A DNA stretch of 41,977 bases, taken from IMG/VR virus record IMGVR_UViG_3300024518_002084, positions 1 to 41,977 of that record. One strand, given 5' to 3'. A model generated the notes under the pieces. That model was not told the DNA's origin. It was given only the letters and a program-made list of their open reading frames with translations, and did not search any database. The position numbers and the translations under genes are program-made. This stretch comes from a virus. Shown piece after piece: positions 1 to 41,977 of the stretch. Every line of letters starts with the position of its first letter. The first letter of the stretch is position 1.

Positions 1-424
1 GCCGGTTTTACGCATCGTCGGTCTTTTCAAAATCGGGGGGTTTTCGTGAGATGACAATATTGTCGGGCGCCTGCGGCGCTACAAGCTATCTAGGAGGGAC
101 GTTGGGGGGGTGTCGGGGGTAGGTACACCTGTTATGGGCGTGAATCGCTTAGAGGGGATCCTGTGGCATCTGAGACATACCGCCCTTATTTAGATAAGTA
201 TCCTCCATTTTCCGTGCGATTTTCTTGCTATCCCATATAGTGGGATGATATATTAGATACTTCTTCGTTTTGTGTGGACTAACTTGGACTAGGGCGTCAA
301 GTGCCTAGCTAAAGCTTAACTTCAACTCGGTCTGTGGTGGCCCCGCTACCCCCCGTGATTGAGTGGGAATGTGGGAATAACGAGGCCGTTAAGAAGGTTG
401 AGGCAAAGGCTAAAGGGGCATGTT
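1..424. other. non-coding leader region
   Basis: I see no convincing gene in this stretch. It contains G-rich runs around 92-121, a small GC hairpin (GCGCC-TGC-GGCGC, 67-79), a second inverted repeat (ATCCCA/TGGGAT, 230-246), and a promoter at 225-254. The first gene starts at 425, so the transcript would have an untranslated leader of roughly 160 bases. The region could lie near a genome end, but nothing here proves a cos site or terminal repeat. Confidence 0.5.
225..254 (+). promoter_or_regulatory. sigma70-type promoter with extended -10
   Basis: TTGCTA (225-230) is followed after 18 bases by TATATT (249-254), preceded by TGA, giving an extended -10. The same TTGCTA-N18 arrangement precedes tRNA-Tyr. 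The inverted repeat ATCCCA/TGGGAT (230-246) sits between the two boxes, where a repressor could bind. It would drive the gene at 425. Confidence 0.5.
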
Positions 425-1426
425 ATGAGCCAAAAAGATTATACGCTATGGCAGCAGTGGTTTAGGTTCCTACGAGGCAACGTAAAGATGCCCACTTCGG
501 ATTTTCCTAATGACCGCATACTAGACAAGACTGAGACTACCGGGTTCGCTATATCTGATATAGATTGGCCCGAAGATGACGGCAAACGTGAGGGCGGTTT
601 TTCTAACCCTCATGCTGAGCGGCTGATACATCTCCCTAAAGCGCATGACCCTTGGAACGGTGGAGCCAACTTTGGTGGACGCCCGATGCAGCTTTCTCGG
701 CCCGATAAGGTTGAGACTATTGTGGAGCGGGACACGTATCGTGGAACTGTTCGGCACATTCTAGTGCCTGTGGCGTTGGATCGCCCGAACTGGATTGAGG
801 GTATGCCTACTCGGGGCGGGGCTTACGATCAGCATCATGTGATGTTTGTTGCCAGCACCTTGTATCATCCGGTGACGAAAGAGATCCTTTATCCTGCGGG
901 TTCAACTGTGGAGATAATTATGCGTAAGGGCAACACTTGTTTGAAACTTGCCCGTTTCGATGCGTATGGAATGCTTCACCCTGAAGACGGTTATGCTGTT
1001 AAGGGCCAGATCTCTATGTGCCAGACACATATTCAGCGGGGCGATGAGCCTCACCGTATGAGTCTTTCTCTCAATAATTACGCTAAGGGCCGCTGGAATG
1101 GCGAGTCTGATGGTACGGGTGACTGGGAGTTTCCTCGGGTGAACGACTGGTTGCGTCTTGATCCTTCAGCGATCCCTGCCGGTTTGACTGGCGAAGCTGC
1201 GGCTCTAGCCGAAGCACTAGTCGAGTTTGGTGTGATCATTTCAGATATTGGTGGTAACACTAATCTGCATAGCGTGTCTGGTAAACAGTGGGCTGATGTT
1301 GACTGGCAGACGTTTGCGCCGAAACTGGGTGACTTTCAGCGGGTCGAGTATCGTCCTCTTGATTATGTGGGCGAATTCTATCCTGATGGGTACGAGCCGT
1401 TTGACTATACTGAGGGCTGGGCTTGA
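425..1426 (+). CDS. hypothetical protein, 333 aa, possible secreted or carbohydrate-associated family
   Basis: The ATG at 425 is chosen over the in-frame TTG at 359 because AAAGGGG (411-417) lies at Shine-Dalgarno distance. The protein is rich in aromatic residues and has no membrane segment or obvious signal peptide. Its last third has the pattern LAEALVEFGVIISDIGG...W...F, then a LGDFQRVEY ending. This recalls, from memory, a bacterial family whose C-terminal half reads roughly ALxxYGxxVADNG...W...DFxVV and is often found with carbohydrate-active proteins. That resemblance is weak and I assign no function. It is the first gene on the + strand and stands alone, with its own promoter. Confidence 0.75.
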   Translation: MSQKDYTLWQQWFRFLRGNVKMPTSDFPNDRILDKTETTGFAISDIDWPEDDGKREGGFSNPHAERLIHLPKAHDPWNGGANFGGRPMQLSRPDKVETIVERDTYRGTVRHILVPVALDRPNWIEGMPTRGGAYDQHHVMFVASTLYHPVTKEILYPAGSTVEIIMRKGNTCLKLARFDAYGMLHPEDGYAVKGQISMCQTHIQRGDEPHRMSLSLNNYAKGRWNGESDGTGDWEFPRVNDWLRLDPSAIPAGLTGEAAALAEALVEFGVIISDIGGNTNLHSVSGKQWADVDWQTFAPKLGDFQRVEYRPLDYVGEFYPDGYEPFDYTEGWA

Positions 1427-1445
1427 TCAGAGTCCCCCAAATCTA

Positions 1446-1454
1446 TGCTATAAT
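1446..1454 (+). promoter_or_regulatory. extended -10 promoter (TGCTATAAT)
   Basis: TGC directly precedes a perfect TATAAT (1449-1454). A weak -35, TTGATC (1423-1428), is 20 bases upstream and overlaps the stop of the previous gene. Six bases separate the -10 from the ATG at 1461, so transcription would begin at or next to that ATG. A GCCGTTAGG-like element (ACCGTTAGA, 1476-1484) lies just downstream. Confidence 0.65.
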
Positions 1455-1460
1455 GGATGT

Positions 1461-1523
1461 ATGACAAACGCAAGAACCGTTAGAAGTGACGGGTACATTC
1501 AGATGGTTCGGCATGGAGGCTAA
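1461..1523 (+). CDS. 20-aa ORF, candidate leaderless peptide
   Basis: ATG at 1461 opens a 20-codon frame (MTNARTVRSDGY...) ending at 1523, two bases before the next gene. It has no Shine-Dalgarno but starts exactly one spacer (6 bases) after a perfect extended -10, the geometry of a leaderless mRNA. It may be a real peptide or a leader coupled to the zinc-ribbon gene at 1526. Evidence is positional only. Confidence 0.35.
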   Translation: MTNARTVRSDGYIQMVRHGG

Positions 1524-1525
1524 CT

Positions 1526-1717
1526 ATGGGCGTTTATGGATTTAAGTGTAAAGAGTGCGAGAAGCTGGCTGAGATTGAGATGCCTATGCATGATGTTGGG
1601 GCTGTGTTTCCGACTTGTGAACAGTGCGGTGCAACGATGGTGCGTAACTATCACACGGTTCCGGCTCACTACAATGCTGAGGGTTTCACTCAGAGTACCG
1701 ACCCCCTTTACTTGTAG
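1526..1717 (+). CDS. FmdB-like zinc-ribbon protein, 63 aa
   Basis: Begins MGVYGFKC with CKEC at residues 8-11 and CEQC at about 33-36, the CxxC-x21-CxxC layout of FmdB-type regulatory zinc ribbons (family starts of the form MPxYxFxCxxC are typical). GGAGG (1514-1518) lies upstream at Shine-Dalgarno distance. Such proteins are common small phage genes; the partner or target is unknown. The C-terminal tail after the second CxxC is short, so it is the zinc ribbon alone. Confidence 0.8.
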   Translation: MGVYGFKCKECEKLAEIEMPMHDVGAVFPTCEQCGATMVRNYHTVPAHYNAEGFTQSTDPLYL

Positions 1718-1725
1718 TAAAAGTG

Positions 1726-1733
1726 TCGTTAGG
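1726..1733 (+). promoter_or_regulatory. GCCGTTAGG-like element (GTCGTTAGG)
   Basis: TCGTTAGG lies in the short gap after the zinc-ribbon gene, 34 bases before the start at 1768. TTTA (1707-1710) is 14 bases before its GTGTCG. It is a one-mismatch member of the recurrent intergenic element discussed in the findings. Confidence 0.3.
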
Positions 1734-1767
1734 TAGTGTAGAGCGAGCTTGAGTATGGAGAGTTCTT

Positions 1768-1851
1768 ATGCCAGTTAATGATCCCGTATATGATCTACAG
1801 ACGGTCACTAAGGGCACGGTTACGGTTGCTCGTGGCAATATCACGATCTGA
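1768..1851 (+). CDS. small hypothetical protein, 27 aa
   Basis: ATG at 1768 with GGAGA seven bases upstream; reads MPVNDPVYDLQTVTKG... and stops at 1851. The stop TGA shares its last base with the next ATG (TGATG), suggesting translational coupling to the following 46-aa gene. No domain recognised; it is beta-rich in composition (TVTVARGNITI end). Confidence 0.4.
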   Translation: MPVNDPVYDLQTVTKGTVTVARGNITI

Positions 1852-1991
1852 TGACACCTAACGAACTAGATAGGCTCATGCGTGAGGTTGTCAAAGAGTA
1901 TGAGGCACGCTTGCAAGCGGACGAGTTTGGACCTGAGGCTAAACGGTCGGCTGAGTACATTCGTAGCCTCAATCGCCGCACCAAGGAGTAG
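1851..1991 (+). CDS. small charged hypothetical protein, 46 aa
   Basis: ATG at 1851 overlaps the previous stop by one base. The product is helical and highly charged (MTPNELDRLMREVVKEYEAR...), typical of small phage proteins that may form a short coiled coil. It ends AAGGAG-TAG, and that AAGGAG doubles as the Shine-Dalgarno of the next gene at 1994. The tight packing of three genes supports it being real; function unknown. Confidence 0.55.
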   Translation: MTPNELDRLMREVVKEYEARLQADEFGPEAKRSAEYIRSLNRRTKE

Positions 1992-1993
1992 TT

Positions 1994-2278
1994 ATGCAGG
2001 GATTTATTGAGTCGCCCGATGAACTCGGTGAGGCTTATAGTAGCGTATGGCTAATAGATGATGAGGATGCCTCGGGGCTTCTGCACCTAGCAGAGCGATT
2101 CAATGAGCAGCGTCACATAGTGCTGGTTTATGTCAGTAAACAGTTGGAGATTTTTGGGGGCGAGTATGGCGACATTCTCTTCTTTGAGAACGGAACTCTA
2201 ATAAAGCGTGGAAGCGCTGTTAATCCTGACGATCTTCTTGAAGTGTTTGGTCTGACGTATCCGGGTCTGACTCTGTAG
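1994..2278 (+). CDS. hypothetical protein, 94 aa
   Basis: ATG at 1994 with AAGGAG five bases upstream, following the 46-aa gene by two bases. It is an acidic, alpha/beta-looking protein (SSVWLIDDEDASGLLHLAERF, then IVLVYVSKQLEIF). No family recognised. Its last 59 bases run antisense to the end of the convergent gene at 2220-2516. Confidence 0.65.
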   Translation: MQGFIESPDELGEAYSSVWLIDDEDASGLLHLAERFNEQRHIVLVYVSKQLEIFGGEYGDILFFENGTLIKRGSAVNPDDLLEVFGLTYPGLTL

Positions 2279-2516
2279 CGGGGCCTACGGTGAGGATGAG
2301 CGCCGACTTGTCTTCCGTGAATGCCATCGAAAAAGAACGCTGCATTGCTTCAGTAATGTCTGGAACTGGGATAAGTAGCTCAGAACTCTCTGTTGGTAGC
2401 CCAAATCCTTGACTGAAGCGTATCGTGAGTGCAGCTATAGCGGCCATTGTCATCGTGTGCCACTCGGTTGCTATCTTGTCTTCCCCTGATCTTGGTGGGG
2501 TTTTCTTTTTGGTCAT
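2220..2516 (-). CDS. hypothetical protein, 98 aa
   Basis: The minus-strand ATG at 2516 has GGAGAG about four bases upstream. The N-terminus is basic (MTKKKTPPRSGE), the middle helical (MAAIAALTIRF) and the C-terminus acidic (SDPDTSDQTLQEDRQD). The last ~20 codons overlap the convergent gene at 1994-2278. A minus-strand promoter (TTGCAA-N18-TACACT) lies 32-61 bases upstream. Function unknown. Confidence 0.65.
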   Translation of the reverse strand: MTKKKTPPRSGEDKIATEWHTMTMAAIAALTIRFSQGFGLPTESSELLIPVPDITEAMQRSFSMAFTEDKSALILTVGPATESDPDTSDQTLQEDRQD

Positions 2517-2547
2517 GTTCTCTCCGTTGAAACGTGGACTCTCTTCC

Positions 2548-2577
2548 AGTGTACCTTAGATACTACATACGTTGCAA
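2548..2577 (-). promoter_or_regulatory. minus-strand sigma70-type promoter
   Basis: On the minus strand TTGCAA (2577-2572) is followed after 18 bases by TACACT (2553-2548). TTGCAA is also the -35 of the promoters at 10497 and 15224. It would serve the 98-aa gene that starts at 2516. Confidence 0.5.
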
Positions 2578-2641
2578 ATTCTGACACGTTGGATATGTAT
2601 TAGATTAGTTTATCTACCTATTACAATTGAACGGGGTTCAT

Positions 2642-3469
2642 ATGTTCCTATCCACACCCCCAGAATTTTATCATGTGACTGATGAAATCGTTTCTGCCTT
2701 GTATGAGCATGGTGGTATCGAAGATCCTTTAGATCTAGCGTGCAACGAAGCCGCTATCTTAAAAGGCCCGACTTCTTCAGCACTTGGGATAAAAAAGGGT
2801 ACGAAGCTGACACTCTGCAGAGATAGTCAGGCTTTTGGCATAACTGGCCGCAATGCGGAGCAACGTTTAGCTATGAATCTTCTGGCTGATACGTCTATCC
2901 CAATAGTTAGTCTGGGAGGTATGGCCGGGACTGGTAAGTCTATTCTAGCTATTGCCGCTGGGCTTGATGCTGTCATCGAAGAGAAGCAGTTTAAGCGTGT
3001 CGTTGTATTTCGTCCGCTTCATGCTCTCGGCGGCGAAGATCTTGGCTTTCTACCGGGTGACTTCGATGAGAAGATGGACCCTTGGCGTCAAGCCGTCTGG
3101 GACGCTCTAGATGCCTTCTGTGACGACACGGTGCGTAACTACATAGCAGACCATGACATCCTTGAGGTCATGCCTCTAACGCATCTGAGGGGCCGTACAC
3201 TGTCTGATTCCTACATTATCGTTGATGAGGCTCAGAACCTTACGTTACCTACTCTGGTGACTGCCCTAACTCGGGTGGGCGAGGGATCGAAAGTTGTTCT
3301 GACGCATGATGTAAACCAGAGAGACAACGCTTCAGTTGGTCGTCTTGACGGAGTGCTGACGGTGGTTGAGCGGTTGTTCGGTGATCCTCTGTTTGCTCAC
3401 ATGGTTCTACATAAGGTGGAACGTTCTGCTGTTGCGAAACTGGTGGGAGAGAAGTTTCAGGATCTATAA
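2642..3469 (+). CDS. phoH: PhoH-like ATPase, 275 aa
   Basis: A P-loop NTPase of the PhoH/YlaK type, a common phage auxiliary protein whose exact role is not settled (RNA or phosphate-stress metabolism has been proposed). Walker A GMAGTGKS is at residues 93-100, followed by the family signature RPLHALGGEDLGFLPGD (PhoH proteins have RPxxxxGxxLGxLPG), and Walker B YIIVDEAQN. The C-terminal VVLTHDVNQRD resembles the family's GDxxQ region. The start could instead be TTG at 2627; ATG 2642 is preferred. TACAAT (2622-2627) may be its -10. Its last 221 bases are also coding on the other strand. Confidence 0.9.
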   Translation: MFLSTPPEFYHVTDEIVSALYEHGGIEDPLDLACNEAAILKGPTSSALGIKKGTKLTLCRDSQAFGITGRNAEQRLAMNLLADTSIPIVSLGGMAGTGKSILAIAAGLDAVIEEKQFKRVVVFRPLHALGGEDLGFLPGDFDEKMDPWRQAVWDALDAFCDDTVRNYIADHDILEVMPLTHLRGRTLSDSYIIVDEAQNLTLPTLVTALTRVGEGSKVVLTHDVNQRDNASVGRLDGVLTVVERLFGDPLFAHMVLHKVERSAVAKLVGEKFQDL

Positions 3470-4067
3470 CCCAGTATTCTCTTCCCATCCAGCGGGCTGT
3501 TCCATCAGTAATCTGATTTACTAGTTGCCATACCCCGTCCCAGTCTGGGACTCGGGTGGCTTCTGTGATGTGACGATTGTAGGGTTGATCGAAAAGGATG
3601 CAGGGGATACCTGCTGCCACGGAGTCTGCCCAGTTGTCGGGAGAGTCTTCCACGAGCAGGTCAACTTTTACAATAGTTTTGTCACGCACGAAGTGCATGG
3701 CATCTACTTCGATGCAGTAGGATGAGAGCCAATCGGCGGTAAGCTGAGGGGCACGACTGCTGTTGCGGTGCGTGATGACGTGTACGTTGATGTCTAGCTC
3801 TCGACGCAACCTATTGACAACGTTGCTGTAGCCAGCGGCTGGGAGATCTACGAATCCAGCGGCTGGGCCGAACATGTCGTCTTGGCCTTCTTCGATGTGC
3901 GCAAGGAACTCTTGTAGTTCGAATCCGAAGTCTTCAAAGAAGCTCCAGTGTTGAGGCACGTACCCTTCGGGGATCACAGACCCTTTATGGAGATTAATCC
4001 ACGTCAGGTAGCGATCAACGAAGGGGTATGCACATCCGTCCAAGTCTAGACCGATAGTAAATGTCAT
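3249..4067 (-). CDS. HAD-superfamily 5'(3')-deoxyribonucleotidase-like protein, 272 aa
   Basis: HAD motif I is DLDG at residues 8-11, motif II is ITHR with T99, the motif III lysine is near 134 (TIVKV), and motif IV is VEDSPDNW (E140-D141). This matches NT5C-type nucleotidases, which dephosphorylate deoxynucleoside monophosphates. The HAD fold ends near residue 195. Residues 200-272 are encoded antisense to the end of the PhoH gene, have no domain and look low-complexity (PPVSQQQNVPPY, QPPSALRQDD). The start overlaps the thyX stop (ATGA), giving a coupled minus-strand operon with ThyX, so a role in nucleotide pools fits. Confidence 0.85.
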   Translation of the reverse strand: MTFTIGLDLDGCAYPFVDRYLTWINLHKGSVIPEGYVPQHWSFFEDFGFELQEFLAHIEEGQDDMFGPAAGFVDLPAAGYSNVVNRLRRELDINVHVITHRNSSRAPQLTADWLSSYCIEVDAMHFVRDKTIVKVDLLVEDSPDNWADSVAAGIPCILFDQPYNRHITEATRVPDWDGVWQLVNQITDGTARWMGREYWVIDPETSLPPVSQQQNVPPYVEPCEQTEDHRTTAQPPSALRQDDQLKRCLSGLHHASEQLSIPRPPELGQSPE

Positions 4068-4906
4068 AGGGTTGACGACTCCACCCAGTCATGGCGTAGT
4101 TGCTGCCAGTAGGCGAAGTTGCCTAGCGGACTCCACAGACTGTTCGCTGGGATAGGACGGGCTACGTGCTCTAGTGGTGATGAGTGGGGAGGATCGGCTG
4201 AAACAAGCTTCTCGAAAAGAGCGATGTCCTCTGCCGGGTCACGCACTCCATCATGGGTCAGATACGATACTCGTGCACATCGTGCCACTGAGACCTTGAT
4301 CTGGTCTTGTAGGTCTAGTGAGCGTTCGTCACCTGTGATGTACGGTAGATGCCATTCGTCCTCTGAGAGCATCGTGGGATCCGACAGGCGGTACGCATCA
4401 CGTATGGCGGTAGCCGCTGCACGCATCTCAGGTTGCGCTAGAGGGGAGCAACGCTGTGTGAAGAAGTTCTCCCACTCGGTGGATGATACGATCACCTTGT
4501 GCCACATGAACGGCTCTAGGAGTCGATTGGTGACCTGCTTGTGAACACCCAGATTGTCAAGCTCGGTTGCATACTCGACGGCAGCCATAGTGGCCTCAGT
4601 CCAGATAGCTTCTGCCTTCTCGGCGTCTTCGCCACTGAGCGTTTCTTCAGCTTGCATTCCGGGCTGGTTAATGCCGAACTCGAATGGAGTGGCGGGATCT
4701 TCCATGACTCGGAGTGTCTGCTTGTGTACGGGGATAGCCCGAGAGGAAGCGGAGTTGCGTGAAAATGCTCTGTGCGTATTGAACTCTGCGAGCACAAAGC
4801 GATGCATGGTAGCTTCGATCGTTGTGAGTCGATAGCCGTCTTCTGAGACGGAATCGCAAATTATCTTCGCATTTGGTTCAGTGATTATCCATCCGTCTTC
4901 ACTCAT
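4064..4906 (-). CDS. thyX: flavin-dependent thymidylate synthase ThyX, 280 aa
   Basis: Makes dTMP from dUMP using methylene-tetrahydrofolate, FAD and NADPH. The ThyX signature is present as THRAFSRNSASSR (residues 44-56), matching HRxxSxNxxSxR; the first Arg of the usual RHR is Thr. Other family features are FFTQRCSPLAQPEMR and VARCARVSY. I use ATG 4906 (MSEDGW) rather than the upstream ATG at 4924: it has GGAG eight bases upstream and overlaps the previous stop as ATGAGTGA. The gene is coupled by ATGA to the nucleotidase-like gene downstream. Confidence 0.95.
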   Translation of the reverse strand: MSEDGWIITEPNAKIICDSVSEDGYRLTTIEATMHRFVLAEFNTHRAFSRNSASSRAIPVHKQTLRVMEDPATPFEFGINQPGMQAEETLSGEDAEKAEAIWTEATMAAVEYATELDNLGVHKQVTNRLLEPFMWHKVIVSSTEWENFFTQRCSPLAQPEMRAAATAIRDAYRLSDPTMLSEDEWHLPYITGDERSLDLQDQIKVSVARCARVSYLTHDGVRDPAEDIALFEKLVSADPPHSSPLEHVARPIPANSLWSPLGNFAYWQQLRHDWVESSTL

Positions 4907-5255
4907 CGTCAGTCTCCAAAACAATTGTTGCGTCTACGTGCGCCCATCCTTCTTTGATGAGCTTTACTGCCAGCTCAGTGTGTCGGCCTGACAGGGCCGT
5001 TGCAAGATCGGAGCGTGTCTCGATCTTGCCTCCACCGAGGAGAGCCTCTAGGTTCCGATAAGGAATACCTTCAGCTCGGCCTTTGGCCGTGATCTGAATG
5101 GTTGCACGGGATGGCTCTGTGACGGGGATTCCCGTCAGATGCTCGGTGGCTTTCTCTTGCAGTTTCATCTTTGCTGCTCCGGGGAGAGTCCCGTTAGTAG
5201 CGAGAGCTACCATTTCAGCGTTCGTTAGTCCTAGTGCTTCGACTAGATTACTCAC
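4899..5255 (-). CDS. hypothetical protein, 118 aa
   Basis: I take GTG at 5255 as the start: it overlaps the previous stop as GTGAGTAA, the same 8-base geometry that links this gene to thyX, and CGGAGA lies upstream. A longer frame from ATG 5309 would add 18 residues inside the upstream gene. The protein begins SNLVEALGLTNAEMVALATNG and has a central charged segment ending LLGGGKIETRSDLATALSGRH. No family recognised; it is helical and probably cytoplasmic. Position suggests an operon partner of ThyX. Confidence 0.7.
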   Translation of the reverse strand: MSNLVEALGLTNAEMVALATNGTLPGAAKMKLQEKATEHLTGIPVTEPSRATIQITAKGRAEGIPYRNLEALLGGGKIETRSDLATALSGRHTELAVKLIKEGWAHVDATIVLETDDE

Positions 5256-5535
5256 TGTCAATCTCCGACTCTTGTGGTGTGGCTTCCATTGATTCCAGTA
5301 TATCATCAAATCCGAGTTCTGTCAACTGGCGTGTGATGAGTCCGTCCATTGCCTCGTCCGTAGCAACGCACAGGGCGATAAGCTCGGGGCTGGTTCGTGG
5401 GAGCGTGTGCTCTTTACCTAGTTGATCTCGTAGGCGTACCGTAGTGCCTCCACCGAGTGATTGTATGCGGCTAACCTCAGCAGACCAGATGTATCCGGTC
5501 TGCTTGCTTTGCCTATTCTGTGCCCGTTTACTCAT
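5248..5535 (-). CDS. hypothetical protein, 95 aa, first gene of the minus-strand thyX operon
   Basis: ATG at 5535 preceded by AAAGGG. The N-terminus is basic (MSKRAQNRQSKQTGY), then a beta-like part (VSRIQSLGGGTTVRLRDQLGKEHTLP) and an acidic C-terminus (ESMEATPQESEIDSE). No recognised domain. It heads a four-gene minus-strand run ending with the nucleotidase-like gene at 3249, all joined by 4- or 8-base overlaps. Its promoter must lie in the divergent gap 5536-5610, which contains an A/T-rich TATTATAAA on the minus strand. Confidence 0.7.
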   Translation of the reverse strand: MSKRAQNRQSKQTGYIWSAEVSRIQSLGGGTTVRLRDQLGKEHTLPRTSPELIALCVATDEAMDGLITRQLTELGFDDILESMEATPQESEIDSE

Positions 5536-5544
5536 GACGCCCTT

Positions 5545-5582
5545 TATAATAGTGGTTTAAGTGGTCATAACCTGCCGTTAGG
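5545..5582 (+). promoter_or_regulatory. TATAAT followed by GCCGTTAGG element in divergent gap
   Basis: A perfect TATAAT is at 5545-5550 on + with no clear -35, and GCCGTTAGG is at 5574-5582, 28 bases before the ATG at 5611. A loose TTTA lies 14 bases before GCCG. A short hairpin, GGTAA/TTACC, follows. The gap separates the minus-strand thyX operon from the + strand endolysin pair. Confidence 0.45.
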
Positions 5583-5610
5583 TAAATAGAGTTACCATTA
5601 GGAGTAGATT

Positions 5611-5802
5611 ATGAGTGATGCTGAGAAGCCGCTAACTGAAGATCCAGAAGACCTTCTTGAAATGTGCGACGATTCGTTCGACATTGAAGAGATGAATACC
5701 TCTACAGATGATGCTATCACAGGTATGGTCCTCTTTGCAAACGCAACCGATGATGACGATCTCGAAGAGATTGCCGAGTTCTGGAAGGGACTAGACAAAT
5801 GA
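5611..5802 (+). CDS. small acidic hypothetical protein, 63 aa
   Basis: ATG at 5611 with AGGAG six bases upstream. The protein is very acidic (EDPEDLLEMCDDSFDIEE, DDDDLEEIAEFW) and probably all helical. It overlaps the endolysin start by four bases (ATGA), so the two are likely co-translated; it has no membrane segment and so is not an obvious holin. An acidic inhibitor or DNA-mimic role is possible but not supported by any motif. Confidence 0.7.
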   Translation: MSDAEKPLTEDPEDLLEMCDDSFDIEEMNTSTDDAITGMVLFANATDDDDLEEIAEFWKGLDK

Positions 5803-6701
5803 GTAGAGATACGGGCATAGCTAACAGGCTTCGTAATGCCGGTCTTCACGTTGTGGAGATCGCTGGCTGGCAGACTGGTGGGTCGAGTTCATTCTACCCT
5901 CAGGGTTCTGTTGACCATCACACTGCTGGAGCAACCAGCGGTAATGCACCTTCGCTAAATATTTGTATAAACGGACGGGCTGGTCTGAGCGGGCCTCTTT
6001 GTAACGTTCTGATCGGACGTGACAATACGTGTTACGTTATCGCTGCTGGCCGTGCCAACCACGCTGGCCGTGGTAGCTGGTACGGCCTTTCTGGCAACTC
6101 TAGCGTCTACGGTATTGAACGTGAGAATACTGGCTATGCCACTGGTCCTCGTGCAGAACCGTGGAGAGACGACCAGCATCTTGCCGCTGGTGTGGCACAT
6201 GCTGCCCTCATGGAAGGTAAAAATGCTAATTTTGTTTGTCGTCACGCTGAATGGACGCCACGCAAGATTGACACCCATTCCATAGATGGCAACGATCTCC
6301 GTGATCTAGTGCATGCCATTCAGGAGAAGAAGAGTGCCCCTGCGGCACCTAAGCCTCCTCCGGCTGTGCAGAATCCTTTTAAGCCGCCAAGCAAGCCGAA
6401 GCCAGAAGCACCTGTTGCTCCTAGTGGACCGCTTACTCCCAAGCAGTTCCTTGAGAATGTTGCTGCTGCCGCTAAGGGCCGTCCGGTCTTGAAGCTAGGC
6501 AAGCAGGGTGCTTGGGTTCGTGATCTTCAGGGACAACTAAACCGAGCGTTTGGTGAGAAGGTCGTTGAAGAAGACGGTAAATACGGACACAAGACGTTCA
6601 ACATCGTCAAGTGGTACCAAGAAGTCATGGGCCTGAAGGTCGATGGCGTCGTTGGTTATCAGACGTGGGCTAGCGTTATCGCTAAAGCGATAACTGGCTA
6701 A
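5799..6701 (+). CDS. endolysin: N-acetylmuramoyl-L-alanine amidase with peptidoglycan-binding domain, 300 aa
   Basis: Residues about 15-175 form an Amidase_2/PGRP domain that cleaves the lactyl-amide bond between MurNAc and the stem peptide. Likely zinc ligands are the His of VDHHTAG (40-41), H149 (CRHAEW) and D158. A Pro/Ala-rich linker (about 178-212) leads to a PG_binding_1 domain (about 225-298) with the hallmark DGKYGHKTFNIVKWYQ...DGVVGYQTW. The segment GWQTGGSSSFYPQGSVDHH is typical of actinobacteriophage endolysins. No signal peptide, so a holin is needed; the candidate lies 8 kb away at 14808. Overlaps the previous gene by ATGA. Confidence 0.95.
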   Translation: MSRDTGIANRLRNAGLHVVEIAGWQTGGSSSFYPQGSVDHHTAGATSGNAPSLNICINGRAGLSGPLCNVLIGRDNTCYVIAAGRANHAGRGSWYGLSGNSSVYGIERENTGYATGPRAEPWRDDQHLAAGVAHAALMEGKNANFVCRHAEWTPRKIDTHSIDGNDLRDLVHAIQEKKSAPAAPKPPPAVQNPFKPPSKPKPEAPVAPSGPLTPKQFLENVAAAAKGRPVLKLGKQGAWVRDLQGQLNRAFGEKVVEEDGKYGHKTFNIVKWYQEVMGLKVDGVVGYQTWASVIAKAITG

Positions 6702-6702
6702 T

Positions 6703-7047
6703 GTGGATGGTCCACTAGGCGTGGAACTTTACTGCAATGAATGTGGGGCCGTGGGATTTGGCTTTGCATCTTTGGTCCCATGTATGCATGATTATGATGC
6801 GTACAGTGTCATGATGACAGGTTTAGGGGATGACATGCCTTTTGGCGTTAACGACGATCCGGTATCAGTAGTTCATCGGTTGGGTGAGGATCAACTTTAC
6901 CTCACATATTGTGATGGTAGTGTTTTGTACCAAGTCCGGTTACCGAAGAACTATTACCCTATCCCCATCAATGATGAGAGTGTTAACTGGGATCTGACTC
7001 TCGGAGTCGGCGTGCCTCGTCGGCTGCCGCCTTCTGCTCTGCGGTAG
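6703..7047 (+). CDS. hypothetical protein with CxxC motif, 114 aa
   Basis: The only usable start is GTG at 6703, one base after the endolysin stop, with no clear Shine-Dalgarno. Residues 11-14 are CNEC, with a further Cys at CMHD near 28, so a partial zinc ribbon is possible. The middle is beta-rich (QLYLTYCDGSVLYQVRL). Its last 65 bases are antisense to the end of the gene at 6983-7237. Function unknown. Confidence 0.5.
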   Translation: MDGPLGVELYCNECGAVGFGFASLVPCMHDYDAYSVMMTGLGDDMPFGVNDDPVSVVHRLGEDQLYLTYCDGSVLYQVRLPKNYYPIPINDESVNWDLTLGVGVPRRLPPSALR

Positions 7048-7237
7048 GCGGTTTGGCAGTGACGGTAGGACTACCGATCATGCTGTCGTTCTGAACCTGC
7101 ATGGTACGAGTCTGCGTTTCCTGAAAGCAGTCTTCGCACAGGTTCGCTATCCGAGATTCGTGTACCGTTGGGCCAAACCCTTCGCCACAGTTAACACATG
7201 AATCATCCTCGTAAGGATCTTCAAAATACTCGCTCAT
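6983..7237 (-). CDS. small zinc-binding-like protein, 84 aa
   Basis: Residues 14-17 are CVNC and about 34-37 are CEDC, a four-Cys zinc-ribbon layout. The C-terminal half is charged and helical (AEQKAAADEARRLRES). The start overlaps the upstream stop by ATGA. It is the last of four coupled minus-strand genes headed by the metallophosphoesterase. Target unknown. Confidence 0.7.
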   Translation of the reverse strand: MSEYFEDPYEDDSCVNCGEGFGPTVHESRIANLCEDCFQETQTRTMQVQNDSMIGSPTVTAKPPTAEQKAAADEARRLRESDPS

Positions 7238-7545
7238 GTCAATTTCATCCCTGACTTCGGTAGCTCACCGTCCGTAACGGCAATGTAAGTGTACTTTCTA
7301 CTAACATAGCACGTTTCGTCTGAACCTTGCAACTCGACCACTTCACCTGAGGCATCGTAGGTGGATACGGTTAGGTCCGCAGGGATATCTATGGGAGCAT
7401 AGGTGCCGTCTTCTTTGACTATCAGCACTCCGTCGCAATCGGTGGGAGAAGACACGTCTTCTATGTCCGTAGATACGGCAAACTCTAAGGTGTGGCCGCT
7501 CTGGAATTCAACGTCGATTGCATTACGGTTCAGTGGAGTAGACAC
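7234..7545 (-). CDS. hypothetical protein, 103 aa
   Basis: GTG start at 7545 inside the end of the upstream gene (23-base overlap), with AAGGAC upstream. The product looks all-beta (DVEFQSGHTLEFAVS, ADLTVSTYDASGEVVEL, YVSRKYTYIAVTDGE), without membrane segment or known motif. It is coupled downstream by ATGA to the zinc-ribbon gene. Confidence 0.65.
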   Translation of the reverse strand: MSTPLNRNAIDVEFQSGHTLEFAVSTDIEDVSSPTDCDGVLIVKEDGTYAPIDIPADLTVSTYDASGEVVELQGSDETCYVSRKYTYIAVTDGELPKSGMKLT

Positions 7546-7828
7546 AGAAGATGTCCTTCTTGACAGAACTTACGGGTTCTTGATAAACAACGCACTGATC
7601 GTCAGTGGAAATCAAGAGATAGTTCGAAGGAAGTCTTGGTGCTGACTCAGATGTGGCTAGTAGCCAGTCTCTGGACGCTACTCTACATTCGCATAAATGC
7701 TTCTGTCCGAAGAAGAGATCTACGCCACAGGATAGGCAATATGCGAACAGAACTGGTTCGCTGTCGTCTTCATAGGAAGCCATATTGAATATATCCTCTG
7801 TGACTGTTTCTTCAGAGATCATTGCCAT
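7523..7828 (-). CDS. hypothetical protein with Cys motifs, 101 aa
   Basis: Starts ATGGCAATG at 7828, inside the end of the metallophosphoesterase gene (17-base overlap); the second ATG at 7822 is an alternative. CLSC near residues 31-34 and CEC near 46-48 could form a zinc site. The rest has no recognised family. Third gene type with paired CxxC motifs in this operon. Confidence 0.6.
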   Translation of the reverse strand: MAMISEETVTEDIFNMASYEDDSEPVLFAYCLSCGVDLFFGQKHLCECRVASRDWLLATSESAPRLPSNYLLISTDDQCVVYQEPVSSVKKDIFCVYSTEP

Positions 7829-9143
7829 CTACATCTACATTCGCAGAGAATTCCATTCCCCTGAAGATAGCTTGCCCGTCATTGACGATAATCGGCTCAA
7901 CCATGTGACGGCATTCTCCGTCAGGCTCAGAATAGATAACCAACATACCCTGCGTCCATCTCTCGTTAGCCAGCATTTTACCTGAAGGCTGAATGGTTCC
8001 AGTGGTTGAAGGGACCATACCGTCTAAACGGCTTAGAGTGCCTCCTGAGGCCCCTACGATGGTACGCATGCCGGTAGCTGTGCGTACACGGTCATATGCT
8101 ACCGCTTGGTAGTGGTCGTGACCGTAGATGACGGATACGCCGGGGGCTTGTCCGATGGACTTGCCAGCGGCTCCACCGGGAACACCGGAAGTTGCTGTAC
8201 CGTGTACGAATTTGAGGAACTCGTTGTGCCAGAACACACCTTGCGGATAGTTGTGACTGTATTCGATGTTGTTGTCATCATATCCACACAGGAAAGGGAT
8301 TGACAGGACCGGCTCGTCGGAACCAACCTGAGTGAGTCCCATGAGTTGTGGTGCCTTGTCGGCAATGAACTTCTCTATGCGAGCCTCATGGTTGCCAAAG
8401 AGTTGCACAATGCGAGCATCAGGGGTAATAGCCCGCTGCTGAGTGTGATGGCTCTTGTGACGGCTTAGGTTCTCGTTCAGAAGATTCAGGTAACCGGGGG
8501 TTGACCTGTGGCTGGAGAACTCTGCGAAGTCAAGGTCATCGCCCTGATTCACTACAACATCCACGCCCTCTGACTGCTCAAGGAAGGCGATTATCTGCAT
8601 ACAGACATCAATGGCGGCTTCATCGTGGATCGGGTGCATTGTCCCATCTGTTCCACGGAAGAATCCCATTTGCGTATCAGGAAGAGAGATAACTAATTCG
8701 TATCCTGCCGGTTTAGCTGTGCCGCTCTTAACCTTCGGCTTATATACATTCAGTGGTCGGGCTTCGACCTCGAACGATTCGGTTGCTAGAGTGGGAATAA
8801 AGTCAATGGTGTGGCGTGTTGAACTGGTAGGCAGCTCTACGTCTTCGCCGTCCTGCTTACGCCAGACAGTACCTTCACTCTGGACAGACTTCACTGCCTT
8901 GACTGTACCGTGTTGCTGAGCGGTCTCTATGACCTCACCCAGATCACTCATGTCAGCTTCTACAGTGACACGAGTGGTACTCCAATAACGTTGGCCGAAC
9001 CGGGCTAGCGTTTCCCTCTTGGGAGCTGTTATCCCCTTAGAATTCAAATGTTTTACGATATCTGCTGCTCGCAGACCTTCGCTCCACATAGATTCCATTA
9101 AATCCCTATCGGGATGGTCTGCTACGCCTTTAGGAGTGCCCAT
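7812..9143 (-). CDS. calcineurin-like metallophosphoesterase with N-terminal HTH-like segment, 443 aa
   Basis: All metal-binding motifs of the family are present (numbering from ATG 9143): DTQ at 156-158 (in place of DxH), GDDLD at 201-205, GNHE at 250-253, FVHG with H315, and GHDH at 341-344. Such enzymes hydrolyse phosphodiesters or phosphomonoesters with two metal ions; Mre11/SbcD-type nuclease or general phosphatase activity are both possible. Residues about 10-55 (DLMESMWSEGLRAADIVKHL...) look like a helix-turn-helix. The frame is open to 9242, but the promoter at 9205-9233 puts the transcript start near 9198, so the upstream ATGs are excluded. No clear Shine-Dalgarno precedes 9143, so the start is uncertain. 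Confidence 0.85.
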   Translation of the reverse strand: MGTPKGVADHPDRDLMESMWSEGLRAADIVKHLNSKGITAPKRETLARFGQRYWSTTRVTVEADMSDLGEVIETAQQHGTVKAVKSVQSEGTVWRKQDGEDVELPTSSTRHTIDFIPTLATESFEVEARPLNVYKPKVKSGTAKPAGYELVISLPDTQMGFFRGTDGTMHPIHDEAAIDVCMQIIAFLEQSEGVDVVVNQGDDLDFAEFSSHRSTPGYLNLLNENLSRHKSHHTQQRAITPDARIVQLFGNHEARIEKFIADKAPQLMGLTQVGSDEPVLSIPFLCGYDDNNIEYSHNYPQGVFWHNEFLKFVHGTATSGVPGGAAGKSIGQAPGVSVIYGHDHYQAVAYDRVRTATGMRTIVGASGGTLSRLDGMVPSTTGTIQPSGKMLANERWTQGMLVIYSEPDGECRHMVEPIIVNDGQAIFRGMEFSANVDVDGNDL

Positions 9144-9204
9144 ACATTCATGCCGATCTATAGATTTACTAACCTTACGTCGCCTTCGACGTGTGCAATG
9201 AACC

Positions 9205-9233
9205 ATTCTACCATGTATTAGCTCACGTTCCAA
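9205..9233 (-). promoter_or_regulatory. minus-strand promoter TTGGAA-N17-TAGAAT
   Basis: On the minus strand TTGGAA (9233-9228), 17 bases, then TAGAAT (9210-9205), preceded by TGG and followed by GG. This is the window's best-formed minus promoter and shares the TGnTAgAATGG core with the + strand promoters at 9678 and 39246. It drives the metallophosphoesterase operon. Confidence 0.65.
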
Positions 9234-9254
9234 ACAAATCACGTCGGGGAGAGT

Positions 9255-9625
9255 TATGTGAACCTTATGCCAGAAAAGGTAAGGTAGATAAGGTTGGGAT
9301 CGCTAATGGTTTTTCCCTATCGTCCTATAGTAGACGACGGACCCACTTACGAACTAGTGGGAAGAGTGTTGATCTTCTTTACAGGTAGCGTATTGGTCCC
9401 TATCACCTTCCGGTGAAATCTCTCCGCTCTTTAAGCCGAGCTAAGCCGCCCTACCGATTCCTCATCGGCCCGTTTCCAACTGCCCGCTTTCTCCAGTAGA
9501 GGAATCCTCTGGAGTTTTCTGGGGGGAACTGGATGGTCATCGTAGGATACGTTAGCGAGATTGCCCACAACCGTTCACATCTGCGTTTAATGTCATCCGG
9601 CCTTGCCGGGTAAGTTTCTGTTCTT
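9255..9625 (-). ncRNA. candidate structured RNA or long structured leader, hairpin-rich gap
   Basis: This gap between divergent genes holds no ORF of note but at least seven perfect stems: AACCTTAT/ATAAGGTT (9261-9295), TCGTC/GACGA (9320-9337), CCCACT/AGTGGG (9342-9361), TCACC/GGTGA (9403-9416), CCGAT/ATCGG (9454-9468), CTCCAG/CTGGAG (9491-9514) and CCGGC/GCCGG (9597-9609). On the minus strand the 9403-9416 loop is GGAA, a GNRA tetraloop, and a minus promoter (TGCTATACT) sits just upstream at 9640-9632, so minus is favoured. On + the last two stems are followed by T-rich runs and could be terminators, and a boxA-like CGCTCTTTAA lies at 9425-9434. I do not recognise it as RNase P, tmRNA or a B12 riboswitch. 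Confidence 0.45.
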
Positions 9626-9631
9626 AATGAA

Positions 9632-9640
9632 AGTATAGCA
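9632..9640 (-). promoter_or_regulatory. minus-strand extended -10 (TGCTATACT)
   Basis: Reverse complement of 9632-9640 reads TGCTATACT, identical to the + strand extended -10 at 24677. TTTCAA lies 17 bases upstream as a weak -35. Transcription would start near 9625 and run through the hairpin-rich gap toward the metallophosphoesterase. Confidence 0.5.
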
Positions 9641-9654
9641 TGGATTTGCTTACC

Positions 9655-9686
9655 TTGAAATCAAGAACGTATTTCTGTGTTAGAAT
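9655..9686 (+). promoter_or_regulatory. promoter of the sigma factor gene
   Basis: TTGAAA (9655-9660) and TAGAAT (9681-9686), preceded by TGT and followed by GG. The 20-base spacing is long, so the extended -10 probably carries most of the recognition. The start of transcription would fall near 9693, giving a leader of about 27 bases before the ATG at 9720. Confidence 0.55.
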
Positions 9687-9719
9687 GGTAACATAAGGCG
9701 CAATGATTGGATCATATAT

Positions 9720-10493
9720 ATGAAACGTAGACGCAGGGTCAACGAGAGTGCTGAGGACATGTGGCTTCGGTTTCAGTCTGGTGACGATTCGGCTTCGGAG
9801 GATTTGTTGCGTTACTATGAACCTTCGGTGAAGCATGTGGCTGAGCGTTTGGCGAAGGGTCTTCCTTCTCATGTGGATGTTGAGGATCTTTCAGCTATTG
9901 GGATGATGGGCTTGTATGATGCTATGTGCAGGTACGAGGATCGTGGTTACAAGTTTATCACGTATGCGAAGTTTCGTATCCGTGGCGCTATTCTGGACTA
10001 TCTCAGGTCTGTGGATCATGGGACTCGTTCGATGCGTAAGTCTGCTCGTGAGGTCAAGAAGGCTCGTTGGGAGTTGACTGGCGAGTTGGGTCGTATGCCT
10101 GCGGCCACCGATATCGCTGATTTCCTTGGGATCACGGTGGAGGAGTTCTATGAGATTGAGGCTGCGGAGGATCGTGCAGTCCATATCAGTATGTCTCCTT
10201 TGCCGGATAAGGATAACTCAAATATCGAAGTAACTTGGACTTCTATTGAGGATACGCTTGCGGATAAGCAGACTACGGTTGATCTGATGTCTGAGCTTGA
10301 GGATCCGATTGATCGTCTCAGCGACATTTTCGATACGTTGAACGAGCAGGAGCAGGCAGTGTTGTCTCTTTACTATCAGACTGATCTTTCTTTGAAGGAG
10401 ATTGGTAACCTGCTGGGTGTTACTGAGTCTCGGGCCTGTCAGGTCTACACTAAAACGTTGGATAAGATCCTCGTTCCGATGTCTTTGGGCTGA
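9720..10493 (+). CDS. RNA polymerase sigma factor, FliA/WhiG (sigma28) type, 257 aa
   Basis: Region 2 is at about 14-100, with FITYAKFRIRGAILDYLRS close to the FliA/WhiG hallmark TYAxxRIRGAILDxLR. Region 3 is at about 120-150 (ELGRMPAATDIADFLGI) and region 4 at about 210-252, with helix-turn-helix SLKEIGNLLGVTESRACQVY. It lacks region 1.1, as group 3 sigmas do. Such factors redirect host polymerase to TAAA-N15-GCCGATAA promoters. The recurrent GCCGTTAGG element before this phage's late genes resembles that -10, so this is probably the phage's own late-gene sigma. It has its own host-type promoter upstream. Confidence 0.93.
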   Translation: MKRRRRVNESAEDMWLRFQSGDDSASEDLLRYYEPSVKHVAERLAKGLPSHVDVEDLSAIGMMGLYDAMCRYEDRGYKFITYAKFRIRGAILDYLRSVDHGTRSMRKSAREVKKARWELTGELGRMPAATDIADFLGITVEEFYEIEAAEDRAVHISMSPLPDKDNSNIEVTWTSIEDTLADKQTTVDLMSELEDPIDRLSDIFDTLNEQEQAVLSLYYQTDLSLKEIGNLLGVTESRACQVYTKTLDKILVPMSLG

Positions 10494-10496
10494 CGT

Positions 10497-10526
10497 TTGC
10501 AAGGTGTAACAAATGTATGTTAGGGT
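10497..10526 (+). promoter_or_regulatory. possible promoter TTGCAA-N18-TAGGGT
   Basis: TTGCAA (10497-10502), 18 bases, then TAGGGT (10521-10526), preceded by TGT. The -10 is poor but the extended TG and the perfect repeat of the 15224 -35 support it. ATG 10533 follows after six bases, as at 1461 and 15259. The same TTAGGG could instead act as a Shine-Dalgarno. Confidence 0.4.
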
Positions 10527-10532
10527 GCCCAT

Positions 10533-10730
10533 ATGGCACGTTACATACGAGAAGATTTGTACTTCTCAATAACCGTACAGGATAACATTTTGAACGTAAC
10601 TTTCGGAGACGAGTCGTTATGGACTCGAAGGGTGAAGAAGAATGCGGATCGTGATGATACGATTCGTCGTGAAGTGGCACATCTTGCGGAGATGTTTCGT
10701 AAGATGAATGATTCTATGGAAACCTCATGA
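10533..10730 (+). CDS. hypothetical protein, 65 aa
   Basis: ATG 10533 (MARYIREDLYFSITVQDN...). It may be leaderless (see promoter at 10497) or use AGGG seven bases upstream. It starts beta-like and ends in a charged helix (DTIRREVAHLAEMFRKMNDS). Coupled by ATGA to the glycanase gene. No family recognised. Confidence 0.65.
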   Translation: MARYIREDLYFSITVQDNILNVTFGDESLWTRRVKKNADRDDTIRREVAHLAEMFRKMNDSMETS

Positions 10731-11815
10731 CTATTGGAACGCAGCTTGATGCTGTACTTAGTCAGCTATCTGTTGAGGTGGCGGACGCTTCTGACGAGCG
10801 GGAACTTCTGCTTCTTCAGATCGAGGCGTTGCAGAGTGGTCTGGATTTGACGGATCTTGAGGTTCTGAATGTGGGCAACCGCACTTTGGATCTTGACGCT
10901 GAAGCTGATGCTTTGCGAGTAGAGATCGTAGACCTAGAGTCTCGTCTTCTGTTCCTTGAAAGCGCTCCAGAACCTGAGCCGGAACCTGACCCCGATCCTG
11001 AGCGTCCTGAAGATATCCTTTACGATTCGGATTTGGATGACTGGGCGATCTGGTCGGTCTATGGTCCCGATAACAATGAGACTTATGGCAGTGGTAACAA
11101 CAGTTTGCATTACCATAGCCCCACTGAAGTCATCGAGACTGAAGATGGCGTGATTTTGACGGGCACCGATTTCGGTGAAGGCGTCACTAAGCGTTTCCTT
11201 TCAGGCGCTATCTCCACTCGTGAGACTGGTGTACGTTTCGGATTCGGTGACCTGATCTACGGTGAAGGTATCCGCTTCGCATTCGATGTCACCATTGACG
11301 AATACTCTCACGCTTTCTGGCCTGCAATTTGGTTGCGTGGCAAGGGCGGTTCGGGCGTTCACGAAGTTGACATCCTTGAGGGCTTCACAGCTCAGACCGG
11401 TGTTGATCGTGTCACTCAGATCATTCACTCTGACGGCAAAGTCAATCACATCAAGGCTCCTTGGCCTTACGGTGAACTGCCTGCGGGCAAGCGTTGTACC
11501 GTCTGGTACGAATGTTTCGCTCCCGACATTTACGGCTCTAAGGCACAGGTTCGCATGGGCATTGACGATGTTGTCAATGTTGACACTCAGGATAGTCGCT
11601 CTGACGGCTGGTGGAGTGACGATTACTGGTGGGATTGTATAGCTCAGATTCAACTGGGTGGAAACTGGGTCGGGGATCCCCGCAAACCTTATGACGGAAC
11701 ATTGCAGAACGGCAACACAGCTTACGCTAAGCCGGTCTCGCAGGTTCCATCGTGGGACGGCGACTCTAACATGACGATACATCGTGTCGTGGTAGAGGAA
11801 CTTCGTTCGTGGTAG
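10727..11815 (+). CDS. GH16-like glycoside hydrolase with N-terminal coiled coil, 362 aa
   Basis: Residues 1-80 form a heptad-rich coiled coil (ELLLLQIEALQSGLDL, RVEIVDLESRLLFLES), followed by an EPEPEPDPDPERP linker and then a beta-sandwich domain. The GH16 catalytic signature ExDxxE is present as EVDILE at 213-218, preceded by AFWPAIWLRG as in laminarinase/agarase-type enzymes. GH16 enzymes cleave beta-1,3/1,4 glucans and galactans with retention. The coiled coil suggests trimerisation or attachment to another protein rather than a free enzyme; there is no signal peptide. It sits away from the tail genes, so a depolymerase on the virion or a lysis-time enzyme are both possible. The 3' end carries a 20-bp tandem duplication. 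Confidence 0.82.
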   Translation: MTIGTQLDAVLSQLSVEVADASDERELLLLQIEALQSGLDLTDLEVLNVGNRTLDLDAEADALRVEIVDLESRLLFLESAPEPEPEPDPDPERPEDILYDSDLDDWAIWSVYGPDNNETYGSGNNSLHYHSPTEVIETEDGVILTGTDFGEGVTKRFLSGAISTRETGVRFGFGDLIYGEGIRFAFDVTIDEYSHAFWPAIWLRGKGGSGVHEVDILEGFTAQTGVDRVTQIIHSDGKVNHIKAPWPYGELPAGKRCTVWYECFAPDIYGSKAQVRMGIDDVVNVDTQDSRSDGWWSDDYWWDCIAQIQLGGNWVGDPRKPYDGTLQNGNTAYAKPVSQVPSWDGDSNMTIHRVVVEELRSW

Positions 11816-11822
11816 AGGAACT
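11787..11822 (+). repeat. tandem duplication at the 3' end of the GH16-like gene
   Basis: TCGTGGTAGAGGAACT occurs at 11787-11802 and again at 11807-11822, a 20-base period. In the first copy GTGGTAGAGGAA reads VVEE in frame; in the second the same bases supply the TAG stop. The duplication has therefore set or moved the C-terminus of the enzyme. Confidence 0.8.
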
Positions 11823-11884
11823 CACCTTCTAATATTCTGATTGAACACAGACACCCTGAGCACGGTGTAAAACTACTCACCTTT

Positions 11885-11957
11885 TCTGGGGTAGCTCAAC
11901 TGGCAGAGCAGCGCACTGTTAATGCGAAGGTTGGAGGATCGTCCCCTCCCCTCAGAG
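11885..11957 (+). tRNA. tRNA-Asn (anticodon GTT)
   Basis: Full cloverleaf. Acceptor TCTGGGG/CCTCAGA with one G-T pair; D-arm GCTC-AACTGGCA-GAGC; anticodon stem GCGCA/TGCGA with one end mismatch and loop CTGTTAA; T-arm GGAGG-ATCGTCC-CCTCC; discriminator G. The T-loop is unusual: it lacks the normal TTC start. CCA is not encoded. The next gene's ATG comes three bases after the tRNA. Confidence 0.93.
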
Positions 11958-11960
11958 CCT

Positions 11961-12326
11961 ATGAAGACTTTAGCAACTAAATGCCTTGACTGTTACGCTC
12001 GCAACGAGACTTGCCTCACCTGTCAGGGTATAGATACACGTCATTACTGGCAGATACCACCCATCGAGAACTGGAACATTGCCGATCAGGTTCCACTTCA
12101 TGTTCTTGTCAACGACGAACATTGGGATGGCAATAATCAGGTTATTCACCGAATGCTTGACAGCCTCCAGCCTGTGGTGATTGCTAGTAAAGAGGATTCC
12201 GCTGGCCGCTTTTGGGCGATCGAGCATCCCGGCGTGAGCTGGTTCAGGAACTACGACTGTTCTGTGGCAGTGAACTTCGATGGCCTTGAAGTACGGGTGG
12301 AGTTGCTAGGTTCAGCCTCTCCGTGA
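11961..12326 (+). CDS. hypothetical protein with zinc-finger-like N-terminus, 121 aa
   Basis: ATG 11961 follows the tRNA-Asn 3' end by three bases. CLDC at about 8-11 and CLTC at about 19-22 form a CxxC-x7-CxxC zinc-knuckle layout. The rest is an alpha/beta domain (PLHVLVNDEHWDGNNQVIHRMLDSLQPVVIAS). No Shine-Dalgarno exists outside the tRNA body, so translation may depend on tRNA processing leaving a near-leaderless mRNA. The stop overlaps the TGA of the tRNA-Tyr promoter. Confidence 0.65.
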   Translation: MKTLATKCLDCYARNETCLTCQGIDTRHYWQIPPIENWNIADQVPLHVLVNDEHWDGNNQVIHRMLDSLQPVVIASKEDSAGRFWAIEHPGVSWFRNYDCSVAVNFDGLEVRVELLGSASP

Positions 12327-12332
12327 TATAAT
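12303..12332 (+). promoter_or_regulatory. promoter of tRNA-Tyr, TTGCTA-N18-TATAAT
   Basis: TTGCTA (12303-12308), 18 bases, TGA then TATAAT (12327-12332). The transcript start would be near 12339-12340, two or three bases before the mature tRNA-Tyr 5' end at 12342. The TGA of the extended -10 is also the stop codon of the upstream gene. Confidence 0.65.
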
Positions 12333-12341
12333 AATACTTCG

Positions 12342-12423
12342 GGGTCGGTTGAGCAATTGGCTGCTCAGGAGACTGTAACTCTCCCGCTTTCGAGCATTAT
12401 AGGTTCGAGTCCTATTCGGCCCA
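12342..12423 (+). tRNA. tRNA-Tyr (anticodon GTA)
   Basis: Acceptor GGGTCGG/TCGGCCC (two wobble pairs), D-arm GAGC-AATTGGCT-GCTC, anticodon stem GGAGA/TCTCC with loop CTGTAAC, and a long variable arm with a small GCT-TTCG-AGC hairpin, as bacterial tRNA-Tyr requires. T-arm ATAGG-TTCGAGT-CCTAT, discriminator A. CCA is not encoded (CG follows). Confidence 0.95.
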
Positions 12424-12437
12424 CGCAGAGAATACAG

Positions 12438-12500
12438 AGAGAGGTTAGTCCTAACTTAGACCTCTCTTGACATACGCCGTTGTTAGGAGTAGACCTAACA
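12438..12500 (+). promoter_or_regulatory. tandem inverted repeats and promoter-like boxes before the reductase gene
   Basis: First repeat: AGAGAGGT (12438-12445) pairs with ACCTCTCT (12460-12467), with the palindrome GTTAG-TC-CTAAC (12444-12455) inside. Second: TGTTAGG-AGTAGA-CCTAACA (12481-12500). Between them lie TTGACA (12467-12472), a consensus -35, and GCCGTTGTTAGG (12476-12487), a variant of the recurrent element. The two share a GTTAG...CTAAC core, as expected of an operator. No NrdR box or B12 riboswitch is visible. Confidence 0.45.
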
Positions 12501-12517
12501 CATAGAGATGAGAGATA

Positions 12518-14530
12518 ATGAGTGATTTCCTAAGTTTCCGGTTCCCCGATTCGTTTATCGAACAGTATAAGGGTAAGAGTCCCGAGTGGCCCTTCCCTAT
12601 TGGTGGTGGGAACTCTCTAGGAGAGCTTATTTATGTGGACAAGTATTCCGCATTGAAGGAAGATGGGACCAAGGAGACTTGGAACGAGACCTGTCAACGT
12701 GTGGTTGAAGGTTACTACTCGATCCTGAAGGATCATTGTAAGGGTAACCGTACTCCGTGGAACGACATGAAGGCATTGGCCTCTGCTCGTGATGCGTATG
12801 ATCGCATGTTCCACCTGAAGTGGCTTCCACCGGGTCGTGGCATTCAGCACATGGGTCGCTCGATCATCCATGAGGAGCAGGACTCTTCAGCTTTGCAGAA
12901 CTGTAGCTTCGTGTCCACCAGCAAGCTGTCTACACATTCTTTCAGGTCCGCCACTGATCCTTTCCGTTTGATGATGGAGATGGCGATGACGGGTGTTGGT
13001 GTCGGCTTTGACACTAAGGGTGCTGGTCGTCTCACTCTACATGAGCCTACCGAAGAGGTTGAGCGATTCATCGTTCCCGATACTCGTGAAGGCTGGGCTG
13101 ATTCTATCGCCAGCCAGCTTGCAACATACTTCTTTAAGAACCGTGCAGGCATAGAGTTTGATTATGATGGTATCCGTCCCCTTGGTGCGCCTCTGAAGCG
13201 TTTCGGTGGCCGTGCTTCTGGCCCCGGTCCTCTGATCGAGCTTCATCGCACCATTAAGAGTCAGCTTGACGGACGAGCCGGTGAAGACATCACTTCTCGT
13301 GACATCCTCGACCTTATGAACAAGATCGGTAAGGCAGTACAGGCTGGTGGCTCTAGGCGTTCAGCACAGATTGCTTTCGGTACACCCGACGATGAGGATT
13401 ACCGTTCAGCGAAGAATTGGGAGCTTGAGAAGAACGCAGAGCGTACCCACAAAGAAACTGGGTGGGCGTGGAACTCCAACAACTCTGTGTTCGTGGATGA
13501 TGACACCGATCTCGGTGAACTCGTTGAGGACACTAAGGTTAACGGCGAACCGGGATTCATGTGGCTAGACTTGGCTCGTTCTCATGGTCGGATGATTGAT
13601 CCTCCGAATAATAAAGACTATCGTGTGGCTGGTGGCAATCCTTGCCTTGAGCAGTCGCTCGAAGATGGGGAACTTTGCACGCTTTGTGAAACTTTCCCTA
13701 CGAGGCATGAGGATTATGCCGATTACCGTGAGACTCTCAAGCATGCTTACCTGTATGGTAAAGCTGTGACCTTGCTTCCTACCCGTTGGCCTGAGTCCAA
13801 TGAGGTCATGGCTCGTAATCGCCGCATCGGCTGTTCGATGTCAGGTCTTGCTGAATTTGTTGAGACTAAGGGCTGGGCTGAAATTATCCATTGGATGGAT
13901 GAGGGCTACAAGTTCATTCAGCATCGTGACACTAAATATTCGGAGTGGCTCGCAGTACGTGAGAGTATTAAAACTACTTCCATAAAGCCTTCTGGTACCG
14001 TGTCCCTGCTTGCAGGTGTGACACCGGGTGTTCACTGGCCTGTCGCCACAGGGGACTACATTCGCCGTGTACGCTTCTCTAAGGGCAACCCCTTGGTGGA
14101 GGTCATCCGTGGGGCTGGCTATCACGTAGAGGACGCTGAGGGCGATCCTGACAACACTGTGGTGGTCACCTTCCTCACCCAGTCTCCAGACATGCGCAGC
14201 GAGCAAGAGGTCTCGATTTGGGAGAAGGCAGAGTTGGCTGTAGTTGCTCAGCGTTATTGGGCTGACAATCAGGTTTCTGCTACGATCACATTCGCACCGG
14301 ACGAGGCAGAACAAATTCTTCCTCTACTAGAATCCAAGTCTGGACAGTTCAAGGGTATTAGCTTTAATCATCTGTCTGCCGGGACTTATAGCCAGCAACC
14401 GTATGAGAAGCCATCACCACAATTCGTGAGCGGCTATCATCGCAAGGACCATCAGCGTATCGACTTGTACTCCGTTGGAGCCGATGCTATCGGGGATAAA
14501 TTCTGCGATAATGATAGCTGCGAGATTTGA
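12518..14530 (+). CDS. nrdJ: class II (B12-dependent) ribonucleoside-triphosphate reductase, 670 aa
   Basis: Reduces ribonucleotides to deoxyribonucleotides using adenosylcobalamin, as in the monomeric Lactobacillus leichmannii enzyme. The three active-site cysteines align: NCSF with C129, NPCLEQ with C376 (E378 beside it), and C387 in DGELCTLC; the 11-residue spacing of the last two matches C408/C419 of that enzyme. The substrate-loop signature IKPSGTVSLLAGVTPGVH is present. The C-terminus ends CDNDSCEI, giving the C663/C668 relay pair. At 670 aa it is shorter than the usual ~740. It is preceded by possible operator repeats. With ThyX it secures dNTP supply, but the host must provide B12. 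Confidence 0.95.
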   Translation: MSDFLSFRFPDSFIEQYKGKSPEWPFPIGGGNSLGELIYVDKYSALKEDGTKETWNETCQRVVEGYYSILKDHCKGNRTPWNDMKALASARDAYDRMFHLKWLPPGRGIQHMGRSIIHEEQDSSALQNCSFVSTSKLSTHSFRSATDPFRLMMEMAMTGVGVGFDTKGAGRLTLHEPTEEVERFIVPDTREGWADSIASQLATYFFKNRAGIEFDYDGIRPLGAPLKRFGGRASGPGPLIELHRTIKSQLDGRAGEDITSRDILDLMNKIGKAVQAGGSRRSAQIAFGTPDDEDYRSAKNWELEKNAERTHKETGWAWNSNNSVFVDDDTDLGELVEDTKVNGEPGFMWLDLARSHGRMIDPPNNKDYRVAGGNPCLEQSLEDGELCTLCETFPTRHEDYADYRETLKHAYLYGKAVTLLPTRWPESNEVMARNRRIGCSMSGLAEFVETKGWAEIIHWMDEGYKFIQHRDTKYSEWLAVRESIKTTSIKPSGTVSLLAGVTPGVHWPVATGDYIRRVRFSKGNPLVEVIRGAGYHVEDAEGDPDNTVVVTFLTQSPDMRSEQEVSIWEKAELAVVAQRYWADNQVSATITFAPDEAEQILPLLESKSGQFKGISFNHLSAGTYSQQPYEKPSPQFVSGYHRKDHQRIDLYSVGADAIGDKFCDNDSCEI

Positions 14531-14533
14531 TAG

Positions 14534-14836
14534 ATGAATCTGATCAAGTCACGAGAGCGTCTCTACCGAGTCCTGTGGTCACTCGCAGATCGTAGAGGAG
14601 TAATACAACGGTCTCAGGGGGAGATTGCTAGTCTGATGGATATGAGTTATCAGCAGCTTAGCATCATCTTCCGAGAGTTCGTTGGAATGGGGATGTTGCA
14701 CAAGGACAGGCATGAATTTACTGTCTTGCATCATCCAAATAAGATTCCTTGGGACGAAGGTTACAGGGAACTCCGAGAAAAGTACATCGAACAGATTGGA
14801 CCTATAAATGCTACAAAAGCTAACCGTACTGGGTGA
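14534..14836 (+). CDS. winged-helix DNA-binding protein, 100 aa
   Basis: Three bases after the reductase stop. Residues about 8-60 form a winged helix-turn-helix: VLWSLADRRGVIQRSQGEIASLMDMSYQQLSIIFREFVGMGML, then a KDRHEFTV wing. This resembles MarR/Crp-type and phage replication-linked wHTH domains. It could regulate the reductase operon. Its end overlaps the holin candidate by 29 bases. Confidence 0.75.
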   Translation: MNLIKSRERLYRVLWSLADRRGVIQRSQGEIASLMDMSYQQLSIIFREFVGMGMLHKDRHEFTVLHHPNKIPWDEGYRELREKYIEQIGPINATKANRTG

Positions 14837-15221
14837 AAAGACATTATGGACGTTTGTTGAGGTTTTCCTCACAGCGCTCCTCGCCGCCGATCAGCTTGGT
14901 GCTGACACGGCTCAAGCTGCAGGCATTGCTGCTGCGGCTGCTGGACTTACCGTGATTGCAAACGGGCTACCGCAGATTGAACTTGTTAGTGGCAATCCTC
15001 TGGTGGACAGTGTAGGTCGGATTATCCGTACCGGTGCTGCATCATTCTTGGGATTCCTTGTCGCTGCGCCAGTGCTTGATTTGTCACCAACAGCCCTTCA
15101 GGCTGCGTTCGTGGCTACGATTCCTGCACTTGCATCTGCACTCAAGGGTGCTATTGCCTCTAGACTTGGCAATAAGCAAACCGCAGCGGCTCTCCCCGTT
15201 TCATGGGATTACGTTGGCTGA
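14808..15221 (+). CDS. putative holin, 137 aa
   Basis: The protein has a short N-terminus (MLQKLTVLGEKTLW), then FVEVFLTALLAADQLG and AAGIAAAAAGLTVIANGLP as a first hydrophobic stretch. A second is at about 70-115 (AASFLGFLVAAPVLDL, AAFVATIPALASALKGAIAS), with a short polar tail. WTFVEVFLTALL recalls the F-x-Q-A-F/L start of r1t-type holins of actinobacteriophages. It would let the amidase at 5799 reach the wall. Overlaps the wHTH gene by 29 bases. No competing annotation seems better, but holins are hard to assign from sequence. Confidence 0.6.
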   Translation: MLQKLTVLGEKTLWTFVEVFLTALLAADQLGADTAQAAGIAAAAAGLTVIANGLPQIELVSGNPLVDSVGRIIRTGAASFLGFLVAAPVLDLSPTALQAAFVATIPALASALKGAIASRLGNKQTAAALPVSWDYVG

Positions 15222-15223
15222 GG

Positions 15224-15252
15224 TTGCAAGGTAACTGAGAGTCTGCTACAAT
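15224..15252 (+). promoter_or_regulatory. promoter TTGCAA-N17-TACAAT, leaderless geometry
   Basis: TTGCAA (15224-15229), 17 bases, then TACAAT (15247-15252), preceded by TGC. The ATG at 15259 comes after six bases, so the transcript should start at the A of the ATG. No Shine-Dalgarno is present upstream. Confidence 0.7.
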
Positions 15253-15258
15253 GATCTC

Positions 15259-15666
15259 ATGGACAACGATGAGCATCCCAACTTTCAACCTGATGACGAT
15301 GACTATGTTTTCAGAGATCAACTTGTAGCGGTTCTTAATCAGGTGATGTCTGACCTTGATGTGATCGGGGTGAAGGCTGATGCTGATATGAATGCAATGC
15401 CGAAAGCCATGTTCGATGAGTCTGAAGATCCAATGGATCCAGACGACACATTGCGCAGTGGACACAAGGCAGGGCGTGTTGCCGTGTTCGCTTCGTTTCA
15501 GGCGGAACTGGTTCCGAGGATTTGTTTCTCAGAACGGATTTTGAATCCTGAAGCAGATGAGGTGAACAAGCAGTTTCGTGCCCAGCTTCCTACAGAAGAG
15601 GAAGTTGAGCTAAAGGCTTCGATAGAAGATCTGAAGAAAATGCTGGACAACAACGACGATAATTAA
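15259..15666 (+). CDS. acidic hypothetical protein, 135 aa, probably leaderless
   Basis: Very acidic (MDNDEHPNFQPDDDDY... and LKKMLDNNDDN end), mostly helical, no membrane segment. The start is fixed by the promoter at 15224, which leaves no 5' leader. A strong terminator follows, so it is a single-gene transcription unit. Function unknown. Confidence 0.75.
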   Translation: MDNDEHPNFQPDDDDYVFRDQLVAVLNQVMSDLDVIGVKADADMNAMPKAMFDESEDPMDPDDTLRSGHKAGRVAVFASFQAELVPRICFSERILNPEADEVNKQFRAQLPTEEEVELKASIEDLKKMLDNNDDN

Positions 15667-15693
15667 CCTGTATAAGTGTATGGGTAAGGGGAC

Positions 15694-15721
15694 GCCGCCT
15701 TCGGGCGGCTTTCCTGTTTTT
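15694..15721 (+). terminator. rho-independent terminator (TTCG tetraloop)
   Basis: GCCGCC-TTCG-GGCGGC (15694-15709), followed by TTTCCTGTTTTT. The tail is identical to that of the terminator at 24625, and an extended -10 promoter follows in both cases. Confidence 0.9.
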
Positions 15722-15736
15722 AGGCACGAACTATCG

Positions 15737-15745
15737 TGCTATAAT
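15737..15745 (+). promoter_or_regulatory. extended -10 promoter (TGCTATAAT) behind terminator
   Basis: TGC plus perfect TATAAT (15740-15745). Any -35 would fall in the terminator T-run (TTTTTA). Identical core to 1446-1454. The leader to ATG 15765 is about 13 bases and contains AGGAG. Confidence 0.75.
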
Positions 15746-15764
15746 GGTATGTAGGAGCAGAGAC

Positions 15765-16160
15765 ATGTCACGATATGGATTAGCTGAAGTCGATGTTGAA
15801 TTGAGTCACATGTCACATGTGACCTATTTTGAGCGTCGTAGAGACTTCTACGAAACAGCGGTCCATTCTATCGAATTGTGGGAAACTATGACAGTAGATG
15901 AGCAGGATATTCTGAAGCGAGAGGTAGCACATTCTCTGTCGGTCATGATTGATCGTATGGATGAGTGGCTTCCAGAAGCCCTTGACGGGCATCAGCAGAA
16001 CGAATTGCTTCAGGTCACACTAGGATTCCTGTACTCGGACGTTTCCTCTGCTGTTACTAAAGAACGTGGAGCATCTTCTCTCGCACTCTCAGAGGCGAAC
16101 GAAGAACTGCAAAATAGGTTAGCGGAGATGAATGAGAGCAAGTCATCTAAACGCACATGA
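15765..16160 (+). CDS. hypothetical protein, 131 aa
   Basis: ATG 15765 with AGGAG seven bases upstream; an in-frame ATG at 15744 overlaps the -10 and is rejected. The protein is helical: DFYETAVHSIELWETM, DILKREVAHSLSVMIDRM, and a C-terminal coiled-coil-like ALSEANEELQNRLAEM. It overlaps the RuvC-like gene by ATGA. No family recognised; it starts the transcript that leads into the packaging genes. Confidence 0.75.
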   Translation: MSRYGLAEVDVELSHMSHVTYFERRRDFYETAVHSIELWETMTVDEQDILKREVAHSLSVMIDRMDEWLPEALDGHQQNELLQVTLGFLYSDVSSAVTKERGASSLALSEANEELQNRLAEMNESKSSKRT

Positions 16161-16630
16161 ATGTTGTTGGCATAGATCCGGGTCTCTCGGGAGCTTTCGC
16201 TTGGCTGGACGATGACGGCAACCTCCTTGATGTGCAGGACATGCCTATCAGGGGCGAGGGTAAGCAGCGTCGGGTTGACGGGCTTGCTGTTGCCAACTTG
16301 ATGGCTGACCGTTATGGGGATTCTTCCACTGTGGTTACAGAGCTTGTTCACTCCATGCCAGCGCAGGGCGTAGCTTCTACGTTCAAGTTCGGGCAATCAT
16401 ACGGAGTGGTTCTTGCAGTTGGGGACATCTATTCAGATGACAAGATTGATGTACGTCCTCAGGCGTGGAAGAAACATTTCGGCCTGATCGGTAAAGATAA
16501 AGATGCAGCGAGACTACTAGTCTTGGATAAGTTTCCCAAGCAAGCAGAATGGTTCCTTCGCAAGAAGGATCAGGGCAGAGCAGATGCCACGTTGGTAGCT
16601 CTCTGGGCGATAGAGCACATTAACACCTAG
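16157..16630 (+). CDS. RuvC-like Holliday junction resolvase, 157 aa
   Basis: RNase H-fold nuclease: VVGIDPGLSGAFAW gives D7, VTELVHSMP gives E62, and GRADATLVALWA gives D143, the acidic triad of RuvC-type enzymes. Length is near that of RuvC (about 170). In phages these resolve branched DNA before or during packaging, which fits its place just before the terminase genes. Overlaps the previous gene by ATGA. Confidence 0.88.
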   Translation: MNVVGIDPGLSGAFAWLDDDGNLLDVQDMPIRGEGKQRRVDGLAVANLMADRYGDSSTVVTELVHSMPAQGVASTFKFGQSYGVVLAVGDIYSDDKIDVRPQAWKKHFGLIGKDKDAARLLVLDKFPKQAEWFLRKKDQGRADATLVALWAIEHINT

Positions 16631-16636
16631 ATCATT

Positions 16637-16661
16637 GCCGTTAGGTTCTCTATAGGAGAAC
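16637..16661 (+). promoter_or_regulatory. GCCGTTAGG element plus hairpin
   Basis: GCCGTTAGG at 16637-16645, followed by the perfect stem GTTCTC-TATAG-GAGAAC (16645-16661) and then a purine-rich Shine-Dalgarno before ATG 16676. TAAC lies 12 bases upstream, a poor match to a TAAA box. Confidence 0.5.
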
Positions 16662-16675
16662 GCAAGAGGAGAAGT

Positions 16676-17329
16676 ATGACCGATTTCGATATAGGTGAGC
16701 TAGTTGATCCTGATTCGAGTTCTGGTGGCGGTGACTTTGTGGTGGATTCTCCCGCAAGTCACACGCTGACTGTCCTCACTCAGTCTGAGAAAGACTTCTA
16801 TGAACAGAAGGCCGAGCGGTATCAGACAGATAACGGCTTTCAGAACATATCCGATCTAGGAGAGCTGGATCGCATCCTTACGATGGAGCTAATGATCAAT
16901 CGCTGGTCTCAGTGGCAGATCACAGAAACAGATTATGACGGTCTCCCTGTAGACGTTGCCAATCTTCAGCGATACATCGAGAACTTCTCCAAAGAGATCC
17001 GTGCTATCAAGAAAGATCTTGGCATGGATAAGGCCACTCGTGATAAGGATAATCAGTCTAACGTGGCAGAGTATTTACATAACCTTCGCCTTCGTGCGAA
17101 GGAATTTGGCGTTCACCGGAACAATCAAATGGTTCAAGTGATCACTGATTGGCAAGAACTGCGTGGAATCGTAGAGCTGTCAGATAATTGTACTGAAGCT
17201 GAGCAGCGTGAGTTTAAGTGTTCACGAGATGATATATGGGCTTGGATGCTGGAAGATCTGTTCCCTCGCTTTGATGCGTTGGACGATGAGTTCAGAGAAG
17301 AACAGCAACTCTGGATAAGGACAATTTAA
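16676..17329 (+). CDS. putative packaging protein or small-terminase-like, 217 aa
   Basis: Charged and largely helical after a disordered N-terminus (DSSSGGGDFVVDS). The block DKATRDKDNQSNVAEYLHNL and RAKEFGVHRNNQ recalls actinobacteriophage proteins encoded just before the terminase, some annotated as terminase small subunit. No Walker motif. It overlaps the next gene by one base (TAATG). The assignment rests on context and remembered resemblance. Confidence 0.6.
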   Translation: MTDFDIGELVDPDSSSGGGDFVVDSPASHTLTVLTQSEKDFYEQKAERYQTDNGFQNISDLGELDRILTMELMINRWSQWQITETDYDGLPVDVANLQRYIENFSKEIRAIKKDLGMDKATRDKDNQSNVAEYLHNLRLRAKEFGVHRNNQMVQVITDWQELRGIVELSDNCTEAEQREFKCSRDDIWAWMLEDLFPRFDALDDEFREEQQLWIRTI

Positions 17330-17838
17330 TGCCGCTATCTTGGGACGAGAAACGTAAACGCATAGAAGACGAGCATCCTGAGGCCCTTGAGATCTCTTGG
17401 TCTGGGGTGATGCGTGAAGATCCTGACGTCTTTGCTAGAATCCTTGGTGACGTTATTCGGTCATCTGGAGGATCTTCGAGACCGGGGAAACGACCAACAC
17501 TGGACCGTGGTGAGGCGTCTGCCGTGCTACTTAAACTGCTGGGTGAAGACTTCTCGGAATACTCCTTTCGTGAAACTTTCAGGATCATGATTGGAAAGGA
17601 CTCTATGCGTAAGGTTGCAGAACGCACAGGGTTAGCCCTTTCTTTTGTGCACAAATTGCTGAAGTCTGATGCACAGCCCAGTTACGAAACGATGTCTAAG
17701 ATTGCTGTAGCTTATGAGAAGGAGCCTTCGTTCTTCCTAGAGTATCGTATTGGCTTCGTGCTGTCTATTATTGAAGATTTCCTTACGTCCTCTCCTGAGA
17801 CGGCGACATCATACTTCCAAAAGATGAGACGAGCGTGA
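17329..17838 (+). CDS. HTH (XRE/Cro-like) DNA-binding protein, possible small terminase, 169 aa
   Basis: A Cro/XRE-type helix-turn-helix lies at about 85-130: MRKVAERTGLALSFVHKLLKSDAQPSYETMSKIAVAYEKEPSFF. Its end couples to the large terminase by a GTGA overlap. HTH proteins in this position often recognise packaging DNA, so it competes with the gene at 16676 for the role of small terminase. A regulatory role is also possible. Confidence 0.75.
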   Translation: MPLSWDEKRKRIEDEHPEALEISWSGVMREDPDVFARILGDVIRSSGGSSRPGKRPTLDRGEASAVLLKLLGEDFSEYSFRETFRIMIGKDSMRKVAERTGLALSFVHKLLKSDAQPSYETMSKIAVAYEKEPSFFLEYRIGFVLSIIEDFLTSSPETATSYFQKMRRA

Positions 17839-19487
17839 GTGTTTATGAGGCTCTGACCGAAGAAGAGTGCTATCTGTACGCTGTCCTCACTGACGAGTCA
17901 GGCATTGACCATGCTGAGTTTGCGTACACGGATGAAGAGTCCGATGACGGGATCTTCCGTGCTTGGCACTTCCAGTGGCCTTGGTGGCGCTGTGGTGATG
18001 AGCTTCAGATAGATCGTGGCAGTAGATCTTCAGGGAAATCCATGTCGATGAAGTTTCGCACGATAGCCTTCCCTTTCTGTGTACCCGGTGGACAGATGTT
18101 GCTGACGGCTCCCGAAGGCATTCACCTTGATGCGATTACTGACGTGATTGAAACTGGCTATATGGGCAATCGTCTCTTTGAAGAGATGCTGGCTCCCGGT
18201 CGTAATGGCATCAAACATCGTCCGTTTAAGATTAACTTTGCTAACGGGGCCGTAGTTCACGGTCGTATTCCGAAGCATGACGGCTCTGGTGTTAAGGGTG
18301 TTCACCCTGATTGGCTGGAACAAGATGAGGCATCAGACTATCCCGAGGCTGGTTGGGCTGAACTCTATGAGACGCTGAAACAGAAAGAGAAGAATAGCGG
18401 CACTGCTGATTCTCGCTGGCGTGCTCATGGTGTGACTCGTGGCGTTGGTGGGACTTTCGATGAGAAGACTCGACCTGACTCTGACTGGACTGTTCACGCT
18501 TTGCCAGCCATGTATCGTCCCACTTGGGACGATGACGAGCGGGCTTCTAAGATTACTCAGTACGGTTCGGTGGAGAACGTGGACTTCCGCCGTAACATTT
18601 ATGGTCTTCCCGGTGATGCGAGTTCCCCGATCTTTGTGCTGAATAGACTCATGCTCTGTGTAGATACAGAGGAATTCAGCGATTACAACGCCGATCAATA
18701 TTATGATATTACGATTGATGAAGGTGAGCTTGCGGATAGTGAGTGGGGCATTGAGGGCTTGATGGATGATATTCCCAGCTCCCATACCGCAGGTGACGGA
18801 TCTAGATTCTGGATTGGAATGGATGTCGGCTGGACACAGGCCCCGTCTGTGATCGTTGTCTTTGTAGAAGAGAAGAAGCGAAAGGGTGATGGCACCGCAC
18901 TGAGACTGCTTGCCAAGATTACTCTGAGACGCATTGATACAGAGAATCAGGTTGCTGCAATTATGCACCTATTTAAGCACTATAGGCCAGTAGCATTCGC
19001 ACTGGACTCTACTGGTGCTGGTATGCCTCTATTGGATGTGGCTCGTGGATGGGCCAAGAGAGATCCTGAGAGCAGTCAGTTTATGGATCGAGTGATCGGC
19101 TATAACTTTAGTGCTAAGATTGCTGCCGGTTTCGATGAGAACGTTGAGATAGACGCTGCTGATCCCGATGGTTGGGAGAAGGCGGTCATCACTCGTAACG
19201 TACTGGAGTGGTCTACTGACGTGCTGCGAAAGCTTGTTGACGAGAAAGCCTTGCTCCTTCCTTACGATAGAAACCTGATCGGTGAGATGCAGGGGCAAAC
19301 GTGGAAATATTCTCGTAGCGCCCTCGATGCTTACGGTCGAAAGAGGCTCTATTCAGCGGGGCAGTTTCACGCATTGGATGCAATGAGAATGGCCGCTCTG
19401 GCATACAAGCAAGAGTGGATAGATACCCTGATTCAGAACCATAAAAACGCAAGAGGCTGGGAACCACCAGATGCTATATTCTTGTAA
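17835..19487 (+). CDS. terL: terminase large subunit, 550 aa
   Basis: The DNA-packaging motor. ATPase: GSRSSGKS Walker A at 62-69, and DWLEQDEASDYP Walker B at about 159-170 with D164-E165. Nuclease domain: IGMDVGW with D330, LDSTGAG near 394, and FHALDAMRMA near 514, giving the three acidic residues that cut concatemers. Starts at GTG 17835, overlapping the HTH gene by four bases. Length is normal for a terminase large subunit. Confidence 0.95.
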   Translation: MSVYEALTEEECYLYAVLTDESGIDHAEFAYTDEESDDGIFRAWHFQWPWWRCGDELQIDRGSRSSGKSMSMKFRTIAFPFCVPGGQMLLTAPEGIHLDAITDVIETGYMGNRLFEEMLAPGRNGIKHRPFKINFANGAVVHGRIPKHDGSGVKGVHPDWLEQDEASDYPEAGWAELYETLKQKEKNSGTADSRWRAHGVTRGVGGTFDEKTRPDSDWTVHALPAMYRPTWDDDERASKITQYGSVENVDFRRNIYGLPGDASSPIFVLNRLMLCVDTEEFSDYNADQYYDITIDEGELADSEWGIEGLMDDIPSSHTAGDGSRFWIGMDVGWTQAPSVIVVFVEEKKRKGDGTALRLLAKITLRRIDTENQVAAIMHLFKHYRPVAFALDSTGAGMPLLDVARGWAKRDPESSQFMDRVIGYNFSAKIAAGFDENVEIDAADPDGWEKAVITRNVLEWSTDVLRKLVDEKALLLPYDRNLIGEMQGQTWKYSRSALDAYGRKRLYSAGQFHALDAMRMAALAYKQEWIDTLIQNHKNARGWEPPDAIFL

Positions 19488-19492
19488 ACGGA

Positions 19493-19501
19493 GCCGTTAG
19501 G
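19493..19501 (+). promoter_or_regulatory. GCCGTTAGG element before 19509 gene
   Basis: GCCGTTAGG ends seven bases before ATG 19509, and its AGG is part of the Shine-Dalgarno AGGAG. TATA (19475-19478) is 14 bases upstream. At this spacing a promoter would make a leaderless message, so here the element may serve mainly as a ribosome-binding site. Confidence 0.4.
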
Positions 19502-19508
19502 AGCATTA

Positions 19509-19823
19509 ATGGCAGAATTACCGCCAAAACAGAACACTGATGAGAAAATTGAAGAATGGCGCACGGAAATTATAGAGTTGCTGGTCGAGATGGCTAAGTG
19601 GTCTAGTAGCGCCGATGATCCACTATATATTATGAAAAGATTGTCAGCCTGCACCGCCAGAGCCTCTTGGATGAGAAATAAGCTCGTTCGGTCTGGCGCT
19701 AGAAATGCGAAAGCGTTTCTTTCTGGAGAGATTGATCCTTTCATTACTGAATGCGATCGACAGTTCCGCACATGGTCACGAGTGGGAGCACTCCTCCGTG
19801 ATGAATTTGAAATGACACGATAG
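19509..19823 (+). CDS. hypothetical protein between terminase and portal, 104 aa
   Basis: AGGAG Shine-Dalgarno six bases before ATG. Helical and Arg-rich in the second half (MRNKLVRSGARNAKAFLSG, CDRQFRTWSRVGALLRDEF). It is seven bases before the portal gene. No family recognised; location suggests a head or packaging accessory. Confidence 0.75.
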   Translation: MAELPPKQNTDEKIEEWRTEIIELLVEMAKWSSSADDPLYIMKRLSACTARASWMRNKLVRSGARNAKAFLSGEIDPFITECDRQFRTWSRVGALLRDEFEMTR

Positions 19824-19830
19824 GGAAGCA

Positions 19831-21507
19831 ATGGCCTCTTCAATTACACTAGATGGACTGACCGGCGATGTCGCTTACATCAACTATTCTGATGCGGACG
19901 ACCAAGAGGTTGCAGAGGAGCTTCAACGGAAAGCTCCTGAGATTCGTGCTTTGCAGAACTGGACTGAGCGTGCCTCTGGTTCCGCTTACGGCGGTCGTAG
20001 AAATAAGGGACTGTTCCAGCAGGATCAGTACGTTTCTCCCGACAATATCGTTGACAAGATGCGTACCGCCAGTGTGGCTGTACGAGAAGACGATGTTGTA
20101 GGTGGCGTTGCCGATACCACAGAGCAGCTTGCATTCAAGCGTGTTCGTATCGAATGTGCCTCCGAGCGTGAAGAGTCCATCTACGATCAGGTAGCACAAG
20201 ACATTGGCCTTGAGCAGTTCTGTCGTCAAATCTGGCGTGAGGTGTTTACCTACTCTCAGGCATATCCTGCCGTGATGTGGGGGGACAGAACCTACAAGCC
20301 TACGAATAGAACCGAGAGTGGCAACAAGTCGAAGAAGTCTTACGATGTAAGGGTTCCTACACATGTCACCTTGCTAGATCCCCTGCGTGTTGTGCCGGTT
20401 GGCAACTTCATGTTTGGACAGGAGCAGCTTGCTTACTGGGCCACGCCTGCTCAGTCACAGCAGTTTGATAACAACTTCGTAGACCAGCAGGATGCCGTTC
20501 TTAATCAGCTTGTAACTAAGAAGTATGAGCCAAATGATACTGAGCGTGAAGAGATTGATGCGCTGTTTAATACAGCTACTACGGGTTATGGTGGGTCTGC
20601 GTCAAGCAGCCTTTACCTCCTGAACCCAGATAACTGTTTCCGTATCACATCCACACGTCCTGATTATCTGCGTTTTGCTGAAGTGCGTATGGAGTCAGTG
20701 TTCGAGCTTCTGGATCTAAAGAACCTTCTGCGTGAGATGGATCGTCAGTCTCTGATAGGTTCCACTAATGCTATTATCCTCGTAAAGAAGGGTAGTGACA
20801 AGTATCCTGCACAGAGCAAGGAACTTCAATCACTATCCACACAGGTTCAGACCACTGCTCGTAACCCGATCATTGTGGCTGACCATCGTGTAGAGATAGA
20901 GATCATTACACCTAAGACGGACAAGACGCTTTCCGCAGAGCGATACAATGGTATCGACTCTCGTATCACGTCACGCTTGTATCAGGTGCTATCCACTGGT
21001 AACTATGCTTCTGGTACAGCGACAGATGATTCCATGAAGTTGCTTCGTGTAGTTGCTTCTTCTATGGAAGCTCGCCGTGACAGCATCCGTGATGAGATCA
21101 TGACTAACATCTTCCGTCTTATGTGGAAGAAGAACGCTGAACTAGAGGATGAGCCAGCAATGGCATTCTATCCTCGCCGTATAGCTCTTGAGTTCGATCC
21201 GAATCAGGCTGAGTTCATGCAAGCATTGCGTGACCGTGGCGATTTGTCTCGTGAGACTATGCTGGCAGAACTTGATGTCGAAGAAGATGTCGAGGCTGTG
21301 AAGCGTGAACGTGAGAAGCGTTTGTACGATCACGTATTCTCTCCTGTCAATGTTCCTTATGGTGCAGCAGACGGCCAAGAGGAGTTCCCCGGTGATCCTC
21401 GTAAGACGGGCGGTCGCCGCAAGGGTGGCAACAATAACGGTGGCGGTGCCCCCGGTGGCCGCAAGTCTGGACAGGAATCAGATAATCCTAATAGTGAGGA
21501 TGACTGA
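19831..21507 (+). CDS. portal protein, 558 aa
   Basis: Forms the dodecameric ring at the capsid vertex through which DNA enters. Recognised by position after the terminase, size, and the portal-like core (VFELLDLKNLLREMDRQSLIGSTNAI, then RVEIEIITPKTDKTLSAERYNGIDSRI, which matches the pattern of actinobacteriophage portals). It ends in a disordered Gly/Asn/Arg-rich tail (GGRRKGGNNNGGGAPGG). No fused MuF domain. Confidence 0.88.
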   Translation: MASSITLDGLTGDVAYINYSDADDQEVAEELQRKAPEIRALQNWTERASGSAYGGRRNKGLFQQDQYVSPDNIVDKMRTASVAVREDDVVGGVADTTEQLAFKRVRIECASEREESIYDQVAQDIGLEQFCRQIWREVFTYSQAYPAVMWGDRTYKPTNRTESGNKSKKSYDVRVPTHVTLLDPLRVVPVGNFMFGQEQLAYWATPAQSQQFDNNFVDQQDAVLNQLVTKKYEPNDTEREEIDALFNTATTGYGGSASSSLYLLNPDNCFRITSTRPDYLRFAEVRMESVFELLDLKNLLREMDRQSLIGSTNAIILVKKGSDKYPAQSKELQSLSTQVQTTARNPIIVADHRVEIEIITPKTDKTLSAERYNGIDSRITSRLYQVLSTGNYASGTATDDSMKLLRVVASSMEARRDSIRDEIMTNIFRLMWKKNAELEDEPAMAFYPRRIALEFDPNQAEFMQALRDRGDLSRETMLAELDVEEDVEAVKREREKRLYDHVFSPVNVPYGAADGQEEFPGDPRKTGGRRKGGNNNGGGAPGGRKSGQESDNPNSEDD

Positions 21508-21515
21508 CCGTTAGG
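21507..21515 (+). promoter_or_regulatory. GCCGTTAGG-like element (ACCGTTAGG)
   Basis: ACCGTTAGG begins at the last base of the portal stop, 20 bases before ATG 21536. TAAT (21489-21492) is 14 bases upstream, within the portal gene. CCGT and ACGG flank it as a weak stem. Confidence 0.45.
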
Positions 21516-21535
21516 TTAGTACGGAGGCCGATGTT

Positions 21536-22357
21536 ATGACTATTCTTTCCACGACGAAAGAGACATACCAGTTCACTACGCAAGCTTTCCTTGTCAATGA
21601 TGACAGGGATCAGGCTTCTGCATGGGCGACTAAGCACATCTATCACAACCCCAACTTGCGTTGGATTGTGGGCAACTATGTTGAGGCCGATAGTGCGAAC
21701 TCGAACGGCCAATACTGGTCACTAGACGATCTACGGATCAAGTCTATGAGCGTAACGAATGGCCCCATGAACATCGGGCACGTTCACAATGATATCGTAG
21801 GTACCTACGTGGCTGCTGAGCTTTTGTACCCCTCTCAGCCTGAGGCTAATGCATATGTAGAGACTATCGCTGCCATGTGGAAGTATTACTTCCCCGAGGA
21901 GAATGCGATTGTTGAGGCTGCATTCCGTGACGGTACGCTGTTCCAGTCTATGGAATGTATTGCTGACACAATTACGTGTGTAGGTTCCGAGGTCGCTTGT
22001 GGAGCTACGATGGCCTACAACGGGCCGTATGGCGACTATTGCGAGCACATCAATGCTGGCACAGCCGCTAGGCAAATGGACAATCCTCAGTTTCTCGGTG
22101 GAGGTCTGATTATCCCACCACTAGCCCCCGGCTGGAATAACGCTGAGATTAGCGACGTTTCTGCTCTTATTTCTGATGAAGAGGCGGGGCCTGTGTATGA
22201 GCAGGTTTCCGAGCAGGCTTCTCATCTTGAGCCTTCCCAGTGGGAAGCTTTGATGCAAGAGATTATCATCAACGGCAAGGCCGCACAAACTTCCAATATG
22301 AAAGAGGCCGAAGCCGCTGGACGCCTTAAAGGGATCATTGCATCACATACTCTCTAA
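21536..22357 (+). CDS. putative capsid maturation protease, 273 aa
   Basis: Lies between portal and scaffold, the usual place of the prohead protease. The part SMSVTNGPMNIGHVHNDIVGTYVAAELL, then MWKYYFPEENAIVEAAFRDGTLFQSMEC resembles proteases with a 'plNieHd...vvG' catalytic His segment and a later 'fPelaeei..G.l.iSmE' motif (H near residue 83, S near 145). I infer a Ser/His protease but see no unique signature. It could also be a fused head protein. Confidence 0.6.
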   Translation: MTILSTTKETYQFTTQAFLVNDDRDQASAWATKHIYHNPNLRWIVGNYVEADSANSNGQYWSLDDLRIKSMSVTNGPMNIGHVHNDIVGTYVAAELLYPSQPEANAYVETIAAMWKYYFPEENAIVEAAFRDGTLFQSMECIADTITCVGSEVACGATMAYNGPYGDYCEHINAGTAARQMDNPQFLGGGLIIPPLAPGWNNAEISDVSALISDEEAGPVYEQVSEQASHLEPSQWEALMQEIIINGKAAQTSNMKEAEAAGRLKGIIASHTL

Positions 22358-22380
22358 ATATCAAAATTGCATGCCGTTAA
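22355..22380 (+). promoter_or_regulatory. TAAA-N14-GCCGTTAA, candidate phage sigma promoter
   Basis: TAAA (22355-22358), 14 bases, then GCCGTTAA (22373-22380), one base away from the FliA/WhiG -10 consensus GCCGATAA. It is the closest match in the window and lies 24 bases before the scaffold start at 22405. Confidence 0.55.
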
Positions 22381-22404
22381 GCGTTATGACCAAAGGGTTT
22401 CTGT

Positions 22405-23151
22405 ATGAGTGAACAGATTAGTTTTGAAGAACTAAAATCAGAGCATGATCTCATGATTGCAAACATCCCTGAGGGAATGACCCACGAAGAGGCAAATTGT
22501 CCCTTCTGTATTGAATTAAACTCCTACGGAGGGGGTGACACGATGAACAAGACTTACACTGAAGATGAGCTGAATACAGCCATCGAAGCAGCGTTGGAGA
22601 CCGTCAAGGAAACCGCCGCCGCAGAAAAGACCGAGCTTGAAGCAGAACTCACTGCATCTCGTGCCGCTGAAGAAGCTGAAGTCGCTGCTGAAGAAGCAGA
22701 GGCCACTGAGGCTGCATCCGCAGCCATCGACGCTTCCGAAGCACGAGCAGTAGCTGCTGAGGCAAACTACAATGAACTTGTTTCTTACATCACAGAGCAA
22801 GCGCAACTAGTCGAGATTGCTGAGTACATTACAGCGGTCAAGATTGAGCGTGCTTCTGTTATGACAGAGACGGTTGGCTATGGCGAAGATTACATCGCTG
22901 CCAATATCGACCGCTGGGCGGCCTTGTCTGATGAAGACTTCGCATCCTACGTTGAAGACCTGAAGGCAATTCCTTCAGTAACCGCAGAAGACGTAGAGCA
23001 GGAAGAAGCATCAGACGATGCTCCTGTAGCAGAAACTGCAATGTCACACACCCGTAACGAAGAGACTGCAGCCGCAGGCGAATCCACAACTGATGTTGTG
23101 TGGGGCGCTCGTAGTTCTGGAATCAACGTTGCTAGGCTGAACCTTTCCTAA
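22405..23151 (+). CDS. capsid scaffolding protein, long form, 248 aa
   Basis: Long Glu/Ala-rich coiled coil (residues about 50-140: TAIEAALETVKETAAAEKTE and onward), preceding the capsid genes, as expected for a scaffold. The first 46 residues contain CPFC and form a separate module absent from the internal-start form at 22543. The C-terminus (TTDVVWGARSSGINVARLNLS) is basic-aromatic, suiting shell binding. Confidence 0.8.
   Translation: MSEQISFEELKSEHDLMIANIPEGMTHEEANCPFCIELNSYGGGDTMNKTYTEDELNTAIEAALETVKETAAAEKTELEAELTASRAAEEAEVAAEEAEATEAASAAIDASEARAVAAEANYNELVSYITEQAQLVEIAEYITAVKIERASVMTETVGYGEDYIAANIDRWAALSDEDFASYVEDLKAIPSVTAEDVEQEEASDDAPVAETAMSHTRNEETAAAGESTTDVVWGARSSGINVARLNLS
22543..23151 (+). 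CDS. scaffolding protein, short form from internal start, 202 aa
   Basis: An in-frame ATG at 22543 follows a strong Shine-Dalgarno, GGAGGGGG (22528-22535), inside the long gene. The product MNKTYTEDEL... is the scaffold without its CPFC module. The arrangement parallels lambda Nu3 inside C. Two products from one frame are likely; the long form may itself be minor. Confidence 0.6.
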   Translation: MNKTYTEDELNTAIEAALETVKETAAAEKTELEAELTASRAAEEAEVAAEEAEATEAASAAIDASEARAVAAEANYNELVSYITEQAQLVEIAEYITAVKIERASVMTETVGYGEDYIAANIDRWAALSDEDFASYVEDLKAIPSVTAEDVEQEEASDDAPVAETAMSHTRNEETAAAGESTTDVVWGARSSGINVARLNLS

Positions 23152-23163
23152 GGAGGAAACATT

Positions 23164-23643
23164 ATGAGCCGATACTTTTCTTTCCGTTCCACTCCTTCGG
23201 GTGCTGAGCGTGGTGGACGTTACACCGCAGCTACTGCTTCGAAAATTGGATCCGCAGTGGTAGTTACTGGTGCTGACGGCGAAAACCTCGCTGTTGCATC
23301 CACGACTGGCACGACTGTTGCTCCGGCAGCAGGTCAGGGTGGAGTCCTAGTTTACGAAGCACTCTTCGTAGACGGCCCCGCCGATTCACCAGATGATGTT
23401 GTCGATTCGCCAGCAGCCGCTCAGGTGCAGGTTGTCCGTGGCAAAGATGTCAAGATCGTTCTTACGAACGATGCTGACTATGACATGTTCACACCCCTTG
23501 GTCTTGACACAGTAGGCGCCAACGTTGGCGTTGAAGCTGCAGGACTTTGGATCGAAGATGACGTCAATCCTTGGGCCACTGTGGTCGAAGTTCTTTCAAC
23601 CGTGACCGATGCTGAAAGCATCGTCATCCAACTCAATTTCTGA
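23164..23643 (+). CDS. putative capsid decoration or head protein, 159 aa
   Basis: AAGGAGG Shine-Dalgarno eight bases before ATG 23164. Beta-rich, low in Cys, with Gly/Ala/Val repeats (GGRYTAATASKIGSAVVVTGAD, VQVVRGKDVKIVLTNDADY). It sits between scaffold and major capsid protein, where decoration proteins commonly lie. No specific domain seen. Confidence 0.6.
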   Translation: MSRYFSFRSTPSGAERGGRYTAATASKIGSAVVVTGADGENLAVASTTGTTVAPAAGQGGVLVYEALFVDGPADSPDDVVDSPAAAQVQVVRGKDVKIVLTNDADYDMFTPLGLDTVGANVGVEAAGLWIEDDVNPWATVVEVLSTVTDAESIVIQLNF

Positions 23644-23655
23644 TAGGGGATTAAC

Positions 23656-24582
23656 ATGAGTTCTTACCATGCACATAACCCCGCAGCCGTTGCTGATGCC
23701 GCTCGTAAACTAAACGAAGAGGCAGCAGCCCGTTTCTCAGACCCACAATGGCGTGCTGAGAAAGCTGCGGACATGACATCGACCATCTATGAGGATTTTC
23801 AGTATGAAAACTTCCTTCCGATGCTTGGTGCAATCGAATATCTAGGCACAGGAGACCGTTCCTTCGTTAAAGAAGTTAAGGGTCTCGAAGTATTCTGGGT
23901 AGCCCGTGGCGGTTACATCGAACAGAGTACTGTGAACACCTCCGTTGTGGAGATTCCTCGTGACACTGTTGGCTTCCACGTCTCTGAACTTGAAGAGAAG
24001 ATGGAAACTGGCTTTGCTGAGGCTTCCTCGACGATGGTCGGACTTGGCACGGAGCGTCTCGGCGCTGCGGTTAACTCTCGTGGCAAAGCGCTACTTGACG
24101 CTTCCCGTGATGGAACAAACTCCATCTCTGCTTCCGGTGCCCTCGGCACAGTTGACAACATCAACGCCGCCCTTCGGACTGTTAAAGATCAGTCTAAGAG
24201 CCGCAATGTGACCATCATTGGTCGTGCAACTGCAGTTGAGACTCTGATGGACACGCTCCTCGGATCACTCGGCAACGGTTCAGGATTCCTTCCTGAGTCA
24301 AATGAGGAAATGGTACGTCAGGGCAAGCTCGGTTCGTACCGTGGAACCCCTATCGTAGAGATTCCTAACTTTGAAGATGGATCTGGAACGTCTTACTGGC
24401 CTTCAGATGAGCTTTATGTCATCGCTGATGACGCAGCTAAGTTCGCCTTCTTCGGTGGACTCAAGAGCCGTGAGTATCTTGAGCAGGACAACTGGTACTG
24501 GCATTACCTTGCAAAGCAGGAGTTTGGCGGTCTCGTCAATCATCCAGAGCGTGCATACCTGATTACAGACACCGATCTGTAG
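23656..24582 (+). CDS. major capsid protein, HK97-fold, 308 aa
   Basis: Size and position match an HK97-type coat protein without a long N-terminal delta domain. Features consistent with the fold are the N-terminal helix with YHAHNPAAVADAARKLNEEAAARF, the central NVTIIGRATAVETLMDTLL, and EEMVRQGKLGSYRGTPIVEIPNF, a typical P-domain strand segment of phage coats. It is followed by a strong terminator, so it ends the head transcript. Confidence 0.88.
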   Translation: MSSYHAHNPAAVADAARKLNEEAAARFSDPQWRAEKAADMTSTIYEDFQYENFLPMLGAIEYLGTGDRSFVKEVKGLEVFWVARGGYIEQSTVNTSVVEIPRDTVGFHVSELEEKMETGFAEASSTMVGLGTERLGAAVNSRGKALLDASRDGTNSISASGALGTVDNINAALRTVKDQSKSRNVTIIGRATAVETLMDTLLGSLGNGSGFLPESNEEMVRQGKLGSYRGTPIVEIPNFEDGSGTSYWPSDELYVIADDAAKFAFFGGLKSREYLEQDNWYWHYLAKQEFGGLVNHPERAYLITDTDL

Positions 24583-24589
24583 CATGTCA

Positions 24590-24661
24590 GCTAGCGTCCG
24601 CTAGCACTTAGTTTTGTGGGATCGTTCCCCTCGCTTCGGCGGGGGGGACTTTCCTGTTTTT
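24590..24661 (+). terminator. rho-independent terminator after major capsid gene
   Basis: The main stem pairs TTCCCCTCGC (24625-24634) with GCGGGGGGGA (24639-24648) around a TTCG loop, followed by TTTCCTGTTTTT. It is preceded by a second hairpin, GCTAGC-GTCC-GCTAGC (24590-24605). The T-rich tail is identical to that of the 15694 terminator. Confidence 0.9.
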
Positions 24662-24676
24662 GGGGACGAATATCTG

Positions 24677-24705
24677 TGCTATACTAGTAAATGTAGTGCT
24701 ATAAA
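24677..24705 (+). promoter_or_regulatory. two tandem extended -10 promoters
   Basis: TGC-TATACT (24677-24685) and, 20 bases on, TGC-TATAAA (24697-24705). Both follow directly on the terminator. The gene starts at 24721. Confidence 0.65.
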
Positions 24706-24720
24706 GGATTGGAGCCATTT

Positions 24721-25227
24721 ATGAGCGAAGAACTTGAGAACGAGAAGTGGAAGAATGTGTCTTCTGTAACGCAGTGGGTGATTGCTACTGACGGTTATGG
24801 GCAGAGGGTTGGCCGGAAGGTTTTGCCGGGTCGTGAGATTGCGGTTAGACCATCTGAGCGTAGCGAGATTCAGCACCGTGTTGCGCATGAGAAGAATGAT
24901 ATTTTCACCAATGGCGATATGGTGCCAGTTACTTTGGTGGAATCAGCACCTGATTTCGCTGAGATTCAGGACAACGATTACCTGAGCGAAAGCGATCTTG
25001 AGGACGTTCTCAAAGGCCGAGCCGACGCTCTGCGTGAGCGTGTTGCCGAGATTGAGAGTCCTACGACAATCAAGCGTCTTTTGGACATGTGTGAAGCTAA
25101 GGATCTAGCCTCCTCTAAGGTGAAGGTTCTAGAGGAACGCTACGAGAAATTGACAGAGTATGTCCCTCGTTTCCTTGGTGACGGCACGGGTGGCGAAGAC
25201 GGGATTAGTGACGCATCTACACTGTAA
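24721..25227 (+). CDS. hypothetical head/neck-region protein, 168 aa
   Basis: ATG 24721 with GGAG upstream. The N-terminal half is beta-like (QWVIATDGYGQRVGRKVLPGREIAV); the C-terminal half is a charged helix (DALRERVAEIESPTTIKRLLDM) ending in a Gly/Asp tail. First gene of the connector cluster; no family recognised. Confidence 0.75.
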   Translation: MSEELENEKWKNVSSVTQWVIATDGYGQRVGRKVLPGREIAVRPSERSEIQHRVAHEKNDIFTNGDMVPVTLVESAPDFAEIQDNDYLSESDLEDVLKGRADALRERVAEIESPTTIKRLLDMCEAKDLASSKVKVLEERYEKLTEYVPRFLGDGTGGEDGISDASTL

Positions 25228-25237
25228 TAGTGGGGAT

Positions 25238-25246
25238 GCCGTTGAA
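25238..25246 (+). promoter_or_regulatory. GCCGTTGAA, variant intergenic element
   Basis: GCCGTTGAA in the gap before 25277; CCGT pairs with ACGG (25256-25259). No TAAA box at the right distance. Weak member of the recurrent set. Confidence 0.25.
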
Positions 25247-25276
25247 TAAATGTAGACGGTTTCTCGGAGGATCCTG

Positions 25277-25789
25277 ATGGCTAGCGTTGACCTTTCTGAA
25301 CTCATCCCTAACCTTGAGGGTGCTCTTACTGTTCCCGGCACGACATCTCCGTATGCTGCTGCCTCGGAAGCTGAGTGGGTAATTAAGTTATCCAATGGCT
25401 TCTGGGCAGCTATGCTTGATGGCGTGTATAGCGGATACAGTGTGGATGAAGATGGTATTGTTACTCCAGATGATGGTGGTAGCTCTACTTTCTCTCGTGA
25501 GCTTCAGCAGGTTGTGATCATCTGGGCCGCAGTGAACATCGTTCAGGCGCAGCTTCTGGTCCTCAAGACGAGGTTCAAGGCTGAGGCCGGTCCTGTCTCT
25601 TACGAGACTGAGCAGGCTTCTCAGGTGCTTAGCACCCTCCTCAAGCAGTTGCAACAGCAACAGGCAGTTATCCTTGATCGTTACAGCGATGTATGGAGTT
25701 CTGCCGAGGAAAGCTATTACACCGATGCTAACTTCCAGCGTCGAGAGAACAACTATAGTAATCAGGGTAGTTACTGGATGGGTCACTGA
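25277..25789 (+). CDS. putative head-tail connector protein, 170 aa
   Basis: CGGAGG Shine-Dalgarno. Helical protein with a Gln-rich helix (STLLKQLQQQQAVILDRYSDVWSS) and an earlier VVIIWAAVNIVQAQLLVLKTRF. Size and position fit an HK97 gp6-like adaptor that binds under the portal. Its last base is the first base of the next ATG. Confidence 0.6.
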   Translation: MASVDLSELIPNLEGALTVPGTTSPYAAASEAEWVIKLSNGFWAAMLDGVYSGYSVDEDGIVTPDDGGSSTFSRELQQVVIIWAAVNIVQAQLLVLKTRFKAEAGPVSYETEQASQVLSTLLKQLQQQQAVILDRYSDVWSSAEESYYTDANFQRRENNYSNQGSYWMGH

Positions 25790-26247
25790 TGGCAACACCT
25801 ACCGATCCAACGTTTGGATCCGACTTTGATGCAGCAGTGTTCCGTGCAGCCATCACTTCCACTATGGAGATGGGTATGGCTACGGGTGATTACGAGGCCA
25901 TCTTCTTCTGGGAAGAGGAAGCAACCTACACTGATGGCAACACGGTCCCTTATGATCTAACTGCAACCCCCGATTCGGTTACGCAAGTGGCTAAGACTTT
26001 GAGTGTCCCTGTGGCAGTTGAGTCTAACAGCGGCTTTGGATTTACCCGGAACACGGGCTTTGGTCAGGTCGATAGCAATCAGGTTAGGCTAACGCTACTT
26101 GATGAGCACTGGGATCAGGTCAGTTCTGCTGACGGGGTTACTTTCGATGACGTAGATTACACGTTTGACTTTTCTTCTCCTGTTGTGGGACTTTTCTCTG
26201 TGAACGTTCATACTATCGTATGTTCGGCTATGGATGAGGCCGTATGA
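25789..26247 (+). CDS. putative head closure or neck protein, 152 aa
   Basis: Second of three tightly coupled connector genes. Mainly beta (DYEAIFFWEEEATYTDGN, QVRLTLLDEHWDQV, DVDYTFDFSSPVVGLFS), consistent with a stopper/head-closure protein, but assigned by order only. ATGA overlap with the next gene. Confidence 0.5.
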   Translation: MATPTDPTFGSDFDAAVFRAAITSTMEMGMATGDYEAIFFWEEEATYTDGNTVPYDLTATPDSVTQVAKTLSVPVAVESNSGFGFTRNTGFGQVDSNQVRLTLLDEHWDQVSSADGVTFDDVDYTFDFSSPVVGLFSVNVHTIVCSAMDEAV

Positions 26248-26738
26248 GTGGCGTAAATGATAGGCTTATTTATAAGAATATTGTGAATCTTGTTGAAGCA
26301 AAGATCACTGCTGATGGCTGGAATAATGCTGATAGAGCTAATCTTCCTGTCACGGTTGAGGATGAGATCGTTCCGAACGATGAGTCCATCAAGCCGAATG
26401 CAATGGCTGTGGCGCTTGAAGATGTTAGATACCGTGATGTCGAGATCGGCTCGAATTTGACTGATAAGATCACTGTTGTGGTGGTCGATGTTCTTGCTGA
26501 GGGCAAGGAGATCGGTATGCATCTGGCTGGAGATTTCTCCGATTACTTCAAATCGCTTTACAACATTCCGATCTACGATTACATTAATTACGATGAAGAC
26601 ACCTCTGTGGTGGCTTTCAATATTGACATCAGCGGCGTCTTTCTGGAACGCAATCGCATGTCTACTGGCAAATCCAAACAGTGGTGGTGGGTGATCAGCT
26701 TCGGTATTGAAGAAACTGCACCGGCTGATCAACTCTAA
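26244..26738 (+). CDS. putative tail terminator or neck protein, 164 aa
   Basis: Third connector gene. Begins with a helix (YKNIVNLVEAKITADGW), then alternating beta strands (KITVVVVDVLAEGKEIG, VVAFNIDISGVFLERN), the alpha/beta pattern of gpU/HK97 gp10-like tail terminators. Assignment rests on order and pattern. Confidence 0.5.
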   Translation: MSGVNDRLIYKNIVNLVEAKITADGWNNADRANLPVTVEDEIVPNDESIKPNAMAVALEDVRYRDVEIGSNLTDKITVVVVDVLAEGKEIGMHLAGDFSDYFKSLYNIPIYDYINYDEDTSVVAFNIDISGVFLERNRMSTGKSKQWWWVISFGIEETAPADQL

Positions 26739-26746
26739 GGAAAATC

Positions 26747-27088
26747 ATGGCAACTCTTTACAATACACTAGAAAGAGCAGCATCGGTTAACGCTTTTGCT
26801 GTCGTGAATCTGGAACTCGTATGGGACACCGATGCACAGTCGGTGCCTCTCAACTCGTCTGAAGAGTCTAGTGCTCTTGGCGACTGGTCTGCAACGACTG
26901 ATAGTGATGGCAAGTGGATCTTTGAAACAGTGGATCCTAACACTGACATCACTCCTACTGGTAGTAACGTTTATAAGGTGACCGAAACGGTCAATGGCGA
27001 AGAGGGCGTAGTCTCCTATGTCGAGATCACTGGTAACGGAAGTTACTGGCTTGGTGATGTCATAGTATCTACCCCGGCTTGGGTGTAA
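26747..27088 (+). CDS. small beta-rich structural protein, 113 aa
   Basis: AAGGAAAA before ATG. Rich in Ser/Thr/Val with sandwich-like strands (SAVVNLELVW-like start, KVTETVNGEEGVVSYVEIT, SYWLGDVIVSTPAWV). Probably a virion decoration or fibre-base protein. It opens the fibre block. No specific domain recognised. Confidence 0.6.
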   Translation: MATLYNTLERAASVNAFAVVNLELVWDTDAQSVPLNSSEESSALGDWSATTDSDGKWIFETVDPNTDITPTGSNVYKVTETVNGEEGVVSYVEITGNGSYWLGDVIVSTPAWV

Positions 27089-27090
27089 TC

Positions 27091-27447
27091 ATGACGAATC
27101 AGCCGATCAAAAAGAAGCTCATCTCATATCCCGGTATTACCTTTTCTGAGAATTGGATAATCAGGGATGGCTTGCAGCAGAAGGTCAATATGACCGGCTG
27201 GGTTGGCCGCATGTATATCGCTCCCGATTACGGTGAGCCGACCATGATTGAGCTTCCCACTACCGATGCTACTATCACGTTCCCCGCTTTGGGGCTTGTG
27301 AAGGTGAAAATCGAAGCTTCTGTGACTACAACGTTTGCGGTAGCTAACTACAAGTACGATCTAGAAATCGAAGACCTTCTTGGTGAAGTCTACCCTGTGT
27401 CTTATGGGGCGTTTCAAGTCAAGAACTGGTTGACACAGGAGGCATAA
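27091..27447 (+). CDS. beta-rich fibre-region protein, 118 aa
   Basis: I take ATG 27091 over an in-frame GTG at 27079. The protein begins MTNQPIKKKLISYPGITFSE and continues as beta strands (VGRMYIAPDYGEPTMIEL, YKYDLEIEDLLGEVYPV). This resembles the small BppU-N-like domains that sit at the base of fibres in some phages; the resemblance is weak. Followed by the collagen-like gene after one base. Confidence 0.6.
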   Translation: MTNQPIKKKLISYPGITFSENWIIRDGLQQKVNMTGWVGRMYIAPDYGEPTMIELPTTDATITFPALGLVKVKIEASVTTTFAVANYKYDLEIEDLLGEVYPVSYGAFQVKNWLTQEA

Positions 27448-27448
27448 A

Positions 27449-27850
27449 ATGACAGATGTAAGCCTATCCTCAGCAGAAGAACTAGTTGTAACCCTTGGTG
27501 GTACGCAGGGACCGCCCGGTCCTCGTGGCGACTACCCACAAGATCCTTCGGATCTCGCACCTGCAGCTAGTGTCGATATTGATGCTAGCCTTTCTGCCGT
27601 TTACCGTTTGACTGCGGATCAAGACTTCACTCTCAATAAGCCAACTGAGGGCGTTGATGGTCAACGTCTTATGATGGTTGTCACTCAGGGAACTGGCGGT
27701 AGTCACACTATCACTTTGGGTGCAGGAATAAACTTCGGTCCTATCAGCGTAACTTTGTCTACGGTTGAAGGCGCTATAGATGTGATCGGCCTTATGTTCA
27801 ATGAACCTACGGATGAGTGGCTTGTTATCGCCTTCTCCCGAGGTTACTAA
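27449..27850 (+). CDS. fibre protein with collagen-like start, 133 aa
   Basis: GTQGPPGPRGD at residues 18-28 is a short Gly-X-Y segment that could form a trimer neck, followed by a beta-rich domain (VYRLTADQDFTLNKPTEG..., GGSHTITLGAGINFG) common in phage fibre heads and neck appendages. Probably a receptor-binding accessory. The stop is at 27850. Confidence 0.65.
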   Translation: MTDVSLSSAEELVVTLGGTQGPPGPRGDYPQDPSDLAPAASVDIDASLSAVYRLTADQDFTLNKPTEGVDGQRLMMVVTQGTGGSHTITLGAGINFGPISVTLSTVEGAIDVIGLMFNEPTDEWLVIAFSRGY

Positions 27851-27876
27851 AGGGGCCTAAAACCCCCGCCGTTAGG
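27848..27876 (+). promoter_or_regulatory. TAAA-N16-GCCGTTAGG, candidate phage sigma promoter
   Basis: TAAA (27848-27851, overlapping the stop), 16 bases including a GGGG/CCCC stem, then GCCGTTAGG (27868-27876). A further perfect stem AGGAAT/ATTCCT follows. The next gene begins at 27916. Confidence 0.55.
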
Positions 27877-27915
27877 AATCTAGAGACAGTATTCCTCTTA
27901 TCAGGAGATTAGGCT

Positions 27916-28347
27916 ATGGCTCAATACCTTTATAACAAGTTCAAAGAAGAGATGCTTACCGGCAATGACGTGTGGAACACGGGCGGCACCGACGTATTTG
28001 CCGTGCAGCTTTGCCACGGTACGCAAGCTCTCGTGAATGCTGCAGACCCCGTTGTGGGTGACATCGCTCTCCCAGCTACGACCAATGGCGGCGAAATTGA
28101 TCCTCAGATCACTACTCCAACTTTCGTTGCGGGTGTGTTCAAGGGTGCCGATGTTACTTTCACAAGCATTGACGGCGGCGGATCCAGTGGCGATTTCGAT
28201 CAGCTCATGGTTTACAATGAGACCAGCACTCGTCTCATGGCACTCATTGACATCAACACTGTCGGCCAAACCGGCGGCGACATTGAAGTTCAGTGGGATA
28301 CCGTGAACACTCTCAACAATCAAACTGGCGGCATTTTCGCAGTTTGA
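27916..28347 (+). CDS. small structural protein of the fibre block, 143 aa (family copy 1)
   Basis: GAGATTAGG upstream. A Gly/Asp/Thr-rich beta protein with a shared layout: a short helix (YLYNKFKEEMLTG), a strand with VFAVQLCH, then DQLMVYNETSTRLMALIDINT and a GGDIEVQWDT ending. The genes at 29065 and 33217 look alike (xNETxxxxxxxI, then a Gly-rich strand run). Likely decorates the tail or links fibres. Confidence 0.65.
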   Translation: MAQYLYNKFKEEMLTGNDVWNTGGTDVFAVQLCHGTQALVNAADPVVGDIALPATTNGGEIDPQITTPTFVAGVFKGADVTFTSIDGGGSSGDFDQLMVYNETSTRLMALIDINTVGQTGGDIEVQWDTVNTLNNQTGGIFAV

Positions 28348-28361
28348 TCTGATAGGAAAAT

Positions 28362-29042
28362 ATGTCTTTTACGATCCCTGATAATGATGGGGGTCAGGAT
28401 GAACTCCTGAGCCTTCTAAGCACTAAGGGCGTTGAGGATCTGTCTCTCTCTGGTATCGTAACCGGCGTTGTCTCAGGTATGGCAATAACCGGCTCGACCA
28501 GTCGTACAATTACGATTGCCGCTGGTAACTATGTGGTTAATCGTCAGTTGTATGTTTATGCCGGTGGAGCGATAAATCTCATCGCTAACACTGATGGATC
28601 TGGCGATCCTCGATTCGATGTTGTAGAAATTGATACGGCTGGCTCTCTCTTTAAGACGGAGGGTGCTTATGCTGCTGCACCCATCGAACCGGATCGTGCT
28701 CTCGATGCGAACAGTATGCCTACTAGCGTAAAGCTGGCAACTATTCTTGTGAAGAATGGTGATGACGATTTAGTTAATCGTATAAGTGATCGGCGTCTCG
28801 TTTCTACGGTCGTCAATCAACTGCTGAATGACACCATTGATCCGACTGGATCTGATGGTGTAGATGGAGACTTTTGGCTGAACACGACTTCTAATGTAAT
28901 GTGGGGGCCGAAAGCTGCGGGTTCTTGGAGTGCGTCAATAGATTTGCGTCCAGCGAACATGTCACTTCCTGCTAACTGGACTCAAGGTGATGGCGTTACG
29001 GGAGCAGCTCCCGGCACGATGCTTTTCAAGATGGCTATATAA
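28362..29042 (+). CDS. tail fibre-like protein, 226 aa
   Basis: Beta-rich with a repetitive start (SGIVTGVVSGMAITGSTSRT), then DGDFWLNTTSNVMWGPKAAG at about 170-190. That segment matches the 'G..WidT.t...yGPk..G.W' motif found in many phage fibre proteins near Gly-X-Y stalks. Likely a fibre or fibre-base protein. Confidence 0.65.
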   Translation: MSFTIPDNDGGQDELLSLLSTKGVEDLSLSGIVTGVVSGMAITGSTSRTITIAAGNYVVNRQLYVYAGGAINLIANTDGSGDPRFDVVEIDTAGSLFKTEGAYAAAPIEPDRALDANSMPTSVKLATILVKNGDDDLVNRISDRRLVSTVVNQLLNDTIDPTGSDGVDGDFWLNTTSNVMWGPKAAGSWSASIDLRPANMSLPANWTQGDGVTGAAPGTMLFKMAI

Positions 29043-29064
29043 GAGATATTGGGAATGGTGAATC

Positions 29065-29544
29065 ATGGCTTTGCAATTTGGCAAGGATGGCGCTGAGAGA
29101 GCACTGAGAAACTCGTTGGGGCAGACTTCTGCTGCAATAGCTACTCTGTATGTGGGGATGCTCGACAGCTTGGACTATACGGGACTGACACCTACTGACC
29201 TTGAGCTTGGCGAACTGACGTTAACGCAAGTTACCACCAACGAAATGAGCGTCACAGACTTTTACACTCCCGTGGATCGCACTGCGATTACGTTTGATTG
29301 GGCTGGGATCACCGTGGACGACACGGGCACTTACGTTTTGAATGCCGACGCTCCTGCATGGGACAATGACTCTGGTGCGAATCAGACTGTACCCGGCTTC
29401 TTCATCAGTGATACTGGTGATTACACGCAGGATGGCAGTGGAGAGATCCTGTGGTTGGGCGCTCCCAGCGTTGGTTCTCAGAACTTTACCGATGGTGAAA
29501 CAATCACCCTTAGCATTGGCAACCTGTCTCTTAGGGTCGTCTAA
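29065..29544 (+). CDS. small structural protein of the fibre block, 159 aa (family copy 2)
   Basis: Helical start (ALQFGKDGAERALRNSLG), then beta strands with VPGFFISDTGDYTQDGSGEILWLGA and DGETITLSIGNLSLRVV. Same overall plan as the proteins at 27916 and 33217. Its last base is the first base of the 1210-aa gene, so it is coupled to the esterase-bearing protein. Confidence 0.65.
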   Translation: MALQFGKDGAERALRNSLGQTSAAIATLYVGMLDSLDYTGLTPTDLELGELTLTQVTTNEMSVTDFYTPVDRTAITFDWAGITVDDTGTYVLNADAPAWDNDSGANQTVPGFFISDTGDYTQDGSGEILWLGAPSVGSQNFTDGETITLSIGNLSLRVV

Positions 29545-32500
29545 TGGCCGTATACACTCCAGTTTCTGGAGCACGCCAACAGTATGATGGTAACACTCAG
29601 TTAGATCCTTCGGGCGCTCAGTTGCTGCGTGACCATGCATCGAGTGGCGGTACCGGGTGTATGGCAGCGTTCACCTTCCATGTGATTATGCCACAGGGGG
29701 TTAATGTTGATCAGTGCCAACTGATGGTCGATCAGGGCAATCAGCTTGTTGTTGATACCAATCATGGTGTGCATCTGTATTTAGCTGTAGAGAATTGTCT
29801 TGATAACGCTCGTGCGTTTAATGATGCGGTTGACGGCGATGCTAACGATCCTCTCGTTAAGCGGCTGACTGCCCATGCTGATGCTGTGACTGAGTATGGT
29901 TCTAGAACTGGCATCACACACTCTGGAGATATGGCTGTAGACTCTGCTGTTGGCCCGCTGGATGGAAGTCCGGGTTACGTTGTCCACGCTTGGGACAATA
30001 CAGCTTCCCCTGCTGCGAGCGAGGAAGTCACCTTCTTTGACTTCTCCTCGTGTCTTCAACCGTTGGTCGATGATTCTGGCTGGGATGAGACCGGCCAAGA
30101 TGTTAACGTTTTCTTATTCTGGTCGCAGGCTAACAATCCCGGTTCCGGCAACTGGGATCTGTATCTCATTGATAATACGGTCGATTGGGATAACGGCGAA
30201 GAGGGTGCGTCTGAGACAGGTGACCCGCAGACCAATCACACTAACTCTTCTGGTCAGATTAACTGGAATACTGACCCTGAGCTGACTGTCGAGTATTCAA
30301 CTTCTGAGATGATCATGGATGGTGTTGGGAGTTCTGTCGGCAATGCTAAGGCTCGGGAGTCTCTGCTGCTTGCTAAGTGGTATGGTCTGGATTCCGGGTA
30401 TACGACTGACCCAATCTTCTCTGGTGTTCTTCCTAAGATCGTGGCTGGGCGTGGAGATCTGCCGATCACTCGACAGGATGGTGAGAATCCTTTCACCACT
30501 GCATGGTATATTTCGGAGGGCGATCCCGCCACAGCTCAGGTTAGTACAAATATCTTTGGCCCCGGTGAGGGGGCGTTTCAACGCCGCTGCATTTATGGGG
30601 AAGATTTCGCACTTTTGTATTCGGATCGCCCTTACATCTATTGGGATCTCACCTTCTGGAATCCCACCAAAATCCTTGGCCCGATTTCTACATACTCTGC
30701 CCGCTGGCTCAGTAAAGTGTTTCAAGTAACCGCCAGCCTCGGGAATACCGAATATGGTGTTCTCTGTCGTGGTTATAAGGAGGGCGTGTGGAAATGGTCT
30801 ATTGAATATAACAATAACTTCGTGGGCAGCGAATCTCGTGAATTACGAGTTCGTACTGACGATGGATTTAATTCGGGGTACACTGACTATGCGTTACAGG
30901 AACGCCTTGGCGCTCAATGGAATCGGCTTGAGCTGCAAGTGTCGGACGAGGATACTGAGTACAATTTCAGGTTGAGAGCTTTCGTTGATCAGGCGACTTG
31001 GGGTGTTACGGAATACGATGACACCGCTACGTTCAGAATGGACTTGAACATTCCTGTCGTAGATATCGACATTGATGAGATCCGTTACGGTTCCTCCACT
31101 CAGGACAATGGCACGAACCTTGATGTTCATTCGTGGTATCTTGCTGACACTGAATGGTGGTCTGATTACGACCTTAATGGAGAGTTTCAGAATCCTGTGA
31201 TAGATCCCGATCGGGGTGCTCCTCTTGTCACTGGTCCTTTTGATTCTGCTCCGTTTGAGATGGAATTCTACGACTACGATGGCACAGATATTACATCGAA
31301 AGAGTATATTGGAACCGTCCTCAAGCCGAACAGTGGACCTGATGCTCTCCTTATTGATGGGGACTATATCCCCGATGATCGTTTGACTTGGATTGAGGAT
31401 CTTGCGGGAGCTAATGGCGCTGCGGTTACGGCTGGTGTTACGAATGAGTATGATGCCAAGAATGGCACAGTTGTTTATGACACCGATGAGACCCCGGCGG
31501 GTGAGAGCACAGCCTTGATTTATTCAACCTCGGTGGTGGGTGATGACTCTTCAATGGAGATAGATCTGCCTGCGAGCACTCGTACACTACACTTCCGTGC
31601 TATGTACTATGTTGATAGTACGCCGCAGGCTCAGGGTTCTACCAATGAGACCACTGATATCCTTCGCTTTGAGGATAGCAGTGGTGATGCGATCATGAAT
31701 TTGCGAATGAACTGGGCGGGAGATATCTCCGGTTATGATGGAGAGATTTCTTCTGAGGCTTCTTACATGGGAGAACTCGTCGCAGACGAGTGGCAGCAGA
31801 TCGAGATCTTCATTGACCTTGATGCAGATTCTGATGGTGCTGACAATATCGGCCAATTAATGTATCGTTTTGGCAATGAAGAGACAGGTAAATGGGGTTA
31901 CGTTGGTCTTTATCGTTCGTGGCAGACTGAGGTCAACACCAATGACATCGACAAGATCGTTGTGGGTCTCGCTCCTGCTTGGGATGCGAATACTGGTGGC
32001 TCTGCCGAAGATAATCTTCAGTGTGATCTGAGTGTTGCGGGCGTTGCCTATGACATGGACACTTGGTGTGGCCCTCCTCCCAGTTCCAACCTTGCACCCA
32101 TACCTCTCCCCGTGGTAAAAGACAGCTATATGGGAACGGCCACCTTCAGAGGTACGCCTATCGCTTCTGCTTTTGTCGAAGGCGTTGACTATATCAAAGC
32201 TACGGGCATCAAGTACGATATGGACGAAGCACCGGGATCGCAGCGTATCTGCGACGTGTATTATCCTAATACTACCCCTCCTACAGATGGCTTCCCTGTG
32301 CTTCAGTGGATGCATGGTGGTTCGTGGACCAGTGGCAACAAGAACGATCTGGCACGCAATATCCGTGATGCAGCCATTGCTAATGGCTGGGCTATCGTTT
32401 CAACGGCCTATCAGTTGGGTGGCTCTTTCGGGGTTTGGACTTCCAGCAGTGATACTGCTGGTCGTTGGCCCACCTATGTATGCGATTTCAAGCAGTGTGG

Positions 32501-33176
32501 TGCATGGATTCGAGATGAAGCTCATCTAACATATCCGATCAATCCTAACATAATGGTTGCTGGAGGATATTCTGCTGGATCGTTTAATGCGATGGCAGCC
32601 GTGTTGACGAGAGACTTAGAGGATGATGGCAGTCCTTATGATCCTCGATTGACCGGGAATCCAAGCTATCTGTATTCCGATGTGGCAGATCCAGAGTATC
32701 TTGGGTTTTATGGTTGGGCCATTCCGACTTCGCCGTATGCGCTATATCAGTGGCAGTATGGACCCGGCGCAAGCGAGCCTAACGAAATCGCTGGCGGGCA
32801 GCAGATTGCTTATTATGCTGTGCAGAATCTCATGGGGAACCAGACAGATTGGCAGACTGACACGATCTACTTGCAGCCGCTGAATTGGGTACAGGCACAG
32901 CAGGCTCAGAGTGTGGCTTTGGTCGAACCTAACAACCTTAGCGATCTCGTGCTCGGCGGCATGTTCGGCTGGTCTGACTATTTTGTATTCTCTGATCCAG
33001 AGAATCGCTATCCCGAGTACGGGCAATACGCACAGATCGAGTTGGCGACATTGAGCTTAGATGCTCCAGCCAGTTTTGATATGGACTGGTTCACTTTCAA
33101 TGGTCTAAACCACGACTATGTGGATAAGGCTTTCGACGCTACGCATATGAACAACTTCTTGAGTCAGTTTCGCTGA
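29544..33176 (+). CDS. large tail protein with C-terminal alpha/beta-hydrolase (esterase-like) domain, 1210 aa
   Basis: Residues 1-840 are beta-rich structural or carbohydrate-binding-like modules (for example SMEIDLPASTRTLHFRAMYYVD, a lectin-like strand pattern). From about 870 an alpha/beta hydrolase begins: oxyanion motif HGGSW at 924-928, nucleophile elbow GYSAG at 1008-1012 with S1010, and catalytic His H1190 in GLNHDY. This matches HSL/BD-FAE-type carbohydrate esterases that remove acetyl or feruloyl groups. A tail-borne esterase would strip ester groups from a host surface polysaccharide during adsorption. No signal peptide or membrane segment. Confidence 0.85.
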   Translation: MAVYTPVSGARQQYDGNTQLDPSGAQLLRDHASSGGTGCMAAFTFHVIMPQGVNVDQCQLMVDQGNQLVVDTNHGVHLYLAVENCLDNARAFNDAVDGDANDPLVKRLTAHADAVTEYGSRTGITHSGDMAVDSAVGPLDGSPGYVVHAWDNTASPAASEEVTFFDFSSCLQPLVDDSGWDETGQDVNVFLFWSQANNPGSGNWDLYLIDNTVDWDNGEEGASETGDPQTNHTNSSGQINWNTDPELTVEYSTSEMIMDGVGSSVGNAKARESLLLAKWYGLDSGYTTDPIFSGVLPKIVAGRGDLPITRQDGENPFTTAWYISEGDPATAQVSTNIFGPGEGAFQRRCIYGEDFALLYSDRPYIYWDLTFWNPTKILGPISTYSARWLSKVFQVTASLGNTEYGVLCRGYKEGVWKWSIEYNNNFVGSESRELRVRTDDGFNSGYTDYALQERLGAQWNRLELQVSDEDTEYNFRLRAFVDQATWGVTEYDDTATFRMDLNIPVVDIDIDEIRYGSSTQDNGTNLDVHSWYLADTEWWSDYDLNGEFQNPVIDPDRGAPLVTGPFDSAPFEMEFYDYDGTDITSKEYIGTVLKPNSGPDALLIDGDYIPDDRLTWIEDLAGANGAAVTAGVTNEYDAKNGTVVYDTDETPAGESTALIYSTSVVGDDSSMEIDLPASTRTLHFRAMYYVDSTPQAQGSTNETTDILRFEDSSGDAIMNLRMNWAGDISGYDGEISSEASYMGELVADEWQQIEIFIDLDADSDGADNIGQLMYRFGNEETGKWGYVGLYRSWQTEVNTNDIDKIVVGLAPAWDANTGGSAEDNLQCDLSVAGVAYDMDTWCGPPPSSNLAPIPLPVVKDSYMGTATFRGTPIASAFVEGVDYIKATGIKYDMDEAPGSQRICDVYYPNTTPPTDGFPVLQWMHGGSWTSGNKNDLARNIRDAAIANGWAIVSTAYQLGGSFGVWTSSSDTAGRWPTYVCDFKQCGAWIRDEAHLTYPINPNIMVAGGYSAGSFNAMAAVLTRDLEDDGSPYDPRLTGNPSYLYSDVADPEYLGFYGWAIPTSPYALYQWQYGPGASEPNEIAGGQQIAYYAVQNLMGNQTDWQTDTIYLQPLNWVQAQQAQSVALVEPNNLSDLVLGGMFGWSDYFVFSDPENRYPEYGQYAQIELATLSLDAPASFDMDWFTFNGLNHDYVDKAFDATHMNNFLSQFR

Positions 33177-33177
33177 C

Positions 33178-33186
33178 ATCCGTTAG
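33178..33186 (+). promoter_or_regulatory. variant intergenic element (ATCCGTTAG)
   Basis: ATCCGTTAG just after the stop of the 1210-aa gene, 30 bases before the ATG at 33217. No TAAA box at the expected distance. Confidence 0.3.
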
Positions 33187-33216
33187 TAATAGTAGCCGTA
33201 CATTGGAGCGATAATA

Positions 33217-33681
33217 ATGGCATACAGCGATTTCCCACCTTCTAGCTGGTTTGGCAAGACGCTTGAGGATGCTCTCACGACATCTGCAGATCTTCTAAAT
33301 GATGGAAATACTTACAAGGCTCATCTCTGGACTGACGCTTTTGTCAATCCATACGGTGGTGAGACATGGGATGCCAATGCTTCTCTTGGGGATTATACGG
33401 CAGAGACCGGCATGTGGGATACCGCTAATGGCGAGTCCGCTGGTGCTGCTCTAACGCTCGCTGGTGTGACGTTCGCTGCTTCTGGCGGCTCGATCAACCT
33501 TGTCACGTCAACGACGTTGACTTGGAACCTCACCGATGAGGACGTTGTGGGCATTATGATCCACAACGAGACTGACGATGTTGGCATTTGTGTCATCAAC
33601 TTTGGTGAAGCGAAAACGGTAAGCGGTGACTTGACTGTCGCTGTGGACACTACTTACGACCTTACGGCCCTGATTTTCTGA
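33217..33681 (+). CDS. small structural protein of the fibre block, 154 aa (family copy 3)
   Basis: Begins MAYSDFPPSSWFGKTLEDAL, then LNDGNTYKAHLWTDAF, GVTFAASGGSINLV, and VVGIMIHNETDDVGICVINFG. This is close in plan to the protein at 27916 (MVYNETSTRLMALIDI). It precedes the second esterase-bearing protein, as the 29065 gene precedes the first, so these small proteins may pair with the large ones. Confidence 0.65.
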   Translation: MAYSDFPPSSWFGKTLEDALTTSADLLNDGNTYKAHLWTDAFVNPYGGETWDANASLGDYTAETGMWDTANGESAGAALTLAGVTFAASGGSINLVTSTTLTWNLTDEDVVGIMIHNETDDVGICVINFGEAKTVSGDLTVAVDTTYDLTALIF

Positions 33682-33703
33682 TTGGATCTAAGGCACCTCT
33701 GAC

Positions 33704-36700
33704 ATGGCATTCTTTCCCGCCGAGATCATATACGAGTGTTCGCAAACACAAGGCGAAATTCTGTATCAAAATAGTGAAACCGATGGGGATCCCTATATCT
33801 GGGTAGCGAACCACTTTGGTACGAACTTTCACTACAGTGGTTGGATGCTCAAGATTGATGTCGATGACATCCCCGCCGATACGGCTGATATTACGGATGC
33901 AGAGTTAACCCTCACTTGTGTGGGGACTAACGCAAACAACAACTTTTCGGATATTTCGTATCTGTCTCAAGCTTCTGCTCCTTCCGACTGGACTTCCAGT
34001 GCATCTCCTAAGGATGACTGGGCTGGTGCCATTGCGGAGACGGGAACCACAACGTGGGACATCAGTGGCGTTGTTACTGGTACCGCATACACCACTCCTA
34101 ACTCTTATGCGGATTTCGTCACTGCTCTCGATGCTTCTGCGGAAGTGTCGGGCTTTAAGTATGTTGCGATGCTCGCTAAGGGTGACGCTGCTGGTGGCAC
34201 GGTTGGTCAGTGGCAGGCAGCTACCGATCAGCACGCCACAGAGTCCTATCACCCAGTCTTTGAATTTCAAGCGGATGTGGTTATTGACGTAAATATTACG
34301 TCCGGTGTTGACTTTGATACTCCTCTCGCTCACAGGATTGGCACAGGGACAGCTACGACTGTCCATGCTGGGATCACTTACGACTCAGATGCTTACATCA
34401 CCTACCCGCAAGATTACGACGATGGTTACGGTGACGATACTGATCGTACCGCAGATGTTAGCACGCCGTTTGAGACCCCTCCGGTCAACGGTTTTCCTGT
34501 GCAGGTGTTCTTCCGTGGTGGAGGTTACGCTGAGCTGACAGGTCAGCCGGGTTGGATGATCCAATGGGCTGCCACTAGGCACATGGCTTACGTGTCTGTG
34601 GACTACAAGCTTACGAGTGCTAATGATACCGTGAACATTGGCTCGAATCACCCTGAGCCGGTACAGGATGCCCTGTGTGCTATTGGTTGGATGAATGAGA
34701 GCGATACCTTCGATCTCTCCAACTACACAATTAACGGCCATTCAGCGGGTGGTCACTTGGCTTTAGAGGCGTTCCTGATGATGAACGATGAAGGGAACTA
34801 TCTGTGGAACTACGATGCGGGTGGCGAGCGTCGTGAGCAGCTAGGCTTTGGATACTTTGACTATGTGGAAGGTTCGCCTGACCGTGTTGGGCTGCCTCTG
34901 CCTAGGGGTATCTGGATTTGGGCGGGTGCTGTAGATTGGGATCAAGCGTATTCGGGGAACACGCTCCTGCGTGAACCGATGAAGAACTATCTCGGTGGTG
35001 ACAATCTGGCCGTGTTCACTACTGGCTATGCTGCTGCTGATGCTGACTATCACAACGGTGAAATTAACATCTATGATATGATGCATGGTGTCGATGAGGG
35101 CGCTACCGGCAATTCTGTCTGGCAGAGCAATATTCGTTTCGATAACACTGCCGGTGAGATCGTCGGTGATAGTCGGCACTTCATCAACCCACCTATAGCT
35201 TATCTTCAGGCCTACTCGGATGCTGCGGTTGGTCCCACTGCTGGCATCACGCCTCTCCGCAATGCTATTGAGGATTTCGGCATCTCAGCTCAGACCACTG
35301 CCGCTCCGGCTTCTCTCAACTCTTCTACGGGAACTCTTGATCCTAAGGGTGGGCTATCTCATTACTGGTATCGCAGTGATGCCATCAACTACTTGGCGCA
35401 TGATCGTTGTCTCACTTGGTTCGATTATGACATGTACTATGACTGGTACGATGCGATTGACACTAACGTCACTGTGCATGTCCCTGCGCCTATGGCTGCT
35501 GGTACGGTGGGTGATGTAACCACCGAGGTCACTGCTCCCGCTGTGAAGCCTGACGCCTACCAGAATCCCAACACTCTCGGGGTTCCTACAGTCAATCAGG
35601 TCATCCGGCCTACAGCATATCAGAACTCGAACACTCTGGGTACACCCGACGTAACACTGCTCCTCGCCCCTGCCGGTTATCAAAACCCTAACACCTTGGG
35701 TGTTCCGGTAGTCACTCAGGTTCTCCATCCTGACGGCTACCAAAACCCGAACAGCTATGGGGTGCCTGAACTGCGCCAAGTGATACACCCGTCAGGCTAC
35801 CAGAACCCGAACAGTTACGGAGTGCCTAGCATCGAGGCTGTTGGCGCAGACCAGACAATCAATCCTGATGGCTACCAAAACTCAAACGGCTTTGGTGTGC
35901 CTACTGTCAATCAGACGATGGCTGCGGTTGGCTACCAGAACTCTAACGCTCTAGGCGTTCCATCCATTGGGCTGCTGGTCAGTCCTACCGGATATCAGAA
36001 TCCGAATGCATTCGGTACACCCGATGTGACTCAGATCATCTACCCCGCTGGACATCAGAACACCAATACTTTCGGCACTGCTGATGTTACGAACGCCGAC
36101 GATCCAACTCAGTATGTGACTCCTGATGGATTCCAGAACACAAACACGTTTGGTGCTCCGCAAGTCAATCACATCTTGGAAGCCACCGGCTACCAGAATA
36201 CGAACACTTTCGGAACTCCCGTCCTCAATCAAATCATATCCCCCGCTGGTTACCAGAACACCAATGCCTTCGGTGTTCCCACATGGGAGTATGGCACGCA
36301 GGTCGTTGAAGCCGATGGTTATCAGAATACGAACACCTTCGGCAGTCCTAAGGTCAATCAGGTTATCCTCGTAGTTGCCTACCAAAACGCTAATGACTTC
36401 GGTATCGTGGTCATGGCCGGAACAGTTACACCTGATGGCTATCAGAATAGTAACAACTTTGGCACAGCTCAAGTTAATCAGATTATCAGCCCATCTGGAT
36501 ATCAGAATACGAATAGCTTTGGCACTCCGATTGTGGGCGAGATTCGCACACCTGATGGATACCAGAATACGAATACGTTTGGCACCGTTACGATCAACCA
36601 GATCATACGTCCTGCTGGCTACCAGAATGATAGTGGATTCGGAATCACTTATATTCCTCAGTCAGCAACGGACGACATGTTCTTGATGTTCATAGCGACA

Positions 36701-36706
36701 TACTAG
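33704..36706 (+). CDS. large tail protein with esterase-like domain and C-terminal YQN repeats, 1000 aa
   Basis: Residues 1-190 are a beta-rich anchor (DYSDISYLSQ-type strands, TWDISGVV). From about 190 to 600 there is an alpha/beta hydrolase: RGGGY oxyanion motif at 271-275, GHSAGG with nucleophile S347, and a candidate catalytic His at 553 (LSHYW). Residues about 617-980 are 18 repeats of about 20 residues with the core GYQNxNxFGxPxVNQ. Parallel organisation with the 1210-aa protein suggests both arose from a common esterase spike plan. The repeats probably form a shaft or solenoid. Confidence 0.87.
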   Translation: MAFFPAEIIYECSQTQGEILYQNSETDGDPYIWVANHFGTNFHYSGWMLKIDVDDIPADTADITDAELTLTCVGTNANNNFSDISYLSQASAPSDWTSSASPKDDWAGAIAETGTTTWDISGVVTGTAYTTPNSYADFVTALDASAEVSGFKYVAMLAKGDAAGGTVGQWQAATDQHATESYHPVFEFQADVVIDVNITSGVDFDTPLAHRIGTGTATTVHAGITYDSDAYITYPQDYDDGYGDDTDRTADVSTPFETPPVNGFPVQVFFRGGGYAELTGQPGWMIQWAATRHMAYVSVDYKLTSANDTVNIGSNHPEPVQDALCAIGWMNESDTFDLSNYTINGHSAGGHLALEAFLMMNDEGNYLWNYDAGGERREQLGFGYFDYVEGSPDRVGLPLPRGIWIWAGAVDWDQAYSGNTLLREPMKNYLGGDNLAVFTTGYAAADADYHNGEINIYDMMHGVDEGATGNSVWQSNIRFDNTAGEIVGDSRHFINPPIAYLQAYSDAAVGPTAGITPLRNAIEDFGISAQTTAAPASLNSSTGTLDPKGGLSHYWYRSDAINYLAHDRCLTWFDYDMYYDWYDAIDTNVTVHVPAPMAAGTVGDVTTEVTAPAVKPDAYQNPNTLGVPTVNQVIRPTAYQNSNTLGTPDVTLLLAPAGYQNPNTLGVPVVTQVLHPDGYQNPNSYGVPELRQVIHPSGYQNPNSYGVPSIEAVGADQTINPDGYQNSNGFGVPTVNQTMAAVGYQNSNALGVPSIGLLVSPTGYQNPNAFGTPDVTQIIYPAGHQNTNTFGTADVTNADDPTQYVTPDGFQNTNTFGAPQVNHILEATGYQNTNTFGTPVLNQIISPAGYQNTNAFGVPTWEYGTQVVEADGYQNTNTFGSPKVNQVILVVAYQNANDFGIVVMAGTVTPDGYQNSNNFGTAQVNQIISPSGYQNTNSFGTPIVGEIRTPDGYQNTNTFGTVTINQIIRPAGYQNDSGFGITYIPQSATDDMFLMFIATY
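35552..36645 (+). repeat. 18-copy YQN repeat array in the tail protein
   Basis: Eighteen units, mostly 60 bases apart, each with an (A/D/S/T)-G-Y-Q-N-x-N-x-F/L-G core; the sixth residue varies P/S/T and copies 5, 9 and 12 carry 3-6 residue insertions. Codon use differs among copies, so the repeat is old or under protein-level selection. The last copy (YQNDSGFG) is degenerate. Confidence 0.92.
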
Positions 36707-36718
36707 TGGAGCAGAGAT

Positions 36719-36970
36719 ATGACAAAGGCAGAGATGCTGCGGAAACGCACGAATCGGTGTATAGCTAAGATCCTTGGCTACAAGGAAGACTACATTGATG
36801 ATGATATTGATGAGGAAACTTCTGACGAGTTCAGGAGCCTCATCCTTGACGCTATCAACGATGTGAGCAATTTGGCCGTTGATCTATTAGATGATGCATC
36901 AATCATGAACGAACTGTTCATTGAGCGTATGGAGGCAGTGATTAATGGGGAAGAAGATAACGGCTCGTAA
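36719..36970 (+). CDS. hypothetical small protein, 83 aa
   Basis: ATG 36719; weak Shine-Dalgarno (GGAGCAGAG). Helical and acidic (DYIDDDIDEETSDEFRSLILDAINDV), with a basic start. Overlaps the next gene by 26 bases. Probably a small head-tail or tail assembly factor by position. Confidence 0.65.
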   Translation: MTKAEMLRKRTNRCIAKILGYKEDYIDDDIDEETSDEFRSLILDAINDVSNLAVDLLDDASIMNELFIERMEAVINGEEDNGS

Positions 36971-37691
36971 AAACTACGTTGCTGGCGCTGATCGAAATAT
37001 TGCTGCCCAATTGGCTGAAGCCGTGGGCGGGGTTACGCAGGAGGCGTTCGATCAGTACCTGAAGCCCCGTGGCCGTCCCCGTGATTCGATCAAAGATCAA
37101 CTAAGGAAAGCTCAAGTAAAGGCTGGGAATGCGGCTTTCTTGGCAATGACACGGCGATTTGATGAGACACGCTCGGGCAAGCCGTCATATCGTGTTGGCG
37201 ACCCTCAGATCACTGGTCGGTATTCTGGTGGTAAGCTATACCGTGCGGTCCACAATAAGGACATGCATGTGCGTACCACCGCTACAAGCGTTGCTTTCTT
37301 CAACTCTGCGTGGATGGACGCACAGGCACCTCAGTGGCATAGGCATTCCTTTGGCGCAGGTTACAGCAATACTAACGCAGTGACTCCTATGGTTGCGAAG
37401 AACGGTAAGGCCATTCCGGGCACCGAGCGTCTTGAGAGACTGGGCCATGCTAAGAAGTTCTCTTTGCCGGATGGCCCCGGATCCTATTATCGGATCGGGG
37501 CGGAGATCCATGTGACTCCGAACCCTGCGGCAACGTTGGATCGGACTAATATTGACCCCGGCGCTTTCAATGCGCCATTAAAGAATTTGCAGATATTCCC
37601 TCGTGGCTGGGTGCAAGCGGGTGTGTCTGAGATGAACCGTGTTTATCCCGGTTATCTAACCGATGTGGTGAAAGATTTCCTTGAGCCATAA
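36945..37691 (+). CDS. putative minor tail or tail completion protein, 248 aa
   Basis: Basic start (MGKKITARKNY), a helix (KDQLRKAQVKAGNAAFLAMTRRF) and a Pro/Arg-rich middle. Similar in size and position to HK97 gp10-like completion proteins, which come just before the tail tube gene. No specific signature seen. Confidence 0.6.
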   Translation: MGKKITARKNYVAGADRNIAAQLAEAVGGVTQEAFDQYLKPRGRPRDSIKDQLRKAQVKAGNAAFLAMTRRFDETRSGKPSYRVGDPQITGRYSGGKLYRAVHNKDMHVRTTATSVAFFNSAWMDAQAPQWHRHSFGAGYSNTNAVTPMVAKNGKAIPGTERLERLGHAKKFSLPDGPGSYYRIGAEIHVTPNPAATLDRTNIDPGAFNAPLKNLQIFPRGWVQAGVSEMNRVYPGYLTDVVKDFLEP

Positions 37692-37696
37692 CGGGC

Positions 37697-37725
37697 TAAA
37701 GGCGCAAATTTCCTGTGCCGTTAGG
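37697..37725 (+). promoter_or_regulatory. TAAA-N16-GCCGTTAGG, candidate phage sigma promoter
   Basis: TAAA (37697-37700), 16 bases, GCCGTTAGG (37717-37725). Same spacing as at 27848. The tail tube gene starts at 37799, so the leader would be long; a TACAAT (37759-37764) between them may be a second, host-type -10. Confidence 0.55.
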
Positions 37726-37798
37726 TTATTGAAACGCAAGCCTAGCTTTTACGCTGGGTACAATCGAAATTTTATGCTCTGCGTACTTGGAGGTTCCT

Positions 37799-39166
37799 AT
37801 GAGTATTAAGGCTGGTGCAATTCTGTTTGACGCCAATGGATACGTGGTAGATCGTATTCAATCTGGTGGTCCAGCAGCACTAAACATCCCCGAAGAGAAG
37901 ATTTACGAAGTCGGCAACTGGGAATCGGTCGGTACAGTATACGACATCCCTGACCTGAGCTTTGATCTTGAGTCCTTTGACGTTGCTCCCGAGTTCGAGT
38001 TGATCCTCGTTCATGACGATCCAACCTCACCCGCTTCTGCTACAATTGATTTTCAGGACGCTTATGCAATAGACATTCTCTCACCCTTCAAGTCGAAGCG
38101 TAACTCTTACGACATTGTTGCCGGTGTGATCTGTCCTTACCTCACCCTTGAGTCGGTTTCCTACTCCTTCGGTGTGGGTTCCAACGCTTCTCAGAGTTTC
38201 TCTCTGCGTGGCGATTCCATCTTCTATGTTCCCGGTCAGCCTCTTATGGAGACCGCAACATTCGATGGTCTAGGCGGAGACGTTGTGATTGAATATGGCG
38301 ACAGCATCGGACCTGCCACTGGCGTGTCTGCTGCTCCTTATGATGCCAATGGTACGGACGAGTTCGTTCTGAACGTTTGTCTTTACAACAACACTACTGG
38401 CATCCAGAAGCGTCTTTACTCCTCTGACATCATTGCTAATGGTGGTTCTATCACGGCTGACACGTTCACCCTTGATGGAACTTACTACAACTCTGACACG
38501 ACTTACGAATATGTGCAGATTGTGTACTCGACCACTGTGGCCGACACCGGATACATTGATTACCTTGGCAACGATACCGCAAGCGTTCACGCTGCGGCTG
38601 GTGCTAACGTAGATGCCACTGTTGGTGGCCCTCTGCTTGGCACTCAAACTCTCACTGGTGCAGGCACGAAGCCCGCAGCATTGCGAGCCAAGGACATTGA
38701 CGTTTACATTGCTGATGACATCGCTGCTGACGAGACGCTTTCGGGCACTTGGACTCGCCTCACTGGCGTGCAGAATATTGATGTCAACTGGTCAGTTAGT
38801 CTTGAGAATGACGAAGAGTTGGGCAACAACCGTTACGTCGATCAAGATTACGATGTTCCTGAGGTTTCAGGTTCAATGACTATCAAGGCATTCGATGTTG
38901 ACGAACTGTTCGACAAGATCCGTACCGTAACTGGAATCACCGACGCTAACTACGTGCTCGGGCCAGACGTTACAGATCCAGTGCAGCTCCGCATTGTTCT
39001 GAATGACCCTACTGATGGCACAGCCATCAAGACTGTTTATCTCCCCGAGGCACGGTTCACCGTTCCCGGTTTCAACCCTCAGGTGCAGACAAAGCTTGAG
39101 TCCCAGTTCGACTATACGTCGGATACCGGTGCTCTCACAGTCTACGTCGGAGATGTAGTTGTCTGA
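37799..39166 (+). CDS. major tail tube protein, 455 aa
   Basis: GGAGG (37789-37793) before ATG 37799. Beta-rich, starts MSIKAGAILFDANG, with tube-like strand runs at the start and end (LRIVLNDPTDGTAIKTVYLPEARFTVPG, then SQFDYTSDTGALTVYVGDVVV). The 455-aa length exceeds the usual 150-300; the middle (about 165-300) looks like an inserted domain (Ig-like or decoration). Position before the chaperone pair and tape measure gene supports the call. Confidence 0.8.
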   Translation: MSIKAGAILFDANGYVVDRIQSGGPAALNIPEEKIYEVGNWESVGTVYDIPDLSFDLESFDVAPEFELILVHDDPTSPASATIDFQDAYAIDILSPFKSKRNSYDIVAGVICPYLTLESVSYSFGVGSNASQSFSLRGDSIFYVPGQPLMETATFDGLGGDVVIEYGDSIGPATGVSAAPYDANGTDEFVLNVCLYNNTTGIQKRLYSSDIIANGGSITADTFTLDGTYYNSDTTYEYVQIVYSTTVADTGYIDYLGNDTASVHAAAGANVDATVGGPLLGTQTLTGAGTKPAALRAKDIDVYIADDIAADETLSGTWTRLTGVQNIDVNWSVSLENDEELGNNRYVDQDYDVPEVSGSMTIKAFDVDELFDKIRTVTGITDANYVLGPDVTDPVQLRIVLNDPTDGTAIKTVYLPEARFTVPGFNPQVQTKLESQFDYTSDTGALTVYVGDVVV

Positions 39167-39195
39167 TATCTAGTCTTGCGTTACTCTCTGGGATG

Positions 39196-39230
39196 CCCTC
39201 GGCCTTCGGGCCGGGGGTTTCTTGGGTTTT
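39196..39230 (+). terminator. rho-independent terminator after tail tube gene
   Basis: Perfect nine-pair stem CCCTCGGCC/GGCCGGGGG (39196-39204, 39209-39217; one wobble) around a TTCG loop, then TTTCTTGGGTTTT. Third member of the TTCG-terminator plus promoter set (with 15694 and 24625). Confidence 0.88.
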
Positions 39231-39237
39231 GGGTGGC

Positions 39238-39264
39238 TAAATGTGTGCTAGAATGGACGTTAGG
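39238..39264 (+). promoter_or_regulatory. overlapping promoters: TGCTAGAAT and TAAA-N14-GACGTTAGG
   Basis: TGC-TAGAAT (39246-39254), an extended -10, overlaps TAAA (39238-39241) with GACGTTAGG (39256-39264) 14 bases on. Both promoter classes thus share one site, directly after the terminator and 36 bases before the chaperone gene. Confidence 0.55.
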
Positions 39265-39299
39265 AGTAATAGGACCAGAGTTATTTTATAGGAGTAGTT

Positions 39300-40082
39300 A
39301 TGGCAGAGAACACCGTTCCTTCTGTCCCTCGTGAGCGCCGTCTTACAGACTTGTACCGCAAGGGCAAAGAAGTAACGATTGGTGACGACGATGGGGCAAT
39401 CACCGTCTATCTTTCTAAAGTCAGCCAGATCGAGAACAAGAAGGCTGTCGAGAAGGCTCAGGCTGTTCGTGTGAGGCATCTTCGCTTGCTTCACGCTGGT
39501 AGGGATGATCCGGGCCGTGCGCCATACGAAGATCAATTATACGCATTTGGTCTCGATAACTCTGAAGACCTCATTCTGTTAGCTAACACTGAAGTGCTGC
39601 AAGACGAAACTCTTGCTATCATTGCTCGTCTCTCTGAAGAAGAGGGCAGCGAGTGGGCTAAGGATGGGTACCTGACCTCTCTGCAAGAAGCATGGAACGG
39701 TGGCAGCAAGAGCGCCTTCCAATTGGACCCTGAAGATCCTGAAGCGAAAGAGATTGCTACTGAGCTTCTGCGCTTTGAGGGGCTAGTCGAGGAAGAGGTT
39801 GAGATAGCTCGCCGTCAGATCATCGAGGCGCAGTCGATTCGTCCGACTGAGGATCTCATGTATGAGGCTACAAACCGTGTGATCGAAGCTGAATCTAACA
39901 CCATCTGGACTGAAGAGTTCAACCGTTGGCGGCTATTCTACTCAGTGCGCTACAATGATGAGCGTGCACAACGCTACTTCGTGAACCGTCAAGAGATTGA
40001 TGCACTCGATGAAGATGTATACGCCATGTTGTGGGACAACTTCCAGAGTGTAGTATCTACGGTGCCAGAGGCAAAAAGCTAG
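39300..40082 (+). CDS. tail assembly chaperone, upstream frame, 260 aa
   Basis: GGAG upstream of ATG 39300. Helical, charged protein (KVSQIENKKAVEKAQAVRVRHL..., EIARRQIIEAQ) placed between the tube and tape measure genes, the classic G position. It ends EAKS-stop at 40082 within a frame overlapping the next gene, so a -1 slip would give the longer G-T-type fusion. Confidence 0.85.
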   Translation: MAENTVPSVPRERRLTDLYRKGKEVTIGDDDGAITVYLSKVSQIENKKAVEKAQAVRVRHLRLLHAGRDDPGRAPYEDQLYAFGLDNSEDLILLANTEVLQDETLAIIARLSEEEGSEWAKDGYLTSLQEAWNGGSKSAFQLDPEDPEAKEIATELLRFEGLVEEEVEIARRQIIEAQSIRPTEDLMYEATNRVIEAESNTIWTEEFNRWRLFYSVRYNDERAQRYFVNRQEIDALDEDVYAMLWDNFQSVVSTVPEAKS

Positions 40083-40426
40083 GGGGAGATCCAGAGTTCC
40101 TCAGAACCGTTGGTACGGCGATGAAGACGGGAGGGGCGGGAATCCTCTTCCCTGAAGGAACTTCAATCGAGACAGCCCCTTATGAATTTATGGTCGCACT
40201 GGATCAGGCCGTAACAGTTCATGGTTGGATGGAGAATCTACAGAAAGATGAGTTGCCTCCTGTGTGGATGTGGACTCTGGATACTGAGATTAAGATTTGG
40301 TTTGAAAAGGTCAAGCGTGAGCGTGATGAGAAGTACGGCGGTTCGAAGGATAAGAAGGACAGCGCCTTTGATAACGAAGGCCCCGGCATCGAACGAAACG
40401 ATCATGCGGCTAGATTCTACGAATAG
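40031..40426 (+). CDS. tail assembly chaperone, -1 frame part (GT-type extension)
   Basis: The -1 frame is open from 40013 to 40426 and continues across the stop of the 260-aa gene. It has no good Shine-Dalgarno for its own start (GTG 40031), so it is best read as the downstream half of a frameshift product. The content (VALDQAVTVHGWMENLQKDELPPVWMWTL and a Lys-rich end) is unlike the first half. Fusion through 40073-40076 would be about 375 residues. Confidence 0.8.
   Translation: MGQLPECSIYGARGKKLGGDPEFLRTVGTAMKTGGAGILFPEGTSIETAPYEFMVALDQAVTVHGWMENLQKDELPPVWMWTLDTEIKIWFEKVKRERDEKYGGSKDKKDSAFDNEGPGIERNDHAARFYE
40071..40082 (+). other. probable -1 programmed frameshift site
   Basis: In the upstream frame the end reads GCA AAA AGC TAG. 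Lys-tRNA on AAA (40074-40076) can slip back one base onto the A-run (40073-40077), after which the -1 frame reads AAG CTA GGG GGA. The stop is adjacent, which favours slippage. It is not a perfect X-XXY-YYZ heptamer, so a single-tRNA slip is inferred. Confidence 0.6.
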
Positions 40427-40438
40427 GTGATCTAGAGA

Positions 40439-40446
40439 TCCGTTAT
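40439..40446 (+). promoter_or_regulatory. variant intergenic element (TCCGTTAT)
   Basis: TCCGTTAT in the gap before the tape measure gene, 27 bases from ATG 40474. No clear TAAA box. Weak member of the set. Confidence 0.25.
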
Positions 40447-40473
40447 TGTATTAGAGGCTAGATTAGGAGCGGC

Positions 40474-41977
40474 ATGGCTAACGAAGACATCCTGATTAAA
40501 GTAGGCGCTGATTTTAGCGGCGTTGAAAAGGAAATCAAGGAACTTCAAGCTCAGCTAGATCGTCTCGCTAAGCCCACATCAGGGCAGCGTAGCCGATCTG
40601 GTGCTCTTGGTGAGGTTCGTGGTGCTGGTGCTGCCGTCTCTAAGGCTGGTGCCGCTAAGGGCACTATTAGCACAAGGCGTCAAGCTGAGCTGTTCGGTCT
40701 TGAACAGCAGGTGCTGCAAGCTACAGGCGATAAAGCCTTTCTTGGGAAGAGTGGCAAGAATCAGGGCAAGTTTGCTCAAGGCCAAGCTACTAGGGTAATT
40801 AACAAACGTACCGCTGAGTTCGCCAAGTCTCTCGGCATTGATGCTGGCGAGACCGTGCAGTACATGCAGGCGCAGGCTCGTAAGTCTTTTGCTACAGCTA
40901 GAACTGCGTTTGCTCAAACGGATGGTAGCGATGCCGCTCTGCGTGCTTCAACTCAGACTAGGGCTGCTGCGATTGCGGCTAGTCAGGATCGTAACGCTAG
41001 GGGGCAGTTAGGCCCTGCGGGAGCAAGTAGCGCTTCGGTGCGACATCAGCGTGGGCTGGTTAACCAAGAGGCGAGGCTTGCACAACGCATCTCTAAGGCT
41101 GGAACGGACTATGCTGCAGGAGGCAAGGGCGCCGCTGAGGCTGGAACCTTTCTGCGGGTACTTGCTGGCCGCACCAACGAAGCTGGCATAGCTACTGCCA
41201 CGGCTACTAGAGCACAGCAGCTTCTTGCGGCCAGTGTCGGCACTGAGACTAAGGCTGCTAGTGTCGCTGCTGTTGCTACCGAGGGTGTGGCGGTTGCGCA
41301 AAAGGGTCTTACCGCTGTCACTAGGAAGCTTCAGGCTAAGTACAGTGCCCTATTAGCCACTACGAGCAATGCTAAAGAGTATGGCCGTCGAGTTAATCAG
41401 GCGCAAGACGAGGTTAAACAGAAGACTCAACAGGTCAGAGACGAGCGTAACCGTGGTTACGGTGCGCAGGGCTTTGGTGCCCTCAATCCGAATATCAGGC
41501 GTGGCCCCGCTGGCCCGATTGATTACAATCAGATGCGCCCACTGTATGGACCGGCAGTTCCTCCACCGAGGCCACCGGTACCACCGAAGGCTCCGAAGCT
41601 TGGTGGCGGTGCACCTGATCCCGGTCAAAAAGGATTCTTGGGTGGGATCGACTTTAAGCGTGGCCTCACCTCATCCATCCAGTATGGTCTCCCCGCTGCT
41701 GCTCTTTATGGTGGTATTGGCGCTCTTTCTGGTGCGTTCAAGACGGCACAGGAACTCGAAGTTGAGTTCGGCATCTTGGAGAACCAGCTTGAAAACATCG
41801 GTGCTTTGGGCGACACCAGCTTTTCGGAGGTCCGTGAGAGCATTGAGGGCATTGCTGTAACAACCGGTCAGTCTGTTGTCGAGTTTGCAAAACTAGAACG
41901 TCAATTGTTTGGCGCATTCTCTGCTCTAGATGAACAGAACAATCCTGAATTGACTAAAATTGCACTACCTGAGCTGG
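40474..41977 (+). CDS. tape measure protein, N-terminal 501 aa (runs off the window)
   Basis: ATG 40474 after TTAGGAGCGGC; the frame is open to the window end with no stop. It begins MANEDILIKVGADFSGVEKEI, a typical tape measure start, followed by long Ala/Gln/Lys-rich helical repeats, a Pro-rich link (VPPPRPPVPPKAPK near 365-385) and a hydrophobic patch (QYGLPAAALYGGIGALSGAF). The final part IAVTTGQSVVEFAKLERQLF matches the TGQSxxEF-type segment common to tape measure proteins. The length of this gene sets tail length. Confidence 0.93.
   Translation, partial: MANEDILIKVGADFSGVEKEIKELQAQLDRLAKPTSGQRSRSGALGEVRGAGAAVSKAGAAKGTISTRRQAELFGLEQQVLQATGDKAFLGKSGKNQGKFAQGQATRVINKRTAEFAKSLGIDAGETVQYMQAQARKSFATARTAFAQTDGSDAALRASTQTRAAAIAASQDRNARGQLGPAGASSASVRHQRGLVNQEARLAQRISKAGTDYAAGGKGAAEAGTFLRVLAGRTNEAGIATATATRAQQLLAASVGTETKAASVAAVATEGVAVAQKGLTAVTRKLQAKYSALLATTSNAKEYGRRVNQAQDEVKQKTQQVRDERNRGYGAQGFGALNPNIRRGPAGPIDYNQMRPLYGPAVPPPRPPVPPKAPKLGGGAPDPGQKGFLGGIDFKRGLTSSIQYGLPAAALYGGIGALSGAFKTAQELEVEFGILENQLENIGALGDTSFSEVRESIEGIAVTTGQSVVEFAKLERQLFGAFSALDEQNNPELTKIALPEL

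Follow-up and report, generated by a model that had tools for sequence, protein, structure and literature searches.

What occupies the largest non-coding gap of this phage genome, and does it encode a folded RNA? In the window, by which we mean the whole stretch of 41,977 nucleotides analysed here, a first-pass annotation had singled out positions 9255-9625, next to a sigma gene, as a hairpin-dense interval without coding potential and a possible new structured RNA. ORF lists, the list of gaps and synteny define the locus as follows:

7812..9143, minus strand: metallophosphoesterase (MPE) gene, assigned through PHROG 20266 (metallo-phosphoesterase) and alignments
9243..9719, no strand assigned: non-coding gap, the largest in the window, between the divergent MPE and sigma genes
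9720..10493, plus strand: gene for a sigma-70 family factor, with Pfam regions 2, 3 and 4 and PHROG 351

The gap beside the sigma gene is real, with MPE on the minus and sigma on the plus strand, and no ORF of more than 65 amino acids starts or lies inside 9255-9625. A coding reading was rejected, given the lack of an ORF and the indels between homologues, which are not multiples of three and break the frame; a replication origin was also considered and dropped, as GC-skew shows no change there. Comparison with relatives suggests MGTPKGVADHP as the start of the MPE protein. We read the gap as housing a new, lineage-restricted structured non-coding element, most likely an RNA read towards the sigma gene. 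Two further gaps in the window, 1718-1993 and 2279-2626 (276 and 348 bases), are likewise without an assigned gene.

How much of this can be read from the window's sequence by itself? The signals in and around the gap are these:

9205..9233, minus strand: promoter-like TTGGAA-17-TAGAAT, the sole scan site in 9100-9800, where 1.0 is expected by chance
9403..9416, minus strand: hairpin TCACC-TTCC-GGTGA, whose loop on this strand is GGAA (GNRA), from the hairpin list
9491..9514, plus strand: perfect 6-bp stem followed by TTTTCTG, terminator-like, from the hairpin list and terminator scan
9632..9640, minus strand: TGCTATACT, extended -10-like, seen in the sequence and not reported by the promoter scan

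Perfect Watson-Crick, non-overlapping hairpins with loops of 3-12 bases were counted and compared with dinucleotide shuffles. The interval 9255-9625 contains 7, against 2.5 +/- 1.35 in shuffles, a number reached by 0/500 shuffles in one run and about 2/300 in the other (2/800 together); the whole gap contains 10, against 3.4 (0/300 as high). The earlier count of at least seven stems of 5-8 pairs holds as to number, the stems being only 5-6 bp at these loop lengths, and the 8-bp stem AACCTTAT/ATAAGGTT in the interval is possible only with a 19-nt loop. Seven hairpins are also reached by 4.9% of window tiles of the same size. Folding energy is ordinary for the interval (z -0.26 on plus, -1.47 on minus), with z -0.08 and -2.33, respectively, for the gap 9243-9719, and better folding is seen in many other parts of the window. 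For a structured RNA in the window, the single-sequence evidence from hairpins and folding is no more than suggestive. The local features reported earlier were recovered in part: the GGAA tetraloop lies at 9403-9416 on minus, and the T-rich tails on plus correspond to two terminator-like sites, 9497-9511 and 9595-9611, where 0.6 are expected. The extended -10 read on minus at 9640-9632 is present as a motif and has no partner -35 in the promoter scan; the promoter-like site at 9205..9233 probably belongs to the MPE gene. The hairpins at 9403..9416 and 9491..9514 are candidates in the window sequence alone.

Comparison with other phages carries the argument further. Queried with the MPE and sigma proteins of the window, IMG/VR returned no close relatives. 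An alignment of two capsid sequences, one of them from Caudovirales GX15bay, led to 36 contigs, six of which carry the sigma gene, counting one (G008) that ends just before it. The order MPE, gap, sigma is kept in the other five (G003, G004, G009, G010 and G011), with gaps of roughly 490-1000 bases. L065 and L067 were added through a 21-mer of the conserved block described below, and L069 and L156 through sigma and MPE alignments; G010 and G011, near-identical in the gap (98.8%), were counted once, and L155 was left out of the count since its MPE gene has other neighbours. The MPE, gap and sigma side arrangement thus recurs in 8 other distinct phages, and is kept although their sigma proteins share only 37-45% identity with that of the window. 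The gaps of the window, L069 and L156 are hairpin-rich, and by the same measure those of the five relatives that share the block are not. In L156, about 800 bases (~3190-3990) lie between MPE and a 129-aa ORF adjoining sigma; this stretch has 13 hairpins against 6.6 in shuffles and folds well on minus (z -3.1). In G003 (locus L056), ~13501-13720 is strongly folded on plus, 13501-13660 reaching z -5.7, and includes the hairpin CUGCUUAGG...CCUAAGCAG.

Is any part of the window's gap itself conserved? Two features at its sigma-proximal side are shared with L069:

9536..9621, plus strand: conserved non-coding island, homologous to L069 ~1928-2013, found by nhmmer, blastn and local alignment
9595..9611, plus strand: hairpin AUCCGGC-CUU-GCCGGGU, terminator-like and followed by a T-rich stretch, from the alignment fold and terminator scan

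The island (86 nt) is matched by nhmmer at E 1.4e-4, reciprocally at 2.3e-4, with the L069 copy lying in the corresponding gap and sharing the strand, and by blastn over 39 nt at 82%; its local alignment score of 292 compares with 183 +/- 23 in shuffles (0/300 as high) and 166 for the opposite strand. No other part of the two gaps was matched by nhmmer, blastn or local alignment. With the remainder of the gap unmatched and the two sigma proteins only 44% identical, the island represents conservation of a non-coding stretch, and one- and two-base indels between the two copies exclude a shared reading frame. Within it, the hairpin at 9595-9611 has the L069 counterpart AUCGGGC-CUU-GCCCGGU, with seven pairs in both, one of the seven being compensatory (C-G in the window, G-C in L069). 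Its U-G pair would be C-A on minus, and the RNA from the window's island is probably the plus strand. Covariation for the window itself comes down to one compensated pair in one hairpin. Within the interval 9255-9625 put forward earlier, only the 3' quarter, some 86 nt, is demonstrably conserved.

The strongest indications of a folded RNA come from the corresponding gap of five relatives (G004, G009, G011, L065 and L067), which share a block of ~235 nt at ~80% or more DNA identity. Because RNAalifold yielded a stable consensus on neither strand, eight helices were named by eye on this block. They comprise a long-range AACG-CGG/CCG-CGUU, then UUCAUCUA/UAGAUGAA, and three hairpins inside the long-range pair; a 5' stem bearing a GCGC hairpin and one terminal hairpin complete the set. 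When the alignment is fitted to this structure, 191/192 cells are base-paired, five pairs are changed on both sides, the covariation score is reached by 0/500 shuffles, and sliding the helix partners lowers pairing to 31-47%; these figures are biased towards the structure, since its helices were named on the very sequences that were counted. Two hairpins are clear on their own through double changes, the first with UACG/CGUA beside UGCG/CGCA, UGGU/ACCA and UGAU/AUCA, the second with GCAG/CUGC beside ACAG/CUGU and GUAG/CUAC. A possible pseudoknot, AACUG/CAGUU, and a candidate long-range pair, GCUUAG/CUAAGC, hardly vary among the five. The GCUUAG/CUAAGC words, an invariant long-range pair in this RNA, also occur in the folded stretch of G003 mentioned above.

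On which strand would this RNA lie? The helices of the five relatives, which show compensatory changes, pair better on plus. Read on the opposite strand, the same helices pair in 178/192 cells, a lower count because G-U pairs turn into C-A mismatches. A TANNNT box lies 6-8 nt upstream of the conserved GCUUAG in 5/5 relatives on the sigma strand, with a -35-like hexamer at 16-nt spacing upstream of it, again in 5/5; promoter-like sites were called by consensus only. The G-U pairs and the promoter-like site at a fixed distance point to an RNA on the sigma strand. The minus strand, to which the clues of the earlier reader leaned, fares worse in the relatives (178/192 against 191/192, with the promoter-like site on plus); for the window it is probably the less likely strand. 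The only four-base loops listed for the window and L069 (GGAA and GAGA) are GNRA on minus, which may count as a small point for the strand favoured earlier. The proposal of a structured RNA is partly supported, by compensatory changes in the gap of the five relatives and by the island shared with L069, with one compensated pair in the window itself.

Is the window's element the same RNA? The covariance model of the five relatives (R1) describes an RNA family placed between MPE and sigma genes and scores the relatives themselves at 268-283 bits; against the window its best score is -0.1 bits with filters off, and it finds no match in the gaps of L069, G003 and L156. An nhmmer search with the five-relative profile found nothing in the window's gap, the only link made by nhmmer being that between the window and L069. 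Homology between the window and the five relatives was accordingly rejected at the level of sequence (local alignment P 0.03-0.87, nothing from nhmmer and the covariance model), as were the gaps of G003 and L156 as homologues of the window's (no sequence link in local alignment or nhmmer). The window's element may still be the same RNA as that of the five relatives, through common descent.

We propose, tentatively and at somewhat less than even confidence, that a structured RNA element belonging to this phage lineage lies in the gap and is read towards sigma on the plus strand, where it would serve sigma as an extended, folded 5' leader. Transcription would run from the gap towards the sigma gene, with the RNA heading the sigma transcript, or that of a small operon ending in sigma, and the RNA would set the amount and timing of sigma production; the element probably helps to control the sigma gene. 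This reading is drawn from the relatives, in which the RNA lies on the same strand as sigma, at a constant position, with a promoter-like site at its start and no terminator: no clear U-rich terminator was found behind the RNA in the five, and conserved sequence goes on towards sigma beyond it. For the window, a folded sigma-ward leader, its transcription and its regulation of sigma are extrapolated from them. Counting against a leader are the failure of R1 to detect the window, L069, G003 and L156, the ordinary folding energy, and the GNRA tetraloops on minus. Should the leader exist, it would place RNA control on the phage's own transcription programme.

Could the RNA instead act on its own? 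In L069, a putative HNH-endonuclease-like ORF (2093-2461) and two small ORFs separate the conserved element and its gap from sigma, and in L156 the 129-aa ORF does so; the element is thus not always a direct sigma leader, which weakens the leader reading and leaves room for a free-standing small RNA. Such an RNA would start from a promoter of its own within the gap, on either strand, and would have targets in trans such as RNA polymerase, a protein or other mRNAs. The promoter-like site ahead of the RNA in each of the five relatives would suit it, as would the hairpin with a T-rich tail at which the window's island ends; the lack of a convincing terminator in the five relatives and the conserved sequence running on towards sigma speak against it, and we regard it as unlikely, if worth serious consideration. 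We also speculate, with slightly less conviction still, that the window, L069 and the five relatives carry strongly diverged versions of a new, fast-evolving, pseudoknotted phage RNA class, fixed between MPE and sigma throughout a whole phage lineage, which would control sigma or the host RNA polymerase and time or sense infection.

How does the element relate to known RNAs? Rfam 15 (4227 families, among them GOLLD, ROOL, 6S, group I/II introns, RNase P and tmRNA; gathering cut-off) matches only a tRNA elsewhere in the window and nothing in the gap, a permissive search of 8900-9900 gave one chance match, and the relatives' loci L039, L040, L041 and L044 (with sigma) gave two chance matches below the cut-off. 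The earlier impression that no known class is recognisable is thereby upheld for the window's and the relatives' gaps alike. The tRNAs of the window are tRNA-Asn (gtt) at 11885-11959, found by ARAGORN and Rfam, and tRNA-Tyr (gta) at 12342-12424, found by ARAGORN only. GenBank phages hold nothing similar to the window's gap, and neither they nor plasmids yielded homologues beyond short chance matches. A 19-mer of the relatives' RNA matches two bacterial contigs, in which the covariance model found nothing. The relatives' GGAACGUCCGGGC resembles a conserved strand of RNase P, an idea set aside for want of an Rfam match. GOLLD and ROOL are large ornate RNAs, some of them in phages (PMC12286853). 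The element resembles them as a structured non-coding RNA in phage genomes, and nothing matched the giant RNAs of this type that had been raised as a comparison. The relatives' RNA, at ~235 nt, is also far smaller than GOLLD and ROOL. With structured 5' leaders (riboswitches, attenuators and autoregulatory leaders), it shares the strand of the downstream gene, a promoter-like site where the RNA begins, and a folded stretch, some hundreds of bases long, ahead of the start codon; unlike them, it matches no known leader family, and genes intervene in L069 and L156. The 6S RNA is similar in size range and in having a neighbour tied to RNA polymerase, but the relatives' structure is branched, with a possible pseudoknot, and has no Rfam match. 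6S RNA folds into a single long stem interrupted by a central bubble. Phage structured RNAs are little catalogued. The relatives' RNA has a defined position beside a sigma gene, a secondary structure supported in five genomes and a candidate promoter; absent from Rfam, it could become a family.

Might the hairpins and the island be operator sites in DNA? A control region of two divergent promoters would fit the location between divergent genes and the symmetric ACTGTCG...CGACAGT repeat over the relatives' MPE promoter, which is probably an operator, and symmetric changes in a palindrome would also mimic compensation. The relatives pair better on one strand (191 vs 178 of 192, through G-U pairs) and have long-range helices, however, and the loop and flanks of the window hairpin are asymmetric; we find this explanation distinctly improbable. 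A plain spacer, with hairpins partly due to chance and the window itself lacking a conserved RNA, would account for the equally hairpin-dense tiles, the ordinary folding energy and the missing R1 match, but is the least probable of all given that the gap is the window's largest and that its island recurs in L069 in matching place and strand (0/300 shuffles).

Two observations on the relatives may be added. The MPE-proximal end of the gap in L041, L044, L040, L065 and L067 holds a conserved TTAACA-like/TANTNT promoter of the MPE gene. In L067, a ribonucleotide reductase ORF (4345-7467) is broken, as judged by eye, by a long intein-like insert that starts with CVTADTW and ends with VHAFDANGLMAHNC.
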